Origin: Vulcanimicrobiota bacterium
Lineage (GTDB): Bacteria; Vulcanimicrobiota; Vulcanimicrobiia; Vulcanimicrobiales; Vulcanimicrobiaceae
NCBI GenBank assembly: GCA_027307235.1
Contig: DAHUXH010000010.1
Coordinates: 1-64,000, forward strand
DNA length: 64,000 nucleotides
Direction: 5' to 3'
Below are positions 1-64,000 of the stretch, piece by piece. Position numbers and translations under genes: made by a program. The notes beneath the pieces are model-generated. The model was not told the DNA's origin, did not search any database, and saw nothing but the letters and a program-made list of their open reading frames with translations. Every line of letters begins with the position of its first letter. Position 1 is the first letter of the stretch.

Positions 1-1
1 A

Positions 2-1837
2 CCGGGTGCGCCGAGCGCGCAGCAGTTCATGCCGCCGTATTCGCAATCGCCGCTCGCGGGCGAGGACGCGTCGCCGCCGCCCGCACCGCTGGAAGCACCG
101 TTCGCCTATCCCAACTCCGCGCAGTCGAGCAACGACGCACCGGCGTGGTTCTGGCTGCTGCCGCAACAGGCCGGCAACTGCACGTTTACGGTGCATGATG
201 CGTTCGGGCAGAGCACGCCGCCGACGGCGTTGGAAGTGATGGGCCCGCTCACGGTCGCCGATCCGCTGCTCGGCCAGAGCGCGCAAGCCGCCTCGGCGAC
301 GTCGTCGCTGCTGGTGAACGTTCCGTTCGGCGGCGCGCTCGGTGCGGCGGCGACACCGCCGCCGCCGTACACGCTCGCGATCGGCAAGGCGTTTGACGCG
401 CAGCAGTTGCACATGCTCACGCGCAGCGCGTGTGATAGCTGGGCGAACTGGCGCCTTGGGCCGAGTGTCGCAAGCGGGGATGTCACGACCACCGCGACGC
501 AGACGTTCGACGTGCTTGCGAGCGTGCCGATGGCGCAGTCGGCGGCGCAGCCGCCTTCACCATGCACGATCGAACTGTTCGACATGCCCGCCGCCGCGCG
601 CGATCGATCGAGCGACGATCTGGTCCCGATCAACGCGACGCCCGCTCCGGGCGGCGAACCGGCGGTGGACGTGCAGGTGGTGACCACGCACCTGCTGGCG
701 TTCCCGGCGACGCTCTCGTTGACGGCAGGCGGTACGACGGCGGACGTGTCGGTCGGACAATATTTTCTTGCCAGCGATCCGCGCGCGCAGGAGATCGCGT
801 ACACGCCCGGTGACATGCCGGATTGCGCGAGCGGCGGTTACGTGTCGGTCAATGCGGCTGCACCGGCGGCGAACATTCCGGCGACGCCGGGCACGACCCC
901 GGCGGTTGACGTGTTTACGATCACGCCCAGGAGATCGACCAGCGGCATCGGCGGTGGTGCATGCGCGCTTGCATTTGCGAATGTGGCGGGAGCGATCGCG
1001 GTGCCGATTCACGTCGCCGGCCAACTCAGTGTGATTCCGGCGGCGATCACGATTGCGCAAGGCGGCGGCGACGTGGCGTTCGCGCCGCGCGAACGCACGC
1101 TAACGGCATTGCTCAACACGCTCGTGGGCGGCGCCATCGCCGACGCAGCGACAAGCTGTCCTGCGATCGCGTACGCCGGACCCGGTTTCAGCAATCCCAT
1201 CCAACCCGGCACACCCGCCGGCAACGCGCTCGGCATCGTCAACGACGCCGGCTGCTACGGCGCCATCAACGTCGCCGGCAGTCCAGTCGTCGTACAAGCA
1301 AGCGAAGGCGGATTTTTAGGCGGATTTCTCTATGAGCCACACGACTGTGGACAGCTGCTGAAACAGGACGGCTGGAACAGCAACGCTTCGGGATCGAGCG
1401 GAAGTGCGGCGCTAGGCTTGTCAGTACTCTCCTCGGCGACGGCCGGTCAAACGTGCAGTTTCACGATCAGCGATGGTGCGAGCAACGCCGCACCGCAAGC
1501 GGTCAGCGTCAATGTTGTCGGGTCGTGTGCCTACGACGCGCTCGGATACTGCGCAATCGTCACGGAGCAGACGGGCACAGCAGGCGGCCATCCGCGTCCT
1601 GGTCCAGGTTGTCCGGCCGGAGAAACCGGGGGACCGTTGATGTACTTCGCATTCTCGTTTACGGAAGACGTGTTTCACAACGGCGTGAAGGTCGGAACCT
1701 TCACCTTCAGTCGCCCAGAATGGGATGGGTGCAGCAGCTTCTCAAATCCCGCGCCCACCGGCACATGGTCACCGGAGGATCCCGGCGTACGATTCAACGA
1801 TCCTGATTTAGAAAGCGACGCAATTCCGTTGCCATAA
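2..1837 (+). CDS. Ala/Gly-rich secreted or surface protein, 5'-truncated
   Basis: The reading frame is open from the left edge, so the true start lies outside the window; the first Met inside is at 29. The visible 612 codons are rich in Ala, Gly, Pro and Thr and hold several weakly similar beta-rich stretches, many containing a motif like C-x-F/I-x-I/V near the end of a strand (for example CTFTVHD and CSFTISD), as in repeated Ig-like or bacterial surface domains. The Cys residues come in a regular spread, which suggests disulfides and therefore an exported protein. I see no enzyme motif and do not recognise a family. It ends 51 bp before a convergent lipoprotein gene. Confidence 0.6.
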   Translation, partial: PGAPSAQQFMPPYSQSPLAGEDASPPPAPLEAPFAYPNSAQSSNDAPAWFWLLPQQAGNCTFTVHDAFGQSTPPTALEVMGPLTVADPLLGQSAQAASATSSLLVNVPFGGALGAAATPPPPYTLAIGKAFDAQQLHMLTRSACDSWANWRLGPSVASGDVTTTATQTFDVLASVPMAQSAAQPPSPCTIELFDMPAAARDRSSDDLVPINATPAPGGEPAVDVQVVTTHLLAFPATLSLTAGGTTADVSVGQYFLASDPRAQEIAYTPGDMPDCASGGYVSVNAAAPAANIPATPGTTPAVDVFTITPRRSTSGIGGGACALAFANVAGAIAVPIHVAGQLSVIPAAITIAQGGGDVAFAPRERTLTALLNTLVGGAIADAATSCPAIAYAGPGFSNPIQPGTPAGNALGIVNDAGCYGAINVAGSPVVVQASEGGFLGGFLYEPHDCGQLLKQDGWNSNASGSSGSAALGLSVLSSATAGQTCSFTISDGASNAAPQAVSVNVVGSCAYDALGYCAIVTEQTGTAGGHPRPGPGCPAGETGGPLMYFAFSFTEDVFHNGVKVGTFTFSRPEWDGCSSFSNPAPTGTWSPEDPGVRFNDPDLESDAIPLP

Positions 1838-1888
1838 ATCGTGGACAACATCTCCGAGCCTATCTTGCTTTCCAATAATGGACGACCT

Positions 1889-2788
1889 TTACGGCCAGAT
1901 CGGAACGTTCGGGTCAGGCGCGAAGCGAGGGTCGATAGGAAACTCGATCACTCCACTATTTTTGAATTGGTTGGGCACGCCGAAGTCGTGGTAGGTGCCG
2001 CCAAACCATAACGTGTGCGGGCTATTTGCATACGGATCAGCAAAACTTTGAAGAACGGTTATGACCTCCGCACAGGATGTTCCACCGCTCGGAGCTGTGT
2101 TGCCGGTCGAAAGATAGCCGTATCCCGTGATCGTTTTTTGAAGTGCGGCGAAGTTCGGGTTCATTGCAAACGTGTTTGTGGCGCGTGCATTCTCGGTAAG
2201 CCATTCATCCACGACAACCGGTTGCAAGTTCAAGGTGGTGCGTTGTGCGTTGAAGGCTTGGATGCATGGGACTTCGTCGGTCGTCGATAGGGTCACCAGA
2301 CGGTAATCGCCGTTGAGTTCCATCGGTGCGGGGGTGATCGTCGGAATCGGCGGCAGCACCGGGGCGTGCAGAACTTGCGTGCCGCCGGTCAGCGTGATGT
2401 TGTCGTGAATGGTCGGGCGCGTGAGATCGATGCTGGATTCGCTGCCGATGATCAGCAGATAGTGGCCGTTGGGAGCAGTGAACGCAAACGTGCCGTCCGG
2501 GGCGGTGGTGCCTTCGGGCATCGGCGTTGCGCCGGCCGTCCACGGCGCAAGGCCCACCGTGACGCCGCCGAGCGCCGCTCCGCTTGGGTCGTCGACGAGC
2601 CTGCCGCTTGCCGTCGTGCTGGTTGGCGCGAGCTCGCAGTTCGGCGGCGTGCCGGTCATGCCGGCGGGACACGGCGTCGCGCCGCCATCGCTTGAGCCGC
2701 CCGGTGAAGGCGGAGCGCCGCCTCCGCCGCACGCGAGCAACATGCTCGCACAGAACAGCGATGCTAGCGCCATCTTCACTACACCCAT
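1889..2788 (-). CDS. Lipoprotein with carboxypeptidase-regulatory-like and CAP-like domains
   Basis: A 299-residue lipoprotein: a hydrophobic leader followed by the lipobox LLAC at about residues 17-20 and a Gly/Ser/Pro-rich tether. Residues ~58-110 (SGRLVDDPSGAALGGVTV ... TTAPDGTFAF) look like a CarboxypepD_reg/Ig-like domain, a beta-sandwich often found in surface proteins. Residues ~170-260 contain FNAQRTTLNLQPVVVDEWL followed by an Ala-rich helix, which resembles the start of the CAP/SCP domain (N-x-x-R-x-x-x-x-L-x-P), though the later His motifs of that family are not clear. It sits 46 bp downstream of the class II aldolase gene on the same strand and may be cotranscribed. Function unknown; the domain calls are by eye. 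Confidence 0.6.
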   Translation of the reverse strand: MGVVKMALASLFCASMLLACGGGGAPPSPGGSSDGGATPCPAGMTGTPPNCELAPTSTTASGRLVDDPSGAALGGVTVGLAPWTAGATPMPEGTTAPDGTFAFTAPNGHYLLIIGSESSIDLTRPTIHDNITLTGGTQVLHAPVLPPIPTITPAPMELNGDYRLVTLSTTDEVPCIQAFNAQRTTLNLQPVVVDEWLTENARATNTFAMNPNFAALQKTITGYGYLSTGNTAPSGGTSCAEVITVLQSFADPYANSPHTLWFGGTYHDFGVPNQFKNSGVIEFPIDPRFAPDPNVPIWP

Positions 2789-2834
2789 CTTGCGGGCGCT
2801 ACTTTTTTACGTGCGGGGACGCGCCCTGTTCGCT

Positions 2835-3548
2835 TTACGAAAACTCAATACGGCGACGCAGCGCGGCCCAGGCCATGCGAACGACGGCCGCGCGGCCTGC
2901 TGCCTGCGCTTGCGCACGCACGACGTCCTGCACGCTGCTCGCGGGCCAGTGCAGCGGCGTTCCGCCGGCGAGCATCGCGATCTGCATCGCGCACGCACGC
3001 TCCAGCCAATACATGGTCATGAACGCATCGCCGACGCTCTCACCGACCGTCAGCGTTCCGTGATTGCGTAAGATCATCGCCCGTTTGCTGCCGAGATCGG
3101 CGACCAGGCGCGGGCGCTCGTCGAGTTCGAGCGCGATGCCTTCATACTCGTGATAGGCAACTTCGCCGTTGAGCAGCATCGCCGTCTGATCGATCGGCAA
3201 CAGGCCGTGCTCTTGACACGAGACCGCGACGCCGGTGACCGTGTGCAGGTGCATCACGCACTGCGCGTTGGAACGCGCGGCGTGAATCGCGCTATGAATG
3301 GTGAAACCGGCCGGATTCACGACGTGCTCCGTCGGCTCGACGATCTTCCCGTCGAGATCGATCTTCACCAGATTGTCCGGCGTAATCTCGGTGAAGAGCA
3401 TCCCGTAGGGATTGATCAGGAAGTGATGCTCGGGTCCGGGCACGCGAGCCGAGATGTGCGTGAAAATCACGTCATCCCATCCAAAGTGCGCGACCAGCCG
3501 ATACGCCGCCGCGAGATCGACGCGTACGCGCCACTCTTCGTCGTTCAC
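2835..3548 (-). CDS. Class II aldolase/adducin family protein
   Basis: The 237-residue protein matches the class II aldolase/adducin fold, whose members are zinc-dependent sugar-phosphate aldolases, epimerases or decarboxylases. The metal-binding HLH of that fold is visible in [10 protein letters not shown] at about residue 100, and a further His in [12 protein letters not shown] near residue 163, also a family hallmark. The N-terminal THISARVPG stretch is typical of the phosphate-binding part. The start is a GTG at 3548. A divergent acyl-CoA dehydrogenase begins 100 bp away. Substrate cannot be told from sequence; no sugar-pathway partners are adjacent, so a specific aldolase name would be a guess. 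Confidence 0.85.
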
Positions 3549-3648
3549 GCTAGCGATCGTAATGCCGCAACCGGCTCCTCGTCAACGCCGTACAGCACCA
3601 GCACAGGAAGGAGAATACAGCCGGAGCCGTGATACCGATGGTATCGCT

Positions 3649-4821
3649 ATGAGTTCCGCCGTGTACGAACGTGTGCGCGCCTTCATGGATGCGCACGTCT
3701 ATCCGAACGAGCCCGTCTACGCCGAGCAGCTGCGTCTGGACCGCTGGGCGCAACCGCCGATCATGGACGAACTGCAGGCACGTGCGCGCGCCGGGGGATT
3801 GTGGAATTTTTTCCTTCCCGACAGCGCGCTCGGCGCGGGACTGAGCAATCGTGACTACGCGCCGTTGTGCGAGATGATGGGCCGATCGGCGATCGCGCCG
3901 GAGGTCTTCAACTGCAGCGCACCCGACACCGGCAACATGGAAGTGCTCGAGCGCTACGGCACACCCGAGCAGAAAGCGCGGTGGCTCACGCCGTTACTCG
4001 ATGCAAAAATTCGCTCGGCGTTTGCGATGACCGAGCCCGACGTCGCATCGTCGGACGCGACCAACATCAGTGCGCCGATCCGGCGCGACGGCGACGCCTT
4101 TGTGATCGACGGTCGCAAATGGTGGACGAGCGGCGCCGCGCACCCGCGCTGCGCGGTGCTGATTTTTCTCGGCCGTTCCAATCCCGGCGCCGACAAGTAC
4201 CATCAGCACACCATGCTGATCGTTCCGCTCGACACGCCCGGCGTGCGTCTGGTACGCAACCTCACCGTCTTCGGATACGACGACGCGCCGCACGGACACA
4301 GTGAACTGCTCTTCGAAAACGTGCGTGTTCCCGCCGAGAACGTTGTACTCGGCGAAGGCCGCGGTTTCGAGATCGGTCAAGGACGGCTCGGTCCCGGACG
4401 TTTGCATCACTGCTTGCGCTTGATCGGATTGGCTGAACGTGTGCTCGAACGGATGGTGACACGTGTCAAAGAACGCGTCGCCTTCGGCAAGCCGCTCGCG
4501 GAGCAAGGTGTCATTCAAGAATGGATCGCGGATTCGCGCATCGCGATCGATCAAGCGCGTCTGTTAACCTATGACGCGGCCGAGCGACTCGATCGCGACG
4601 GCAACAAAGCGGCGCGCACCGCCATCGCGATGGCGAAGGTCGTCGCACCGTCGATGGCGCTAGCGGTCATCGATCGCGCGATTCAAGCATTCGGCGCCAA
4701 AGGTCTCAGCGACGACGTGATGCTCGCGGCAGCCTATGCCGGAGCGCGCTCGTTGCGTTTGGCGGACGGCCCCGATGAAGTGCATCGCGCCGCGATCGCC
4801 AAAGCGGAACTAGAACGCTAG
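3649..4821 (+). CDS. Acyl-CoA dehydrogenase family protein
   Basis: FAD-dependent acyl-CoA dehydrogenase of 390 residues, which would oxidise an acyl-CoA to the 2-enoyl-CoA in the cytoplasm and pass electrons to ETF. The middle-domain signature [14 protein letters not shown] lies near residue 125, and WWTSGA just after it. The C-terminal end has [16 protein letters not shown] in place of the usual YEGT stretch, as in the ACAD10/ACAD11-like subgroup. I chose the ATG at 3649 because it begins the conserved N-terminal helix; the frame stays open upstream to 3454 but that part is unlike the family and overlaps the divergent aldolase gene. It converges with ddl, 21 bp apart. Confidence 0.88.
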
Positions 4822-4842
4822 GAGCGTTGTGTAGGACAGCTT

Positions 4843-5790
4843 CTAAGCTGCGTCGGTCGTGGGGACGCGAGCGAGTGCGTAGCCGACCACCCGATCGATC
4901 AATGCTTCGTAGCCGATGCCGATCGACGCGCATGCATCGGGAATCAGCGAGGTTGGCGTCAGGCCCGGAAGCGCGTTGGTTTCGAGGATGTACGGACGCC
5001 CCTCGCGGCTGACCATGAAATCGGTGCGCGAGTAGTCGCGCAAACCGAGCAAACGATGCATCGAGAGCGCGAGCATGCGTAAGCGCGCGGCGAGACTTTC
5101 GTCGACCTGTGCGGGGCAGACGTGCGTGCTGCCGCCCGGGCCGTACTTGGCTTCGTAGGTGTAGAAATCATCGATGTTTGCGATGATCTCGATAACCGGC
5201 AGCGCTTCCTCACCGAGCACCGCACAGGTGAACTCCCGGCCGTCGATCAGTTCCTCGGCGATCACTTCGTCGTAGGTGCGCGCCAGCTCGATCATCGCTC
5301 GCGTCCACTGCTCGTGCGTGCGCACGATCCGCACGCCGACCGATGAACCCTCGTAACGCGGCTTGATGACGAGCGGAAGATCGAGCGACCCCGGCAAGAG
5401 CGGCAACGTGCCGCCGCGCAGGTCGAAGAGATCCCATGCGGCAGTCGGCAAACCTTCGGCATTGAGCAGCTTCTTGGTGAGATGCTTATCCATCGAGAGC
5501 GCGGAGGCTTCGATACCGCTGCCCGTGTAGGCGATGCGCAGGTGTTCGAGCACGCCTTGAATCTGACCATCTTCGCCGCTCGTTCCGTGCAGCGCGTTGA
5601 AGACCACGTCGGGCGCGATCGAACGGATCGCGTCGACGAAGCGCTCGTCGTAGTCGAGCGAACGCGCCTCATAGCCGAGTGATTGAAGCGCGCGCATCAC
5701 ACCTTGCCCGGTCGACACCGATATCTCGCGCTCGGCGCTCGGGCCTCCCATCACCACGGCGACGCGAGCATTCTTCTTCATAGCATTCAT
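4843..5790 (-). CDS. ddl: D-alanine--D-alanine ligase
   Basis: ATP-grasp ligase that joins two D-alanines for the end of the peptidoglycan stem peptide. It is 315 residues, the normal length. Family motifs are in order: GGPSAEREIS (~15-24), LHGTSGEDGQIQG (~64-76), the Lys of DKHLTKKLL, KPRYEGSSVGV (ATP-binding) and the metal-binding end ILETNALPGLTPTS. The start ATG overlaps the murB stop by 4 bp (ATGA), which argues for translational coupling; a second Met three codons later is possible. It is the last gene of the dcw operon here; in many bacteria ftsQ, ftsA and ftsZ would follow. Confidence 0.95.
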   Translation of the reverse strand: MNAMKKNARVAVVMGGPSAEREISVSTGQGVMRALQSLGYEARSLDYDERFVDAIRSIAPDVVFNALHGTSGEDGQIQGVLEHLRIAYTGSGIEASALSMDKHLTKKLLNAEGLPTAAWDLFDLRGGTLPLLPGSLDLPLVIKPRYEGSSVGVRIVRTHEQWTRAMIELARTYDEVIAEELIDGREFTCAVLGEEALPVIEIIANIDDFYTYEAKYGPGGSTHVCPAQVDESLAARLRMLALSMHRLLGLRDYSRTDFMVSREGRPYILETNALPGLTPTSLIPDACASIGIGYEALIDRVVGYALARVPTTDAA

Positions 5791-6740
5791 GATGTTGTGT
5801 CATCCGTAAAGACGCCGACGAGATGGACTTCCAATTGGAGTTCGACCGAAAATCGCTCATACACGGCACGCCGCACCTTCGCGAGCAACGTCGCCACGTC
5901 TTTCGCGCTCGCGCCGCCGAGGTTGTTGATGAAGTTGGGGTGGAGCGCGGAGACCTCGGCGCCGCCCTCCCGCCAGCCTTTGGCGCCGGCCGCCTCGATC
6001 AAGCGCGCAGCTTTGTCCCCCTCGGGATTGCGAAAGCACGAACCGGCGTTGGGGAGCTGAAGCGGTTGGGTATTCTTGCGGCGCACCAGTCGCCGGCGCA
6101 TCTCTTCTCGCACGTGGGCCGGGTCACCGCGCTCGAACGCCAGCGTCACACTCGACACCACCGCATCGCGCGCGAGCGTCGTATGACGGTAGAAATACTG
6201 CACCGACACGGCTTGCGCCACCGGACGTGCCGGCGATTGTACCCAGACCTCGCGCACGAAATCACCGATCTCGCGATCGGTTCCCGCGTTCATGCGCAGC
6301 GAACCGCCGACGCTGCCAGGGATTCCCGCGAGCGAGCCGATGCCGACCGCGCCGAGCGAGGCCGCCCGAGCGGTGAGTAATGCCATGCTCGCCGACGAAC
6401 CGGCCTTCACGACGACTTCGGCCGGCGTCGCGTCGAGTTCGATGCTCGCGAACTCACCACCCAGACGCAACACGATACCGCGCATCCCGCCGTCTCCGAC
6501 GAGCACGTTGCTGCCGCTGCCGAGCACGAACCACGGAATTTTTCGCTTGAAACACAAGCGCATGACGTCGGCGAGTTCGGCTTCGCGCTCGACGACGACG
6601 AACGCGTCAGCCGGACCGCCGATCTTCCAGGACGTGTGCTCGGCGAGCGGTGCGTCGAACTGCACGCGGTCGCCGGCGATCGCACACAACGTTTCCCGGG
6701 TTTGGTCGTCGACCGCGCTATTCAGATAGCGCGCGATCAC
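5787..6740 (-). CDS. murB: UDP-N-acetylenolpyruvoylglucosamine reductase
   Basis: FAD- and NADPH-dependent reductase giving UDP-N-acetylmuramate, the second committed step of peptidoglycan precursor synthesis. The 317-residue protein has the FAD-binding motifs WKIGGPADAF (~42-51), GSGSNVLVGDGGMRG (~77-91) and the long GIGSLAGIPGSVGG (~133-146). The catalytic Ser is in NAGSCFRNP (~230-238). The length and lack of an extra loop fit the short, type II form of MurB. Both ends overlap neighbours by 4 bp (murC upstream, ddl downstream). Confidence 0.95.
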   Translation of the reverse strand: MIARYLNSAVDDQTRETLCAIAGDRVQFDAPLAEHTSWKIGGPADAFVVVEREAELADVMRLCFKRKIPWFVLGSGSNVLVGDGGMRGIVLRLGGEFASIELDATPAEVVVKAGSSASMALLTARAASLGAVGIGSLAGIPGSVGGSLRMNAGTDREIGDFVREVWVQSPARPVAQAVSVQYFYRHTTLARDAVVSSVTLAFERGDPAHVREEMRRRLVRRKNTQPLQLPNAGSCFRNPEGDKAARLIEAAGAKGWREGGAEVSALHPNFINNLGGASAKDVATLLAKVRRAVYERFSVELQLEVHLVGVFTDDTTS

Positions 6741-8113
6741 GTGCGCGCACCGGCGGTCAGCGCCTGGGCAAGCCGCGCGGCGACGGCGGTGATGGTGCCC
6801 GCTCCGAGCATGAGCACGAGCGCGCCGTGCGGTGCATCGTTGACGAGCGTTTCCACGAGATCGCCGACACGCTCGACGTACTGCACCGGCGTTCCGCTTG
6901 CGCGTAGGGGTTCTCCGATCGAACGTTCGCTCACACCGGTAATCGGCGGCTCGGACGCCGCGTAGACCGGTGCGAGATACACGGTGTCGGCGCCGCGCAA
7001 CGACTGCGCGAAGTCGTTGGCGAGATACATCGTGCGCGAATAGCGGTGCGGCTCGAATGCAACGACGATCGGTCCGTCGTGATACCGTCGCGCGGCCGCG
7101 ATCGTCTCGCGCACGGCCGTCGGGTGATGCGCGTAGTCGTCCACGACGGTCATGCGATCGCTGCGCACCAGTACGTCGAAGCGCCGGCGCACGCCGCGAA
7201 ATGTGGAGAGTGCCCGCGCGATCCGCGCGAACGGCACACCGAGTTCACGCCCCACGGCAATTGCCGCGAGCGCATTTTCAACGTTGATGCGCCCGGGCAC
7301 GTGCAGGTCGATCGTCCCCAAGCACACGCCGGCGCCGATCACGTCGAACGTCGAGCCGAGATTCGCATAGGTGACGTTGGCCGGCTGCAGATCGGCCTCG
7401 GCTGTAAAGCCGAAAGTCACCGTGCGCGAGCGACGCTCCACGCGCGCGAGCGAGGCCGAGTGCGGGTTGTCCATCCCGACAATCGCGACACCATCCTCGG
7501 GAAGCTTCGCGAGAAAGTCTGCAAACGACGCGACCAGAGCCGGGAATTCGTCGTCGCTGCACAGGTGATCGTTTTCCAGATTCGTCAGCACCGCGATTCG
7601 CGGCGCCAACAGCGCGAACGAACCGTCAGATTCATCAGCCTCGGTGACGAACCACGGCGAGCCTCCGTCGACGGCGTTGGTTCCCAAAACGGCATCGATT
7701 CCGCCGAGCGCGAGACCCGCGTCGATGCCGCTGCCGCGCAGCAGGCAGTGCGTCATCGCGGTCGTGGTCGTCTTTCCGTGCGTGCCGCAGATGGCGATTC
7801 CGCTGCGCGCGCGCAGGAACTCGGCGAGCAATGCGCCGCGATGCACGATCGGCAGGCCGCGCCGTCTCGCTTCGGCGATCTCAGGGTTGCTCGCATCGAT
7901 CGCGGAACTGACCACCAGCGTGCGGGCGTCGCCGATGTTCTGCGCGTCGTGACCGACGATCACGCGCGCGCCTTCGGCGAGCAGACGCTCCGGCAGATCG
8001 CCGCCTTTGGCATCCGAGCCCGACACGCGTTCGCCGCGCTGCAACAAGATGCGCGCAAGCGCGCTCATGCCGATTCCGCCGATGCCGACGAAATGCCAAG
8101 GGCCCTGATTCAT
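6737..8113 (-). CDS. murC: UDP-N-acetylmuramate--L-alanine ligase
   Basis: Cytoplasmic Mur ligase that adds L-Ala to UDP-MurNAc. The 458-residue protein starts with the nucleotide-sugar-binding GIGGIGMSALA (~10-20), followed by the ATP-binding P-loop GTHGKTTTT at 110-118, the TEADESDGSF stretch and the C-terminal-domain motif DDYAHHPTAVRETI. These identify MurC rather than other Mur ligases. It overlaps murG upstream and murB downstream by 4 bp each. Confidence 0.96.
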   Translation of the reverse strand: MNQGPWHFVGIGGIGMSALARILLQRGERVSGSDAKGGDLPERLLAEGARVIVGHDAQNIGDARTLVVSSAIDASNPEIAEARRRGLPIVHRGALLAEFLRARSGIAICGTHGKTTTTAMTHCLLRGSGIDAGLALGGIDAVLGTNAVDGGSPWFVTEADESDGSFALLAPRIAVLTNLENDHLCSDDEFPALVASFADFLAKLPEDGVAIVGMDNPHSASLARVERRSRTVTFGFTAEADLQPANVTYANLGSTFDVIGAGVCLGTIDLHVPGRINVENALAAIAVGRELGVPFARIARALSTFRGVRRRFDVLVRSDRMTVVDDYAHHPTAVRETIAAARRYHDGPIVVAFEPHRYSRTMYLANDFAQSLRGADTVYLAPVYAASEPPITGVSERSIGEPLRASGTPVQYVERVGDLVETLVNDAPHGALVLMLGAGTITAVAARLAQALTAGART

Positions 8114-9225
8114 CGTGCGGCCTGATTTCGCCGCACGATCACGTCAATCCGCGCGAGCACCGCCGCCAATGCATCGCCGCCGGCGAGCGATCGCGCCGCC
8201 ATCTGTAATGCGAGCAGCCGCTCGGGGACGACCGCATCGGCAAGCACCTCGCGCAGCGCACCACCGGCGAGCGCCGCATCGTCAAGCACGACGCCCGCGC
8301 CGGTCGCTGCGAACGCGCGCGCGTTCACGTTCTGATGGTCGCCGGCGGCATGAGGATACGGCACAAGCAGGGCCGGCAGGCCGATCGCCGCAAGCTCGGC
8401 GAGCGTGGAGGCTCCGGCTCGCGCGAGCACGAGGTCCGCCGCCGCATACGCGGCGCCGACGTCGTGCACGTACGGCACGATGGCGAGCGCCGGCTCATCC
8501 CGCAGCGTCGCGGCGAGGCGCTCATACTCACCGCTCCCGGTCACGAGCAGCACTTGCCAGTCCTCGGGCAGCGCGTGCGTGCGCACGAGCGCGACGACAG
8601 CTTCGTTGATCGAGCGCGCACCTTGACTGCCGCCCATCACCAGCAACGTGCGTTTCTTCGCGTCCAATCCGAACGATGCCAACGCGGCTTCGCGGCGCGG
8701 ACGATGCGTCAGACTGACGCGCACGGGAACGCCGGTCTTGATAAATTTCTTTCCGAAACGCACGTCGTCGAAGCTGCCCCACACTTCACCGACGAGCGGA
8801 AGCAGCAGGCGATTGGTCAAACCCGGCCGCGCGTTCGGCTCGACGAGGATGATCTCGGTGCTCACGCGGCCGAGCGCGCGCAACAGTCGTGTTGCGACAA
8901 CGACCGGAAAGCACACGTACCCGCCGGTTGCGATCAACAAGTCCGGACGAATGCGATCGACCATGCGCAGACTTTGCGCGATGCCGAAGATGTTTGCGAA
9001 AGCCGAGCGCACGAGATCGAACGACACCCTACGAGCAATCGGTTTGCTCGACACCGTGTGCAGCGGGTATCCGGCTTCGGGTACCAACTGTGCTTCCAAG
9101 CGATGCGCGCTGCCGGCGAAAGCGATCTCCGCGCGATCGCGCAACGCATCAGCGATGGCAATCGCCGGATAGACGTGTCCACCCGTGCCGCCGCCCGCGA
9201 AGAGGACGCTCAGTTGAGCTGCCAT
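8110..9225 (-). CDS. murG: UDP-GlcNAc--undecaprenyl-PP-MurNAc-pentapeptide GlcNAc transferase
   Basis: Membrane-associated glycosyltransferase (GT28) that turns lipid I into lipid II. The protein has 371 residues with the glycine-rich donor loop GGGTGGHVYPA at 11-21, a second glycine-rich turn VMGGSQGARSINE in the C-terminal Rossmann domain and LVPYPHAAGDHQNVNA (UDP-GlcNAc contact) near residue 290. The start codon lies 16 bp inside the end of the DUF2332 gene, so that unusual neighbour is firmly part of the operon; the stop overlaps murC by 4 bp. Confidence 0.96.
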   Translation of the reverse strand: MAAQLSVLFAGGGTGGHVYPAIAIADALRDRAEIAFAGSAHRLEAQLVPEAGYPLHTVSSKPIARRVSFDLVRSAFANIFGIAQSLRMVDRIRPDLLIATGGYVCFPVVVATRLLRALGRVSTEIILVEPNARPGLTNRLLLPLVGEVWGSFDDVRFGKKFIKTGVPVRVSLTHRPRREAALASFGLDAKKRTLLVMGGSQGARSINEAVVALVRTHALPEDWQVLLVTGSGEYERLAATLRDEPALAIVPYVHDVGAAYAAADLVLARAGASTLAELAAIGLPALLVPYPHAAGDHQNVNARAFAATGAGVVLDDAALAGGALREVLADAVVPERLLALQMAARSLAGGDALAAVLARIDVIVRRNQAAR

Positions 9226-10253
9226 TCAATTTCTTGCGCGTGGCCGTCCGAGGTTGCGACGAGCAGATCGTCGCCAGACGGCCAGAGCGTCGCGCGTGTC
9301 TCAAAATGGTGCTCGCCTTGTTCCATGCGCAGCCACGCCATCGGCGCCAGCTTGGTCGCGCGCGAACATGCCGCGGTCATCGCCATGCGTAAACGTTCGC
9401 GCATCTCCGCCGAAAAGTGCTCGGCGACAACCGAATGCATGAAGACCGTCAGGGCCCCGTCGCGCGGGCCGATCGCGGGCACCCATTGGAAGAGATCGGC
9501 GGTATCGACCGGCGCTGGTACGCGCCGGGCGACGCGATATGCGGCTTGCGCGCGTTCGAAGCGCTCGCGTTGATCGGCCCAAATATACGAAAGCAGCGTG
9601 ACGCGCTGGGCCGGATCGTTGGGGTCGAGCGGATGCAGGTCGCAGCCGCGCCGTTCGACGATGCGCATCGGCACGTCGCGGTGCGGGAGCGACCCCGAGG
9701 TTTCGCGATTGCGCAACACGAGTTCGGATGCCCGATCGCCCCACTGCCACCCGCGTCCTTCATATCCGTACGCGTCCAGGCGCAACATCAATCCGGCACT
9801 CGAACCCACATCGAAGAGCCGCACGTCACCGGTTGAACGCGCGGCGAGCGCAAGCAGACCGCCGAGCAACGGCATCGCGCGCGCCACTTCGTTGGTCTGC
9901 GGCGTTTGCTCGAAGATCGTGGCGATCCGCTGCGCGTGCGTTGCCATCGCACGCTCGGCCGCGCGCCACGCCGCGCTCGCGTCGCCGTCGCCGCCGGTGG
10001 AGGGGTAATGTGCTGCAAGTGCGGCGTCGCTTCCGTCGAGCGCAAGCGCGTGCCAGGCACCGAGTAAGCGCAGCCCGATGCGCGTCGTCTGCCCGCGCCG
10101 GCGATCGGCTTCGAAGAAAGCCCGAATGACGCCGCCCTGCTCGTAGTCTTGCACCGTGCGGTGCAGCAACTCCGCCGAAAAGGGCGAGCCCATGCGTGCG
10201 CACATGTGCTCGTTGCGCGTCAGATGCGCGCTGATGCCATCGGGTTCGTTCAT
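9210..10253 (-). CDS. DUF2332 family protein inside the dcw operon
   Basis: A 347-residue protein matching the uncharacterised DUF2332 family. At about residues 140-150 it has FDVGSSAGLMLRLD, like motif I (SAM-binding loop) of class I methyltransferases, followed by WADQRERF and a C-terminal segment with MAWLRMEQGEHHFET and DGHAQEIEW. A methyltransferase-like role is inference. The ATG at 10253 is 2 bp after the ftsW stop, and the end overlaps murG by 16 bp. The frame stays open upstream of this ATG, but that part lies over ftsW and is not protein-like. It has no membrane segment. Confidence 0.85.
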   Translation of the reverse strand: MNEPDGISAHLTRNEHMCARMGSPFSAELLHRTVQDYEQGGVIRAFFEADRRRGQTTRIGLRLLGAWHALALDGSDAALAAHYPSTGGDGDASAAWRAAERAMATHAQRIATIFEQTPQTNEVARAMPLLGGLLALAARSTGDVRLFDVGSSAGLMLRLDAYGYEGRGWQWGDRASELVLRNRETSGSLPHRDVPMRIVERRGCDLHPLDPNDPAQRVTLLSYIWADQRERFERAQAAYRVARRVPAPVDTADLFQWVPAIGPRDGALTVFMHSVVAEHFSAEMRERLRMAMTAACSRATKLAPMAWLRMEQGEHHFETRATLWPSGDDLLVATSDGHAQEIEWQLN

Positions 10254-10255
10254 AT

Positions 10256-11416
10256 TCAAGAAGCGTCGACGCGACGATAGCGGCCGACGTTCATGATGAG
10301 CGCGGCGCACACGAGCGAAACGACCAATGAGCTGCCGCCAAAAGAAATGAACGGCAACGGGACTCCGGTGACCGGCCACGACGACGTGACCACGCCTATG
10401 TTCACGAACGCTTGAATGACGATTAGCGACGCGCACCCCGCGGAGAGGAAGAAGCCGAAACGGTCGGGCGCGGCGATCGCGATGCGCATGGCACGGTAGG
10501 CGAAGACGACAAAGAGGACGATGACGGTGAGCGTCCCGAGCAATCCCAGCTCTTCGCCGAGCACCGAGAAGATGAAGTCGGTGTATTGCTCGGGCAGATA
10601 GAAGTACTTCTCGCGCGACGCTCCCAGGCCTAAACCGAGCAGACCGCCACTGCCGAGTGCGTAGAGCGACTGCACGATATGAAAACCGGTGTTCTGCGGG
10701 TCTTTCCACGGATCGATGAACGCGAAGACGCGCGCGCGTTTGTAGGGGCTCGCGATCACCGAGAGAATTGCGGGCGGCGCGGTCACGAGCATAACCAACG
10801 CCACGTGCATCGCCTGCGCGCCCGCGGCGATGAACATGGCGAAGGCGGTGAGCACGTACAAACTCGCGGTACCCATGTCCGGTTCTTTGAGCACGAGCAC
10901 CGCCGCCGCGAAGACCGGCAGGCAGAGCGGAAAAAGCCCTTTGGAGAGCGAGCGTATCCGGTCGCCGCGGGCGGAGAGCATGGCGGCTAGGTAGAGCACG
11001 AGCGCAAGCTTCGCGAATTCCGACGGTTGGAACGAGAACGATCCAGCGCCGATCCAGCGCCGCGCGCCGTTCACGACGACACCGACGTGCGGAACGAGCA
11101 CCGCCAGCAAACTCAGCAACGAGGCGCCGAATATCCACGGCGCGACGCTCTTGAGCTTGCGATAATCCATACGATAGGCTACCAGCGCCAGGATGCCGCC
11201 GACGATCAGCCAGATGAATTGGCGCTTGACGTAATACGCCGTGTCGTGATGATCGGCGTAGGCTTGCGCGCTCGACGCGCTAAAGATCATCGCCAATCCG
11301 AAACCGACCAGCGACGCCACCACCGCGAACAAGATCGTATCGGGCGGAGCCGTCACATACGAACGCAACGACGCGTGCTCGTGAAAGCTGTCGGACGCCG
11401 GCAGCGTCTTTCGCAT
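10256..11416 (-). CDS. ftsW: Lipid II polymerase FtsW (SEDS family)
   Basis: Polytopic SEDS glycosyltransferase that polymerises septal peptidoglycan with its partner FtsI. With the ATG at 11416 it has 386 residues and about ten membrane segments. Diagnostic motifs: FQPSEFAKLALVLYL, LKEPDMGTASLY, the long periplasmic loop with NTGFHIVQSLYALGSGG, and GVPLPFISFGGSSLVV near the C-terminus. A GTG at 11428 is an alternative start that overlaps the murD stop. It is followed after 2 bp by the DUF2332 gene. The FtsW rather than RodA name rests on position in the dcw cluster. Confidence 0.93.
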   Translation of the reverse strand: MRKTLPASDSFHEHASLRSYVTAPPDTILFAVVASLVGFGLAMIFSASSAQAYADHHDTAYYVKRQFIWLIVGGILALVAYRMDYRKLKSVAPWIFGASLLSLLAVLVPHVGVVVNGARRWIGAGSFSFQPSEFAKLALVLYLAAMLSARGDRIRSLSKGLFPLCLPVFAAAVLVLKEPDMGTASLYVLTAFAMFIAAGAQAMHVALVMLVTAPPAILSVIASPYKRARVFAFIDPWKDPQNTGFHIVQSLYALGSGGLLGLGLGASREKYFYLPEQYTDFIFSVLGEELGLLGTLTVIVLFVVFAYRAMRIAIAAPDRFGFFLSAGCASLIVIQAFVNIGVVTSSWPVTGVPLPFISFGGSSLVVSLVCAALIMNVGRYRRVDAS

Positions 11417-11420
11417 CGCG

Positions 11421-12824
11421 TTACGCACCCGCGGTCTCCTCCAATGCGGTGACGGCGGCGACGAATTGGCGGCCGCGATCCTCCGCCGACGTGAACATGT
11501 CGAACGACGCACATCCCGGTGAGAGCAGAACCACGTCGCCGGGTTGGGCGTGCTGGCGCGCCGCGCGCACCGCGTCGGCCATACTCCGCGCACGCACCAC
11601 CGGAACCCGCGCGATCGCGGCGGCGATGTCGTCGGCCGCCTCCCCGATCAAGATGGCGGCGCGCGCATGGGCGTCGATGTGCGCGCCCATCTCGGCGAAA
11701 TCGGTGCCTTTGGATTTTCCTCCGGCGATGATGACGTACGGTGCGTCGAATGCGCGTAATGCGGCGATCACCGAGCCGGGATTGGTCGCCTTTGAATCAT
11801 CCACGTAGCGCACGCCGCCGATCTGTGCGACCGGCTGCAAGCGGTGCGGCATACCGGTGAAGCTGCGCACACCTTCACGCAATGCCGCGACGTCGCAGCC
11901 GACCGCGAGCGCCGCGAGCAGCGCCGCCATCACATTGCGCGCATTGTGGTCGCCCGCAAGCGGAATGTCGCGACGATCGATCACCGGAACCGGACGCGGA
12001 TCGCCGCTGATCGGCGCATAGGTGATCGTGCCGTCAGCCGGATACATCGTTGCGTGCTCGTGATGTTCGTTCAACGTGAACCAGAGCTGCCGAGCCTCCA
12101 TGCGCGTCCGGCCCAACTGCCAGTGCAACGCCGCCAGTCGCGCATCGTCGAGATTGCCGACAAACGCGTCGGTCAAACCTTGATTGGCGAAGATGCGATA
12201 CTTCGCTTCGGCATACTCGTCCATCGATGCATAGCGGTCGAGGTGATCCTCGTCGATATTCAAGATGACCGAAACACGCGGTTTGAATGCGCGCACGGTT
12301 TCGAGTTGAAATGACGAGACCTCGGCGACGACCCAATCGTTGGCGCCCACGTCGAGCACTTCGGCGACCAATGGATTGCCGATGTTGCCGCCGACGCGCA
12401 CGCTGCGCCCGCAGGCACGCAACAGATGCCCGAGCAGCGCGGTCGTCGTCGATTTTCCCTTGGTTCCGGTCACCGCGAGAATCGGTGCCCGGCACAGCCG
12501 GTACGCCACTTCGATCTCGCCGATGAGCGGCACGTCGGCGCCCGAGATGCGCCGCGCCAGCCCACCGTTGGGCGGCACGCCCGGCGAGAGCACGGCCGCG
12601 TCGATCTCGGCAAGAATACCGTCGAGAGCATTGGGTTCGACGAATCGCGCACCCGCGCGTTCGATCTCCGCAATCTCAGGTTTCAACGCGTCGACCGGCT
12701 TCTCGTCGGTGGCAAACACGGTCGCACCGCGCATGCGCAGCACGTCGGCGGTCGCGCGACCGCTCTTCCCCAACCCGATCACCAGCCACGACTCGGTACC
12801 GTCGAAGCGCAATGCGTGCATCAT
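11421..12824 (-). CDS. murD: UDP-N-acetylmuramoyl-L-alanine--D-glutamate ligase
   Basis: Mur ligase adding D-Glu to UDP-MurNAc-L-Ala in the cytoplasm. The P-loop TGTKGKSTTTA is at 119-129; VILNIDEDHLDRYASMDEYAEAK and YVDDSKATNPGS follow, both typical of MurD. The ATG at 12824 overlaps the mraY stop by 4 bp and gives 467 residues, a normal size; the frame remains open further upstream but overlaps mraY. It ends 4 bp before the ftsW ATG. Confidence 0.96.
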   Translation of the reverse strand: MMHALRFDGTESWLVIGLGKSGRATADVLRMRGATVFATDEKPVDALKPEIAEIERAGARFVEPNALDGILAEIDAAVLSPGVPPNGGLARRISGADVPLIGEIEVAYRLCRAPILAVTGTKGKSTTTALLGHLLRACGRSVRVGGNIGNPLVAEVLDVGANDWVVAEVSSFQLETVRAFKPRVSVILNIDEDHLDRYASMDEYAEAKYRIFANQGLTDAFVGNLDDARLAALHWQLGRTRMEARQLWFTLNEHHEHATMYPADGTITYAPISGDPRPVPVIDRRDIPLAGDHNARNVMAALLAALAVGCDVAALREGVRSFTGMPHRLQPVAQIGGVRYVDDSKATNPGSVIAALRAFDAPYVIIAGGKSKGTDFAEMGAHIDAHARAAILIGEAADDIAAAIARVPVVRARSMADAVRAARQHAQPGDVVLLSPGCASFDMFTSAEDRGRQFVAAVTALEETAGA

Positions 12825-13783
12825 CGAACGATCGCCCATCCCGCCGCCGCGAGCAGCACCGACGTCAGCCAGAATCGCAGCGTGACTGTGGTCTCCGGCC
12901 AACCACCCAGTTCGAAGTGGTGGTGGAGCGGGCTCATGCGAAAGATACGCTTGCCGCGCGTCGCCTTGAAGTAGCCGACCTGCAGAATCACCGAAAGCGC
13001 TTCAGCCACGAACACACCGCCGATCAGCACGAGCAACAGCATCTCGCCGGTGAGAATCGCAGTTGCCGAGAGCAGCGCGCCGAGCGCGAGTGAGCCGGCG
13101 TCACCCATGAACATCTTTGCCGGATGGCGGTTGTAAACCAAGAATCCCAGACACGCGCCGAGCCCGAGCAGCGCCGCCTGCGTTGTTGCCGGAAAACCGC
13201 CGGTGACGCCGATCGCGGCGACGACGGCCAGCGGCGGAATCATCGTTCCGCTCGCGAGACCATCGAGACCGTCGGTGAGGTTCACCGCGTGAATCGTTCC
13301 GGTGATGGCGACAATGCCCAACAGCAGCCACAGCCAATGCGGCACGACGAGCGCATAGGTACCGGCATGGAACAGCACGTCGCGCGGAACGAGCCCAAAA
13401 CCGTCATCGAGCGCACGCAAGTATGCGATCGCCACGAGCGCGGTCGCCAGATACTTGGTGCGCGCGTTCAAGCCGCGATTGCGGCCGAAGCGAATCGCCA
13501 TGACGTCGTCGACGATGCCGATTGCGCCGCAGGCGAGCACGGCCAACAGCAACGCGCCCGCGAACGACGCCATCGGCCGAGCCGCCAGCGGCAACATCGC
13601 GAGCATGAAGACGATTCCCCCCATCGTCGGCGTGCCGGTCTTGCTCTGATGCGATTTCGGCGCGTCCTCGTACGCGATCTGCTTGAACTGCAGCCGGCGC
13701 AGCACCGGCAGCAGAAGCGCGCCGCCGGCAAGTGCGATCACAAACCCAACGCCGGCGAAGCTGATGATCGGCGCGAACGTCAC
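12821..13783 (-). CDS. mraY: Phospho-N-acetylmuramoyl-pentapeptide transferase
   Basis: Polytopic membrane enzyme that transfers phospho-MurNAc-pentapeptide to undecaprenyl phosphate, making lipid I. Motifs in order: KSHQSKTGTPTMGG (~38-51), the catalytic-region stretch NLTDGLDGLASG, FMGDAGSLALG and SPLHHHFELGGWPE near the C-terminus. The GTG at 13783 overlaps the upstream stop as GTGA and gives 320 residues, close to the usual size. Confidence 0.95.
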   Translation of the reverse strand: MTFAPIISFAGVGFVIALAGGALLLPVLRRLQFKQIAYEDAPKSHQSKTGTPTMGGIVFMLAMLPLAARPMASFAGALLLAVLACGAIGIVDDVMAIRFGRNRGLNARTKYLATALVAIAYLRALDDGFGLVPRDVLFHAGTYALVVPHWLWLLLGIVAITGTIHAVNLTDGLDGLASGTMIPPLAVVAAIGVTGGFPATTQAALLGLGACLGFLVYNRHPAKMFMGDAGSLALGALLSATAILTGEMLLLVLIGGVFVAEALSVILQVGYFKATRGKRIFRMSPLHHHFELGGWPETTVTLRFWLTSVLLAAAGWAIVR

Positions 13784-14484
13784 GATGCGATCTCCAGCAG
13801 CGGGTTGGAACCCGCGCCGCGCCATTTCAGCACGACGATCGGCGTCTGCTCGTCGCCGTTTCCGTGGGGATTGTCGAGTAAGGCGACTTCGACGTTGCGC
13901 CGCGCGACGGCAGTCGATGCGCCGAGCACCTTGGCTTTCTGCAAGTCGTTCGCGTCAACGACCGTGCAAGCGATGCCGGTGTGTTCGAAGACTGATTGCG
14001 CGAACGCGTCGGGCTGGTGCGGCGCGAACACGATCGCGCGTTCGAACGGCGGCATCGTGCCGGTGTATCCGTCGATCGCCGCGATCGCCTCGCCCATCAC
14101 TTCGTAGAACATGCCGCGCCGTCCGATCAAGCGTCCAAGCAGATGCATCACGGCAGCGTAGACGGTCTTGAGCGTGCCGACTTCGTCGATGACGAGTTGC
14201 AGCGATTCCGGCTGGCTCACCGTGGCGAGCGCACCCGCGCGGCGCGACAAGGCGTACGCCAAACGCGACGGGCGCACGTATTCGGCAGGAACGAAGCGGC
14301 CTTGCGCAATCGCAACGGCTGTCTCTGAAACGGCAAGTACGTCGCCGGTCCGCGCGATGCCGCGCACCGACTCACCGATGAGTGCGATCACGTTGTCGCC
14401 GGGTCGAACCAAGCGCGTTCGTACCGGAATCGCGACGATGCCTGCCGGAAGCTCCGCTCGTTCCACGTGCAATTTCCGCGTCAT
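13780..14484 (-). CDS. CofE-like (F420-0:gamma-glutamyl ligase family) protein
   Basis: A 234-residue protein resembling the bacterial branch of the F420-0:L-glutamate ligase family: VRTRLVRPGDNVIALIGE, GDVLAVSETAVAIAQGRFV, RRGMFYEVMGEAIAAIDGYT and VDANDLQKAKVLGAS are the recognisable blocks. True CofE adds gamma-linked Glu to coenzyme F420-0 with GTP. No other F420 gene is visible in the window. It lies between murF and mraY with 4-bp overlaps on both sides, so it is expressed with the peptidoglycan precursor enzymes. A ligase acting on a cell-wall or related precursor is a possible role, but that is inference. No signal peptide or membrane segment. Confidence 0.75.
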   Translation of the reverse strand: MTRKLHVERAELPAGIVAIPVRTRLVRPGDNVIALIGESVRGIARTGDVLAVSETAVAIAQGRFVPAEYVRPSRLAYALSRRAGALATVSQPESLQLVIDEVGTLKTVYAAVMHLLGRLIGRRGMFYEVMGEAIAAIDGYTGTMPPFERAIVFAPHQPDAFAQSVFEHTGIACTVVDANDLQKAKVLGASTAVARRNVEVALLDNPHGNGDEQTPIVVLKWRGAGSNPLLEIAS

Positions 14485-15854
14485 CCGCGCAACCTCTCGA
14501 CGATCTCCTCCAGCCGGTATTTTCGCGAACCTTTAAGCAACACGACGTCAGCAGCGTGCGTGTTGCGGTCGAGCCACCGTGCCGCGTCAAGATTCGTCGC
14601 AAACCGAACGATTCGCTCCGAGGAAAGCCCTGCGCTGCGCGCACCGGCCGCGAGGTCATCGGCGAAGTCGCCGCCGGCTAGGACGACGTCGGCACACCGC
14701 GCAGCGTGTTCACCGACGTTCCGGTGAAACTGCCCGGACTGCGGACCCAGCTCCGCCATGCCGGAGAGTACCGCGATATGGCACGCGCCCGGCTCCTGCG
14801 CGAACGCGTCGAGTGCCGCGAGCATCCCGCTGTAATTGGCGTTGTACGCATCGAAGACGATGCGCGGGCGGCCGTCGATGACGATGCGTTCGAAGCGCCC
14901 GCTTGGCAGGCGCAGCGTCGGGATCTCGGCTACGATCGTATCGAGGTCGACTCCGCAGGCGACCGCTCCGGCAATTGCGGCGGCGAGGTTCGCGCGATTG
15001 TGACGACCGGGAAGCTGCACGTCGATCGATCGTTCGCTGCGCACGCCGTTCCAGGACACGACCACGCGATCGTCGTTCACGACGACCGAACGCTGCGCAT
15101 GCGCGCAACGCTGCGGCATACCGTCGCCCGCCGCGAACCACGCCGGCGGTTGCGCGAGCGTTTCGGCACGCGCGGCGCTCTGCTCGTCATCCGCGTTGAG
15201 CACCGCATCGGCACCGGTCGCGAAGAGTCCCCACTTCGTCTGCGCGAGACGTTCGCGCGAACCCATGATCTCCAGATGCGCTTCGCCGATGTTGGTAAGA
15301 ATGCCGACGTCAGGGCGCGCGATCGCGGCCAGTTCGGCGATCTCGCCTTCGCGGCGCGCGCCCATCTCGATGACGAGCACGTCGTGCGCGCCGCCAGCCG
15401 CGAGCAGCAGCTTGCTCACGCCGATCTCGTTGTTTTCATTAGCGGGCGTGGCGAGCACGCGATCCCCGAAGCGCAACGCCAGCAGTTGTGCGAGGAAGGC
15501 CTTCGTGGTCGTCTTCCCGGTGCTCCCGGTGATCGCCGCGACCCTGCCGTGGAACCGCGCGCGCGCGGCCCCTGCCAACTGCATGTAGGCGCGCTTCGTA
15601 TCCGCGACGACCAGCGTCGGCACACCCGCCACGCGCGTGCGCTCGTCATCGATCACCACCGCGCAGGCGCCGGCCGCGACGGCATCCTTCACATACGCAT
15701 GCCCGTCGAAGCGCTCGCCGCGCAGAGCGATGAAACAGGCCCCAGGTGCGAGCGCGCGCGTATCGGTCGAGACGGTGAATGAGAGCGGCGTCGCCGGCGC
15801 GTCGAACGCGCGTGCGCCGGTCGCGTCGAGCGCTTCGGTGAATGCGATGGTCAC
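14481..15854 (-). CDS. murF: UDP-N-acetylmuramoyl-tripeptide--D-alanyl-D-alanine ligase
   Basis: Last cytoplasmic Mur ligase; it adds the D-Ala-D-Ala made by Ddl. The 457-residue protein has the N-terminal FTVSTDTRALAPGACFIAL substrate domain, the P-loop ITGSTGKTTTK (108-118), the ATP-site block NEIGVSKLLL and FDAYNANYSGMLAAL, all typical of MurF. It overlaps murE upstream and the CofE-like gene downstream by 4 bp each. Confidence 0.95.
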   Translation of the reverse strand: MTIAFTEALDATGARAFDAPATPLSFTVSTDTRALAPGACFIALRGERFDGHAYVKDAVAAGACAVVIDDERTRVAGVPTLVVADTKRAYMQLAGAARARFHGRVAAITGSTGKTTTKAFLAQLLALRFGDRVLATPANENNEIGVSKLLLAAGGAHDVLVIEMGARREGEIAELAAIARPDVGILTNIGEAHLEIMGSRERLAQTKWGLFATGADAVLNADDEQSAARAETLAQPPAWFAAGDGMPQRCAHAQRSVVVNDDRVVVSWNGVRSERSIDVQLPGRHNRANLAAAIAGAVACGVDLDTIVAEIPTLRLPSGRFERIVIDGRPRIVFDAYNANYSGMLAALDAFAQEPGACHIAVLSGMAELGPQSGQFHRNVGEHAARCADVVLAGGDFADDLAAGARSAGLSSERIVRFATNLDAARWLDRNTHAADVVLLKGSRKYRLEEIVERLRG

Positions 15855-17314
15855 GATGCGACGCTCCGCCTCGCGAGCGCGGCGCGCGCCTCGGCGGCGT
15901 CATCGAACTCCGCGACGCGGTCGCCGATGATCTGATAGGTTTCGTGTCCCTTTCCGGCGATCAGCACGGTGTCGCCGGGTTGCGCCTGCGCGATCGCACC
16001 TTCGATCGCCGCATGACGATCGAGTTCGACGGTGACCTCATGTCCGCGTAATCCGGGGAGAATGTCCTCGACGATCGCACGCGCGTCTTCGCTGCGCGGA
16101 TTGTCGCTCGTGACGTAGATACGATCGGCATGACGAGCCGCCGCCGCACCCATCTCTTGGCGTTTCCCGCGATCGCGATCGCCGCCGCATCCGAACACGA
16201 CGATCAGTTCGCGCCGCGTGGTCTCGCGGAGTGCGCGCAATGCTTGGTCGAGCGAATCGGGCGTGTGCGCATAGTCGACCACCACAGCGATCTCCCCGTC
16301 CCCGATGCGCTCCATGCGCCCGGGCACACGTTCCAGCGCCGCGAGCCCGCGTGCGCTCACTGCGTCGTCGACGCCGAGCGCGCGCGCGACGCCGATCGCC
16401 GCCAACGCGTTGAGAACATTGAAACGGCCGGGAATGCGTACGTTGAATTCGGTCGCGTCGACGCTGAATCGACTGCCCGCCGCTTCGAGCACGAGGCCGC
16501 GAGCCACGAGGTCAGCTTTCGTATCGATTGCGTAGGTGATGACAGGTTTGCGCGGACGCAGGGTGTGCGACCAGCGCGCGCCCCACTCGTCGTCAAGATT
16601 CAAGACACAAGCAGCCGCCATCTCGAAGAGTCGATGCTTCGCCGACGCATAGGCGTCGATCGTCGTGTGGAAATCGAGATGATCGCGCGTGACGTTGGTG
16701 AGCGCCGCGACGGCGAAGCGCACGTCTTCCACACGATCGAGTACGAGCGCATGTGAGCTCACCTCCATCGCGACGCACTTCCCACCCTCGTCGCGCATCT
16801 GCGCCAGCAGCCCGTGCAGCTCCGGCGGCAGCGGCGTGGTGTTCGAGAGTCGCCACGCGCGGTCGTTGAAGAATGCGCCGACCGTTCCGATCACGCCGCA
16901 CGTGCGGCGCGCGGTGTCGAGAATCGATGCGATCATGTGCGTCGTCGTCGTCTTGCCGTTGGTCCCGGTGACGCCGATCACATCGAGCGCATGCGACGGA
17001 TCGCCAAAGAACGCAGCCGCCAGCGATGCCAGCGCGCGGCGCGCGTCGGGCACGTGGATCGCGGTCGTGCCGGCTTCGATGTCCAACGCCCGCGCCGCCT
17101 CAACCACCACAGCGACCGCGCCATTCTTGATCGCCTGCGTGACGAAGCGATGCCCGTCCGTGTGTTCGCCCGGCACCGCCACGAAGAGCGCACCCGGAGT
17201 GACCGCGCGCGAGTTAATCGCGATCGCAGTGACGGAGCGATCGAGGTCGCCGATCACGACCGCGCTCGCCGGCAGCCGGTCGCGCAACGCGGACAAACGC
17301 ACCACTGCCGTCAC
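15851..17314 (-). CDS. murE: UDP-N-acetylmuramoyl-tripeptide synthetase (meso-DAP type)
   Basis: Mur ligase adding the third stem residue. The 487-residue protein has the P-loop GTNGKTTTT at 117-125, DHLDFHTTIDAYASAK, and VVDYAHTPDSLDQAL. The DNPR motif at 404-407 is the one associated with meso-diaminopimelate rather than lysine addition, so the wall is probably A1gamma-like with DAP. It overlaps ftsI and murF by 4 bp each. Confidence 0.95.
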   Translation of the reverse strand: MTAVVRLSALRDRLPASAVVIGDLDRSVTAIAINSRAVTPGALFVAVPGEHTDGHRFVTQAIKNGAVAVVVEAARALDIEAGTTAIHVPDARRALASLAAAFFGDPSHALDVIGVTGTNGKTTTTHMIASILDTARRTCGVIGTVGAFFNDRAWRLSNTTPLPPELHGLLAQMRDEGGKCVAMEVSSHALVLDRVEDVRFAVAALTNVTRDHLDFHTTIDAYASAKHRLFEMAAACVLNLDDEWGARWSHTLRPRKPVITYAIDTKADLVARGLVLEAAGSRFSVDATEFNVRIPGRFNVLNALAAIGVARALGVDDAVSARGLAALERVPGRMERIGDGEIAVVVDYAHTPDSLDQALRALRETTRRELIVVFGCGGDRDRGKRQEMGAAAARHADRIYVTSDNPRSEDARAIVEDILPGLRGHEVTVELDRHAAIEGAIAQAQPGDTVLIAGKGHETYQIIGDRVAEFDDAAEARAALARRSVAS

Positions 17315-19056
17315 GGGTGCGGCTTCGCGACCGGAGCAACGTTGGGGAGCACGCTGTTGTGCAGCATCGCTTCCCGCGCAATCTTTGCGAACGCCGGCGC
17401 CGCGACGACGCTGCCGTAATAGGCGCCGACCGGACGATCGACTTTGACGTAGATCACATAGCGCGGATGTTCGTAGGGAACCATGCCGATGAACGATGCG
17501 ACATACGCGCCCGGCTCGTACACGCCGTTGGCGACGATCTGCGCGGTGCCGGTCTTTCCGGCCGTCGTGTATCCAGGAACCTGCGCGCTCGGATTCCCCG
17601 TGCCATGCACGACCACCGTTCGTAAGAAGCTCTTGAGCGTTGCCGCAATCTTCTTGGAGAAGACACGCCCCTCGATCTGCGGTGCATATGCGTAGGCAAC
17701 AGCGCCTTGTGCGTTGAGCACCTTTTTGACAATCGACGGGCGCAGCAGCATGCCGCCGTTAGCGATCGCGCAGTAGTAGCGCGTCATCGCAAGCGGTGTG
17801 ACCGAAACACCTTGACCGAATGACATCGTCGCAAGCGAGGATCCGCTCCATTCGCTCGGCGGTGGAACGATGCCCGGGTTTTCACCTGGTAGTCCGCTCT
17901 CGGTCGAGTTCCCGAATCCGGCACGCTGCTCCATGTCATAGAAGGCGCGCGCGCCGATGCGCATGCCGACTTCAGCCGCGCCGACGTTATGCGAATACTC
18001 GATGATCTCTTCGAGCGTCTCGTCGCTGCCCGTGCCGGCCAAGAATCCGTCCTCGGCGTTGTGAATGAGATGACCGCCGACCTCGAGCGTGTCGTGCGCG
18101 GGGAAACGCGAACGTGTCGTGACCTTGCCGGATTCGAGCGCCGCGGCGGCGGTCACGAGCTTGAACGTCGAGCCGGGTTCGTAAGCATCCATCACGGCAC
18201 GATCGCGCTCATCGTTAGCGGAAGACTTCCAGAATGCATTTGGATCGTAGTCAGGGAGATTCGCGAGCGCGAGAATTTCGCCCGTCCACGGATCCATGAC
18301 GATGGCGGTGCCGTCGAGCGCATGCCAGGTTTTAATCTGTTCACCGAGCGCCTGCTCGGCGACGAACTGTAAGTACGGATCGATGGTGAGCTGAAGCGAG
18401 AGTCCGGGCTTGGCGGGTTTGACGACCGTGTCGCGACCGAATGGAATCGCGCGGCCGAACTCGTCGGTTTCGAGCGTGGTCTCTCCCGATTGCCCGCGCA
18501 ACCAATCGTCGAACGAATACTCGATACCCGCCAGACCATTCTCATCGGTTCCGACGAACCCGAGCACCGTCGAGGCAAGTGTTCCGACCGTGTCGACGCG
18601 CCGCCCGCTATCTTCTTCTTTGACGGCGACGCCGGTGAAGCCGAGCGCGCGCACACGCTGCGCCACGTCGTGCGGCACCTTGCGCTCGATCCACACGAAC
18701 CACAGGCTCCTGTCGTGCAGTTCGGCGAGCGTGGCCGGATCGAGCTTGCCGACGATCGGTTGCAGCGCCGCGACGGCCGCACCGGCATCTTCGATGTCGT
18801 GCGGCACCGCGTACACGCTTTCCGATGGCAACGATCGCACCAGCACGTTGCCGTCGCGATCGAAGATGCTGCCGCGGCGCGCGAAGACTTCAACCGTGTC
18901 GCTGCGTTGCGCAAGCGCCTCCTTGGCGAGTACGGGACCCTGACGAATCTGCACGTCGTACAGACGCCAGGTGAGAAATCCGGCGACGATCAGCCATCCG
19001 TAAAAAACGACTTTCGCGCGGGTCGTAGCGACACGCGCGAATGTTCGGCGATGCAT
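17311..19056 (-). CDS. ftsI: Peptidoglycan D,D-transpeptidase (division PBP)
   Basis: Class B penicillin-binding protein that cross-links septal peptidoglycan in the periplasm. One N-terminal membrane anchor (~16-32), the PBP dimerisation-domain block RRGSIFDRDGNVL (~60-72), then the transpeptidase motifs STFK (S296, K299), SHN (355-357) and KTGT (501-504). Length 581 residues; there is no C-terminal PASTA domain. It follows the ftsL-like gene by 17 bp and overlaps murE by 4 bp. The FtsI assignment comes from position in the cluster. Confidence 0.94.
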   Translation of the reverse strand: MHRRTFARVATTRAKVVFYGWLIVAGFLTWRLYDVQIRQGPVLAKEALAQRSDTVEVFARRGSIFDRDGNVLVRSLPSESVYAVPHDIEDAGAAVAALQPIVGKLDPATLAELHDRSLWFVWIERKVPHDVAQRVRALGFTGVAVKEEDSGRRVDTVGTLASTVLGFVGTDENGLAGIEYSFDDWLRGQSGETTLETDEFGRAIPFGRDTVVKPAKPGLSLQLTIDPYLQFVAEQALGEQIKTWHALDGTAIVMDPWTGEILALANLPDYDPNAFWKSSANDERDRAVMDAYEPGSTFKLVTAAAALESGKVTTRSRFPAHDTLEVGGHLIHNAEDGFLAGTGSDETLEEIIEYSHNVGAAEVGMRIGARAFYDMEQRAGFGNSTESGLPGENPGIVPPPSEWSGSSLATMSFGQGVSVTPLAMTRYYCAIANGGMLLRPSIVKKVLNAQGAVAYAYAPQIEGRVFSKKIAATLKSFLRTVVVHGTGNPSAQVPGYTTAGKTGTAQIVANGVYEPGAYVASFIGMVPYEHPRYVIYVKVDRPVGAYYGSVVAAPAFAKIAREAMLHNSVLPNVAPVAKPHP

Positions 19057-19073
19057 CGAGGTCGATCGTCCCC

Positions 19074-19535
19074 TCAGCGCATCACACTCCCGGAGCGATG
19101 CGGCGCCGGCGGCCGGCTAAACCACGACTGCAGTACGCGCAGGAACGCAACGCGCGGTGAGGTGTCGGTTTGCGCCGGCGCGAGCGGCACCAGCGCGAAG
19201 CGCTGCGGCTCGTGCATCCCCAAACGCGCGGCGATTCCGGCCAACCGTTCCTGCGATCGCAGCGCAGCGAGCTGATCGTCCAGGCGCGTCGTCTCTTCGA
19301 TGAGCGCTTCGCGCTTGGCTTGCGCGCGTGAGAGCGCGTAGTTGTATCCGGTGAGGCTCGACGTTAGCGTCACGTAGGCAAAGACCAGCCCAAAGAGCAC
19401 CAGGATGACGACGCCCGCGCGCACGAGCGACGTGTAGCGCGCCGAGTTGTTGCGCTTACGCCGGTCTTGTGCAGCGGTGTGCGCGCGGCGCGTGTTGCGC
19501 GGCCGGGGTCTGGGAACGGCGATGGGATTGATCAT
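19074..19535 (-). CDS. ftsL: FtsL-like division protein
   Basis: A 153-residue bitopic protein: a basic, Arg/Pro-rich cytoplasmic N-terminus, one membrane helix (~39-58), then a short coiled-coil (~66-95) ending in AARLGMHEPQRF, the last part resembling the LGM-x-x-P turn common in FtsL/DivIC proteins. FtsL bridges FtsQ/FtsB and FtsW/FtsI at the septum. FtsL proteins diverge strongly, so the call rests on topology plus its place between rsmH and ftsI. The C-terminal extension (~100-153) is longer than usual and Pro/Arg-rich. The ATG overlaps the rsmH stop by 4 bp. Confidence 0.8.
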   Translation of the reverse strand: MINPIAVPRPRPRNTRRAHTAAQDRRKRNNSARYTSLVRAGVVILVLFGLVFAYVTLTSSLTGYNYALSRAQAKREALIEETTRLDDQLAALRSQERLAGIAARLGMHEPQRFALVPLAPAQTDTSPRVAFLRVLQSWFSRPPAPHRSGSVMR

Positions 19536-20401
19536 GATGCCTTCCGCTCTGCGGCGCGCATCTTCGCGCTGCGCGCGCGCGGGTTTGCCGCAGTTTCGGT
19601 GCTGCCCGGCACGATGGGTTTCTTGGTCAGGACGTTGAGCCGCTCGTCTTCGCGGAAGGTGTTCTTGACGATGCGGTCTTCGAGCGAATGAAAGCTGATC
19701 ACCACGATGCGGCCTGCTCCGCGAAGACGACCGATCGCGGCGCCGAGTCCGTCGCGCAATGCGCCGAGTTCATCGTTGACGGCGATGCGCAAGGCTTGGA
19801 AGACGCGCGTGGCCGGATGAATGCGCGCGTGACTTCCGCGATGCGTAACGCCTGCGACGAAATTCGCGAATTCGACGGTCGTTTTCGGAAGCGAACCGGC
19901 GCGCCGCCGCTCGACGATCGCATGGGCGATCCTGCGTGACGCGCGTTCTTCGCCGTACTGATAGAAGATGTCGGCGAGTTCGCGTTCGCTGGCGGTGTTG
20001 AGCACATCGTATGCGCTCTTGCCGGCGTACGGGTTCATGCGCATATCGAGCGCGGCGGCATGGCGAAACGAAAAGCCGCGTTGCACGTCATCAAACTGCA
20101 TGGAGGATACCCCCAAATCGAAGAGCACGCCGTCGACGAGCGGGACGCCCTGCGCATCCAGCACGTCCCCGAGCGCGCGGAAATTCGCGTGAACGAACGT
20201 CAGCGCCGGATGCGCGATCGCTTTGGCGCGATCGACCGCCTCGGGGTCGGCGTCGAGCGCGATCAACCGTCCCGTGCTCAATCGCTCCAGTATGGCGCGC
20301 GCATGCCCACCCGCACCGAAGGTCGCATCGACGTAGATCCCATCCGGCCGGATCGCCAGATACTCCAGCGCCTGCGGAAGCAAAACCGAAACGTGCGTCA
20401 T
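19532..20401 (-). CDS. rsmH: 16S rRNA (cytosine(1402)-N4)-methyltransferase
   Basis: SAM-dependent methyltransferase that modifies C1402 in the ribosomal decoding centre. The 289-residue protein has the N-terminal HVSVLLPQALEYL, SAM motif DATFGAGGHA (~25-34), VLFDLGVSSMQFDDVQRGFS and the C-terminal ISFHSLEDRIVKNTFR, all classical for RsmH/MraW. It begins 12 bp after mraZ and overlaps the ftsL-like gene by 4 bp. Confidence 0.96.
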   Translation of the reverse strand: MTHVSVLLPQALEYLAIRPDGIYVDATFGAGGHARAILERLSTGRLIALDADPEAVDRAKAIAHPALTFVHANFRALGDVLDAQGVPLVDGVLFDLGVSSMQFDDVQRGFSFRHAAALDMRMNPYAGKSAYDVLNTASERELADIFYQYGEERASRRIAHAIVERRRAGSLPKTTVEFANFVAGVTHRGSHARIHPATRVFQALRIAVNDELGALRDGLGAAIGRLRGAGRIVVISFHSLEDRIVKNTFREDERLNVLTKKPIVPGSTETAANPRARSAKMRAAERKAS

Positions 20402-20413
20402 CCGCGCATCGCA

Positions 20414-20857
20414 TCAGTACAGCCCGAGGTCGGCCGCGAAATCGGCAACCTCGCCTTCAGGAGCCAGGTGATCGGCCAGCCGTTCCTTCGCCCAAATCTC
20501 CACCCGCGAGAGCGAGCCGATCGAGACCACTTCGCGCTCGATGCCCGCATACGCGCGCAACCCGGCCGGGATGAGCAAACGCCCCTGCCCATCGCACGCG
20601 ACTTCGTCCGTATGCGAGAACAAGTGGCGGACGTACCGGCGGAACTGCTCGTCCTTGCGGGGCGCCGCCTCCAGGCGGGCGCAGAATTCGGCCCAGGTGA
20701 CGGCAGGGTAGAGAGCCAGACAGCGCTCGGGCTGCCCGACGGTCAGGACAAACCCGGTGCCCAAGCGGTCGCGAAAGCGCGCGGGGACGATGAGCCGGCC
20801 CTTTTCGTCAAGGGCATGCTCGACCGACCCGGTAAAGCGCGGCAGCTCCGCTGGCAA
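20414..20857 (-). CDS. mraZ: Transcriptional regulator MraZ
   Basis: DNA-binding repressor/regulator of the dcw operon, made of two tandem SpoVT/AbrB-like MraZ repeats. The first (FTGSVEHALDEKGRLIVPAR) begins at ~8 and the second (VACDGQGRLLIPAGLRAYAG) at ~86; both contain the family D-x-K/Q-G-R-L-x-I/V-P core. Length 147. The start codon is TTG at 20857, chosen because it begins the conserved N-terminus and is preceded by GGGAGGGG about 4 nt upstream. It is the first gene of the operon, and the repeats just upstream look like its own binding sites. Confidence 0.95.
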   Translation of the reverse strand: MPAELPRFTGSVEHALDEKGRLIVPARFRDRLGTGFVLTVGQPERCLALYPAVTWAEFCARLEAAPRKDEQFRRYVRHLFSHTDEVACDGQGRLLIPAGLRAYAGIEREVVSIGSLSRVEIWAKERLADHLAPEGEVADFAADLGLY

Positions 20858-20865
20858 GGTCCCCT

Positions 20866-20900
20866 CCCTATGGCACCACTATGCACCACTTCCCTCCACT
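20866..20900 (-). promoter_or_regulatory. Candidate MraZ operator (10-bp periodic AGTGG repeats)
   Basis: On the minus strand AGTGG occurs at 20900-20896, 20890-20886 and 20880-20876, with TAGGG in the same phase at 20870-20866: three exact repeats and one partial repeat at precise 10-bp spacing. MraZ is known to bind short direct TGGG-type repeats separated by 5 bp upstream of mraZ. The repeats lie between the -10 box and the start codon, as expected for autorepression. Confidence 0.7.
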
Positions 20901-20927
20901 ATACACCGGAAACCGCCCCAAAACCAA
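20898..20927 (-). promoter_or_regulatory. Candidate dcw operon promoter
   Basis: On the minus strand TTGGTT (20927-20922) is followed after 18 bp by TATAGT (20903-20898), a good -10 and a fair -35 box. The -10 overlaps the first of the AGTGG repeats, so binding there should block transcription. Confidence 0.5.
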
Positions 20928-21401
20928 GTGGATGCAAATGGCCCGACGAGGCCTGTAAATTAGAGAAGTAGGCTGGACTCCAAAGGAGTATTCCTGGGCC
21001 CTCGTCGCTCTCAAGCCAAGGGAGCATGGGCGTCAACTAGATCTGCAAGGTCGCGCGTCGCCGTTTCGCGCGAGACCTTTGGTTAGCTTCGCGTATTTTG
21101 TCCGCAGTGAGGTGTGTCCCTCAAAACGGTCGCGCAGTCTACGCACCACCTGCGCTGCTCCGTGTAATTCAGCGCGTCGAGCGTCACGTCGATGGAATTG
21201 GTGCGATCGTCGGCACGGCCACGCCGGTGCCAGAGAGCGACAAGGCGTCGAACAATTTCGACGCTAGAAAACCTGCGATGCTACGGAAAACGTGCGGAAA
21301 ACCGTATCGGATGCTACGCAAGGCGCCTTCATACGGTCATCGCCGTGGCAACCGAAAGACGCACGTCCGCGCTCGTTCAGGCCTCGCCGACTTTACACTG
21401 C
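20928..21401. other. 474-bp gap without a gene; two RNA-like hairpins
   Basis: No credible gene is seen between the mraZ promoter and the toxin-antitoxin pair. Two structured stretches stand out. At 20944-21007, CGACGAG pairs with CTCGTCG around an inner perfect hairpin ACTCC-AAA-GGAGT (20977-20989). At 21047-21079, AAGGTCGCGCG pairs with CGCGC-GA-GACCTT around a 9-nt loop. Neither has a run of T long enough for a standard terminator. They could be a small RNA, or end signals for the upstream pair. The rest shows no repeat or known RNA motif. Confidence 0.4.
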
Positions 21402-21737
21402 TCAGCCTAGCGCCTTCGCAAGCGCTTTCGGTTCTCGCGAGATTGCAAACAAGAGAACCCGCGCAGCCTCCGACGGCTGCTTTCGACCCTGCTCCCATTC
21501 CTGTACGCTCCGAAGCGACAGACGATAGCGGTGCGCAAACTCACGCTGTGTTAGTCCGATGTTTTGCCGAATCGCGCGCACGTTGACGCTCGGAACGAAA
21601 CGAGCATTATCAAAGCTCACGTCATCATAGCCATCCGCAGCTTTCCAGGCATCGATCTCCGCCTCGGTCGGCTCCGGGCGAAAGCGATCGATCTTCCCGC
21701 TGCCGATTTTATGCCGATTCTTGCGCACGATACTCAT
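21402..21737 (-). CDS. Xre-family antitoxin/regulator paired with BrnT-type toxin
   Basis: An 111-residue protein. The N-terminal ~50 residues are charged and include RPEPTEAEIDAWKAADGYDD, which may be the toxin-binding part. Residues ~52-100 form a helix-turn-helix of the Xre/Cro type: AIRQNIGLTQREFAHRYRLS followed by VQEWEQGRKQPSEAARVLL. Its start overlaps the end of the toxin gene by 29 bp, so the two are translated from one mRNA. In the standard BrnTA pair the antitoxin BrnA is a ribbon-helix-helix protein; an Xre domain here is a different partner type. It probably represses its own operon. Confidence 0.8.
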   Translation of the reverse strand: MSIVRKNRHKIGSGKIDRFRPEPTEAEIDAWKAADGYDDVSFDNARFVPSVNVRAIRQNIGLTQREFAHRYRLSLRSVQEWEQGRKQPSEAARVLLFAISREPKALAKALG

Positions 21738-22014
21738 GATACTTCCGCCTTTCTTGGGCCGACGACCACCACGCGGTAACGATCCGCCGCGCGCCGGCGC
21801 GGGGCGTCCACACCACGGTTAGATTGCGCCCTTCAATCTCGCCGATAACGATGTAGCGTATCTCTCCATAGTCGCGACGCTCGTCTTGGATCTCGAGGTA
21901 CGGGCCATCAAACACATGAGAGGCAAACTCGAAGTCAAAGCCTCGCTCCGCGAACGTGCGCTCGCTTTTGGAATCGTCCCATTCGAACGAGTCAAAATCG
22001 TCATGGTTATTCAA
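21709..22014 (-). CDS. brnT: BrnT family toxin (ribonuclease type)
   Basis: A 101-residue protein of the BrnT (DUF497) family, small RelE-fold ribonucleases of type II toxin-antitoxin systems. The family pattern is clear: FEWDDSKSERTFAERGFDF at the N-terminus, VFDGPYLEIQDERRDYGE, then RYIVIGEIEGRNLTVVWTP and the basic end TAWWSSAQERRKYHEYR. The only usable start is TTG at 22014, as an in-frame stop lies two codons before it. Toxin precedes antitoxin, as in BrnTA. Confidence 0.88.
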   Translation of the reverse strand: MNNHDDFDSFEWDDSKSERTFAERGFDFEFASHVFDGPYLEIQDERRDYGEIRYIVIGEIEGRNLTVVWTPRAGARRIVTAWWSSAQERRKYHEYRAQESA

Positions 22015-22341
22015 ATGTTACTACGCTCCTGGCGTATCCGTCAACGGCGCATAAACTCGCATGGCGATCGCACTGGCGCACGTGCGACCGTATCGCGGGA
22101 GCAACCCGCTCATTTCCAGCACGCGATCAACGCCACGGTCATCGCAACCACCTCGATGAACGAGACTATCGTACACGCACATCGTGTCAGATGTACGGCA
22201 AAGCTTGCTGGCAGTTCAGCGTTACGCGATGCCGAAGGCGGCCTCACGATTCCTGCGCACGGCAAAGACGGTCAGGCAAGCAGATCGCAACGTAGTCTCG
22301 CGTGACGGGCTCTGTCGGGGTCTGCGACGAAATGCCAGATC
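22015..22341. other. 327-bp gap without a recognisable gene
   Basis: Between the toxin gene and the DUF488 gene I see no conserved protein, RNA motif, repeat or strong promoter on either strand. The promoter of the toxin-antitoxin pair (minus strand) and that of the DUF488 gene (plus strand) must lie here. Confidence 0.5.
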
Positions 22342-22896
22342 ATGGCGGCGCCGCTGCTGACGCTTGGGCATGGGACTGCGAGTGTGGACGAACTTGCGGC
22401 TCTCCTTCGTGAAGCTGCGATCGAGTCGGTGGTTGACGTTCGCACGGTTCCCAAAAGCCGTCGTCATCCGCAATTTTGGCGCGAAGCGATGGAGCAGTGG
22501 GTCCCCGCGGAGGCCGCGAGTTCGTATCGCTGGGAACCGGCGCTCGGCGGCTTTCGCAAAGTCGATCCGAACAGCCATAACGTCGCGCTGCGCCATCCTT
22601 CGTTTCGCGCGTACGCCGACTACATGGAAACCGACGCCTTCGCGCGCGCCCTTGACCAGCTTCTCGCGCACGTGGAAACATCGCGCGTCGCGATTCTGTG
22701 TTCCGAAACGGTGTGGTGGCGGTGCCACCGGCGTCTCATCTCCGACGCCGTGCTGCTCCTGCACAAAATTCCGGTGCTTCACATGATGCACGACGGCGCG
22801 CTTCGTCCGCATATTCCGACGGCCGGCGTTCGCGTGGCCGACGACGGCACACTACGCTACGACGTCCTTTTTGAGCCTGACGAACCACCCGAATGA
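22342..22896 (+). CDS. DUF488 domain-containing protein
   Basis: A 184-residue cytoplasmic protein of the DUF488 family. Family hallmarks: LLTLGHGTASVDELAALL at the N-terminus, VVDVRTVPKSRRHPQF at ~30-45 and AILCSETVWWRCHRRLISD near residue 130, which holds the invariant Cys and the C-H-R cluster. No function is established for the family; it is often found near stress or DNA-related genes. Its last 45 bp overlap the end of the convergent MFS gene. Confidence 0.88.
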   Translation: MAAPLLTLGHGTASVDELAALLREAAIESVVDVRTVPKSRRHPQFWREAMEQWVPAEAASSYRWEPALGGFRKVDPNSHNVALRHPSFRAYADYMETDAFARALDQLLAHVETSRVAILCSETVWWRCHRRLISDAVLLLHKIPVLHMMHDGALRPHIPTAGVRVADDGTLRYDVLFEPDEPPE

Positions 22897-24111
22897 CAAC
22901 CGGGCGCTACGAGCTGCAACCAGCGGAAGCAACACCACCGACCCGAGCGCTGCTGCCGCGGAAAAGATGATGAACCCACCCATGTAACTGCCGGTGCGAT
23001 CGAAGATGGCGCCTCCGATAGCTGGCGCCGCCGCGGCCGCCAGTGCCAACGGAAGCCCCTGCGCTCCGTTCATACTGCCGAAGCGTTGCGGACCGAAGAC
23101 CGCCATCATCGCCGCCGCGCGCATCGCAGGCGACAATCCGTACCCGGCTCCGGACAGCAGTGCGGCACAGCCGACCGGAACGAGCGTATGCGCAGCCGCC
23201 ATCACGATGGTCGCCACAGCCTGCGCGAACGTACACGCGCACAGAATACTGAACGAATCAAAACGACGCAGCAAAGCGCCGCCGAACGCCCGACCGGGTA
23301 TGCTGCCGAAACCGCACAAACCCGCGATCATCGCCGCCGTTCCGGCATTCCATCCGCGCCCGAGTTCAAATGGGATGAAATGAACGGTGAGAAACGCGCT
23401 GCCCGCGACACTCAGCACGGCCGAGGTGGTAATGAGCAGAAATCGCACGTCGAGCAGCAGGCTCGGCATGCGTGCCGGCGCATTCGCTTCACGTGCGATG
23501 CTCGCGCGCGCTGGATAGCGCACCCAGAACGCATGGATGGGAACGGCGATCAGGAGTTGGATGAGCGCGATCGCAACCAAGGCATGGCGCCATCCCAGAT
23601 GCGCCACCAGCGATTGCTCGAGCGGTTGAAATACGGGCGCCGCCAAACCGCCGAAGAGCGTGATCGCCAACAACGCTTGCGCGGGGGCAGCTTTGAACCA
23701 TTGGCCTGCGATCGCAAACGACACCGGATAATACGTGAGCGCTGCGGCGCCGGCGAGTCCAATGCCCCAGATCGCATAGAATTGCGGCAGCGTCTGCACC
23801 ATCGACAGCAACCAAAAACTGATCGCCGCCAGCGCCGAACCTACTGTCAGCAGCAGCCGCCCGCGGCCGGCATCGACGTGACGCCCGACCACCATGCCGA
23901 GCGCGCCGGCTACCAACAAACACAACGAATAGGCGATCGACATGCGTCCACTCGCCCAATGCAGATCGCGGGCGATCGGCGTGAGCATCACGCCGAACAG
24001 ATACTGAATCGTGCCGAACGAGATGATGGTGGTTATCCCGAGCGGGAGAACCACCATCATAAACGAGGCGCGCGGCGCTACGCGCAACAAGCCGTCTCGG
24101 GCACTGAACAA
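22852..24111 (-). CDS. MFS transporter, candidate metalloid or organoarsenical exporter
   Basis: Major facilitator protein of 419 residues with about 12 membrane helices, including the MFS loop-2/3 signature MVVGRHVDAGRGRLLLTVG (~74-92). It starts 34 bp inside the end of the FAD oxidoreductase gene, so the two form an operon. That operon is headed by an ArsR-type palindrome shared with arsN and arsR. MFS exporters such as ArsJ and ArsK are known in arsenic resistance, but the sequence by itself does not set the substrate. Export of arsenite or an organic arsenical is inference from context. Confidence 0.8.
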   Translation of the reverse strand: MFSARDGLLRVAPRASFMMVVLPLGITTIISFGTIQYLFGVMLTPIARDLHWASGRMSIAYSLCLLVAGALGMVVGRHVDAGRGRLLLTVGSALAAISFWLLSMVQTLPQFYAIWGIGLAGAAALTYYPVSFAIAGQWFKAAPAQALLAITLFGGLAAPVFQPLEQSLVAHLGWRHALVAIALIQLLIAVPIHAFWVRYPARASIAREANAPARMPSLLLDVRFLLITTSAVLSVAGSAFLTVHFIPFELGRGWNAGTAAMIAGLCGFGSIPGRAFGGALLRRFDSFSILCACTFAQAVATIVMAAAHTLVPVGCAALLSGAGYGLSPAMRAAAMMAVFGPQRFGSMNGAQGLPLALAAAAAPAIGGAIFDRTGSYMGGFIIFSAAAALGSVVLLPLVAARSARLSFGWFVRLKKDVVA

Positions 24112-25409
24112 CTCTCCGTTTCAGATGGTGCGCAGCTCTGCGTATCGCAGCTGGAACGAGCGCGATCGGTGTTGCAGACGCCGGTCTCCGGAAGCACGAG
24201 TTCGACGCGTTCGGCCGCTTCGACATCGCCTGCGAGTTCGGCGATAATCGAACGAACTTGCTCGTAGCCGGTGAGCATGAGGAACGTCGGCGCGCGGCCG
24301 TAGCTCTTCATTCCGGCGATGTAGAAGCCGCGTTCCGGGTGACGGAGTTCACGCGCGCCGTGGGGCCGCACCGTGCCGCAACTGTGCTCGTTCGGATCGA
24401 TCAACGGCGCAAGTTCGACCGGTGCTTCGACCGCCGCGTCCAATGCGAGGCGCAGTTCGCGCAGCGGCGTCAGGTCGGGGCGAAAACCGGTGGACGCGAT
24501 AATCTCGTCGACGGGTAGCGTGCGATGATCTGCGCTTTCGAGCCACAGCCGCGTACCGAGTTGATTGACTTGCGCGATGCGGAACTTCTCGATGATTTCG
24601 ATGCGTTGGCGTGCGACCAGGTCGCGCAGACGCGCGCCGAGTTCGCCGCGCGCGGAGAGCGCGTCATTTTTTCCGCCTCCGAACATGATGTCCTCACGCG
24701 AACGCCGCACAACCCAGTACACCTTCGTGCCCGGCGCGTCGTCCGACAGCATCACCAGATCCAGAAGTGCGTTGAACGCGGAATGTCCGCTGCCGACGAC
24801 GGCGACCGACTTGTTGGCATACCGCTGGCGCAGCGTCAGCAAGACATCGGGAATTCCGTAGAAGATGCGCCCTTGCGCTTCAGGTTCACCCAGAGCGAAG
24901 ACGCCGGCTGATCCGAGCGGATTCGGCGTTTGCGCGGTGCCCGACGCGTCGATGACGGCGGACGCCAGCAGCGTCGAGCGCGATCCGTCCTTTGCTTCAA
25001 TCGTCAGTTCAAAGGGAAGCTGCTCGCGCCCGGCCGTCTTGAGCTTGTCGGCGCCGAAGCGCGAGACGGAGACGACGCGAGCGCCGAGGCGGATGTGAGG
25101 AAGCAACTCGGGGGTCTGGGCCAGCGGCCTCAAGTAGCGCTCGCAGAGTTCCTCGCCGGTCGGAAAGGCCTCGGGGTCGGGCTCGACCCAGCTGGTCCCG
25201 CTCAACAGCTCGTGGGCCTGCACGTCGATGTTGTAGCGCCACGGCGAAAAGAGCCTCACGTGTCCCCACGAGGCCACACTGGCCGCTACGCTGTCGCCCG
25301 ATTCGAGGACGACGAAGCCCTGGCCGCGAGCGCTGGCGTGCGCCGCGGCTGCCAGACCAACCGGACCGCCGCCGATGATTGCGATGGGAAAGCTACCTGG
25401 TGACTGCAT
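24078..25409 (-). CDS. FAD-dependent oxidoreductase with Cys-rich C-terminal tail (ArsO-like)
   Basis: Flavoprotein of 443 residues with two dinucleotide-binding folds: IIGGGPVGLAAAAHA (~11-25) for FAD and VAVVGSGHSAFNALL (~175-189) for NAD(P)H, as in flavin monooxygenase-like enzymes; DEIIASTGFRPDL is also typical. The last ~30 residues contain seven Cys, several in C-x4-C or CC spacing, which could bind a thiophilic metalloid. ATG 25409 is preferred (AGGGG 6 nt upstream); an ATG at 25433 inside the operator is an alternative, equivalent in position to that of arsR. ArsO-type flavoproteins occur in arsenic islands; the substrate here is unproven. Confidence 0.8.
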   Translation of the reverse strand: MQSPGSFPIAIIGGGPVGLAAAAHASARGQGFVVLESGDSVAASVASWGHVRLFSPWRYNIDVQAHELLSGTSWVEPDPEAFPTGEELCERYLRPLAQTPELLPHIRLGARVVSVSRFGADKLKTAGREQLPFELTIEAKDGSRSTLLASAVIDASGTAQTPNPLGSAGVFALGEPEAQGRIFYGIPDVLLTLRQRYANKSVAVVGSGHSAFNALLDLVMLSDDAPGTKVYWVVRRSREDIMFGGGKNDALSARGELGARLRDLVARQRIEIIEKFRIAQVNQLGTRLWLESADHRTLPVDEIIASTGFRPDLTPLRELRLALDAAVEAPVELAPLIDPNEHSCGTVRPHGARELRHPERGFYIAGMKSYGRAPTFLMLTGYEQVRSIIAELAGDVEAAERVELVLPETGVCNTDRARSSCDTQSCAPSETESCSVPETACCA

Positions 25410-25425
25410 GGAGGACCCCTTTTTA

Positions 25426-25441
25426 ATCGACATTCATCGAT
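25426..25441 (-). promoter_or_regulatory. ArsR-type operator O1 (FAD-MFS operon)
   Basis: Perfect palindrome ATCGA-CATTCA-TCGAT. On the minus strand the spacer contains an ATG (25433) followed by TCGAT, the same arrangement as at arsR. The aligned -10 position reads CTATAT; no good -35 is seen. Confidence 0.65.
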
Positions 25442-25490
25442 ATAGCGACGGCTGAGGTCCCCGTTTTGTTCTCGGGGGTCAGCCCAGTGC

Positions 25491-25506
25491 ATTGACAAAC
25501 ATCAAT
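25491..25506 (+). promoter_or_regulatory. ArsR-type operator O2 (arsN, upstream site)
   Basis: Perfect palindrome ATTGA-CAAACA-TCAAT that covers the -35 box of the arsN promoter. Its centre is 28 bp from that of O3. Confidence 0.7.
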
Positions 25507-25520
25507 ATAGAGCCTAGTAT
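25492..25520 (+). promoter_or_regulatory. arsN promoter
   Basis: TTGACA (25492-25497), 17 bp, TAGTAT (25515-25520): a near-consensus sigma-70 promoter. The predicted RNA start falls at about 25527, which is an ATG. Confidence 0.75.
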
Positions 25521-25534
25521 CGAAACATGTCAAT
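25519..25534 (+). promoter_or_regulatory. ArsR-type operator O3 (arsN, downstream site)
   Basis: ATCGA-AACATG-TCAAT, overlapping the -10 box and the expected transcription start; the spacer holds the ATG of the leader reading frame. One mismatch from a perfect palindrome. Confidence 0.7.
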
Positions 25535-25577
25535 ACAGAAGACGGTCTTTTTTCAGCCGAGGGAGGTGCTTCGATGA
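25527..25577 (+). CDS. Putative 16-codon leader peptide upstream of arsN
   Basis: A short frame, MSIQKTVFFQPREVLR, starts with the ATG at the predicted transcription start, so it would be leaderless, and its TGA overlaps the arsN ATG by 4 bp. Its first residues (MSIQK) resemble the start of ArsR (MSMQR), which also begins at its own promoter start. It is therefore probably a remnant of a copied arsR promoter and start. Translation of it could couple to arsN. Confidence 0.45.
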   Translation: MSIQKTVFFQPREVLR

Positions 25578-26098
25578 TCGCTTCAGCGCCGCGACAAGAT
25601 ACGCTCCTGTTTCGCGAAGCTCGGGTAGCCGATCTCGCCGCCATTCAACACATCTACAACGAGGGGATCGAGGACCGGATCGCTACGCTCGACACCGATC
25701 CGAAAGACGATAGCGAGATCGCCGGCTGGTTCGCGGACCACCGCGGACGCCATTGCGTGGTGCTTGCAGTTCGCGAGAACACGATCGTCGGCTGGGCGTC
25801 GTTGAACCGCTATTCGAATCGCTGTGCTTACGACGGGGTTGCGAGCCTCTCCATCTACATCGCACGCGAGCATCGCGGCACCGGAATCGGCAAGAAGCTT
25901 CTCGCCGAATTGGAGAAGCGCGCGATCGCGAACGACTTTCACAAGATCGTGCTCTTCACGTTCGCATTCAATCAACTCGGTCAGGGACTCTATCGCAGGG
26001 CCGGATACCGCGAAGTCGGCGTCTTTCGCAATCAAGGCCGGCTCGACGGAAAATTCGTCGACGTCATGGCCATGGAGAAGTTACTGGCGATCGAGTAG
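25574..26098 (+). CDS. arsN: GNAT N-acetyltransferase, ArsN1 family (arsinothricin resistance)
   Basis: GNAT acetyltransferase of 174 residues, closest in pattern to phosphinothricin/arsinothricin acetyltransferases: IQHIYNEGIEDRIATLDT (~21-38), WASLNRYSNRCAYDGVASLS, the acetyl-CoA loop REHRGTGIGKKLL (~97-109), FHKIVLFTFAFNQLGQGLYRRAGY and VGVFRNQGRLDGKFVDVMAM. ArsN1 proteins acetylate the amino group of arsinothricin, an organoarsenical antibiotic that mimics glutamate. SD GGGAGGTG lies 5-6 nt before the ATG. The dual ArsR-type operator upstream ties it to the arsenic regulon. Phosphinothricin-like substrates remain possible. Confidence 0.85.
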   Translation: MIASAPRQDTLLFREARVADLAAIQHIYNEGIEDRIATLDTDPKDDSEIAGWFADHRGRHCVVLAVRENTIVGWASLNRYSNRCAYDGVASLSIYIAREHRGTGIGKKLLAELEKRAIANDFHKIVLFTFAFNQLGQGLYRRAGYREVGVFRNQGRLDGKFVDVMAMEKLLAIE

Positions 26099-26106
26099 CC
26101 GGCCCG

Positions 26107-26529
26107 CTATTGCTGCGCGATGGCGTCGAGGACGCGGTGTAGGCGTGCGTTGACGTCGTCGGCGATGCCGAGCAGCGACGGATTGCCGACGACACCGAGC
26201 AACGGGCGCGCGTCGATGGCCGAGACGACCGTCGAGCCGTGTTCTTCTTGCACGACCACGTTGCACGGGAGCAGCAGTCCCAACTGCGACTCCTCGTTCA
26301 AGGCGCGATGCGCGAAGTGCGGATTGCACGCTCCGAGAATGCGATACGGCCGGAAATCAGCGCCGATCTTTTCATGCAGCGTCTTAGTGACGTCGATCTC
26401 GCAGAGAATTCCGAAGCCTTCGTCTTTGAGCAGCGATCTGGCGCGCTCGATAGCGGCTTCGAAGCCGAGCCCGGTGGCGACGCTGTAGCCGTATCCCACG
26501 GCCGCGGGTGCGTTGACCTTGTGTTCCAT
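26107..26529 (-). CDS. DUF302 domain-containing protein
   Basis: A 140-residue protein of the DUF302 family: YSVATGLGFEAAIERARSLL, KDEGFGILCEIDVTKTLHEK, YRILGACNPHFAHRALNEE and the GLLLPCNVVVQEE strand are all typical. The fold is known but the function is not; members occur near redox, sulfur and metal-handling genes. A conserved Cys lies in GACNPH and another in LPCNV. It is divergent from the multicopper oxidase gene, and the intergenic region holds the DtxR-type palindrome, so both could answer to the same metal regulator. Confidence 0.88.
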   Translation of the reverse strand: MEHKVNAPAAVGYGYSVATGLGFEAAIERARSLLKDEGFGILCEIDVTKTLHEKIGADFRPYRILGACNPHFAHRALNEESQLGLLLPCNVVVQEEHGSTVVSAIDARPLLGVVGNPSLLGIADDVNARLHRVLDAIAQQ

Positions 26530-26599
26530 ACGCCCATGCTACTCGCGATAGCGGCTGGTACACCAGGACCGGAAGGGTAAGGCTTGCCATGATGTGAAG

Positions 26600-26613
26600 T
26601 TAGGCAATCCTAA
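26600..26613. promoter_or_regulatory. DtxR/IdeR-type operator palindrome
   Basis: Perfect palindrome TTAGG-CAAT-CCTAA, the same half-sites and 4-bp spacing as the core of DtxR/IdeR boxes, which are bound by Fe(II)- or Mn(II)-loaded regulators. A -10-like TAAAAT (26611-26616) overlaps its right end. It lies between the DUF302 and multicopper oxidase-ZIP genes. Confidence 0.6.
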
Positions 26614-26639
26614 AATCTTTGAGCGAATCGAGGAAGCCG

Positions 26640-28523
26640 TTGCTCTCGCGCTGCCGAGCCCTTGCGTTGCCCCTCCTGGCCGCCGTCCTCGCCCTGGCGG
26701 CGCCGATCGGCGTTCACGCCGATGCCGACGAGCAGGCGGCAGCGGGAGCCAACACGGCAGCGCTCGGGCTGCAGCCGATTCGCGGACCCATCCCGGTCGC
26801 GACCCCGGCGCCGGGTGAATCGAAGGTCTTCCTCCGTCCGGACGGCGCCTACCAGGCCATCCCCGAGATACGCGGCCGGATGGAGATTTTCCATATCGTC
26901 CAGCGTCAAGCGCCGTGGACGATCAAGCCCGGCCTCACCGTGATGGCGAATACCTACAACGGCGTCGTGCCCGGGCCGGTGATCGCCGCCAAGCAAGGCG
27001 ACACCGTCGTTATCGACTACGCGAACGACACCTCGACACCCGACTCGATTCATCTGCACGGCATCCACGACATTCCGGTCTCGATGGACGGCGTCGCGGG
27101 CATCTCGCAGCCGCTCGTGCAGCAAGGCGAACACTTCCGCTATCACTTCGTCGCCGAAGAACCCGGAACGTTCATCTATCACACACACGGCAACGAAGCG
27201 CATCTCAATTCGGGATTGTACGGCGCGATTGTCGTTCAACCGGCGCACCCGCTGCCGGCCGAGCAGAACCTCGCGCACGATTTCGTCGAGGTGGTCTCGT
27301 CGTGGCAGATTCAAAGCGCGGCCGAGAACGAATTCAGCCTGAACGGCAAGTCCTATCCGGGAACGAAGGCGCTCGACGTGAAGCCCGGCGAGCGCTTCCG
27401 CATTCGCTGGATCAATATCTCGGGTGAAAATTTTCACACCATGCACACGCATGGGCACTATCAGCTCATCATCGATCGCGACGCGCAGCCGGTGGCAGTG
27501 CGCGACCTCGAAGACACGGTGTTGATCGGTCCGGGACAACGCGCGGACGTGGTCGTCACGGCCAATGCGAAACCGGGAACCTGGCTCATCCATTGCCATG
27601 TCGCCGATCACACCGAAGACGCGAACGGCATGCCCGACGGATTGATCACCGCAATCCACTACACGGGCACGCCCAACATGCTGCTTGCGATGAACGCGGC
27701 GATGACCTCGCAGATGAACATGCCGCCGCCCACGCATCAGCCGCTCAGCTTCTCGATGACCGTTCTGCTCGGCGCGATCGCGGGTTTCACGATCTTCTTC
27801 GGCTTACCGATCGCGCGCATGCGCAAGGTATCGCACGAAACGATCGCATTGCTCAATGCGCTGGCGATCGGGATCTTGATCTACCTCGTGATCGAGATCG
27901 CGCAGAACGCGATCTTCCCAATCACGACCGGAATCATCGCGTGGCATACGAGCGGCGGTGCGTTTCCGCTCGCGCTGCTCATCGTCTTCGTCGGCGGATT
28001 GCTGATCGGGTTAGTAGGTTTGGGCAGCCTTGCGACGCAGATGACCAAACGCGCCGCGCAGAGCGCAGAAAATCCGATGATGCTCGCGGCGATCATCGCC
28101 ATCGGCATCGGCGCGCACAACTTCGGTGAAGGTCTGGCGATCGGCGCATCGGCCGCCTCGGGCGCGACTGCCGTTGCGATCGGACTCATCATCGGTTTCG
28201 GGTTGCACAACGCGACCGAAGGCTTCGGCGTTGCGGCGCCGCTCATCGGGCGCGTCGTTCCGACGTGGGTCCAACTCGGCATCGCGGGCTTGATCGCCGG
28301 CGGCCCGACCTTCCTTGGAACGATCATCGGGTATCAATTCCAATCGCCGACGCTCTCCGTGCTCTTCCTCGCGATCGCGATCGGCGCGCTGGTCTTCGTG
28401 ATCGGCGAACTTTGGTCGGTCCTGCGGCGTACGGGGCTCAGCGCGCTGGTCACGACGATGATGACGGTCGGCTTCCTGGTGGCCTTCGGCACCGAACTCT
28501 TCCTCGACGTCAACGGCGGGTAA
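26640..28523 (+). CDS. Multicopper oxidase fused to a ZIP metal transporter
   Basis: One chain of 627 residues with two parts. After a signal peptide (~1-28) comes a two-domain multicopper oxidase: type 2/3 copper ligands in HLHG (138-141), HTH (181-183), HTMHTHGH (266-273) and HCH (318-320), and a type 1 site only in domain 2 (C319, H324, M331). Residues ~370-627 are a ZIP-family permease with about eight helices and the two metal-binding motifs HNFGEG (493-498) and HNATEG (523-528). The oxidase would face the periplasm. A metal such as Fe or Mn may be oxidised where it is carried, as with yeast Fet3-Ftr1; this is inference. Start TTG 26640 follows GAGGAAG; TTG 26619 is an alternative. Confidence 0.87.
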   Translation: MLSRCRALALPLLAAVLALAAPIGVHADADEQAAAGANTAALGLQPIRGPIPVATPAPGESKVFLRPDGAYQAIPEIRGRMEIFHIVQRQAPWTIKPGLTVMANTYNGVVPGPVIAAKQGDTVVIDYANDTSTPDSIHLHGIHDIPVSMDGVAGISQPLVQQGEHFRYHFVAEEPGTFIYHTHGNEAHLNSGLYGAIVVQPAHPLPAEQNLAHDFVEVVSSWQIQSAAENEFSLNGKSYPGTKALDVKPGERFRIRWINISGENFHTMHTHGHYQLIIDRDAQPVAVRDLEDTVLIGPGQRADVVVTANAKPGTWLIHCHVADHTEDANGMPDGLITAIHYTGTPNMLLAMNAAMTSQMNMPPPTHQPLSFSMTVLLGAIAGFTIFFGLPIARMRKVSHETIALLNALAIGILIYLVIEIAQNAIFPITTGIIAWHTSGGAFPLALLIVFVGGLLIGLVGLGSLATQMTKRAAQSAENPMMLAAIIAIGIGAHNFGEGLAIGASAASGATAVAIGLIIGFGLHNATEGFGVAAPLIGRVVPTWVQLGIAGLIAGGPTFLGTIIGYQFQSPTLSVLFLAIAIGALVFVIGELWSVLRRTGLSALVTTMMTVGFLVAFGTELFLDVNGG

Positions 28524-28542
28524 GCGCCCGGCGGCTGTGGTT

Positions 28543-28558
28543 ATTGACATTCTTCGAT
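28543..28558 (+). promoter_or_regulatory. ArsR-type operator O4 (arsR, upstream site)
   Basis: ATTGA-CATTCT-TCGAT over the -35 box of the arsR promoter; one mismatch from a perfect palindrome. Its centre is 28 bp from that of O5, exactly as for O2 and O3. Confidence 0.7.
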
Positions 28559-28572
28559 ATACGCCATAGCAT
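28544..28572 (+). promoter_or_regulatory. arsR-arsC-aqpS promoter
   Basis: TTGACA (28544-28549), 17 bp, TAGCAT (28567-28572). The RNA should start near 28579, at the arsR ATG, giving a leaderless mRNA. Confidence 0.75.
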
Positions 28573-28586
28573 CGAATCATGTCGAT
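28571..28586 (+). promoter_or_regulatory. ArsR-type operator O5 (arsR, downstream site)
   Basis: Perfect palindrome ATCGA-ATCATG-TCGAT, extended to CATCGA/TCGATG; the arsR start codon is inside the spacer. Confidence 0.75.
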
Positions 28587-28911
28587 GCAGCGCGTATGTT
28601 TGTCACCCGAGTCGCTCAAGGGCGATTTCGAACCGATGGTCGGCCTTTTCAAGGCCCTGGCCGATCCCCACCGTCTCGCGATTCTTTCGGCGCTGGCCCG
28701 TGAGGACGGCGAGGTGTGCGTCTGCGATTTCACCGCCGGATTGCCGCTCAATCAACCGACCGTTTCGCACCACCTGAAGATCTTGCGCGACTGCGGGCTC
28801 GTGACGAGCGAACGGCGCGGCACGTGGGTCTACTACCAGCTTGCACCCGACGCGCGGCAACGCTTGGCCGACGCCCTCGACGCCGTCGTCCCGCTCGGCG
28901 TCCTGGCGTGA
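28579..28911 (+). CDS. arsR: ArsR-family arsenite-responsive repressor
   Basis: Winged-helix repressor of 110 residues, released from DNA by As(III)/Sb(III). Residues 44-52 carry EVCVCDFTA, the classical ELCVCDL-type metalloid site with C47 and C49; C72 (RDCGLV) may be the third ligand. The recognition helix is in NQPTVSHHLKILRDCGLV. The ATG at 28579 lies in operator O5 at the expected transcription start; a second ATG two codons later is possible. It begins the arsR-arsC-aqpS operon and its stop overlaps the arsC start by 4 bp. It is the likely regulator of the arsN and FAD-MFS units too. Confidence 0.95.
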   Translation: MSMQRVCLSPESLKGDFEPMVGLFKALADPHRLAILSALAREDGEVCVCDFTAGLPLNQPTVSHHLKILRDCGLVTSERRGTWVYYQLAPDARQRLADALDAVVPLGVLA

Positions 28912-29354
28912 CGTCCAGGCCCAACGTTCTCTTCGTCTGCGTGCACAATAGCGCACGCAGTCAGATGGCTGAGGCGCTGTTGCGGCAGGTAGCGGGCGAC
29001 GCCGCCAATGCATACAGCGCCGGGCTCGAAGCAGGTGCGCTCAATCCGTACGTCGTTACCGCGATGCGCGAAATCGGCATCGACATCTCGCAGCAGCACG
29101 CCAAGACCGTCAACGATCCGCAGATCGCCGGACGCGCATACGACTACGTGATCAGCGTGTGCGATGAGGCGAGCGGCGCCGCATGCCCGGTCGTTCCGAC
29201 GACCGGCCAACGCCTCTCCTGGCAGTTTCCCGATCCTTCGCGGTTCGCAGGCAGCGACGAGGAAAAACTCGCGATGGTGCGCGCCGTGCGCGACTCGCTC
29301 AAAGAACGGATCGCGCACTGGGCGGCCGTGACGTTCGCACCGCAGAACCGATGA
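28908..29354 (+). CDS. arsC: Arsenate reductase (low-Mr phosphatase type, thioredoxin-coupled)
   Basis: Reduces arsenate to arsenite in the cytoplasm. The 148-residue protein has the P-loop CVHNSARS at 11-18 with the nucleophile C11, and a downstream pair C85 and C93 (SVCDEASGAACP), which matches the three-Cys relay of thioredoxin-dependent ArsC such as that of plasmid pI258. FPDPS near 108-112 holds the acid residue. The GTG start overlaps the arsR stop (GTGA), and the stop overlaps the aqpS ATG by 4 bp. Confidence 0.95.
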   Translation: MTSRPNVLFVCVHNSARSQMAEALLRQVAGDAANAYSAGLEAGALNPYVVTAMREIGIDISQQHAKTVNDPQIAGRAYDYVISVCDEASGAACPVVPTTGQRLSWQFPDPSRFAGSDEEKLAMVRAVRDSLKERIAHWAAVTFAPQNR

Positions 29355-30046
29355 ACACGAAGCTCAACCGTCGTCTCGTCTGCGAAGGGGTGGGCACCGC
29401 GCTGCTCGTGGCCGGTGTGATCGGCTCGGGCATCATGGCGCAACGGCTATCGGGCGGAAACGTCGCGCTCGCGCTGCTCGCCAACACGATCGCGACCGGC
29501 GGTATCCTCGTCGCGATCATCGCCGCCTTCGGTCCCATCTCCGGCGCGCATTTCAATCCGGCCGTGTCCCTGTCCGAAGCCTGGAACGGCGCCGTGTCGT
29601 GGCGCGAAGCAGCGTGGTACACGCTCGTTCAGATCGCGGGCGCGATAGCAGGCGCGATGATCGCCAACGTCATGTTCGGCCTTGCGCCCGTGGCGCTGTC
29701 TCACCACGCGCGTCATGGCGCCGGGCTGCTGCTCGGTGAAGCAGTGGCGACGTTCGGTTTGCTCTGCGTCATCCGCGGCTGCGCGCTCACGCGCGTCTGG
29801 ATGATGCCGTTCGCGGTTGCCGCCTACATCGTCGGCGCGTATTGGTTCACGTCGTCGACGTCGTTCGCCAATCCGGCGGTCGCGATCGGCCGCTCGCTCA
29901 CCGACACCTTCGCGGGGATCGCACCGAACGATGTGCCCGGGTTCGTGATCGCGCAGCTCGCCGGCGCCGCCGCGGCCACAGCACTGTTTGGTTGGTTGGC
30001 TCCGCCGGTGGCGACCGCGAGCTCACCAGCCGAAGAAGCAGGGTAA
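29351..30046 (+). CDS. aqpS: Aquaglyceroporin-type channel (AqpS-like)
   Basis: MIP-family channel of 231 residues with six helices and both pore NPA motifs: GAHFNPAVSL (69-71) and SSFANPAVAIGRS (174-176). The Arg after the second motif, part of the selectivity filter, is present. In Sinorhizobium, AqpS sits in an ars operon and lets arsenite made by ArsC flow out; the same gene order arsR, arsC and a channel here supports that role. No ArsB or Acr3 pump is seen in the window, so this channel and the MFS protein may be the exit routes. Confidence 0.9.
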   Translation: MNTKLNRRLVCEGVGTALLVAGVIGSGIMAQRLSGGNVALALLANTIATGGILVAIIAAFGPISGAHFNPAVSLSEAWNGAVSWREAAWYTLVQIAGAIAGAMIANVMFGLAPVALSHHARHGAGLLLGEAVATFGLLCVIRGCALTRVWMMPFAVAAYIVGAYWFTSSTSFANPAVAIGRSLTDTFAGIAPNDVPGFVIAQLAGAAAATALFGWLAPPVATASSPAEEAG

Positions 30047-30097
30047 GCTCGGCAACGGCAAGGCCGTCCGGGCCGTTCACAAGAAGTGAGGCGACCG

Positions 30098-30574
30098 ATG
30101 AAACGACCGGCGGCAGCGGCTTTGGCCATTTGTGCCCTCCTCTATGGGTGCAGCGGTGCGGGGTATCTCCCCTACGCACCCCATGCGCTCGCCCCGCAGC
30201 AGATTCACGTGCTCTCAGCCGGCGCGGCCGCCGCCAACGGCCTTCCCGAAGGTCTCGTTCGCGCGGTCATCATGACGGAGTCGGCCGGCGACCCGAGCGC
30301 GGTGAGCACCGCGGGCGCGCAAGGGTTGATGCAGTTGATGCCGGCAACCGCGCAGAGTTGCGGCATCGCCAATCCCTTTGAAGCCAACGAGAACGTGTCG
30401 TGCGGCGCTTCGTATCTGAAAGCGCTGATGGTGCGTTATCACAATGACGTGACGCTCGCGGTCGCCGCGTATAACGCCGGGCCCGGCGCCGTGGATGCTT
30501 ACCGGGGCGTTCCGCCGTTCGCGGAGACGCGCGCTTACGTGCAGCGCGTGCTCGCCGCGTACCAGGCCTTCTAG
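30098..30574 (+). CDS. Lytic transglycosylase (SLT domain) lipoprotein
   Basis: A 158-residue lipoprotein (leader followed by LLYGC, Cys at ~18) that would cleave the glycan strands of peptidoglycan in the periplasm. The SLT domain shows the catalytic Glu in AVIMTESAGDPSAVS, then AQGLMQLMPATAQSCGI and AVAAYNAGPGAVDAYRG. ATG 30098 is chosen because of the AGTGAGG ahead of it. It is a minimal SLT protein without LysM domains. It lies 11 bp before the lptF/G gene and may share its transcript. Confidence 0.92.
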   Translation: MKRPAAAALAICALLYGCSGAGYLPYAPHALAPQQIHVLSAGAAAANGLPEGLVRAVIMTESAGDPSAVSTAGAQGLMQLMPATAQSCGIANPFEANENVSCGASYLKALMVRYHNDVTLAVAAYNAGPGAVDAYRGVPPFAETRAYVQRVLAAYQAF

Positions 30575-30585
30575 CCGACCGGCAC

Positions 30586-31740
30586 ATGGCGTCGGTCTCG
30601 CACGCGCGGCACGTACCGCAATTGCGCTTAGGCGCGTTGCACGTGCCGATTCTCGACATCTATCTGCTGAGCGAGATCGTCGGCCCGTTTCTCTTTGCGT
30701 TCGGCGCGTACTTCATCTTCTGGGCGCTCAACATTTTCTTCGCGGCCGCCGACTACGTGATCAATCAGCACGCGCCATTCTTCTTGGTGCTGCGCTTTGT
30801 CGTATTCCGTGTGCCGCAAGCGATCCCGATGGCGTTTCCGTTCGCGACGCTGTTCTCGACGCTGCTCGCGCTTGGACGCTTGATGGGCGACAACGAAATC
30901 AATGCGATGCGTACGTCAGGCATCTCGCTCGCACGTTTTTCGATCACGCCGATCCTTTTCGGCATCACCGCATTCGTCGTGTGCTGGGCGATGAACGAAT
31001 ATGTCGCACCGCCGTCGGTCGATCTCTCGACGCGCACGTTCTACCAAATCTTGTATCACACCGACTCTTTGCCGGTCGAGCCCCTGTTCTTTCGCCGTGA
31101 TCCCGACACCGGAAACGTCTTCTTCGTGACCAATGTCGGCCCCGACAACAAGACGATGATCGGCGTGCAGATCTTCAAACCGGGACACAGCGGATATTGG
31201 AACGAAACGTTCCAAGCCAAGACTGCGTCGGTGGACGGTTCGCTGCTGGTGCTGCACGACGTGGTGCATTCCGTGTACAATCCAGACGGCATGGTGATCA
31301 GTCAGTTTCGCACCAAGGAAGCTCGCGTCGGTTTGCCGCTGGCGGAGACCGCCGCGCAGTTCGTCAGCAACGTCAATAGTGACCCGTGGACGATGAGTTC
31401 AAAGACGCTCGCGACGCAGGTTCGCTCGCTGCAGAACATGGGCATGGGCGGCGCGGCGCTCGGCAACTTGAAGGTATCACTCGCCAACAAGTTCGCCTGG
31501 CCGTTCGCGTGCGTGGTCGGTGTGCTGCTCTCGCTGCCGCTTGCACTTCGTTTCGGCAAGCGCGGCCGCACGCTCGGCATCGCCATGGCCATCATCGCCT
31601 TCTTCATCTACTTCCTGATGACGTCGGCGGCGGCTGCCGTCGGCCGCAACGGCGCGATCGATCCGTATCTCGCCGCATGGTTGCCGAACATCGTCATGGG
31701 CGGCGTCGGAATCGTGCTTCTCTTTTTGGAAGAACGCTGA
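30586..31740 (+). CDS. LptF/LptG family lipopolysaccharide export permease
   Basis: Membrane subunit of the Lpt ABC exporter, which pulls lipid A-type lipids from the inner membrane. The 384-residue protein has the family layout: two-three N-terminal helices (DIYLLSEIVGPFLFAFGAYF), a large beta-rich periplasmic domain (~130-290) and three C-terminal helices with FAWPFACVVGVLLSLPLALRF. MRTSGISLARF is the typical coupling-helix stretch. Only one such gene is here, so it may act as a homodimer or have a partner elsewhere. The lptD-like gene follows after 4 bp. Confidence 0.9.
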   Translation: MASVSHARHVPQLRLGALHVPILDIYLLSEIVGPFLFAFGAYFIFWALNIFFAAADYVINQHAPFFLVLRFVVFRVPQAIPMAFPFATLFSTLLALGRLMGDNEINAMRTSGISLARFSITPILFGITAFVVCWAMNEYVAPPSVDLSTRTFYQILYHTDSLPVEPLFFRRDPDTGNVFFVTNVGPDNKTMIGVQIFKPGHSGYWNETFQAKTASVDGSLLVLHDVVHSVYNPDGMVISQFRTKEARVGLPLAETAAQFVSNVNSDPWTMSSKTLATQVRSLQNMGMGGAALGNLKVSLANKFAWPFACVVGVLLSLPLALRFGKRGRTLGIAMAIIAFFIYFLMTSAAAAVGRNGAIDPYLAAWLPNIVMGGVGIVLLFLEER

Positions 31741-31744
31741 TCGC

Positions 31745-34213
31745 GTGATACCCTCGCTCCACTATCGCAGCGCTGCCGCGATCGCGTGTTTGTTGGCGTT
31801 CCTGGCGGGCTTCGCGCCCGGCGACGCGAGCGCCGCACTCGACGAGACGCGCGTGCTCAGCTTGCTCAACGCGCAGTCTTGTGCGACAGCCATGCGCCAA
31901 CGCTTGGCGTACGTGCAAGAGACTCCGTCCCCGTCACCGGCGCCGACGACATCTCCGGCCGCATCGCCGTCGCCCCGTCCGACGCCGTCGCTTGCACCGG
32001 TGCTCGGCGGATTCACGCAGCTCTATGCAACACCGAGGCCAACCGGTACACCGGTGACGCCGCCGCCGCTTCCGACGCCGACACCAACTCCAACCGGCGG
32101 AGCACCGATCTTTCTCACGCGCACGACCGGCGAGTCGCCGCCGCCGATCACACCGGCCGGAGGAACGCCGCTCACGTCGCCGTCACCGGCTCCATCGAGC
32201 GTGCCGACGCTGCAGCCGGGACACGTCGCCGTGATCGCCGACACGGTCGAGGGAATCGGCGAAGGCAAGCCCGGCGATGCAACCGGAAACGTACACATCT
32301 ACTATGCGCAGGGCGAACTTGTCGGCGACAAGGCGCACTACGATGGCGCGCGCACGATCACGGTCACCGGTCATCCCTACATACTCGACAGCGCGCGCGA
32401 TTCGCTCTTATCCGGTGATGAAATCGACTTCGACACCATCGCGCAGACGGCGGTGATCAAGAACGCTCGCGGCACGAGCGCTCAGGGCCTCGAACGCGGG
32501 CTCGTGCACTTCGCCGCGAAAGACTTGCACAGCGATGCCGACGGCGTGACGCACGGAAAAAACACCACCGTGTCCACCTGTGAAAACCAGCGCGGCGGCT
32601 ATCATCTGACCGGCAAGAAAGTTGACGAGTATCCGGGCGACAAACTCGTGATCACCGACGCGATCTTGTGGCTGGGGGCGGCGGCGGTCTTCTTTCTTCC
32701 GAAAGTCATCATCCCGCTGCGGCAAGTCGTCGATCAGCGCCAGCGCCCGACGTTCTTTCCGAACGCCGGTTACGATCAAGCCGAAGGCGCATGGGTCAAA
32801 GAATCGATCGGGTTCGGGCGCAACCAGTACTACTACGGATACTATCAAGTCAACTATTTCACAAAACTCGGCTTGGCGCTCGGATATGTCGGATTCTTCG
32901 CGCGCAAGAACGGACGGCGCAGCGGCGGCGCCAACGTTCTCGAAACGCACAACCGCATCACGCAGACGCAGCAAGACAACATTGCGCTCCAAGAAACCGA
33001 GAATTTTTCGCAGCGCTTGCGCGGAAATTTCGGTTTCAATTACACCAGCAACTTCGGACCGCTGCAGCACGTTCCCGCGAACACCGGTCTCACTGCCGCA
33101 TTCGTGCATCAGGGAGATCGCGGAAGCCAGAACTACTCATTCAGCCGCAATGCGACGATCGGACAATCGAGCACGGAGTCGTTCGCATTCACCGATCAGC
33201 GCCAGTTTTCATCGCGCCTCTCGCAGGGCGTGAACTTCACGCTCAACTCCAGCCAATCGTCGTTCGGCGGTTTGGCGGCTTCCAACGGCAGCGCGCACGT
33301 CAACACGCTGACGACGCTCAATGAGCCGAGCGCGAACTACACGCTCACGATCGACAAGAACTACTCACACTCGCCGAGCGGGATCATCGACAAACTCCCC
33401 GAGTTGCAAATACACCCGACCACGGTGTTTTCGCATCTTCCGATCCCGATCTCGCCGCAACTCACCATCGGCGAATATGCCGAACCGCAAGATCAGTTTT
33501 CGACGGTTCGTTCGGACCTGTCGGTGAACATGGGCCCCGCGCTCTACGACGTCTACGGCAGTCAACTCCAAGCAAGCGTGAACGTGCATCAGTTCGCCTA
33601 TGCGACCGGCGACCTCAAGGCCGCCATCCAGCAGTCGGCAAGTTTGACGACGCCGATCGGAAAACACGTGGTGAACGCGCTCTCCTACAGCGAGCAGAAC
33701 TTCAACGGTCCGGCCGCCGTGCCGTTCGTCTTACTCGATACGCAATCGAGCACGAACACCAAAAACGCACAGGATCTGGTGCGCTTTTTCAACGGCGACG
33801 TGTATAACCTGACGCTGGGCTTCTCCACGTCATTCAAGGCCTTGGCGCAGCCGGTCAGCTATCAGTTCGCCATGCGGCCGTCAACGCGCTCGTACGTGCT
33901 GCTCGGCGGATCGTTCTCGCCCGGCAGCGGATTGGGATTTTCGACGACCAATCTGCAGATGTCCACGCCGTTCGGAAAAGATGCACAACTGCAACTCGTC
34001 ACCGACGTCGATTGGAAGAACAAAGCTCGTCTGGAAAACAAGACCCTCTACTACAGCAAGATCATCGGCGACTGCTATGAAATCCGGGTCGCCTACATTC
34101 AATCGCTCAAAGCGATCAACGTGACGATGGACTTGCTCTCGTTCCCCTCGCGCGCCGCAAACTTCGGCATCGGCCAAAACGGCCCCATCATCCCCACCAG
34201 CTTCAACCCCTAG
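31745..34213 (+). CDS. lptD: LptD-like outer-membrane assembly protein (OstA domain plus barrel)
   Basis: A protein of 822 residues with a GTG start. It has a signal peptide, then a Pro/Thr/Ser-rich linker of about 90 residues (~57-155). The OstA/LptA-like beta-jellyroll follows (~160-300: IADTVEGIGEG, HIYYAQGELVGDKAHYDG, LSGDEIDFDTIAQ). The rest is a predicted beta-barrel with many aromatic alternating strands (QYYYGYYQVNYF). LptD places lipopolysaccharide in the outer leaflet. The long linker is not usual. Only a few Cys are present, so the disulfide pattern of E. coli LptD is not conserved. The repeat element A lies 9 bp after the stop. Confidence 0.83.
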   Translation: MIPSLHYRSAAAIACLLAFLAGFAPGDASAALDETRVLSLLNAQSCATAMRQRLAYVQETPSPSPAPTTSPAASPSPRPTPSLAPVLGGFTQLYATPRPTGTPVTPPPLPTPTPTPTGGAPIFLTRTTGESPPPITPAGGTPLTSPSPAPSSVPTLQPGHVAVIADTVEGIGEGKPGDATGNVHIYYAQGELVGDKAHYDGARTITVTGHPYILDSARDSLLSGDEIDFDTIAQTAVIKNARGTSAQGLERGLVHFAAKDLHSDADGVTHGKNTTVSTCENQRGGYHLTGKKVDEYPGDKLVITDAILWLGAAAVFFLPKVIIPLRQVVDQRQRPTFFPNAGYDQAEGAWVKESIGFGRNQYYYGYYQVNYFTKLGLALGYVGFFARKNGRRSGGANVLETHNRITQTQQDNIALQETENFSQRLRGNFGFNYTSNFGPLQHVPANTGLTAAFVHQGDRGSQNYSFSRNATIGQSSTESFAFTDQRQFSSRLSQGVNFTLNSSQSSFGGLAASNGSAHVNTLTTLNEPSANYTLTIDKNYSHSPSGIIDKLPELQIHPTTVFSHLPIPISPQLTIGEYAEPQDQFSTVRSDLSVNMGPALYDVYGSQLQASVNVHQFAYATGDLKAAIQQSASLTTPIGKHVVNALSYSEQNFNGPAAVPFVLLDTQSSTNTKNAQDLVRFFNGDVYNLTLGFSTSFKALAQPVSYQFAMRPSTRSYVLLGGSFSPGSGLGFSTTNLQMSTPFGKDAQLQLVTDVDWKNKARLENKTLYYSKIIGDCYEIRVAYIQSLKAINVTMDLLSFPSRAANFGIGQNGPIIPTSFNP

Positions 34214-34222
34214 CCCCGCGCA

Positions 34223-34326
34223 GTAGAAGCCCAGATTTTCGCCAGGCCGAGGCGCGGAGAGGCGAAGTGTACTACGGTACACGAGCCTCTCCGCAACCAA
34301 GGCATGGCGAAAATATGCGCTTCTAC
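34223..34326. repeat. Nested palindromic repeat, copy A
   Basis: Four nested stems: GTAGAAGC/GCTTCTAC (34223-34230 with 34319-34326), ATTTTCGCCA/TGGCGAAAAT (34235-34244 with 34305-34314), GCGGAGAGGC/GCCTCTCCGC (34254-34263 with 34285-34294) and GTGTAC/GTACAC closing a TACG loop (34267-34282), a cUACGg tetraloop in RNA. It lies between convergent genes, so it could end transcripts from both sides. Copy B at 59284-59389 has the same layout. Confidence 0.8.
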
Positions 34327-34520
34327 GGTACGTCGCATTGGGGGTGGCTGCAGGGACACGTTTCCGATTCGATGCCGTTCTCGACGGCGTATTTGCACGC
34401 GTGGCTGCAAAAAGATTCACCGGCCAACGGGCCGGTGATCGTGCAGTTACACAGGTCATGCGAGCACTCCGTCGATTCGGAGGTGTGCGGCTTGAAGCGT
34501 TGATCTTCGTCGTTGTTCAT
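34323..34520 (-). CDS. Bacterial metallothionein-like protein
   Basis: A 65-residue protein with eight Cys (19, 24, 26, 38, 42, 55, 57, 62) and four His. The spacing C-x4-C-x-C, then FCSHAC, then C-x-C-x4-C matches the bacterial metallothionein plan, in which the mid-chain (Y/F)CS-x-x-C turn and the C-x-C pairs bind zinc, copper or cadmium clusters. The ATG overlaps the stop of the upstream lipoprotein gene by 4 bp. Its TAG stop lies in the outer arm of repeat A. No metal-responsive operator is obvious. Confidence 0.8.
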   Translation of the reverse strand: MNNDEDQRFKPHTSESTECSHDLCNCTITGPLAGESFCSHACKYAVENGIESETCPCSHPQCDVP

Positions 34521-35296
34521 GGTGAATTCGCTATCTCCACTTGCACGATCTGGGCGGCTTGCGTCGGCGCCGGAACGGCGCCTGCCGGGACAACGAACGT
34601 TGTATCGAAGGGTTGGCTGACGTCGAGCTTTCCGATGAACGACGTATCGCTTGCGCCGCCGATGCCCATCGACGAGACCGGCGATGCGGACGTGTTCAGC
34701 ACGAAGCAATTGAATGCCCACTGACTGGCCAAGACGCCGGGAGTCGGCGTCGCGGTCGCGCCGGGCGTGGGTGTCGGAGCGGCTGAACCGCTCGGCACCG
34801 GCGTCGGTGTGGCGCCGGGTGACGGCGGCGCGGTCGCGAGCCCCAAGAACATCGAACGCTGGAATTGAAGCGTGAAGCCCATGCCGTCCAAGCGCGGAAC
34901 GAGGAACAACTGCTGCCCGTAGACGTACTGCAGCGGAACAGCTGACGCTGGAACGCCGGCCGTCTGCGCGATGTATTGAAAGAAGAGCGGCTGACCGATC
35001 GCCCCATTGTTGCCCACGACTTCAAACGCGAACGAGTAATTCAAGAAGTTCGTCAGGTAAGCGTTGGCATAAGGTGTTTGGCCGTTGCCGCTCGTATTAA
35101 AGACGATCACGTAACGGTAGTTTGCGAAGTCCATCGGCGCGGCGGTCGTGAAGCGAATCTGCACGAAGCCGGACGGAAGCGAACCCCCGTTCGGGGCACC
35201 GCTCGGGCCGGTCGTTTTGTTCGGCGTCACTTGACGACCGCACCCGATCACCATGAGCACCACGGCGAAGACGACGAAACTGAGCTTACGAACCAT
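34517..35296 (-). CDS. Secreted lipoprotein with Pro/Thr-rich linker
   Basis: A lipoprotein of 259 residues: leader SFVVFAVVLMVIGC with the lipid-bearing Cys at ~19. A beta-rich domain follows (~45-165: VQIRFTTAAPMDFANYRYVIVFNT) and then a repetitive linker of Pro, Thr, Gly and Ala (~172-205). A second short beta-rich part (~210-259) resembles the first. No family recognised. SD AGAGGTGA stands just before the ATG at 35296. The metallothionein gene is coupled to its end. The Lnt gene is divergent and their 5' ends may overlap. Confidence 0.72.
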   Translation of the reverse strand: MVRKLSFVVFAVVLMVIGCGRQVTPNKTTGPSGAPNGGSLPSGFVQIRFTTAAPMDFANYRYVIVFNTSGNGQTPYANAYLTNFLNYSFAFEVVGNNGAIGQPLFFQYIAQTAGVPASAVPLQYVYGQQLFLVPRLDGMGFTLQFQRSMFLGLATAPPSPGATPTPVPSGSAAPTPTPGATATPTPGVLASQWAFNCFVLNTSASPVSSMGIGGASDTSFIGKLDVSQPFDTTFVVPAGAVPAPTQAAQIVQVEIANSP

Positions 35297-36779
35297 TCTC
35301 ACCTCTAGGCGATCGCTTGAGTTGCTCGTGGCGGCGGCCGGCGCCGTCGCGCTCGCACTCGCATTTCCGAAAATCAACGCCGCGTGGCTGGCGCCTTGTG
35401 GGGCGGCGGCGCTGTTCTGGACCTGGCAGCATGCCTCCTGGAAACGGGCCTTCGCGCTTGGATGGTTCGCCGGCATTATCTTCTTCGCGATTTCGTTCTC
35501 GTGGTTCTCGCAAACGGTCGGCGCGTACGTGGGCATCTTCGCGCCGGCGGTGGTCATCGTACCGGCGATCCTCGAGGGGTTCGCGTTTGCCTGCGCGGGC
35601 GCGCTGGCGTCGATCGCCTTCCGTTTGGCATCCCCGGCGCTCGCGCCGCTCGCCGCGGCATGCGCTTTCGTGGTCTTCGAGTGGCTGCGCTCGATCGGCG
35701 TCATGGGCACACCCTTCGCCCAGCTCGGTTATTCTCAAGCCGACACGCCGCTGGTCGTGCTTGCCGCCTACATCGGAACCTACGGCATCACGCTGGTCAT
35801 CTGCGCGCTCGGCGCCTACGCTGCCGATGCGCTCGCACGCCGCACGATTCGTCCGCTCGCACTCGTCATCGCCGTCATCGCGATCGCCACGCCGATCTGT
35901 TGGCAGTGGTGGCCGGCGCGCACGCTCGCACCGCCGACGACGCGTGTCGTTGCAGCGCAAGGGAACATCGCGCAGAGCCTCAAGTGGACGCCGCAAGCGC
36001 TGCAACTCGCCATCGATCGCTACACCGCCTTGACCAAGCAAACGGACGCGGCCGATCCCGCGCTGATCGTTTGGCCCGAGACGGTGATCTCCACCGTGTT
36101 GAACTATCAGCCGCAACTGATGGATCGTTTCGGCGCGCTCGCTCGCGACGCGCACGCGACGCTCGTCGTCGGAAGTCTGTATGCGGTCGGATCGACGGAG
36201 TACAACGCGCTCTATTTCTTCTCGCCGGACGGTTCGCTGGAAGGCGTGTATGAAAAGCGTCAGCTTGTGCCGTTCGCCGAAACCTTCCCCGGGCGCGCGT
36301 TCCTATCGTGGCTGCCATACGCAACGTCACTGATTTCAAACTTCGGAAGCGGCGCCTTCGACACGGTCTATGCGACGCCGGCCGGAACGGCTGCGCCGCT
36401 GATCTGCTGGGAGTCGGCATTCGCCGATCTCGCGCAAGCGCAAGTGCATGCCGGTGCGACGTTGCTCGTGGTGAGCACCGATGACGCATGGTTCGGAACC
36501 ACCGCAGGACCGTACCAGCACGCACAGATCGCACAGCTGCGCGCGGTCGAAACCGGACGGTATGTGGTGCGCGCGGCCGCGACCGGGATCAGCGGCATCA
36601 TCGCACCCAACGGACGGTACACGGCGCGCAGTAAACTCGATACGCTGCAGGTGATCGACGGCATGATCGGCCAGCCCGTCGATACCGTGTTCAACCACAT
36701 CGGGCCGACGAAGATCGCGGTGATCCTCGCGATGCTCTACGTGCTCATCGTCGTGTTCCTCCGGCGGCGCCATGCGTAA
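35253..36779 (+). CDS. lnt: Apolipoprotein N-acyltransferase
   Basis: Integral membrane nitrilase-fold enzyme that adds the third acyl chain to lipoproteins. N-terminal half: about six helices; C-terminal half: carbon-nitrogen hydrolase domain with the triad E276 (VWPET), K335 (YEKRQLVPFAE) and C385 (ICWES), followed by STDDAWFG and AQLRAVETGRYVVRAA. Length 508 from the ATG at 35253. That start would overlap the divergent lipoprotein start by 44 bp and has no SD; TTG 35322 or GTG 35328 would avoid it, so the start is unsure. The presence of Lnt fits the many lipoproteins here. Confidence 0.9.
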   Translation: MSTTAKTTKLSLRTILTSRRSLELLVAAAGAVALALAFPKINAAWLAPCGAAALFWTWQHASWKRAFALGWFAGIIFFAISFSWFSQTVGAYVGIFAPAVVIVPAILEGFAFACAGALASIAFRLASPALAPLAAACAFVVFEWLRSIGVMGTPFAQLGYSQADTPLVVLAAYIGTYGITLVICALGAYAADALARRTIRPLALVIAVIAIATPICWQWWPARTLAPPTTRVVAAQGNIAQSLKWTPQALQLAIDRYTALTKQTDAADPALIVWPETVISTVLNYQPQLMDRFGALARDAHATLVVGSLYAVGSTEYNALYFFSPDGSLEGVYEKRQLVPFAETFPGRAFLSWLPYATSLISNFGSGAFDTVYATPAGTAAPLICWESAFADLAQAQVHAGATLLVVSTDDAWFGTTAGPYQHAQIAQLRAVETGRYVVRAAATGISGIIAPNGRYTARSKLDTLQVIDGMIGQPVDTVFNHIGPTKIAVILAMLYVLIVVFLRRRHA

Positions 36780-37326
36780 ATCGTGGCGCGTGCGTCTGTT
36801 CGTGCTCGCAGGTTTGGCTATCGTCGTCTACCTCGGCGCGAGCGTGTATCTCACCGAACGTGACGCACCGCAGCCGCCATCCAATCAGCAGCAGATCATC
36901 ATCAAGGGAGGTGTCGTCACCGGAAACCGCATCTCGAGCAAGTCGTGGACCTTCACGTTCGATCGCGCCACCACGACGCCCGACGGCTCGATTGCCACCG
37001 TGTACGGCGTGCGTGACGGCGTCTTGTACCGCGCCGGAAAGCCGTATCTGAAGATCGACGCGAAAGAAGTGAACATCAACACCACGTCATTTGATTTCAC
37101 TGCGCTCGGCGCGGTGCACTTGGAGAGCCTGAGCAAGAAGCAGCAGCGTTCCTTCGACACCGATCTCGTCAGTTGGTCAAATGCGACCAAGATTCTCCGG
37201 CTCGATCATCCGAGTTACATTCACACCGGCAAAGCGACGCTACAAGTGCGCAGCCTGCTCGTCGACTTCAACAAAGGCGAACTCCACCTCGGCGAACTCT
37301 CCGGAAACGTCGATATAAAGCCGTAA
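36772..37326 (+). CDS. LptC-like LPS export periplasmic protein
   Basis: A 184-residue bitopic protein with one N-terminal membrane helix (~8-26) followed by a beta-rich domain: GGVVTGNRISSKSWTFTFDR, IATVYGVRDGVLYRAGKPYL and SLLVDFNKGELHLGELSGNV. Layout and size match LptC (DUF1239), which links LptB2FG to LptA. Primary sequence of LptC is weakly conserved, so the call relies on topology and on the lpt genes upstream. The ATG lies 8 bp inside the lnt end. Confidence 0.7.
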   Translation: MRKSWRVRLFVLAGLAIVVYLGASVYLTERDAPQPPSNQQQIIIKGGVVTGNRISSKSWTFTFDRATTTPDGSIATVYGVRDGVLYRAGKPYLKIDAKEVNINTTSFDFTALGAVHLESLSKKQQRSFDTDLVSWSNATKILRLDHPSYIHTGKATLQVRSLLVDFNKGELHLGELSGNVDIKP

Positions 37327-37351
37327 CGCCTTTGCCGATAACCAGGGGAGT

Positions 37352-37840
37352 ATGCGTAAGCTGTTCGCTTCTCTTGCGGTGCTGCTGGCCGTGTCGGCGT
37401 GCTCCGCGAAGCACCCCGATCCGCAGGCCACGCTCGCGCCGCTGCTGATCGACGACAAGGGCATCACGATGCCGCTCGAACAAGCCATCACCCATATCGG
37501 TTTTCGGCCGTATCTGCCGACGCGCAACTATCTGCGGCTGGCAGTGATCCCGCCGCTCGGCGGCGACGACACCAACGCCAATCGCGGATTCGCCGTGGAG
37601 TACACCCGCGGTTCGGATTCGTTTCTTCTCTCGGAGTGGCCGCGCAAGAACTTCGATCTCGCGTTCGGCCGGTTCGATCCCACGCTGCACCCGTGTCAGG
37701 CGTTCCGCTACACATCGGGCGGGTTCGTGTGGGCGACACCGCGCGCCGAGGCAATGACATTGCAGGCGGAACGCGGCGTCCTCGGCTCACACGTCGAAGC
37801 CGAGGCTCATCGGCTCCTTACCACGGGAGCCTGCCGCTGA
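37352..37840 (+). CDS. Small lipoprotein of unknown function
   Basis: A 162-residue lipoprotein: leader with VLLAVSAC at ~11-18. The mature part begins with a Pro/Ala tether and contains AITHIGFRPYLPTRNYLRLA and GFAVEYTRGSDSFLLSEWPR, which look like a compact alpha-beta domain. I do not recognise the family. It follows lptC by 25 bp on the same strand with AGGGGAG ahead of the ATG and may belong to that operon. Confidence 0.65.
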   Translation: MRKLFASLAVLLAVSACSAKHPDPQATLAPLLIDDKGITMPLEQAITHIGFRPYLPTRNYLRLAVIPPLGGDDTNANRGFAVEYTRGSDSFLLSEWPRKNFDLAFGRFDPTLHPCQAFRYTSGGFVWATPRAEAMTLQAERGVLGSHVEAEAHRLLTTGACR

Positions 37841-37848
37841 TGTGGTGA

Positions 37849-38097
37849 TTAGGACTCGGGCTCGGGCTTTGGGCCCTTCTTACTGACACGGCCGCCCTTT
37901 TGTCCGATCTCTTCGAAGAAGGCTGGACCATACTTGCTCTTCGTCGTCTGACCACCCTTACGTCCGATCTTTTCGAAGAACTCACTGCCGTACTTCGCCT
38001 TCACGCGTTGACCGCCCAGACGCCCTGCGTCTCGAACAGACATCCCACCAAGGGGAGCTTCTTCTTCGTCGTGTTTCTGATCTTCGCGTACAGCCAT
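37849..38097 (-). CDS. KGG-repeat stress protein (GsiB/Em-like)
   Basis: An 82-residue hydrophilic protein with three copies of the stress-induced KGG motif: GRLGGQRVKAKYG, GRKGGQTTKSKYG and GQKGGRVSKKG, two of them separated by an FFE-(K/E)-IG linker. Such proteins are linked to desiccation or general stress tolerance (GsiB of Bacillus, plant Em proteins). ATG 38097 follows a GGAGG about 10 nt upstream; a TTG at 38133 is in frame but has no SD. The base composition follows the repeat. Confidence 0.88.
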   Translation of the reverse strand: MAVREDQKHDEEEAPLGGMSVRDAGRLGGQRVKAKYGSEFFEKIGRKGGQTTKSKYGPAFFEEIGQKGGRVSKKGPKPEPES

Positions 38098-38169
38098 TAC
38101 AAGTGAACCTCCAGAGGACCTTATTGTACCCAACCGACCGCTCGGAAAACCATCCCGGCAAAAAATCTT

Positions 38170-39516
38170 GTGCTTGACCTGATCTTAGACTCGCCGACTA
38201 TTCTCGACGGAACCGGCGCCCCCGGATTCGTGACCGACATCGGCGTCGTCGGCAACCGCATCGCGCTCATCGCCAACCTGAGCGATCGCGAGGCACGTAT
38301 GCGTCTAGCATGCAAGGGCTTGATCGTTGCCCCGGGATTCATCGACCCGAGCGGCCGCACCGACGCCTGGCTTGCCCAACCGCGCGGCGAAAACAAGCTG
38401 CTCCAGGGAGTGACAACGGAGATCGGTCGCGTTCCGTTTCGCGGTCCGCACTGGGACGACGTCGACGGTCTCTTCCGCGCGCTCGAGTCGGCGCGCCCCT
38501 GCGCACACCTGGCGTGCATCGTCGAGAGCGGCGACGCCGCGCTCGTGCGAAACGCTCGTGATCAAGGCGCGCTCGACCTCACGTTGCGCGACATCGACCG
38601 CGACGCGCCGTTCATACAGGCGGTTGCGTCCGAGATCGAGCGCGTGCCCATGAGCCAGTCGCATCATATCCCATCATTCGTGCCGGAACGCGCGCGCAGC
38701 CGGCTGATCGTTCACGATGCGCTCGCTGCGATCGACCGCGCGCGCGAGCACGGCCTCGACCTTCATGTGGACGTCGCACCGTACCGTGCGACATGGCGTC
38801 GATTACTCGATCTCATTCCCGGCGCGTCGCGCGGCACGCGCGACACGTTGCTCGCGCATCTCGATGAGGTGGACACTGTTGCCGCGCTTGCGCTCGCGTT
38901 GCGCCTGCGGTATGACGATCATTGGAAGGAGATCACGATCTCCGGGGTCGGTGACGAGCGCCTGAGCGCCGCCTGCGGTATGACGATCGAAGATTTCGCA
39001 TCGGCGCGCCGGCACTCGCCCGCGTTGGCAATGCTGACGCTGCTGCGCGAAGCACACGGCAACGTGGATGCGTTCGATTTCGCGGTGGACGAAGACGACG
39101 TGGCAACGGTGCTCTCGGCTGACTTCGCGTGCGTCGCCACGCACGCGCCGGTCATGTCCCTGCGCTCGGACGACTGGTCGTTGCCTCACCCGCGCGCATT
39201 CGGCGCATTTCCGCGATTCTTCAACCGCTTCGTACGTCAGCGCCGCGTCCTCTCCATCGAAGAGGCCGTCCGGCGCGTGACGTCGTCGCCCGCCGCCTGG
39301 TTCGGTCTGCGGGAGCGCGGGCGCATCGCGCCGCACTGGTACGCCGACATGGTGATCTTCGACGAATCGGCCTTCGCCGATCGCGCCACCTACCGGCAAC
39401 CTCGTGCGCATCCCGACGGAATTGCGTGGGTGATCGTCGATGGTGAGGTCGTGGTTCGTGACGGAATGCACAGCGGCGCGCGGCCCGGCCGTATCCTTCG
39501 GCACGGCATATGCTGA
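38170..39516 (+). CDS. Amidohydrolase (D-aminoacylase family) lacking metal ligands
   Basis: A 448-residue protein whose overall pattern is that of N-acyl-D-amino-acid deacylase: DLILDSPTILDGTGAPGFV at the start, GLIVAPGFIDP (~54-64), LPHPRAFGAFPRFFNRFVRQ (~340-359) and IAPHWYADMVIFDE near the end. The metal-binding HxH that should follow GFID is replaced by SGRTD, and the usual G-N-C-G after GVTT is EIGRVPFRG. Catalysis by the normal mechanism is unlikely. The reading frame is intact, so this may be a protein with a new role. Start is GTG; the next gene overlaps its end by 7 bp. Confidence 0.8.
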   Translation: MLDLILDSPTILDGTGAPGFVTDIGVVGNRIALIANLSDREARMRLACKGLIVAPGFIDPSGRTDAWLAQPRGENKLLQGVTTEIGRVPFRGPHWDDVDGLFRALESARPCAHLACIVESGDAALVRNARDQGALDLTLRDIDRDAPFIQAVASEIERVPMSQSHHIPSFVPERARSRLIVHDALAAIDRAREHGLDLHVDVAPYRATWRRLLDLIPGASRGTRDTLLAHLDEVDTVAALALALRLRYDDHWKEITISGVGDERLSAACGMTIEDFASARRHSPALAMLTLLREAHGNVDAFDFAVDEDDVATVLSADFACVATHAPVMSLRSDDWSLPHPRAFGAFPRFFNRFVRQRRVLSIEEAVRRVTSSPAAWFGLRERGRIAPHWYADMVIFDESAFADRATYRQPRAHPDGIAWVIVDGEVVVRDGMHSGARPGRILRHGIC

Positions 39517-40190
39517 CGCGCACACTGGTCGCACGCTCGATCGGCGTGCTCATGCTCGGTGCATGCGTCGGCGCAAGCGGTCCGCTCGCTCTCGTGGCTC
39601 GCGTGGAACGCGCCTCGTTTGACGTGCTGGCGCCGGTTGCGACGACCATTGTCGTTCGCAACGACGCCAAGACGCCGATCATCGCGGCCTTTCCCACTAC
39701 GGATGAATACGAGATCGCCGTCCGGCACGGTTCGTCGACGCTGTGGTCGTGGACGGCGTCGCATCCAAGCACGCCGATCGCGCGACATCAGTCCTTCCCG
39801 CCCGGGTTGACGACGCTGGTCGTTCACGATTGGAACGGACTGCTGGCCGACGGCACGGCCCCTCGCCCCGGCACGTACACGCTGCACGTCGCGTTGATCG
39901 ACACCCGTTACAAGCCGAGCGTGGATCTGCCGATTCGCTTTGTTCCGCCATTTCCGATCGACGGTCTCTCGAAGCTCAAAGAAGACGCGGTGGTGACCGT
40001 CGCCGGCCACATCTCCGAAGATCGCACGACGATCACCGACGCCACCGGCAGCGTCTTGCTCTCACGACCGATCGTTCCCAAGAACGACGACGACACCATG
40101 GTCGTGCTGGCAGCGGTCACGCACGCGCGCGACGGATCGATCGTGCTCTACGTGCAGCGTTTTGCCGCCATGTCGACCAGCTCGTCGTAG
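39510..40190 (+). CDS. BsuPI-domain secreted protein
   Basis: A 226-residue protein with an N-terminal hydrophobic leader (SIGVLMLGACVGAS) that could be a signal or lipoprotein leader. The middle (~50-135) matches the BsuPI domain, named from an intracellular proteinase inhibitor of Bacillus subtilis: FPTTDEYEIAVRHGSSTLWSW, then DWNGLLADGTAPRPGTYTLHVAL. The tail (~150-226) is a short beta-rich part. It is coupled to the amidohydrolase gene by a 7-bp overlap, and its last 43 bp overlap the convergent coaE end. Inhibitor activity is not certain. Confidence 0.75.
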   Translation: MLTRTLVARSIGVLMLGACVGASGPLALVARVERASFDVLAPVATTIVVRNDAKTPIIAAFPTTDEYEIAVRHGSSTLWSWTASHPSTPIARHQSFPPGLTTLVVHDWNGLLADGTAPRPGTYTLHVALIDTRYKPSVDLPIRFVPPFPIDGLSKLKEDAVVTVAGHISEDRTTITDATGSVLLSRPIVPKNDDDTMVVLAAVTHARDGSIVLYVQRFAAMSTSSS

Positions 40191-40747
40191 ACCACTTTCG
40201 TCCGCTCTTCGAGATGGCGTAGATCGCCATCGTTCTCGATCACGAAGCCGGCGCGGGCGCGCGCCTGCTCCGGTGACATCTGCGCGGCAATGCGAGCGCG
40301 AATCTGTTCCTCGTTCGCGCCGTCGCGCTGCATCACGCGCGCGATACGCTGCTCGTCGGGCGCGACGACGAGGACCGACACGTCGCACAACGCGCCGTAC
40401 CCGGTCTCGAAGAGCAAGGGGACGACGTGAACGATGATTTGGCCGGGTTTCGCCCCATGCTCGCGTTCGAGCGCGAGACGCCGAATGTGCGGATGCACGA
40501 TCGCATTCAATCGCTCGCGCGCCTTGGGATCGTGAAAAACGACCTCGGCGAGCGCGCCGCGATCGAGCACCTCTCCGCGGACGACCTGCGGCCATGCGCG
40601 CACGATCTCCCGCAGCGCATCACCGCCCGGCGCGACAACCTCGCGCGCCAGTTGGTCGGTGTCGATGATGAACGCACCGAGCCGATCCAAGATGCGCGCA
40701 ACCTCGCTCTTCCCGCTTCCGATGCCGCCCGTCAACCCCACTCGCAT
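40148..40747 (-). CDS. coaE: Dephospho-CoA kinase
   Basis: Last step of coenzyme A synthesis: ATP-dependent phosphorylation of the 3'-hydroxyl of dephospho-CoA. The 199-residue protein begins MRVGLTGGIGSGKSEVAR with the P-loop at 7-14; DTDQLAREVV, HPHIRRLAL and VPLLFETGY follow, all typical. ATG 40747 is chosen as it begins the P-loop strand and is preceded by AAGG; upstream Met residues in frame add only a basic stretch. It lies downstream of the rpsA terminator. Confidence 0.94.
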   Translation of the reverse strand: MRVGLTGGIGSGKSEVARILDRLGAFIIDTDQLAREVVAPGGDALREIVRAWPQVVRGEVLDRGALAEVVFHDPKARERLNAIVHPHIRRLALEREHGAKPGQIIVHVVPLLFETGYGALCDVSVLVVAPDEQRIARVMQRDGANEEQIRARIAAQMSPEQARARAGFVIENDGDLRHLEERTKVVYDELVDMAAKRCT

Positions 40748-40802
40748 GACCTTGCTTTCAACTTTCCTCCACGGCAATGCCTCCGCCGCTTCGCAGATAA
40801 AC

Positions 40803-40833
40803 AGAAGAGCGCGGAGTAACTCCGCGCTCTTCT
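40803..40833 (-). terminator. rpsA terminator hairpin
   Basis: A perfect 14-bp stem AGAAGAGCGCGGAG/CTCCGCGCTCTTCT with a 3-nt loop, 30 bp after the rpsA stop. On the minus strand it is followed by GTTTATC, a short T-rich tail. It separates rpsA from coaE. Confidence 0.75.
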
Positions 40834-40862
40834 GACTTTGCAGCTAGGCTGAAGGACGTCGG

Positions 40863-42068
40863 CTATTCGGCGACCGGTTCGGGAACGGCGTCGGGTTCGG
40901 GGACGACCGCACTGACCGCGCTGACCGCGTCGGCGATGGTGCCGACTCCGCCGCTGACTTCCAGGTCGTGGACGAGTTCTTCGATCTCTTCGGGCGGCAC
41001 GTCGGCGACATGTTGAATCGATGCCGTGATGCGACGCGTGCTTGAATTGATCGTGAGCAGTGTGACCTCGACGCTTTGGCCGGGGCTGTACTGTGCGCTG
41101 CTGTCGAACTCACCCTTGGGCACCATCGCGAGGATGCCGGGGAAGATCTCAACCAAGAGATAGTTCGGCGTAACCTTGACGATCTGCGCGGTGAGATGGT
41201 TGGCCTCGAACAGATCGTGCTCGTGTTCCGTCCATGGATCGGGCAGCGCGTGCTTGAGCGACAAGCTGACCTTCTTCGCTTCGGGGTCGAATTTCATGAT
41301 CTCGACCTGCACCACGTCACCGATCTTCACGACTTCCGACGGATGCTTGATGCGCGCGTACGACAGTTCACTGTTGTGAATCAAGCCGTCTACGCCGCCG
41401 AGATCGACGAATGCACCGAAGTCCGCGAGACGCACGACGACGCCTTCACGAATCTGACCGACTTCGAGCGTTTCGAGCAACTCGTTCTTCTTCGCCTGCA
41501 GCTCCTCTTCGAGGACCTGGCGCTGCGAGAGCACGACGCGATGCCGTTTGTGATCGAGGTCGATGACTTTGAGACGCAGTCTCTGGCCGATCAGTTCGTC
41601 GAGATTGCCGACCGGCTGACGGCGAATCTGTGAGGCCGGCACGAAGCCGCGCATGCCGAGGTCGACGAGAACGCCGCCCTTGACCACTTGCGTGACCGTT
41701 GCTTCGATGACTTCGTCGCGATCGTGGGCTTCGATCACCTTCTCCCACGTCTTGAGCGCGCGCGCGCGGCGCTCCGAGAGGAAGAGCGTGCCGTCGACTT
41801 CGTCGATGCGGTGCACCATCACTTCGATGGTATCGCCGACTTGAACGGCCTTGGGATCGATTGCCAGCGAAAGCTCGCGGAACGGGAGCACGCCTTCGGA
41901 CTTGCCGCCGACGTCGACGAGCAGTTCGTCTTTGTCTTTCTGAACGACCACGCCGTTCAGGACCTGGCCTTCGTCGAGAACTTTGAGAGACTCTTCGTAC
42001 AGCCGTTGTTCGAGCGCGAGCTGATCTTCTTCTTCGTGCAGCGCAGGCGCTATTTCAGTCGTAGTGAT
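40863..42068 (-). CDS. rpsA: 30S ribosomal protein S1, non-canonical start
   Basis: RNA-binding protein with at least four S1 (OB-fold) domains: VVVQKDKDELLVDVGGKSEG, VTQVVKGGVLVDLGMRGFVP, VVVRLADFGAFVDLGGVDGL and KVTPNYLLVEIFPGILAMVP are the domain cores. It helps mRNA bind the ribosome. From the first standard start (GTG 41951) the first domain would lose its first strand. The frame stays open upstream to 42083 without ATG, GTG or TTG. The best candidate is ATC at 42068 (then TTTEIAPALH), 9 nt after AGGTAGG, giving 401 residues. A base error turning ATG into ATC is possible. Confidence 0.88.
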   Translation of the reverse strand: MTTTEIAPALHEEEDQLALEQRLYEESLKVLDEGQVLNGVVVQKDKDELLVDVGGKSEGVLPFRELSLAIDPKAVQVGDTIEVMVHRIDEVDGTLFLSERRARALKTWEKVIEAHDRDEVIEATVTQVVKGGVLVDLGMRGFVPASQIRRQPVGNLDELIGQRLRLKVIDLDHKRHRVVLSQRQVLEEELQAKKNELLETLEVGQIREGVVVRLADFGAFVDLGGVDGLIHNSELSYARIKHPSEVVKIGDVVQVEIMKFDPEAKKVSLSLKHALPDPWTEHEHDLFEANHLTAQIVKVTPNYLLVEIFPGILAMVPKGEFDSSAQYSPGQSVEVTLLTINSSTRRITASIQHVADVPPEEIEELVHDLEVSGGVGTIADAVSAVSAVVPEPDAVPEPVAE

Positions 42069-42117
42069 TTTGGATTTCCTACCTTTTCAATTTTTATTTC
42101 GCGGCGACGTGTTCGCA

Positions 42118-42930
42118 TCATCGTTGGCACCCTCGGCACCACCAGGTCCCGCGCTGCGCGATCACCGTTCGCACGATGGCTCGCCCACAGCGAGAGCACG
42201 GTTGCCCGAGCCGACCGTAGACCGCAAGAACGTTTTGAAATCCGCCTTGCAGGCCTTCGGCATCGACGTAGTCGTCGATACTGCTGCCTCGCATCTCGAT
42301 CGCGCGTGCTAACACATCGACGATCGCGGCATGCAGACGGCGGATAGCCGGCGTCCCGAGTGCTCCCGCAGGCTTCTCCGGACGAATCCGTGCCTGCCAG
42401 AGCGCTTCGCTGGCATAGATGTTTCCAATGCCGGCGATGCGTCGCTGATCAAGGAGGAAAGCCTTGACCGGCGTCGTCCGCCCGTTGAGCATACCGATTA
42501 AGGCTTCCGGTGTAAAGCCTGCTGAAAGGGGCTCTATCCCGAGATCGGCGTCCCACGTCTCTGCGGCTTCGACCAAACGCATTCTTCCGAACGTGCGAAC
42601 GTCGGCGAAATGCAGGCGGTTGCCGTCGTCCAGGGAGAGGCGGATGTGCGTTCCCGGCAACTCCGGTTCACCCGGGGCCTGCACCACCAGACGGCCGGTC
42701 ATACGCAGACTGGTGACGAGTGCGCGTCCCGATCCCAGGCGTGCGACCGCATATTTCCCGCGCCGATCGACAGCGGTGAAGACCTCGCCCTGCAGCGCCC
42801 GCGCGAAGGCGATGCGCGGCGGCGCGATCGCGATCTTCTTCAGATGAATGTCGACATGAGTGATCGTCCGGCCGACGATGGCGGGACGCAAACCACGTAC
42901 GATGGTTTCGACTTCAGGCAGTTCCGGCAT
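42118..42930 (-). CDS. mutM: Formamidopyrimidine-DNA glycosylase
   Basis: Removes oxidised purines such as 8-oxoguanine from DNA and cuts the strand. The 270-residue protein begins with the catalytic PELPEVETIVRGL (Pro2 nucleophile after Met removal, Glu3), has GKYAVARLGSGRALVTSLRMTG, LLDQRRIAGIGNIYASEALW and the C-terminal zinc finger C-x2-C-x16-C-x2-C (PCSRCG ... WWCRGC). It ends just upstream of rpsA. Confidence 0.96.
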   Translation of the reverse strand: MPELPEVETIVRGLRPAIVGRTITHVDIHLKKIAIAPPRIAFARALQGEVFTAVDRRGKYAVARLGSGRALVTSLRMTGRLVVQAPGEPELPGTHIRLSLDDGNRLHFADVRTFGRMRLVEAAETWDADLGIEPLSAGFTPEALIGMLNGRTTPVKAFLLDQRRIAGIGNIYASEALWQARIRPEKPAGALGTPAIRRLHAAIVDVLARAIEMRGSSIDDYVDAEGLQGGFQNVLAVYGRLGQPCSRCGRAIVRTVIAQRGTWWCRGCQR

Positions 42931-42954
42931 CGCTGCGCTGGGATCAGGCGGGTG

Positions 42955-43476
42955 CTAGTGCGCCGCGATGCCGAACGCGGGAACGTCCGGCAGGCGCGTT
43001 CCGACCGTAATACCGTCGGCGGCGGCTTCGCCGGCGTTGAGCTCGATCACGAATTTGGCCCGACCTTGCTCGTTGGGAATCTTGTCGTCGGGCAAGCCGG
43101 GCGGCACGGTCTTCACCCAGGCGAACACCGTTCGAACGGTACCGTCGGCGGCGATGAAGATCATGTCGAGCGGAATGAGTGTGTCCTTCATCCAGAACGC
43201 GACCGGCGCATCGCTCTTGAACGCGAAGATCATGCCGGAGTGCGCGGCCAACACCGTGCGGTTCATCAGCCCTTGCGCGCGCTCGTCGTCGGTGCGCGCG
43301 ACCTCAAGGGTGAGGGTCGCTTTCGGAGCCCGGACCGTGACCGGCACCTTTGTCAGCGGCGAAGGCGTCGACGGCAGTGACGTCGTCTGCGCGCCCGCCG
43401 TCGCCGTCGCGCACGCCACGGCGAGGCCCAACGCCAGTGCACGCAATCTAGTTTTCGTCATACGGCTGTGCATCAT
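42955..43476 (-). CDS. DUF192 family exported protein
   Basis: A 173-residue protein with a signal peptide (ALALGLAVACATATAGAQ) and a DUF192 domain: ARTDDERAQGLMNRT, GMIFAFKSDAPVAFWMKDTLIPLDMIFI (the longest conserved block of the family) and FVIELNAGEAAADGITVG at the C-terminus. Function unknown; a periplasmic or extracellular role is likely. Its start overlaps the polA end by 29 bp; AGGAAAG is 7 nt upstream of the ATG at 43476. Later Met codons are possible starts. Confidence 0.9.
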   Translation of the reverse strand: MMHSRMTKTRLRALALGLAVACATATAGAQTTSLPSTPSPLTKVPVTVRAPKATLTLEVARTDDERAQGLMNRTVLAAHSGMIFAFKSDAPVAFWMKDTLIPLDMIFIAADGTVRTVFAWVKTVPPGLPDDKIPNEQGRAKFVIELNAGEAAADGITVGTRLPDVPAFGIAAH

Positions 43477-46084
43477 ACCAGTTCTTTCCTACCTCCACGT
43501 TGACGGCCAGCGGCACCGACAGGTCCAACGCATGTTCCATCAACGAGCGCACGCGCGCTGCCGTCGCCTTCAATTCGGCGCGCGGCACTTCAAAAATCAG
43601 TTCGTCGTGTATCTGCAAGAGCATGCGCGCATGCAAACCTTCGGCGCTGAACGCACGGTCGATGTTCACCATCGCGAGCTTCATCAGATCGGCGGCACTG
43701 CCTTGCAGCGGCGCATTGGTGGCTTCGCGCTCCGCCGCCGAGCGCAGCATGTAGTTGGTCGACGTCAGCGCGGGCATGTACCGGCGTCTTCCAAGAATGG
43801 TGGTGACATAGCCATCGCGGCGTGCCGCCTCCAACGTACGCTCGATGAACGCGCGCACCGAAGGAAAGCGCGCGAAGTACGCATCCGAGATCGCCTTGGC
43901 CTGCGCACGCGGAATCTCCAGACGCTGCGCGAGTCCGAAGTCGGACATACCGTAGAGCAGACCGAAGTTCACGGCTTTGGCCATCCGCCGTTGATTTGCG
44001 TCGGCGTGACCGTCGCCGGGAACGTTGAAGATCTGTCGCGCGGTGAAATCGTGAATGTCTTGGCCTTCGTGAAACGCGCGGCGCATCGCCTCGTCGCCGG
44101 AGAGATGTGCCATCAAGCGCAATTCGATTTGACTGTAGTCGGCTGTGAGCAGCACCGTGTCGTCGCCGGGAGCGACGAACGCCTTGCGAATGCGGCGGCC
44201 GAGTTCGGTGCGGATAGGAATGTTCTGCAGATTGGGATTGGTCGACGACAACCGTCCGGTCGCCGTGCTGGTTTGGTTGAACACCGTATGCAGACGCCCG
44301 TTGTGATCGATCAACGTCGGCAGCACGTCAACGTAGGTGTTCTTCAGCTTCGTCGCTTCTCGCCATTCGAGCACGAGCGCGCAGATCGGGTACTCGCTCG
44401 CGAGCGGCTGCAGCACTTCCGATCCGGTCGCCCAGCCGGTCTTCGTTTTCTTCCCGCTCGGAATCTGCAATGTGGTGAACAGAATGTTGCCCAACTGCTG
44501 CGGCGATCCGATGTTGAAGGTCTCGCCGGCAAAATCGTAGATGCGTTGCTGCACGCGCTCGATAGAGGCGTCGAATTCCTTGGAGAGCACGTGCAGTTCG
44601 GTCGGATCGACGGCAACACCGATGGTCTCCATCTTCGCGAGCACGGTCGCGAGCGGAAGCTCGATGTCTTCGTACAGCCGCACTTGATCGCGCCGCGCGA
44701 GTTCAACGCGGGCGGCCTCGGCGATCTGCCAGGCCGCATCGGCGATCGCAGCCGCATCGTCGGGAAGCGAACGCAGCAAGAATTCGCTCGCGGCGTCGGC
44801 GCACTCGGCAAACGAACGCGACGGGTTGAGCAGGTGCGCCGCGATCATCGCGTCGTCGGTAAACGCGGGCACGCGAATCTGTGCGTGCTCCAATGCGTGC
44901 GCGACCGACTTCGCATCGTAGGCAACGATGCGCCGCGCGCCCGCGATCGCGGAACGCAGTGCCGCGGCGACATTCGTGTCCGCGAGGGCGCTCGTGAGAA
45001 ACGACATGCCGGTTCCGGCTTTGCCGGTCAGTGACATCGCGTCGCCTGCGAGTCCGAGCGCGATCTCGGATGAGCCGAGCTCTCGAATACGCTGCGCGAG
45101 ACGCGCGAACTCCGGCGGATCGACGATCGCCACGTATGATTCGTAGCTGCCTTCCAATCGCGCGGCGTTCGCGAACAGCGGCATCTCGGCCGGTGGTGAG
45201 AGTTTCGCGAGCATGGTCTTGAACTCAAGCTCGCTGTAGAGCCGCCATAAGTCGTCGTTGGACGCCGTGCGGTACTGCGCTTGCTCCCAGTCGATCTCGA
45301 TGCGCAGCGAACGGTTGGCGATCGAGACGTCGCGGCAGCGGCGCGCTTGATCCGCGTACTGCTCGATCAGCCGTTGCAGCTTGTCGCTGCCGGCCAGGCT
45401 CGGCTGCGCGATCAAGGCGTCGAGCGATCCGGCCGACTTCATCAGTTTGATTGCGGTCTTCTCACCGATGCCGGGAATGCCGGGAAGGTTATCCGACGGA
45501 TCGCCTTTGAGACCGCGGTAGTCGGGAAGCTGCGCGGGATCGAGTTCAAAACGCTCGCGCACGGCGTGCGCATCGTAGCGCACCATATCGGTGATGCCGC
45601 GCCGCTGCGCGAGCACCATCGTATGTTCGTCGACGATCTGCAACAAATCGAGATCGCCGGTCACGACGATCGTCTCGGCGCGCTCGCGTTCGGCTTGTGC
45701 CGCCAGTGTGGCGATCACGTCGTCGGCCTCTTGCCCGTCCATCTCGGCGATCGGAATGCGATTGGCCTGCAGCACTTTGCGCACGAGCCCGAACTGGCTG
45801 CGCAGGTCGTCGGGCATCGTCTCTCGCTGCGCCTTGTATTCCGGAACGAGCGCAACGCGCTCGGCGGGTTTGCCTTTGTCGAATACCGCGATCACGTGCG
45901 TCGGCTTCTCGTCGGCGATGATGCGATTGAGCATCATCGTGAAACCGTAGGCGGCGTTGATCGGAATACCGCCGGTCGTGGTGAGCGGCGGCAATGCGAA
46001 AAACGCGCGATACACGAGCCCATAGGTGTCGAGCAGCATCAGCCGCGCGCCCGCGTGCGCGGTGGTCTTCGCCGGCGTCGTCAT
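43448..46084 (-). CDS. polA: DNA polymerase I
   Basis: Repair and lagging-strand polymerase, 878 residues. N-terminal 5'-3' nuclease (~15-300: LLDTYGLVYRAFFALPPL, DGQEADDVIATLA, YRGLKGDPSDNLPGIPGIGEKTA). The middle domain lacks the Asp/Glu metal residues of a 3'-5' exonuclease (EIALGLAGDAM where D-x-E should be), so proofreading is probably lost, as in Taq polymerase. The polymerase domain has DYSQIELRLMAHLSGDE (motif A), RRMAKAVNFGLLYGMS (motif B) and LLQIHDELIFEVP (motif C). The ATG overlaps the stop of the alpha-2-macroglobulin-like gene by 4 bp. Confidence 0.96.
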   Translation of the reverse strand: MTTPAKTTAHAGARLMLLDTYGLVYRAFFALPPLTTTGGIPINAAYGFTMMLNRIIADEKPTHVIAVFDKGKPAERVALVPEYKAQRETMPDDLRSQFGLVRKVLQANRIPIAEMDGQEADDVIATLAAQAERERAETIVVTGDLDLLQIVDEHTMVLAQRRGITDMVRYDAHAVRERFELDPAQLPDYRGLKGDPSDNLPGIPGIGEKTAIKLMKSAGSLDALIAQPSLAGSDKLQRLIEQYADQARRCRDVSIANRSLRIEIDWEQAQYRTASNDDLWRLYSELEFKTMLAKLSPPAEMPLFANAARLEGSYESYVAIVDPPEFARLAQRIRELGSSEIALGLAGDAMSLTGKAGTGMSFLTSALADTNVAAALRSAIAGARRIVAYDAKSVAHALEHAQIRVPAFTDDAMIAAHLLNPSRSFAECADAASEFLLRSLPDDAAAIADAAWQIAEAARVELARRDQVRLYEDIELPLATVLAKMETIGVAVDPTELHVLSKEFDASIERVQQRIYDFAGETFNIGSPQQLGNILFTTLQIPSGKKTKTGWATGSEVLQPLASEYPICALVLEWREATKLKNTYVDVLPTLIDHNGRLHTVFNQTSTATGRLSSTNPNLQNIPIRTELGRRIRKAFVAPGDDTVLLTADYSQIELRLMAHLSGDEAMRRAFHEGQDIHDFTARQIFNVPGDGHADANQRRMAKAVNFGLLYGMSDFGLAQRLEIPRAQAKAISDAYFARFPSVRAFIERTLEAARRDGYVTTILGRRRYMPALTSTNYMLRSAAEREATNAPLQGSAADLMKLAMVNIDRAFSAEGLHARMLLQIHDELIFEVPRAELKATAARVRSLMEHALDLSVPLAVNVEVGKNWYDAQPYDEN

Positions 46085-48447
46085 TGTACGACGACGTTTT
46101 CGGTTGCGGCCGCGACTTGCCCGTCGGTTCCCAAGAACAAGACGGAGAGCACGTATCGCCCGGGTTCGTGCGGCATCGTCAGCGCCAGGGACGCGGCGGC
46201 GGGCGCGACGCTCCAGGCGATGGTCTGCGAGGCGGCTTGCGCGAGTACCGCCCCGGCCGGTTCCGAACGGCGTTCGAAACCGATCACTTGCGCGTGCTGA
46301 CCGGTGGAGTCTACCCAGGGATGGTAGGTGACCCCCGCCGGAGCGCTGCTCTGGGTGGTCGTGGCGCCGATGGCGAGCAGGTCCGCCAGGTCGTCAAATC
46401 GCGCCGAGCCCGACGGATCGCCACGGCTCAGGCGCACGACAAGCGTGCCTTGTCCGGCGCCATGAACCGGAATCGCCGCCTGCGCGCCCGGCGCATAGGA
46501 CGGAGCGAGGTCGAGCGAGAGTGCGGCGGGCCGGCCCGGCGCGCGCAGCAGCACCGGCACGTCGTTCCACTCGAGCGACCCGTCGCGCACGAACGCCGCC
46601 CCGACGGCGAGCGCCCCGGTCGCGTCGGTGGCGTGCAATGTCCCGGTTGCCCGCCCCTGGGACGCCGGGGCAAGCAGCGTCTGCGCACCCATGGCGCCTT
46701 CGAAACTGAGGAGTGCGTCGCCGTCCGCGCCATCGAGGTGCGCTGCGACGTTGATGGCATCGCCCACCGAGTACCCCGCACGGTCGAGCGCGATGCGCAC
46801 GTCGCCGCTAGCGTCGCTCATATCTGAACCACTCGCCTGCTGGTCCACCTGCACGGCACGCGCGTCCATCGCCGTCGCGCCGCCGTCCGTCAAGGTTGCG
46901 GTGAGCAGATTTGTTCCGAGCGGAGCGCTCGAGAACGTTCCGCGCGCATGGCCCTCGGCATCGAGCGTGACCGATTGCTGCTGCGCGTCGCTGCCGTGCT
47001 GTAACGCGACGGTCACGGTCGCGTTACGCACCGGCGCGCCGCCGGCAACCATGGTGGCAAACACATCGAAGGCGATCGGCGTACCGAGCGTTTGTTCGGC
47101 GCGATCGACCTCCAAGCGCACCGTCGCCGGCGCAGTGGGCACGATGATGCGCGTCACCGCGCTCGCGCCCGCCGATTCCATGGTGACGCCGTAGGTCGAG
47201 GCTAATCCATCGGTCGGATGCGGAATCGCGATGACGGCGCGTCCGGCCGCATCGGTCGTCACCGTCCGGTCGAGCCACGGAGTCGTTGCCCACAGCGTCT
47301 CACCCTCGCGAACGCCGAGGTAGACGTGCGGCGAACGAATCACCGCGACATGCACCGGCGCGCCGGCCACCGGCGCGCCGTTTCGCAGCGCGCGAATGTC
47401 GACGGGAACATCCTTGGCGGGATCGCAGCGTCCGTTGCACGCGGCATTGGCGTCGAGCGAGAGTCCGCCGGCGTTGGCATCGACATGCAGCGTTGCGCCG
47501 CCGACTCCGTCGGAGGTCTGCGCGAGCACGACGTAATCGCCTGCAGGCGCGCTCGCCGGAATCGTCATGTCGAGTGAGAACGCGCCCGCGGCGTCGAGCG
47601 TCGCGTTCTCATGTACTGCCTCGGTTGCGCCGCTGCGCACGTCGATGCTGACGGCACCGCGCGCCGGCCGCAGAACGTCGCCGTTACGCGAACGTGCGAA
47701 GCCGACGACGTGCAGTGTCTCGCCCGCATGCGCGACCGCCGAGCTGACGCGCACACCCACAATGGTCGGCGGCAGCGGCACTTGCGGCAGCAGCGAGAGA
47801 AACGCCACACTTTCGCCCCAAGAAGCGAGCGCAAAGAGCGGGCGCGGCTTCGTCGTCCATGTCACGATGCCGCGCGCGTCGGTGTAGCGCACGACGAAGC
47901 TGCGATTCACGACGAACTGCACGCGCATGTGCGATAGCGGACGGCCGGTTCCCAAATCCGCACCGTACAACAACACGTCGGCGGGTGTTTCCTTGGAGAG
48001 CAATCCGATGCGCGTGCGGTTGATCCACACTTGCTCGCCGACGTTTCCGCGCCGGGCCTCGACGACGAAGAAGCCCTGACGATTGCCGAGCGGCACCTTC
48101 ACGTCGCTGGATTGAAATTGGTAGCCGCCCGGCGGCGTGAACGCCCACGTCGCCACCGCTCGCAAGCTGCGCGTGTCGATCGCACGCGGCCGTGCATTCG
48201 AACCGGCGGTCAGAACGTCGCCTGGATCGACCTGATACGCCGCGAACGCGACCGGCGCGCTCGAATAAGTGTCTAGCCGCACCGTTGCCGGCTTCCACGG
48301 CACGTTCGAGTCCTGCGCAAAAAGCGCGAAGTACGCGTCGAGCTTATGAAGGTCGACGATCTGGCGCCCCGCGTCCGCAGGGAGCGCGCTCGAAAGACAG
48401 ACGAGCGCCGCTACGACGGCAGCGAACGAACGGAACCGAACCGGCAT
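46081..48447 (-). CDS. Alpha-2-macroglobulin/MG2-like secreted protein
   Basis: A 788-residue exported protein: signal peptide (FRSFAAVVAALVCLSSALPADA), then a chain of beta-sandwich domains with the MG2-like pattern of macroglobulins: QVWINRTRIGLLSKETPADVLLYGADLGTGRPLS, TDARGIVTWT, and repeats of Y-x-V-G-D-x-I-x-V-x-A near residue 600. There is no CGEQ thioester motif and the length is about half that of full bacterial alpha-2-macroglobulins, so protease trapping is doubtful. ATG 48447 starts the signal peptide; the frame stays open beyond it without protein character. Its coupling to polA by a 4-bp overlap is odd. Confidence 0.7.
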   Translation of the reverse strand: MPVRFRSFAAVVAALVCLSSALPADAGRQIVDLHKLDAYFALFAQDSNVPWKPATVRLDTYSSAPVAFAAYQVDPGDVLTAGSNARPRAIDTRSLRAVATWAFTPPGGYQFQSSDVKVPLGNRQGFFVVEARRGNVGEQVWINRTRIGLLSKETPADVLLYGADLGTGRPLSHMRVQFVVNRSFVVRYTDARGIVTWTTKPRPLFALASWGESVAFLSLLPQVPLPPTIVGVRVSSAVAHAGETLHVVGFARSRNGDVLRPARGAVSIDVRSGATEAVHENATLDAAGAFSLDMTIPASAPAGDYVVLAQTSDGVGGATLHVDANAGGLSLDANAACNGRCDPAKDVPVDIRALRNGAPVAGAPVHVAVIRSPHVYLGVREGETLWATTPWLDRTVTTDAAGRAVIAIPHPTDGLASTYGVTMESAGASAVTRIIVPTAPATVRLEVDRAEQTLGTPIAFDVFATMVAGGAPVRNATVTVALQHGSDAQQQSVTLDAEGHARGTFSSAPLGTNLLTATLTDGGATAMDARAVQVDQQASGSDMSDASGDVRIALDRAGYSVGDAINVAAHLDGADGDALLSFEGAMGAQTLLAPASQGRATGTLHATDATGALAVGAAFVRDGSLEWNDVPVLLRAPGRPAALSLDLAPSYAPGAQAAIPVHGAGQGTLVVRLSRGDPSGSARFDDLADLLAIGATTTQSSAPAGVTYHPWVDSTGQHAQVIGFERRSEPAGAVLAQAASQTIAWSVAPAAASLALTMPHEPGRYVLSVLFLGTDGQVAAATENVVVQ

Positions 48448-48501
48448 GACGCGCAACGGCTTCGGGGAGGTCGCGAAGCCCACCTCGCATAAAGCGCCGG
48501 G

Positions 48502-48669
48502 GTGGATCCATCTTCGCAAGACGGGAACTCCACGTCCACCACCTGCCGTTCCTGCGGCAGTGAACGACGGGAACCAACCGTGCAGCAGTTGCGCGAACGC
48601 GGACACTTCCAGGTGATCGTCGCGTGCGCGTCGTGCGGACATGCCTTCGCGGTCTTCTCGCGCAATTGA
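48502..48669 (+). CDS. Small zinc-ribbon protein
   Basis: A 55-residue frame with a GTG start. Two CxxC knuckles, CRSC (15-18) and CASC (42-45), each followed by Gly, form a typical zinc ribbon; the linker is basic and includes TVQQLRERGHFQVIV. It resembles the small zinc ribbons of nucleic-acid-binding or adaptor proteins. The TGA overlaps the GAGG Shine-Dalgarno sequence of the next gene (7-bp gap), supporting coupled translation. The SD of its own start is weak. Confidence 0.6.
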   Translation: MDPSSQDGNSTSTTCRSCGSERREPTVQQLRERGHFQVIVACASCGHAFAVFSRN

Positions 48670-48676
48670 GGTGAAG

Positions 48677-49159
48677 ATGAAGCTATTCTTGCGTGCCGCG
48701 ATCGCGGCATCGATGCTGGCGCTTCCCGTCGCCGCCATAGCCGGCGCTGTGCCTGCCGCCACGCCGACCCCGCTGCCGCTCAAGGGACCGTTCGTGCTGC
48801 CCTCGCCGCCCAATCCGAAGGTGCCGCTGCACAGCTGGTTCGTGGTCGAGGTCAACAAGCATGGTCAAGTCGCCCGCGTCAATCAGGCGCAATGGAGCGA
48901 CGACGCTCATTTCAACCACGAGACCTACGGTAACGTCGTGCAGATGTGGATTCGAAAGCCCGACGGCACCGCGCTCGTCGGACTCTACAAGGTCTCGTTC
49001 GACTACGATCCCAAGACGTTGCACATCGCGCGCCGGGTCGCGCTCGTCAAGGCCGGCGGGAACTGGGGCGATTTGCAGGGCGAGGTCTACGGCATGATGG
49101 ACGACATCAAGAAGGCACACGCCGGCAAACCCACGCCGAAACCGGCGCGCACACCCTGA
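48677..49159 (+). CDS. Small exported protein of unknown function
   Basis: A 160-residue protein with a clear signal peptide (FLRAAIAASMLALPVAAIAGA), a Pro-rich tether and a compact domain (~58-145) with SWFVVEVNKHGQVARVNQAQ and GNVVQMWIRKPDGTALVGLYKVSFDYDPKT. A beta-strand-rich fold is likely. No family recognised. GAGGTG precedes the ATG. It is flanked by the small zinc-ribbon gene (7 bp) and by a second small Cys-containing gene (1 bp). Confidence 0.7.
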   Translation: MKLFLRAAIAASMLALPVAAIAGAVPAATPTPLPLKGPFVLPSPPNPKVPLHSWFVVEVNKHGQVARVNQAQWSDDAHFNHETYGNVVQMWIRKPDGTALVGLYKVSFDYDPKTLHIARRVALVKAGGNWGDLQGEVYGMMDDIKKAHAGKPTPKPARTP

Positions 49160-49160
49160 C

Positions 49161-49349
49161 GTGTGGTGGCGTGATCCCGACGCGGATCGCGCGCGCAGTT
49201 GCACGGGCAAGGACGCCTACGAGAGCGAAGCCCATGCCCGCGCCGTGGCCGCGATGAACGGTCTGGCGGCGACGCTCGTCGCATATCGCTGCCGGTATTG
49301 TGATTTTTGGCATCTCACGCGGCGCAAGGACTGGACCGAGACGCCGTAA
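49161..49349 (+). CDS. Small Cys/His-containing protein
   Basis: A 62-residue protein with a GTG start one base after the previous stop. The C-terminal half has YRCRYCDFWHLTRR, a C-x2-C-x3-H knuckle as in small zinc-binding proteins of phages and actinobacteria (consensus ...YRC..C..WHL), and one further Cys at 14 that could finish the site. The N-terminal half is helical (EAHARAVAAMNGLAA). Function unknown. Confidence 0.6.
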   Translation: MWWRDPDADRARSCTGKDAYESEAHARAVAAMNGLAATLVAYRCRYCDFWHLTRRKDWTETP

Positions 49350-49371
49350 GCACACCTGAAAGGAATGGTTC

Positions 49372-50217
49372 TTGAGATACGTCAGCTTCGTTGATCGTGA
49401 CGGTCGCGTGCGTCCCGGCATCATTGAAGGCGAGCACGTCCGCGAGATCGCCTGCGCGACGCTCGTCGAATACATCGCACTCTCGCCTGACGAGCGAGCG
49501 CACCGGCACACGCTCAACACCGTGCCTTTCAAAGATCTGCGTTTGTCGGCGCCGGTGCAGCCGCCGCGCAACGTGATGTGCGTCGGCCGCAACTACCTCG
49601 AACACGCCAAGGAAGGCGCGCGCGCCGCCGGACGCGAGTTGAAGTTGCCCGACGTCCCGACCTTCTTCACCAAAGCGCCGACGGCGGTGGCCGCTCCCGA
49701 GGCGACGCTCGATCTGCAGGCGCGGATTTCGCCAGAGTACGACTTCGAAGCCGAACTCGCGGTCGTGATCGGAGAGCGCTGCAAGGACGTTTCCGAGGAT
49801 CGCGCGCTCGACGTCGTCTTCGGATACACGTGCTTGAACGACGTGACCGCGCGCGATCTGCAACGCGCGCACGTGCAATGGTTCAAAGGGAAAAGCTTGG
49901 ACGATTGCGCTCCGATCGGACCGTGGGTCGTCGGCGCCGGCGAGATCGGCGATGCGCAGCAGCTCGGCATCTTCTTTCGGCTCAACGGCGTCGAAAAGCA
50001 GCGCAGCAACACCTCGCAGATGATCTTCTCGATTCCGCGCTTGATCGCCGAACTGAGCCGCGGGATGACGCTGCTGCCCGGCGACGTCATCGCCACCGGA
50101 ACGCCCGAGGGCGTCGGCTTCGCGCGAACGCCCCCCGAGTTCTTGCGCGACGGCGACGTGATGGAAGTCGAGATCGAGAAGATCGGCGTGCTGCGCAACC
50201 GCGTTCGCATCACCTAG
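49372..50217 (+). CDS. Fumarylacetoacetate hydrolase family protein
   Basis: Metal-dependent hydrolase/isomerase/decarboxylase of the FAH fold, 281 residues, likely cytoplasmic. Family hallmarks: NVMCVGRNYLEHAKE (~64-78), PTFFTKAPTAVAAP, the metal-binding E-x-E in YDFEAELAVVIG (~122-133), GYTCLNDVTARDLQ and LLPGDVIATGTPEGVGFAR. The start is TTG at 49372, preceded by AAAGGA. Substrates in this family vary widely (acylpyruvates, HHDD and others), so no exact reaction is offered. Confidence 0.92.
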   Translation: MRYVSFVDRDGRVRPGIIEGEHVREIACATLVEYIALSPDERAHRHTLNTVPFKDLRLSAPVQPPRNVMCVGRNYLEHAKEGARAAGRELKLPDVPTFFTKAPTAVAAPEATLDLQARISPEYDFEAELAVVIGERCKDVSEDRALDVVFGYTCLNDVTARDLQRAHVQWFKGKSLDDCAPIGPWVVGAGEIGDAQQLGIFFRLNGVEKQRSNTSQMIFSIPRLIAELSRGMTLLPGDVIATGTPEGVGFARTPPEFLRDGDVMEVEIEKIGVLRNRVRIT

Positions 50218-50272
50218 CCGGCTGCGACACAGGTCGCAGGTGTGACCCGGCGCCCGCGGAACGCCAGGATAC

Positions 50273-51385
50273 ATGATTGTCGCCGTTCCCAAAGAGACGG
50301 CGCCGAACGAGCGTCGTGTGGCGCTCGTGCCGGAGACCGTTGAAAAGCTCGTCAAAGCCGGCATCGGGGTGAGGGTGCAGCGCGGCGCGGGCGAACGCGC
50401 CGCGTTTCCCGATCCCGAGTACGAACATGCCGGAGCGTCGCTGGCCGACGATCCGGCATCGCTCTCTTCAGGCGCCGATGTCGTCGCGACCGTCGGACGC
50501 CCGGATGACGCGGTGCTGCGTGCCATGCGCCCCGGCGCGACGCTGGTCGGCCTGCTCGCCCCGCTCGGCGATCCCGCGTACGTCGAATCGCTCGCGAAGA
50601 CGAGAATCAGCGCACTTGCGATGGAGATGATCCCGCGCATCACGCGCGCGCAACCGATGGACGCCCTCTCCTCGCAGAGCAACATCGCCGGCTACAAGGC
50701 GGTCTTGCTGGCGGCCACGGCGCTGCCCAAGTTCTTTCCGATGCTCACGACCGCGGCCGGTACGATCCCACCCGCGAAGGTGTTCGTCATCGGCGCGGGC
50801 GTCGCGGGATTGCAGGCGATCGCGACGGCGCGGCGCCTCGGCGCGGTCGTCAACGCGTACGACGCGCGCGCGGTCGTCAAGGAGCAGGTGCAGTCGCTCG
50901 GCGCAACGTTCGTGGAATTCGACCTCGGCATCGACGCGCAGGCAGCGGGAGGCTACGCCAAGGAGCTTTCGCCCGAGCAGATCGCACGGCAACAAGCGCT
51001 CATGGCCGAGACCATCGCGAAGAACGACGTCGTGATCACGACCGCGGCCGTTCCCGGAAAGCGTGCGCCGCTGCTGATCGCGCAGAGTGCCGTCGCCGCG
51101 ATGAAGTTCGGCAGCGTGATCGTCGACCTCGCGGCGGAGACCGGCGGCAACTGCGCGCTCACCGTGCGCGATCAGGTGATCACGACGGGCAACGGCGTCA
51201 CCATCATCGGCACGACGAATCTTCCATCGACGATGCCGTACCATGCAAGCCGGCTGTACTCGCGCAACGTCCACGCACTGCTGACGTCGCTGATCAAAGA
51301 CGGTGCGCTTGCGCTCGATCCCGACGACGAGATCGTGCGCGGCGCCCTGCTGATTCGCGACGGCGTCGTCGGAGAACAGGCATGA
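50273..51385 (+). CDS. pntAA: NAD(P) transhydrogenase alpha subunit, part 1
   Basis: NAD(H)-binding domain I of the proton-translocating transhydrogenase, which makes NADPH from NADH using the proton gradient. 370 residues; motifs MIVAVPKETAPNERRVALVPETV, SSQSNIAGYKAVLLAA, the Rossmann FVIGAGVAGLQAIATARRLG (~171-190) and AETGGNCALT. It is the soluble subunit of the three-part PntA1/PntA2/PntB form; pntAB follows with a 4-bp overlap. Confidence 0.95.
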   Translation: MIVAVPKETAPNERRVALVPETVEKLVKAGIGVRVQRGAGERAAFPDPEYEHAGASLADDPASLSSGADVVATVGRPDDAVLRAMRPGATLVGLLAPLGDPAYVESLAKTRISALAMEMIPRITRAQPMDALSSQSNIAGYKAVLLAATALPKFFPMLTTAAGTIPPAKVFVIGAGVAGLQAIATARRLGAVVNAYDARAVVKEQVQSLGATFVEFDLGIDAQAAGGYAKELSPEQIARQQALMAETIAKNDVVITTAAVPGKRAPLLIAQSAVAAMKFGSVIVDLAAETGGNCALTVRDQVITTGNGVTIIGTTNLPSTMPYHASRLYSRNVHALLTSLIKDGALALDPDDEIVRGALLIRDGVVGEQA

Positions 51386-51699
51386 TAGACGGATCCACGC
51401 TCTACTTCTTTGTCACGGTGTTCGTGCTCACCATCTTTCTCGGGTTCTCGGTGATTTCGAAGGTGCCGACCACGCTGCACACGCCGCTGATGTCGGCGAC
51501 CAACGCGATTCACGGCGTCGTCCTGGCGGGCGCGATCGTCGTTACGGCGGGCATCTTCGGTGAAGACCAGCCGTCGTGGTGGATGACCATGTTCGCGATC
51601 CTCGCGGTCGCGCTCGGGACGATCAACGTCGTCGGAGGATTCGCGGTGACCGAGCGCATGCTGCAGATGTTCCGCAAGCGCGGCGGTCCGACCCGATGA
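51382..51699 (+). CDS. pntAB: NAD(P) transhydrogenase alpha subunit, part 2
   Basis: The 105-residue membrane part of the alpha side: about three to four helices with FVLTIFLGFSVISKVPTTLHTPLMSA (the conserved family block) and ILAVALGTINVVGGFAVTERML. It forms part of the proton channel with PntB. Both ends overlap neighbours by 4 bp. Confidence 0.95.
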   Translation: MIDGSTLYFFVTVFVLTIFLGFSVISKVPTTLHTPLMSATNAIHGVVLAGAIVVTAGIFGEDQPSWWMTMFAILAVALGTINVVGGFAVTERMLQMFRKRGGPTR

Positions 51700-53099
51700 C
51701 GGCGGGCGCGTTGCAGACGCTTGCCTTTCGATGCGCCGAACTGACGGCGATCGTGTTGTTCATTCTCGGTCTGGTGTTCTTGAGTTCACCGGCAACGGCG
51801 CGCTTGGGCAACCGTCTCGCGGCGGTCGGCATGATCATCGCGCTGATCGCGTTCTTGAGCCTCACGCAGGGCGTCGGGTGGTGGGCGATCGCGATCGGCA
51901 TGGTCGTGGGTGGGATGGTCGGATTGATCTCCGCGCTGCGCGTGAAGATGACGGCGATGCCGCAGATGGTCGCGCTCTTCAACGGCGCGGGCGGCGCGGC
52001 TGCACTCTACATCTCGACCATCGAGTATTACAGCGGCCAGGCGCCCTATCCGTCGCTGCTCATCGTCTCGCTCGTGCTCAGCGCCATCATCGGCGCGCTC
52101 TCGGCCGGCGGTTCGCTGATCGCCTTCCTCAAATTGCAAGAGGTGATGAGCGGACGGCCGATCACCTACAAGGGACAGCAGATCGTCAACGGTGTCGTCG
52201 CCCTCGGCATCGTCGCCCTCGCGATCTGGACGATCTCGACGCACGGTGACGTGCCGGCCGCCGCGATCGACGCGCTGTTGGTGGGCGCGTTCGTACTCGG
52301 CGTGCTGTTCGTGCTGCCGATCGGCGGCGCGGACATGCCGGTCGTGATCTCGCTGCTCAACTCATTCACCGGCGTCGCGGTGGCGATCACCGGTTTTGAA
52401 CTCGGTCACGAACTGCTGATCGTCGCCGGCACGCTCGTCGGCGCGAGCGGCACGCTGCTGACGATTCTGATGGGCCGCGCCATGAATCGTCCGCTTACGA
52501 ATGTGCTCTTCGGCGCCTTCGGCGCCGCCGCCGGCAGTGAAACAACCGCAGCGACGGGCGGTCCGCAAAACATTCGCAGCGCGAGCGTCGACGACGTCGC
52601 CGTTCTGCTCGCATACGCGCGCAACGTGATGGTCGTGCCGGGGTACGGCATGGCCGTCGCGCAAGCGCAGCATAGTGTGAAGGCGCTGGCCGATCAACTC
52701 GAAGCGCGCGGCGTGAGCGTGAAGTATGCGATTCATCCGGTCGCGGGCCGCATGCCCGGTCACATGAACGTCTTGCTCGCCGAAGCCAACGTTCCGTATC
52801 CCGCGCTGCTGGACATGGACGATGTCAATCCCGAGTTTCCGACCACCGACGTCGCGCTCGTCATCGGTGCCAACGACGTGACCAATCCCGCTGCCCGCAA
52901 CGTACGCAGTTCGCCGATCTACGGCATGCCGATTCTCGACGTCGACAAGGCGCACAACGTCATCGTGCTCAAACGCTCGATGCGCTCAGGTTTCGCGGGC
53001 ATCGAAAACCCGCTCTACGAATTGCCGAACTGCTCGATGCTCTTCGGTGACGCGAAGGCCAGCGTCGACGCGCTGACGGCGGCGGTGAAAGCGCAGTAA
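51696..53099 (+). CDS. pntB: NAD(P) transhydrogenase beta subunit
   Basis: A 467-residue protein: about nine helices (domain II) followed by the NADP(H)-binding domain III. Conserved blocks: GADMPVVISLLNSFTGVAVAITGFEL, VVPGYGMAVAQAQHSVKAL (NADP loop), HPVAGRMPGHMNVLLAEANVPY, DVALVIGANDVTNPAA and VLKRSMRSGFAGIENPL. ATG 51696 overlaps the pntAB stop by 4 bp. Confidence 0.96.
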   Translation: MTAGALQTLAFRCAELTAIVLFILGLVFLSSPATARLGNRLAAVGMIIALIAFLSLTQGVGWWAIAIGMVVGGMVGLISALRVKMTAMPQMVALFNGAGGAAALYISTIEYYSGQAPYPSLLIVSLVLSAIIGALSAGGSLIAFLKLQEVMSGRPITYKGQQIVNGVVALGIVALAIWTISTHGDVPAAAIDALLVGAFVLGVLFVLPIGGADMPVVISLLNSFTGVAVAITGFELGHELLIVAGTLVGASGTLLTILMGRAMNRPLTNVLFGAFGAAAGSETTAATGGPQNIRSASVDDVAVLLAYARNVMVVPGYGMAVAQAQHSVKALADQLEARGVSVKYAIHPVAGRMPGHMNVLLAEANVPYPALLDMDDVNPEFPTTDVALVIGANDVTNPAARNVRSSPIYGMPILDVDKAHNVIVLKRSMRSGFAGIENPLYELPNCSMLFGDAKASVDALTAAVKAQ

Positions 53100-53101
53100 C
53101 C

Positions 53102-53947
53102 GTGACCGGCGCGTTGTCCGGGTATCTTCGCAGGATCGGCTACGATGGACCCGCCGTTCCCACGTACGCCACCTTGCGCGACGTGCATCGCGCGCATGTG
53201 CTCGCGATTCCCTATGAGAATCTCGACATCCATCTCGGAACGCCGCTGACCCTTAACGTCGAGCGCATCTACGAGAAGATCGTCGAACGGCGGCGCGGCG
53301 GATGGTGCTTTGAGATGAACGGACTCTTCGCATGGGCGCTGCGCGAGCTCGGCTTCGACGTGACGATGCTCGCCGCGGCGGTGAATCGACGAACGCTCGG
53401 CCCGCAGCAAGAGATGAACCACCTCGCGCTGTTAGTGCATCTCGATCGCCCGTATCTCGCCGACGTCGGCTTCGGCACGGGGTCTCTCGACCCGCTGCCG
53501 CTGGCCGAGGGCAAACACACCGACGGGCGCTTCACCTACACGCTTGAGCGCGACGGCGACGCATGGCGCATGATCAGCGCGGGGATCAGCACCGACGAGT
53601 ACGACGTGACGCTGGAGCCGCGGCAGCTCGGCGACTTCACGCGCACGTGCGACCGGCTGCAGAGCGCACCGGACTCACCGTTCGTGCGCACCGTCGTCTG
53701 CATTCGCCTCACCGAAAGCGGCGCCATCACCGTGCGCGGCCCCGTCGTGCGCACCTACACCGACGATGCCTACAGCGAAATCGCCACCGCCGACGCAACC
53801 GCATGGGCACGCGTCATCCGAGAAGACATCGGAATCGACCCACCCAACCTGGAATCAATCTGGAATATCATATCGCGCAACCACGAAGCGACAGACTACG
53901 CGGGTTCGCTCAGGACGCGGTCGAGCATCTCTTCAATGCGTTCGTAG
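53102..53947 (+). CDS. Arylamine N-acetyltransferase
   Basis: Acetyl-CoA-dependent NAT of 281 residues, with the Cys-His-Asp triad: RRGGWCFEMNGLF (Cys ~70), EMNHLALLVHL (His ~108) and YLADVGFGTGSLDPLPL (Asp ~122). IPYENLDIHLG near the N-terminus is also typical. It can detoxify aromatic amines and hydrazines. The GTG start comes 2 bp after pntB. Its last 52 bp overlap the end of the convergent redoxin gene. Confidence 0.93.
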   Translation: MTGALSGYLRRIGYDGPAVPTYATLRDVHRAHVLAIPYENLDIHLGTPLTLNVERIYEKIVERRRGGWCFEMNGLFAWALRELGFDVTMLAAAVNRRTLGPQQEMNHLALLVHLDRPYLADVGFGTGSLDPLPLAEGKHTDGRFTYTLERDGDAWRMISAGISTDEYDVTLEPRQLGDFTRTCDRLQSAPDSPFVRTVVCIRLTESGAITVRGPVVRTYTDDAYSEIATADATAWARVIREDIGIDPPNLESIWNIISRNHEATDYAGSLRTRSSISSMRS

Positions 53948-54351
53948 CCGCGGTCGCCGGACTGGAAGCGGCGCAGTTTGTGATTGCGGTCGAACACATA
54001 GAGCGTCGGCACCGCGAAGTTCTGGAAGCGTTCGACGATCACGTGCTCGTTGTCGACTGCGCAGGGTTGCGTCATCTTCATCTCCGCCATTGCGTCGTGC
54101 TTGACTGCGCTGACGTCGGTATCGGATGCCGAGCGGGGCTGATGGATGCTGATGAATCCGACGCCGCGCTTGCCGTACGTGTCGCGAAGCTTGTTGAGCG
54201 ATTCGATCGTCCCATGGCTGACGAAGCAGCTCATCGACCAAAAGTGGACCACGAGCGGCTTCTGCTTCAAGGTGCCGATGGGCGGATCACCGTTGATCCA
54301 CGTGTCGACACCTTCGAGCGAGGGGAGCGGCGTGTGCAGCGCCAGCGCCAT
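53896..54351 (-). CDS. Thioredoxin-fold (TlpA/redoxin-like) protein with single active-site Cys
   Basis: A 151-residue thioredoxin-fold protein. The active-site region reads VVHFWSMSCFVSH, so the usual C-x-x-C is reduced to C-x-x-S; another Cys lies in QPCAVDNEH. The cis-Pro is in NFAVPTLYVFD. Without a signal peptide it is likely cytoplasmic. The ATG at 54351 follows GGAGG by 9 nt; an upstream Met at 54393 adds a basic stretch. A one-Cys form may act as a peroxidase or disulfide isomerase rather than as a normal reductase. Confidence 0.8.
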   Translation of the reverse strand: MALALHTPLPSLEGVDTWINGDPPIGTLKQKPLVVHFWSMSCFVSHGTIESLNKLRDTYGKRGVGFISIHQPRSASDTDVSAVKHDAMAEMKMTQPCAVDNEHVIVERFQNFAVPTLYVFDRNHKLRRFQSGDRGYERIEEMLDRVLSEPA

Positions 54352-54488
54352 GGGAAAAGACCTCCGTACCAAGCGTGGAGATTGCGTTATCACACCGCTT
54401 AACAGAACATCGACCGCCTTGAGAAGCCGCTTTAGGATTCAGCGGTAAAGATTTATCTTCGTTAGCACTGAACGCCTGAAATCGACTT

Positions 54489-56135
54489 TCAATTTCGTAA
54501 GGACTCTCGCAAACTCCAGACCCCGGCGTTCCACGTCGGCAAGAACGCGTTCGGTGAGAATCCGCGCACGCGCGTGCGAACCGCGTAGATGTAGTCGGCG
54601 TTGAACAGGTAGAGCACCGGGACGTCGCGCGCGACGATGCGCGCGATCGCTGCGTAGAAGGCCGCGCGCTCGGGCTGCGAGACCGACGCGAGCGCCCGGG
54701 CTTCGAGCGCGTCGACGCGGCGGTCGCACCAGCGCATGTAGTTGGAGGGCGCGCCGCACGTGAGGATTGACGAATCGTCGGGGTCGGCGCCCATCGTCCA
54801 CGGCACATACGCGAGATCGAAGTCTCCGCGAGCGAGCAGACCTTTGATCGGTAAAAACAAGAGAGCGTTGCTCACGCTCTTGATCGCGACCGCGATGCCG
54901 CGGTTCTGCAGTTCGGCCTGCACGAACGCCGCGATGCGAACGCCCGTTGTGGATTCGGGGAACTGCACGTAGCTCAGCGTCAGCGGGACGCCGCTCTTGC
55001 GACGCATGCCGTCCCGGCCGCGACGCCAGCCGGCAGCGTCGAGCAGCGCATCCGCCCGCGCGGGATCGAATCCCGGCTCGCGCACGCGAGCATCGAAGGC
55101 CCAAGAGAACTGCGGCTGCATCATATCCGTCACCGGATAGGCTCCAAGCGTGATCTTGGTGCTGATCGCGTCACGATCGACGCTCATGGCGATCGCGCGA
55201 CGCACGCGCGGGTCGTTCAGCGGCACATGCGTCGTGTTCATGGCGATCCCCGCGACGACGGCCGTCGGCGTCGAGACGAACGCCATATCGCGATCGGTTG
55301 CCACGTTTTGGCGCTGCGCGGGTGCGATCAAATTCCAGTCGAGTGCTCCCGAGCGCAGCATGGTGAGATTCGTCGAGGGATCGGGCGCGATCCGAACGTC
55401 GAGTTTGGCGATCGCCGGCTTCCCGCGCCAGTAGAGCGGGTTTGCTGCGTACTCGAGCCGATCGCCGCGATACCACGCAACGAAGGTATACGGTCCGTCG
55501 CCGACGGCCGGTGCTGCGTTGAATGCGGCCTGGGCGAGCGGCTCTTCGCGGCGCAGCACGTGCGCGGGCAAGACAAACTGTGGTGCGAAGCCGTACGAAA
55601 AATACGTCGCGACCGCGGGAGCCCAGGCGCGCTTCAAATGAAACACGACGGTACGCGCGTCGCGCGCGTACGCGCGGTCGATCAGATCGTAGCCTTCGTG
55701 CGAGCGCACCGGGTTGCGCGGGTCGAGGATCGCGTGCAGCGTGTAGAGCACGTCGTCGCTCGTGACGGCCACGCCGTCGCTCCAGCGCACCGCGCGCAGG
55801 TGATACACGATGGTTCGGCCGTCAGCGGAGATGCCGCCGTTTCCGCGCGACGGAATTTCGCGCAGCAGTTCGGGCACCAAGCGACCGCGGCTGTCCAGGT
55901 CGATGAAGGGCTCGAATGACAAACGGGCGACCTGCTGCTCGGCCGAGGCGGCGTCGGGGTGGATGAAGAGCGGGTTGAGGGTTCGCGGATCGGCGGCCAG
56001 GTCGAAGCGCAGCGTGCCGGCGGCGGGCTCCGCCGGCCGCGAGCACGCAGCCAGGGCGGCAAGCGCCGCGAGGCACGCCAGGCGCGCCGCCCATCGAACA
56101 AGGATCGCTCTCGTGGCCATGACGGCCAGCTGCAT
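54489..56135 (-). CDS. ABC transporter substrate-binding lipoprotein (peptide/nickel type)
   Basis: Family 5 extracellular solute-binding protein of 548 residues: lipoprotein leader (LACLAALAALAAC, Cys ~31), then the DppA/OppA pattern PRTLNPLFIHPDAAS, VYHLRAVRWSDGVAVTSDDVLYTL, DGPYTFVAWYRGDRLEYAANPLYWRG, NDPRVRRAIAMSVDRDAI and FDPARADALLDAAGW. Oligopeptides are a likely ligand. No permease or ATPase genes are nearby. ATG 56135 is chosen; the frame is open to 56240 but would lack a leader at its start. Confidence 0.9.
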   Translation of the reverse strand: MQLAVMATRAILVRWAARLACLAALAALAACSRPAEPAAGTLRFDLAADPRTLNPLFIHPDAASAEQQVARLSFEPFIDLDSRGRLVPELLREIPSRGNGGISADGRTIVYHLRAVRWSDGVAVTSDDVLYTLHAILDPRNPVRSHEGYDLIDRAYARDARTVVFHLKRAWAPAVATYFSYGFAPQFVLPAHVLRREEPLAQAAFNAAPAVGDGPYTFVAWYRGDRLEYAANPLYWRGKPAIAKLDVRIAPDPSTNLTMLRSGALDWNLIAPAQRQNVATDRDMAFVSTPTAVVAGIAMNTTHVPLNDPRVRRAIAMSVDRDAISTKITLGAYPVTDMMQPQFSWAFDARVREPGFDPARADALLDAAGWRRGRDGMRRKSGVPLTLSYVQFPESTTGVRIAAFVQAELQNRGIAVAIKSVSNALLFLPIKGLLARGDFDLAYVPWTMGADPDDSSILTCGAPSNYMRWCDRRVDALEARALASVSQPERAAFYAAIARIVARDVPVLYLFNADYIYAVRTRVRGFSPNAFLPTWNAGVWSLRESLRN

Positions 56136-56253
56136 ACTTCGGTATCGCCGCCAGTCCTGGTCGGGGCGATCCGGCGCGCTTGAATCCGAAAAGCCTTCGG
56201 TGATATAGTGGATTGACCGGAAATCATCCGGCATAAGCAAGATTTTAACGAAA

Positions 56254-56724
56254 ATGGCTGCCTTGATCGACGAACTCGACGACCTCGATATCCGCCTGCT
56301 GGAAGCCCTTCAGCGTAACGCCCGTTCGACGTTCGCCGACCTCGCGGCGCAGGTTGGGCTCGGCGTGTCGTCGGTTCACGAGCGGGTCAAGCGCCTCGAA
56401 CAGCGCGGGCATATTCGCGGCTACTCAGCGCAGCTCGACGGGAAACTGCTCGGACTGGCGCTGACGGCGTTCGTCAGTTGCTTCACAGCGCCCGATGCCA
56501 AGTACGACGATTTCGTGCAGACCCTCGCGTCGATGCCGGAGATCTGCGAGATCCATAGCGTCGCCGGTGAAGAGTCGTTCGTCGCCAAAGTCATGACGCG
56601 CTCGACGCAACATCTCGACGAACTGCTGTCGCGCTTGAAGAGTGTACCGGGAATGGCGCGCACCAAGACCACCATTGTGCTCTCCACACCGTTCGAACGC
56701 GGCGGGATCGCGGTGACGTCATGA
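56254..56724 (+). CDS. Lrp/AsnC family transcriptional regulator
   Basis: A 156-residue regulator: N-terminal helix-turn-helix (LDDLDIRLLEALQRNARSTF, LAAQVGLGVSSVHERVKRLE) and C-terminal RAM ligand-binding domain (ICEIHSVAGEESFVAKVMTR). Such proteins sense amino acids and form octamers. It overlaps the kdd start by 4 bp, so it is cotranscribed with the two lysine-degradation genes and may sense lysine or a product; this is inference. TTGACC at 56213 upstream could be a -35 box. Confidence 0.93.
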   Translation: MAALIDELDDLDIRLLEALQRNARSTFADLAAQVGLGVSSVHERVKRLEQRGHIRGYSAQLDGKLLGLALTAFVSCFTAPDAKYDDFVQTLASMPEICEIHSVAGEESFVAKVMTRSTQHLDELLSRLKSVPGMARTKTTIVLSTPFERGGIAVTS

Positions 56725-57800
56725 GTGTGATCGTGCGGCGCACCCTGCACCCGCTCGGCACGCATCGCGTGATCGAGCCTGCCGGCGCGATGCCGCAGAC
56801 GGCCTGGCGGCTCGACAACACGCCGGTCTGCCACGAGAACGAAATCTTGTGCGACGTCGAGACCTTGAACATCGATTCCGCATCGTTCAAACAGATCTGC
56901 GATGCATGCGCCGGTGACGCCGAGCGCATCGCCGAGCACGTCGCCGGGATCGTGCGTGAACGCGGCAAGCAGCACAATCCGGTAACGGGCAGCGGTGGCA
57001 TGTTCATCGGCCGCGTGCGCGAGATCGGGGCACAGTTGCGCGGCAGCATCGATCTCGCCGCCGGCGATCGCATCGCGTCGCTGGTCTCGCTGACGCTCAC
57101 GCCGCTGCACATCGATGCGATCGCGCGCATCGATGTCGCGACCGGCCGCATCTGGATTCGGGGATCGGCGATACTGTTCGAACGCGGCCTCTATGCGAAG
57201 CTTCCCGCCGACATCGACGAGAACGTCGCGCTGGCGGTGCTCGACGTCGCAGGCGCGCCGGCGCAAGTGCGGCGTTTGTGCCGGCCAGGACAGACGGTGG
57301 TCGTCATCGGCGCCGACGGCAAGAGCGGCATGCTCGCGTGCGCGCAAGCCAAGGAACGTGTCGGCACGAGCGGATGCGTCATCGGCGTCGCGCCCTCCGG
57401 CAGCACGACATCCGCCCAACTGCTGCGCGACGCGCATTTGGTCGATCATTTCATCGTTGCCGACGCACGCGACGCGCTCGCGATGAGCGAAGCCGTGCAC
57501 CGCGTCGCGCCGCACCTGGCCGACGTCACCATCAACTGCGTGAACGTGCCGGGAACCGAACTGGCGTCGATTCTGTCGACCAAGGACGACGGCGTCGTCT
57601 ACTTCTTCTCGATGTCGACGTCGTTCACGGCAGCCGCGCTCGGTGCCGAAGGCGTCGGCAAAGACATCACCATGATCGTCGGCAACGGCTATGCCAAAGG
57701 CCACGCCGAGATCGCGCTGCAGACGCTGCGCGATTACCCCTCCATTCACGCCTACTTCAACGCAAAGTATGCGACACCACACGAACCCATCGAAGGATGA
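56721..57800 (+). CDS. kdd: L-erythro-3,5-diaminohexanoate dehydrogenase
   Basis: NAD(P)-dependent oxidative deaminase of the anaerobic lysine pathway; it turns 3,5-diaminohexanoate into 5-amino-3-oxohexanoate. The 359-residue protein shows the family blocks HPLGTHRVIEPAGAMPQTAW, ENEILCDVETLNIDSASFKQI, RGKQHNPVTGSGGMFIG and the dinucleotide-binding VVVIGADGKSGMLACAQA, with IVGNGYAKGHAEIAL near the end. kamA follows after 7 bp. The 5,6-aminomutase (kamDE) that makes its substrate is not in the window. Confidence 0.88.
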   Translation: MSVIVRRTLHPLGTHRVIEPAGAMPQTAWRLDNTPVCHENEILCDVETLNIDSASFKQICDACAGDAERIAEHVAGIVRERGKQHNPVTGSGGMFIGRVREIGAQLRGSIDLAAGDRIASLVSLTLTPLHIDAIARIDVATGRIWIRGSAILFERGLYAKLPADIDENVALAVLDVAGAPAQVRRLCRPGQTVVVIGADGKSGMLACAQAKERVGTSGCVIGVAPSGSTTSAQLLRDAHLVDHFIVADARDALAMSEAVHRVAPHLADVTINCVNVPGTELASILSTKDDGVVYFFSMSTSFTAAALGAEGVGKDITMIVGNGYAKGHAEIALQTLRDYPSIHAYFNAKYATPHEPIEG

Positions 57801-57807
57801 CCACTCC

Positions 57808-59181
<1,374 letters not shown>

Positions 59182-59223
59182 CCCAACAAAAAAAGCCCCC
59201 TAAGAACCTTTATCAATATCCAA

Positions 59224-59287
59224 CTAGGAAGCCCTATTTTTCGTCAGACCGAGCCACAACGGTATAGCAGAAAAGAGAATCTCCTAG
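59224..59287. repeat. Reduced palindromic repeat, copy C
   Basis: A 64-bp relative of copies A and B: CTAGGAAGC at the left, TATTTTTCGTCAGACCGAG, then ACGGTATAGCAGAAAAGAG and TCCTAG at the right. It matches the outer parts of copy B but lacks the inner stem and tetraloop. It shares its last CTAG with the first CTAG of copy B, so the two are in tandem. Confidence 0.7.
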
Positions 59288-59389
59288 GAGGCTCTATTTT
59301 TCGCCAGACCGAGGCGCGGAGAGCCGAAGTGTACTACGGTACACGAGGCTCTCCGCAACGACGGTATGGCGGAAAAGAGGGCTTCCTAG
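59284..59389. repeat. Nested palindromic repeat, copy B
   Basis: The same four-stem layout as copy A: CTAGGAGGC/GCTTCCTAG (59284-59292 with 59381-59389), TTTTTCGCCA/TGGCGGAAAA (59297-59306 with 59367-59376), GCGGAGAGCC/GGCTCTCCGC (59316-59325 with 59347-59356), GTGTAC-TACG-GTACAC (59329-59344). The third stem differs from copy A by a compensated G:C to C:G swap. Confidence 0.8.
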
Positions 59390-60114
59390 CCTTTATTAAT
59401 GTGGAGGTCGCCGTTCGTGGTGTGCATCGTCAGATCGACGCCGGAGGCGGACATCGTTGCATGGAGATGCCGTCCGCCGCTGAAGCCGAACTGCGAAACG
59501 ATGTCGCCGTTGGTCGTGCCGAGATCGACGGTATGCAGCGCCGTGCTCGACGGCAGGTTTACCACGACATCGCCATTGGTGCTGCTCAACGTCACATCCC
59601 TAACCGACTCGACCGACGCGAAGCTGACGACGACGTCGCCGTTGGATGACGACGACTGCACGTTGGATGCCGCCCCATCGAGATGCACATCACCGTTGCT
59701 GGTCGCAACGTGCATCGCTCCGGTCAAGCCCTGTACGGTCACGTCGCCGTTCGTCGTATTCGTATCCAGCGACGAATCGGCCGGAGCCGTGATCAGAAAG
59801 TCGATGCTGCCGCAGTTGAACTGGCAGTTGTGAACCACTTCGGTGACGCCGATCTCGTTGCCGTTCTTGTCGATGCGCACGTCGAGATCGTTTGGGTCTT
59901 CGTTCCCGCGCAGATGCTTGGTAGCCGTTATCGTGAGCGTGCCGGCGGGGCCGGGTTTGATCTTGACGTCGCCGTTCTTTGCGTTGACGACGAGATGGGC
60001 CGCCGAACTGACAGCTGTATGGTACGCCTCGGTCACATGCTTGTTGGTCGGATCAAAATTGCCGAACAGCCAATTGAGCAGGCCTGTGGCCAAAAGGAGA
60101 GCTGCGATCTTCAT
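59386..60114 (-). CDS. DUF4097-type beta-strand repeat protein, copy 1
   Basis: A 242-residue exported protein with a leader of hydrophobic residues (IAALLLATGLLNWLFG) and seven turns of a repeat with the core (T/S)-NGD(V/I/L) at about 15-35-residue spacing, from AKNGDVKI near residue 44 to TTNGDLHI at the end, as in DUF4097/adhesin-like right-handed beta-helices. A C-x3-CGS motif (NCQFNCGSIDF) precedes the first turns. Function unknown; surface or envelope structure is likely. The TAG stop lies in the outer arm of repeat B. It follows copy 2 by 7 bp. Confidence 0.8.
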   Translation of the reverse strand: MKIAALLLATGLLNWLFGNFDPTNKHVTEAYHTAVSSAAHLVVNAKNGDVKIKPGPAGTLTITATKHLRGNEDPNDLDVRIDKNGNEIGVTEVVHNCQFNCGSIDFLITAPADSSLDTNTTNGDVTVQGLTGAMHVATSNGDVHLDGAASNVQSSSSNGDVVVSFASVESVRDVTLSSTNGDVVVNLPSSTALHTVDLGTTNGDIVSQFGFSGGRHLHATMSASGVDLTMHTTNGDLHINKG

Positions 60115-60121
60115 GGTTTCC

Positions 60122-60844
60122 TCATATGCGGTCTATCTCGATGCTGCCATTGGTGGTGCTTGCGTCGAGATCGATGCCCGCGGGTGCTAACGTGATGTGA
60201 AGCGACCGGCCACCGCTGACATTGAAGTTGGTGTGAACGGCGCCGTTGGTCGTCTCTGCGTTGAGTTGACGGATGGCGGCTCCGGTCGGCAATGTAACGT
60301 TGACCCTGCCGTTGGTGGTGCTGAGTTCGGCCTTCTTCGCTTGCGCCGTCGAAGCGTAGAACGCTTGTATGGAGCCGTTGGTCGTTGAGAGCGTGCTGTC
60401 GGCACGCAGATCAGCCGCGCTGATGTTGCCGTTGGTCGTCGAAGCGGTCACCACGCCCGCGATGCCCTGTTCTGAGATGTTCCCGTTGGTGGTCTCGAGA
60501 TTGGCAGAAGCGTCGCTCGGAACGGTCACCGTGAAACTGACCGAACCGCAGTCGAACCAGCACGAGTGGGGCATCTTCACTCCGACGACCACGTCGTTGC
60601 CGCGCTTCTCGATCTGCACCGAGATCTTGTCGATGCTGCCTGACGGCGCGCGCTTCGTGCTCGTGACGGTGACCATCCCGGCCGGCCCCCGCGACAGCGT
60701 CACCGAGCCGTTGATGGTCATGACCGACACGTGAGCGGCGGGGCCCACGACAAGATGCTGTGTCGCCGTCTGTGTCACACGCGTCCCGCCGAAGAGCCCA
60801 TCGAGCAGCCCGGCGGCGAGCATGACGGCAGCGATATTCATCAT
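60122..60844 (-). CDS. DUF4097-type beta-strand repeat protein, copy 2
   Basis: A 240-residue paralogue of the following gene: leader IAAVMLAAGLLDGLFGG, then seven turns with the core (T)-NG-(S/N/R/A)-(V/I), in which Asp of the copy-1 repeat is mostly replaced. The shared C-x3-CGS motif is present (SCWFDCGSVSF). The pair clearly arose by tandem duplication. It starts just after the P450 gene on the same strand (4 bp apart), so all three may be in one operon. Confidence 0.8.
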   Translation of the reverse strand: MMNIAAVMLAAGLLDGLFGGTRVTQTATQHLVVGPAAHVSVMTINGSVTLSRGPAGMVTVTSTKRAPSGSIDKISVQIEKRGNDVVVGVKMPHSCWFDCGSVSFTVTVPSDASANLETTNGNISEQGIAGVVTASTTNGNISAADLRADSTLSTTNGSIQAFYASTAQAKKAELSTTNGRVNVTLPTGAAIRQLNAETTNGAVHTNFNVSGGRSLHITLAPAGIDLDASTTNGSIEIDRI

Positions 60845-60848
60845 GCCC

Positions 60849-62165
60849 TTACTTACCGAGCGGCAGCCCAGGAGTTTCAGCGACCGGGTGCGCCGTCATC
60901 CACATGGGGTAGCGCGGGCGCAGCGTCACGAGCGGTTCCCATTCGACAACGGTTCGCCTTTGCAGCGAAAAGCGCATGCGCCCGGCGACCGCGGCCAGCA
61001 CGATGGTCGCCTCGCTCCAGGCAAACTGCTCGCCGATGCACTTGCGCGCGCCGCCCCCGAAGGGGAAGTACGCAAACGGGTGCGGCTCCGCCGAGCCGGC
61101 CCAACGATCGGGATCGAACCGTTCGGGATCGGGAAAATGCCGCGCCGACCGCTGCATCACGAGCGGGCTGACCAAAACGACGGCCCCTCTGCCGATGTCG
61201 TACTCCCCGATCCGCACGTCGCGCACCGCCTGGCGTCCAAGCACCCAGGCCGGCGGATAGAGCCGCATCGACTCGGCGATGATCGACCGCGCGAACGAAC
61301 GATCGGGAAGCTCGCGATGCAAGCGCGCTTCGACATCGGCATGCCGCGAAAGCAGATACCACGTCCAGGAGAGCGCGTTCGCGGTCGTTTCGTGACCGGC
61401 GATGAGCAACGTCAGCATCTCCTCGCGCAGTTGCTGAACATCGACGCTCGGATCGCCCTCCTCATCACGTGCCGCCAACAGCATGGAGACGACGTCGCCG
61501 CGATCCACGCCGTCGCGGCGGCGACGCCCGATGATCTCGTCGACGATTCCCTCCAGCGCTGCCTTGGCGGCGTGAAAGCGCCGCGTCGACGCGACCGGAA
61601 GCAACGAGCGCAGACGCCCGATCGGTCCGAGGGAGAGCGGGAAGACTTCGATGACGGCGTCGAGCGCATCGCGCACCGTGGCGGCCACTTCCGGGGCATC
61701 CACGCCGAACAACGCGGCGCACGCGATGCGCAGCGTCAACGCCATCATCGCTTCGTGCATGTCGAACTCGGCGTCGACCGTGAGATCGCGCACGAACCGC
61801 TCCGACTCGGCCAGCATGATGGTTTCGTATGCGGCGATCCGCTCGCGGTGAAACGCCGGTTGCACGATCCGGCGCATGCGGCGATGCTGCGGCTCTTCGC
61901 TGGTCAGCAATCCGTCCCCGAGCAGCCGTCCAATCGCGCGCGTGCCTTCGGATTTGATGAACTCGTGTTGTTTGGTGACGAGGACTTCTTTGACGAGGTC
62001 GGGATCGCTGATGAAGTAAAAGCGGCGCAACGGAACGTCGAAGCGCGCGACCGGACCGAACCGTGCCGACAACTCGGTCAGCGTGTGCGGCAGGCGCCGG
62101 AAAAATTCCGGGCCGGTGCCGACGATGCGCAGCGCTTGCGCGATCCCAAGTCCCGGTGCTTGCAC
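60849..62165 (-). CDS. Cytochrome P450
   Basis: Heme-thiolate monooxygenase of 438 residues. I-helix [15 protein letters not shown] (~250-264) with the Thr for oxygen activation, ExxR in [13 protein letters not shown], the PERF motif [12 protein letters not shown] and the heme loop [17 protein letters not shown] with the Cys ligand at ~383. Sequence style is close to fatty-acid or alkane-type bacterial P450s (CYP102/CYP110-like), but the substrate is unknown. The GTG at 62165 follows AAGG and begins 10 bp after the SUI1 stop. No redox partner gene is adjacent. Confidence 0.93.
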
Positions 62166-62172
62166 GCCTACC

Positions 62173-62418
62173 TTACCCTCCGGCCCGCTTGACGCGACGG
62201 CCCTGTGCCTCGAACCACGCGACGATGGCGTCGCGGTGATCGCCCTGAATTTCGACGACGCCGTTCTTCGCGGTGCCGCCGGTGCCGCACAGGCGTTTGA
62301 GCGTTCTGGCAACCTCGCTGATCTCGCGATCGTCCAAGCCGGTGATGACCGACATGGTACCGGCACGGCGGCGCTCGCGAAAGACACGCACGACGCCGTC
62401 GTTGGGAACCTGCTGCAT
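62173..62418 (-). CDS. SUI1/YciH-type translation initiation factor
   Basis: An 81-residue protein, essentially one SUI1 (eIF1-like) domain: SVITGLDDREISEVARTLKRLCGTGGTAKNGVVEIQGDHRDAIVAW holds the full family pattern, here cited from its first and last blocks (VITGLDD, CGTGGTAKNG, EIQGDHRD). E. coli YciH affects start-site fidelity. It is upstream of the P450 gene, with its GGAGGG near the stop. Confidence 0.93.
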   Translation of the reverse strand: MQQVPNDGVVRVFRERRRAGTMSVITGLDDREISEVARTLKRLCGTGGTAKNGVVEIQGDHRDAIVAWFEAQGRRVKRAGG

Positions 62419-62482
62419 AGCGCCGGTTGACTTCTCATTCGAACCGGGAGGCTACTGCGTCGGCGCGGAAGCCGCTGCCGCT

Positions 62483-63052
62483 ATGAGCAGTCGGCGCATC
62501 TGTGTCTTTTGCGGCTCGCACCTCGGGCGCGACGAGCGCTTCGTCGGCGCGGCGATCGACGCCGCGGAACGCATCGTGCGCGCCGGGTACGGCGTGGTCT
62601 ACGGCGGCGGCCGCGTCGGGCTCATGGGTGTGGTCGCCAACGCCGCGCTCGCAGCCGGCGGCGAAGTGATCGGCGTCATTCCCGGCGCGCTCGCCAGCGC
62701 CGAGGTCGCCCATCAGGGGCTGAGCGCGCTGCACGTCGTGCAATCGATGCACGAACGCAAAGCCATGATGACCGATTTGAGCGAAGCCTTCATCGCGCTT
62801 CCCGGCGGCTTCGGGACGATGGACGAACTGTGCGAAGCACTGACCTGGCGGCAGTTGAAGATCCACGACAAACCCGTCGGCATCTTCAACTTCGAGGGCT
62901 TCTTCGATCCGCTGCTCTCGCTCTTCGATCGGATGGTCGACGAAGGCTTCGTCATGGAGCGCTCGCGTGCGCTCCTGCGCGCGTCGAGTTCCATCGACGA
63001 ACTCTTGTCGTGGCTCGACGGCCCGCGTAACGGCAATCTTCCCTCCTCATGA
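62483..63052 (+). CDS. LOG family protein (nucleoside 5'-monophosphate phosphoribohydrolase)
   Basis: A 189-residue Rossmann protein of the LOG/lysine-decarboxylase-like family, which cleaves AMP or cytokinin monophosphates to base and ribose phosphate. Motifs: ICVFCGSHLGRD at the N-terminus, GYGVVYGGGRVGLMGVVANA, HERKAMMTDLSEAFIALPGGFGTMDELCE with the diagnostic PGGxGTxxE. ATG 62483 opens the conserved strand. A tiny exported-protein gene follows with 4-bp overlap. Confidence 0.92.
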   Translation: MSSRRICVFCGSHLGRDERFVGAAIDAAERIVRAGYGVVYGGGRVGLMGVVANAALAAGGEVIGVIPGALASAEVAHQGLSALHVVQSMHERKAMMTDLSEAFIALPGGFGTMDELCEALTWRQLKIHDKPVGIFNFEGFFDPLLSLFDRMVDEGFVMERSRALLRASSSIDELLSWLDGPRNGNLPSS

Positions 63053-63612
63053 CGAGGACTTTCAACGGCCGGCATGCAATCGGTACCGCAATGACATTCA
63101 TTCGTTTTGTTCTCGTGTGCGGCGTTTTGCTCTCGTTCGCGCCGCTGCACGCGTCCGCTCAAAGCGCAAGCCCGGCGCCGTTCGGTGATCCGCCGATGAC
63201 GGCGTTGATCGGCTCGTGGTCGTGCGACGGCTATTTCCCAAGCAATGGGCGAAAGATCGGGTCCACGATGCGCATCGACGCCGACCTCAACGGGACGGCG
63301 CTCGTGAAGCATCAAGACGACCGGCCGGAACTCGGAATGTACCATTCATTGGAGGTGTGGACGCGCGATCCGAAAGCGGGCACGTACATCTCTACGATCT
63401 TCGATAGTTCCGGCGGCGTTCGCCGCTTCACGTCGAGCGGATGGGTTGGGAACACGCTGACGTGGTCGATCGATCCCGGCGCGAGTCTGCCGCAGCAATT
63501 CGTCTACATTCGCAACGGCAACGGCACGATTCAGCTCGATTGGCGACGCGCGCGTGACGGGAAGACATTCACGGTCGGCGATACGCTCACGTGCACGAAG
63601 CGCGCGCCGTGA
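63049..63612 (+). CDS. Exported DUF1579-like protein
   Basis: A 187-residue protein with a signal peptide (FIRFVLVCGVLLSFAPLHASAQ) starting near residue 15; ATG 63091 is an alternative start. The mature part contains MTALIGSWSCDGYFPSNGRK and HSLEVWTRDPKAGTYISTIFDSSGG, like small lipocalin-type beta-barrel proteins of the DUF1579 kind. A ligand-binding or envelope role is possible. It overlaps the LOG gene by 4 bp and ends 26 bp inside the convergent CMD gene. Confidence 0.65.
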   Translation: MTRTFNGRHAIGTAMTFIRFVLVCGVLLSFAPLHASAQSASPAPFGDPPMTALIGSWSCDGYFPSNGRKIGSTMRIDADLNGTALVKHQDDRPELGMYHSLEVWTRDPKAGTYISTIFDSSGGVRRFTSSGWVGNTLTWSIDPGASLPQQFVYIRNGNGTIQLDWRRARDGKTFTVGDTLTCTKRAP

Positions 63613-63961
63613 CGACGCGCTTGACGATCGCCATGGCATTGAGCACCTTGGGAAATCCAATATAGGGAATCAGCGTCATCACGGCTTCGACCACTTCGGC
63701 TTGGGTGAGGCCGACATTGAATGCGCCTTCGACGTGGGTGTGCAGTTGGCGATCGCAGCCCCCCATCGTGGCGAGCGACGCGATCGCGACCAGCTCGCGC
63801 TGGCGAAGATCGCCTTCACGCCCGTAGATTTCGCCGAACGCAAAGTCGGTGAGGTACGTTAGGAAATCCGGGGCGAACTCGCGATACTCGGCGATCAGAT
63901 GATCGGCGACCTTGTCGCCGTCGATCATCCGCAAGAGCGCCTCGCCCCGGCTGTCGCTCAT
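63587..63961 (-). CDS. Carboxymuconolactone decarboxylase family protein
   Basis: A 124-residue all-helical CMD/AhpD-fold protein: FAFGEIYGREGDLRQRELVAIASLATMGGCDRQLHTHVEGAFNVGL then EVVEAVMTLIPYIGFPKVLNA, given here by its start and end blocks, are typical of the gamma-carboxymuconolactone decarboxylase group. Only one Cys (GGCDRQLH) is present, so AhpD-type redox activity is unlikely. Function cannot be fixed by sequence. Confidence 0.88.
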   Translation of the reverse strand: MSDSRGEALLRMIDGDKVADHLIAEYREFAPDFLTYLTDFAFGEIYGREGDLRQRELVAIASLATMGGCDRQLHTHVEGAFNVGLTQAEVVEAVMTLIPYIGFPKVLNAMAIVKRVVTARASCT

Positions 63962-63962
63962 C

Positions 63963-64000
63963 CTATTCGCTCAAGGCGGCGGCGATGATGCGTTCTTGCT
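63963..64000 (-). CDS. 3' end of a minus-strand gene
   Basis: The frame ending at TAG (63963-63965) stays open to the right edge and reads ERIIAAALSE at its C-terminus. Its stop lies 1 bp before the CMD ATG region, as with tightly packed operons here. Too little is visible to name it. Confidence 0.3.
   Translation of the reverse strand, partial: QERIIAAALSE

Follow-up and report, generated by a model that had tools for sequence, protein, structure and literature searches.

A single-chain multicopper oxidase–ZIP permease of Eremiobacterota lies behind a putative DtxR-family operator

Within the 64-kb stretch of DNA analysed here (the window), one open frame on the forward strand, 26619–28523, encodes a multicopper oxidase (MCO) joined to a ZIP permease. 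An earlier note on this DNA had begun the frame at 26640 and counted 627 residues; the frame is indeed open, but an earlier in-frame start, the TTG at 26619, gives a product of 634 residues, with the stop codon ending at 28523. The note's central observation, an oxidase followed by a permease in a single frame, is borne out by Pfam matches to both parts and by some 65 full-length homologues. As read from the sequence, the protein appears to consist, in order, of a signal peptide, a two-domain MCO, a linker rich in methionine and a ZIP permease of eight helices. The putative signal peptide (residues 1–34; 26619–26720) comprises a hydrophobic stretch at residues 14–32 and an AxA-like site, with cleavage predicted after VHA. 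Five nucleotides before the start codon stands the palindrome TTAGGCAATCCTAA (26600–26613), a putative operator of the DtxR family. An AF2 model built from two sequences reached a pLDDT of 36 and was left out of all readings.

An arsenic-type gene group surrounds the fused gene (22852–30046). On the reverse strand lie genes for an ArsK-like MFS protein (22852–24111) and an ArsO-like flavoprotein (24078–25433); on the forward strand, arsN1a, for an ArsN1a acetyltransferase (25574–26098), lies upstream, and arsR (28579–28911) begins 55 nt past the end of the fused gene, followed by an ArsC-like gene (within 28716–29354) and one for an aquaporin-like MIP channel (29183–30046). We considered and rejected the fused gene as part of this ars group: no neighbour family occurs in more than 7 of 40 fused-gene neighbourhoods, so the arsenic company is taken as incidental. 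The sole neighbour that recurs at a fixed place is the DtxR-family regulator of one family, f3, discussed below.

The oxidase is built from two cupredoxin domains. Domain 1 (residues 100–209; 26916–27245) matches Cu-oxidase_3 (PF07732, E = 3e-28) and contributes H145xH147 and H188xH190, with no T1 cysteine; domain 2 (residues 235–333; 27321–27617) matches Cu-oxidase_2 (PF07731, E = 1e-24) and carries HTMHTHGH together with the T1 motif HCHVADH (residues 325–331; 27591–27611). Alignment confines the T1 cysteine and histidine to this motif, domain 1 having YHTH instead, and the fused oxidase accordingly reads as a two-domain MCO of type B, with its T1 copper predicted in domain 2 (types B and C as defined in PMC13151041). 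In 50 fused homologues, the four HxH motifs of the trinuclear site (H145/H147, H188/H190, H276/H278 and H325/H327) are invariant. The copper ligands, previously described as complete, are so for eleven residues, ten histidines and one cysteine, that are at least 98% invariant in the same set (H145, H147, H188, H190, H273, H276, H278, H325, C326, H327 and H331), but not for the T1 axial M338, which is kept in 74% of homologues and is otherwise G, H or L, in a loop two residues longer than the canonical one.

Between oxidase and permease, the linker (residues 353–377; 27675–27749) is rich in methionine across the 50 homologues (13.8%, compared with 2.7% for the oxidase and 1.8% for the permease), M358 being conserved in 92% and M362 in 88%. 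Hydropathy predicts eight transmembrane (TM) helices in the permease (residues 380–624; 27756–28490), with both termini outside. The subfamily alignment places its metal motifs in TM4 (HNFGEG, residues 500–505; 28116–28133) and TM5 (HNATEG, residues 530–535; 28206–28223), and the six residues of these motifs (H500, N501, E504, H530, N531 and E534) each reach at least 98% invariance across the 50 fused homologues. The Pfam Zip match spans residues 481–592 (E = 4e-7) and, at 30.1 bits, falls below the curated cut-off of 35.1, which a few homologues do exceed; the NCBIfam ZupT profile covers residues 379–591, which shows the ZIP part to be whole, though divergent. Searched by itself against the PDB, the ZIP part gave no match. 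The permease had been called complete with both metal-binding motifs: those of TM4 and TM5 are kept, but the TM6 glutamate of ZupT (AE motif) is replaced by GGP, a change common to the whole MCO-associated clade described below, so that the second ZIP metal site is incomplete in the ZupT sense. That position varies in many ZIPs, and GGP there does not exclude membership of the family. Lysine and arginine are enriched in ZIP loops 1, 3 and 7, whereas loops 2, 6 and 8 have few of them; taking the enriched loops as the inner ones would place both the oxidase and the C terminus on the outer side, in line with the usual ZIP topology, in which both termini are external. An outside-facing oxidase would fit a protein exported by a signal peptide.

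The fusion is conserved within one class of its phylum, which a named relative identifies as Candidatus Eremiobacterota. A six-frame search of 149 Eremiobacterota genomes found matches over both domains in about 65, which rules out a chance read-through or an assembly artefact; the homologues are 45–74% identical and fall into three families (f1, f2 and f3) of one class. In nearly all fusion-bearing genomes, the fused protein is the sole Zip-family protein found. Relatives in viral contigs were sought and none was found. Two of the roughly 65 genomes have an in-frame stop, a single one in each copy (G046, locus L023; G124, locus L131), and two further copies have a frame break, inside the MCO (G120:C22, L130) or inside the ZIP (G127:C97, L132); all four may be pseudogenes or sequencing errors.

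We next turn to the palindrome, TTAGGN4CCTAA, whose presence before the fused gene and recurrence before its homologues are new here. The copy at 26600–26613 is the only exact or one-mismatch occurrence in the window, and one of just two exact copies in the organism's own 2.41-Mb genome. Allowing up to one mismatch, the palindrome stands just before the fused gene at 41 of 50 loci, against 0.16 expected from shuffles, an expectation that overstates independence because the loci are related by descent; in fused homologues it often ends one base before the ATG. Of 12 more genomes searched, 11 carry the fusion, each with an exact palindrome before it. With one mismatch allowed, the own genome yields 7 operator sites against 34 for a reversed control; the regulon was therefore drawn from exact sites alone.

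In family f3 the palindrome leads to a candidate regulator. There a DtxR-family gene lies directly upstream of the fused gene at 13 loci that were read, and at a fourteenth by coordinates, and the palindrome (at most one mismatch) stands before dtxR at 13 of 13. The regulator has the domains Fe_dep_repress, Fe_dep_repr_C and FeoA; its metal-site motif, EMYLK...EACR[LI]EH, is of the IdeR/DtxR kind, and its best PDB match is IdeR. MntR, by comparison, has Asp8 and Glu99 at two corresponding positions (PMC6860424). In one f1 genome (G078) the regulator gene lies directly downstream of the fused gene, and the genome analysed here has a DtxR of its own, on contig C10. From its position before dtxR in the f3 operons, we infer that the palindrome serves a DtxR-family regulator of iron/manganese as operator, and the fused gene thus looks as if it were controlled by an iron- or manganese-sensing site. 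Two genomes, including the fusion-free G065, have the palindrome before Nramp as well, and it stands beside genes for a HiPIP-like protein and for a TonB-dependent receptor; several further copies precede genes with no evident metal link, and others a family of secreted CxxCH proteins. These last, of about 360 residues and directly behind the palindrome (L167:2145–3224 on G000:C17, L168–L172 and L176), match no Pfam or NCBIfam family and would be a second target, likewise conserved, of the putative DtxR regulon; speculatively, they recall a Cyc2-like cytochrome–porin arrangement.

Outside the phylum, the survey covered plasmids, a scan of genome contigs with a single query having given one relative. 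The plasmid relatives occur as two adjoining genes, MCO then ZIP. By annotation, such operons extend to Deinococcota, Bacillota, Actinomycetota, Cyanobacteriota, Alphaproteobacteria and haloarchaea, the plasmid hosts including Deinococcus, Cytobacillus, Peribacillus, Sutcliffiella, Rubrobacter, Nocardia, Rhodococcus, Arthrobacter, cyanobacteria, Shinella, Sulfitobacter, Pelagibacterium and haloarchaea. The MCO gene lies directly upstream of the ZIP gene, on the same strand, in all 45 plasmids cross-checked between two listings, and the genes of many pairs overlap by 4 nt. A plasmid of Deinococcus sp. KNUC1210 holds the reverse fusion, ZIP–MCO, in one gene encoding 603 residues (L033:5944–7755), unique among the plasmids searched. 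Taken together, the roughly 65 full-length fusions, the operons in other phyla and the reverse fusion show the linkage of oxidase and permease to be real, and make it very likely functional.

Phylogeny places the ZIPs of the fusions, the reverse fusion and the operons in one clade apart from canonical ZIPs (support 100/99), with HN(F/L)xEGLAIG, GFxLHNxTEG, and GGP or GAP at the position of the ZupT TM6 glutamate as common motifs. Within it, the operon ZIPs form one group, and the fused ZIPs fall together with the reverse fusion and two stand-alone ZIPs of Mycolicibacterium plasmids (L084:4001–4819 and L085:3983–4840), which have no MCO nearby. The oxidases divide differently: the T1 cysteine lies in domain 2 (type B) in fused and reverse-fused proteins and in domain 1 (type C) in those of the operons, and the oxidase tree separates the two sets (support 100/100). 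That a single ZIP subfamily keeps company with two classes of two-domain MCO speaks for a tie in function, not for descent alone. The operon ZIPs are also longer, with one more helix at the N terminus and some 110 residues of extracytoplasmic domain that the fused ZIP lacks; this domain (L034:6861–8054 and other split ZIPs) could dock the separate oxidase.

Regulators of this kind recur beside the operons, a DtxR/MntR-family gene adjoining them in Deinococcus (two cases), Rubrobacter, Arthrobacter, Haloprofundus, Shinella and Sulfitobacter. Those aligned, from Deinococcus and Rubrobacter, are of the manganese type; the closest solved relative of the regulator from Deinococcus D7000 is 8pvt, annotated as an iron-dependent repressor, and the DtxR homologue DR2539 of Deinococcus radiodurans responds to both manganese and iron (PMC3327659). 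An exact copy of the palindrome precedes the split operon of Deinococcus QL22; Deinococcus excepted, the sites before most other split operons gave nothing above chance. The split operons often lie among heavy-metal resistance genes.

Which metal the fused protein handles is suggested chiefly by this regulatory setting: the DtxR-type operator and the co-encoded regulator make movement of iron or manganese the most likely. None of the phylum's 149 genomes that were searched has FTR1, Pfam finds no FTR1 domain in the fused protein, and FeoB is absent from all 41 genomes examined. Nramp, by contrast, has two matches in the own genome, so the fused protein is not the sole candidate importer; among the FTR1, FeoB, Nramp and ZIP families, Nramp and the fused protein are the candidate inner-membrane routes for free iron and manganese. 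The fused protein probably helps the uptake of iron or manganese in organisms that do without the usual iron permeases.

Our preferred reading, held with moderate confidence, is that the protein serves as a single-chain oxidase–permease for acquiring iron or, less likely, manganese. When short of metal, the DtxR-family metalloregulator would leave the palindrome and the fused protein would be made; the signal peptide would export the oxidase, and the Met-rich linker would then hold it at the outer end of the first helix of a ZIP in the cytoplasmic membrane. The T1 copper would take electrons from the metal (Fe(II) as first choice, with Mn(II) or Cu(I) possible), O2 would be reduced at the trinuclear site, and the ZIP domain would carry metal ions through the membrane, so that oxidation and transport would occur at one place. 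The earlier note had likened such a linkage to Fet3–Ftr1. The conserved association and the DtxR-type operator and regulator agree with oxidation linked to metal movement; the analogy of handing over Fe(III) fares less well, as there is no FTR1 domain and ZIPs are normally divalent carriers.

Two puzzles attend this preferred reading. The usual cargo of ZIPs is divalent, and oxidation of Fe(II) ahead of one seems counter-productive, unless this ZIP is out of the ordinary. Solved ZIPs, moreover, are dimers. Two-domain oxidases of type B function as trimers (PMC13151041), and this mismatch counts against the reading, as do the presence of Nramp, the frequent proximity of split operons to heavy-metal resistance genes and the palindromes before genes with no evident metal link. 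The oxidase could aid the ZIP in several ways: the permease, with its altered TM6, might accept the oxidised ion directly; oxidation might trap metal moved outward; or removal of Fe(II) might favour Mn(II). A larger proposal, which we regard as doubtful, is that these proteins constitute a second, independently evolved oxidase–permease machine for iron uptake, in which a ZIP subfamily stands in Ftr1's place, encoded by two genes in many phyla, fused at least twice (MCO–ZIP in Eremiobacterota, ZIP–MCO in Deinococcus) and perhaps taking the oxidised ion directly; it would be a main DtxR-controlled entry for iron or manganese in a class without FeoB or FTR1.

Other metals and directions can be set against acquisition of iron or manganese. 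The oxidase might convert Cu(I) to Cu(II) for import through the ZIP, as has been proposed for ammonia-oxidising archaea; the Met-rich linker and the oxidase's own need for copper are in keeping with copper uptake, and in Nitrososphaera viennensis the MCO1 gene and the one ZIP gene beside it are modestly up under copper limitation (PMC7785015). We judge this unlikely here, given that the operator, the co-encoded regulator and the other targets all indicate a DtxR-type iron/manganese regulon and that, with at most 7 of 40 neighbourhoods containing any one family, nothing except the f3 DtxR gene recurs at a fixed place.

Rather than acquiring metal, the protein might dispose of it, the ZIP releasing Fe(II) or Mn(II), or competing at the surface for it, while the oxidase would turn it into insoluble oxide outside, much as ferroportin works with hephaestin. 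Such oxidative trapping would be chemically tidy, given the divalent cargo of ZIPs and the ferroxidase and manganoxidase activities known for MCOs; the split operons do lie within metal-resistance islands, and MntR can activate efflux genes (PMC11275975). Yet the operator is common to Nramp importers, the membrane potential would drive a divalent facilitator inward, and DtxR-type regulators mostly repress uptake; we find trapping distinctly improbable. We give still less credence to a device for selectivity, in which the oxidase would clear Fe(II) from the mouth of a broad-range ZIP and thereby favour Mn(II) or Zn(II): it would dispense with Fe(III) transport, suits the broad range of ZIPs and accords with the manganese-type MntR beside split operons, but the site is of the iron type in the regulator associated with the fused genes.

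The fused protein can be placed among several known systems. Yeast Fet3p–Ftr1p likewise pairs an extracytoplasmic MCO with a membrane permease under metal starvation, but here the permease is a ZIP, the Ftr1 family is absent, the oxidase has two domains rather than three, and both share one chain. In bacterial FtrABCD and EfeUOB, Fe(II) is oxidised before the permease by a cupredoxin or peroxidase partner; the idea is shared, whereas their permease is of the FTR1 type, of which the 149 genomes hold none. From ZupT and BbZIP, which it resembles in its eight helices and its TM4 and TM5 metal motifs, the fused ZIP differs in having HNxGEG for HNxPEG and GGP for the TM6 glutamate motif, and in scoring below the Pfam cut-off. 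The split operons share the ZIP clade, an MCO directly upstream and often an adjacent MntR/DtxR gene, and differ in their type C oxidase and in the additional helix and domain of their ZIP. SLAC and CjMCO, also of type B (PMC13151041), have the same ligand pattern with T1 copper in domain 2, but are soluble secreted laccases, whereas the oxidase here is predicted to be tethered to the membrane. In ammonia-oxidising archaea MCO1 adjoins a ZIP gene (PMC7785015, PMC5767755, PMC7819960), and copper uptake and an analogy to Fet3p have been proposed for the pair (PMC7785015). The archaeal pair (NVIE_000600/NVIE_000590), too, has a two-domain MCO with T1–T3 copper next to a ZIP permease, though as two genes and with copper as the proposed cargo; the likeness is one of description. 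The earlier note knew of no characterised protein of this build. Our search of the open-access literature found no account of the fused protein, of bacterial MCO–ZIP operons as a system or of the DtxR/MntR link, which is not proof of absence, and the adjacent archaeal MCO1 and ZIP genes do constitute a published precedent.

In the textbook view, ZIPs are divalent carriers without redox partners, and ferroxidase-coupled uptake belongs to Ftr1-type permeases. A ZIP subfamily that travels with MCOs in bacteria and archaea, in operons and in both orders of fusion, with DtxR/MntR genes beside it, indicates that oxidation and ZIP transport go together somewhere in metal physiology, and would suggest a route for iron in a little-studied phylum that has neither FeoB nor FTR1. 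The single chain makes their coupling testable in one gene, and the fusion bears on the unexplained MCO1–ZIP pair of ammonia-oxidising archaea.

Finally, the plasmids held other arrangements around such oxidases. In three from Bacillaceae (L035, L080 and L083), a tatA-like gene lies directly or closely behind the MCO–ZIP pair, as if a dedicated Tat component exported the oxidase; the corresponding position is occupied by a gene for a Rieske protein in Rhodococcus and Nocardia and for a plastocyanin in haloarchaea. A plasmid of Mesorhizobium sp. NBSH29 encodes another oxidase–membrane fusion, an MCO joined in one gene to a DUF4396 membrane domain (L137:1906–3864), adjoining cueR and a cytochrome c gene.
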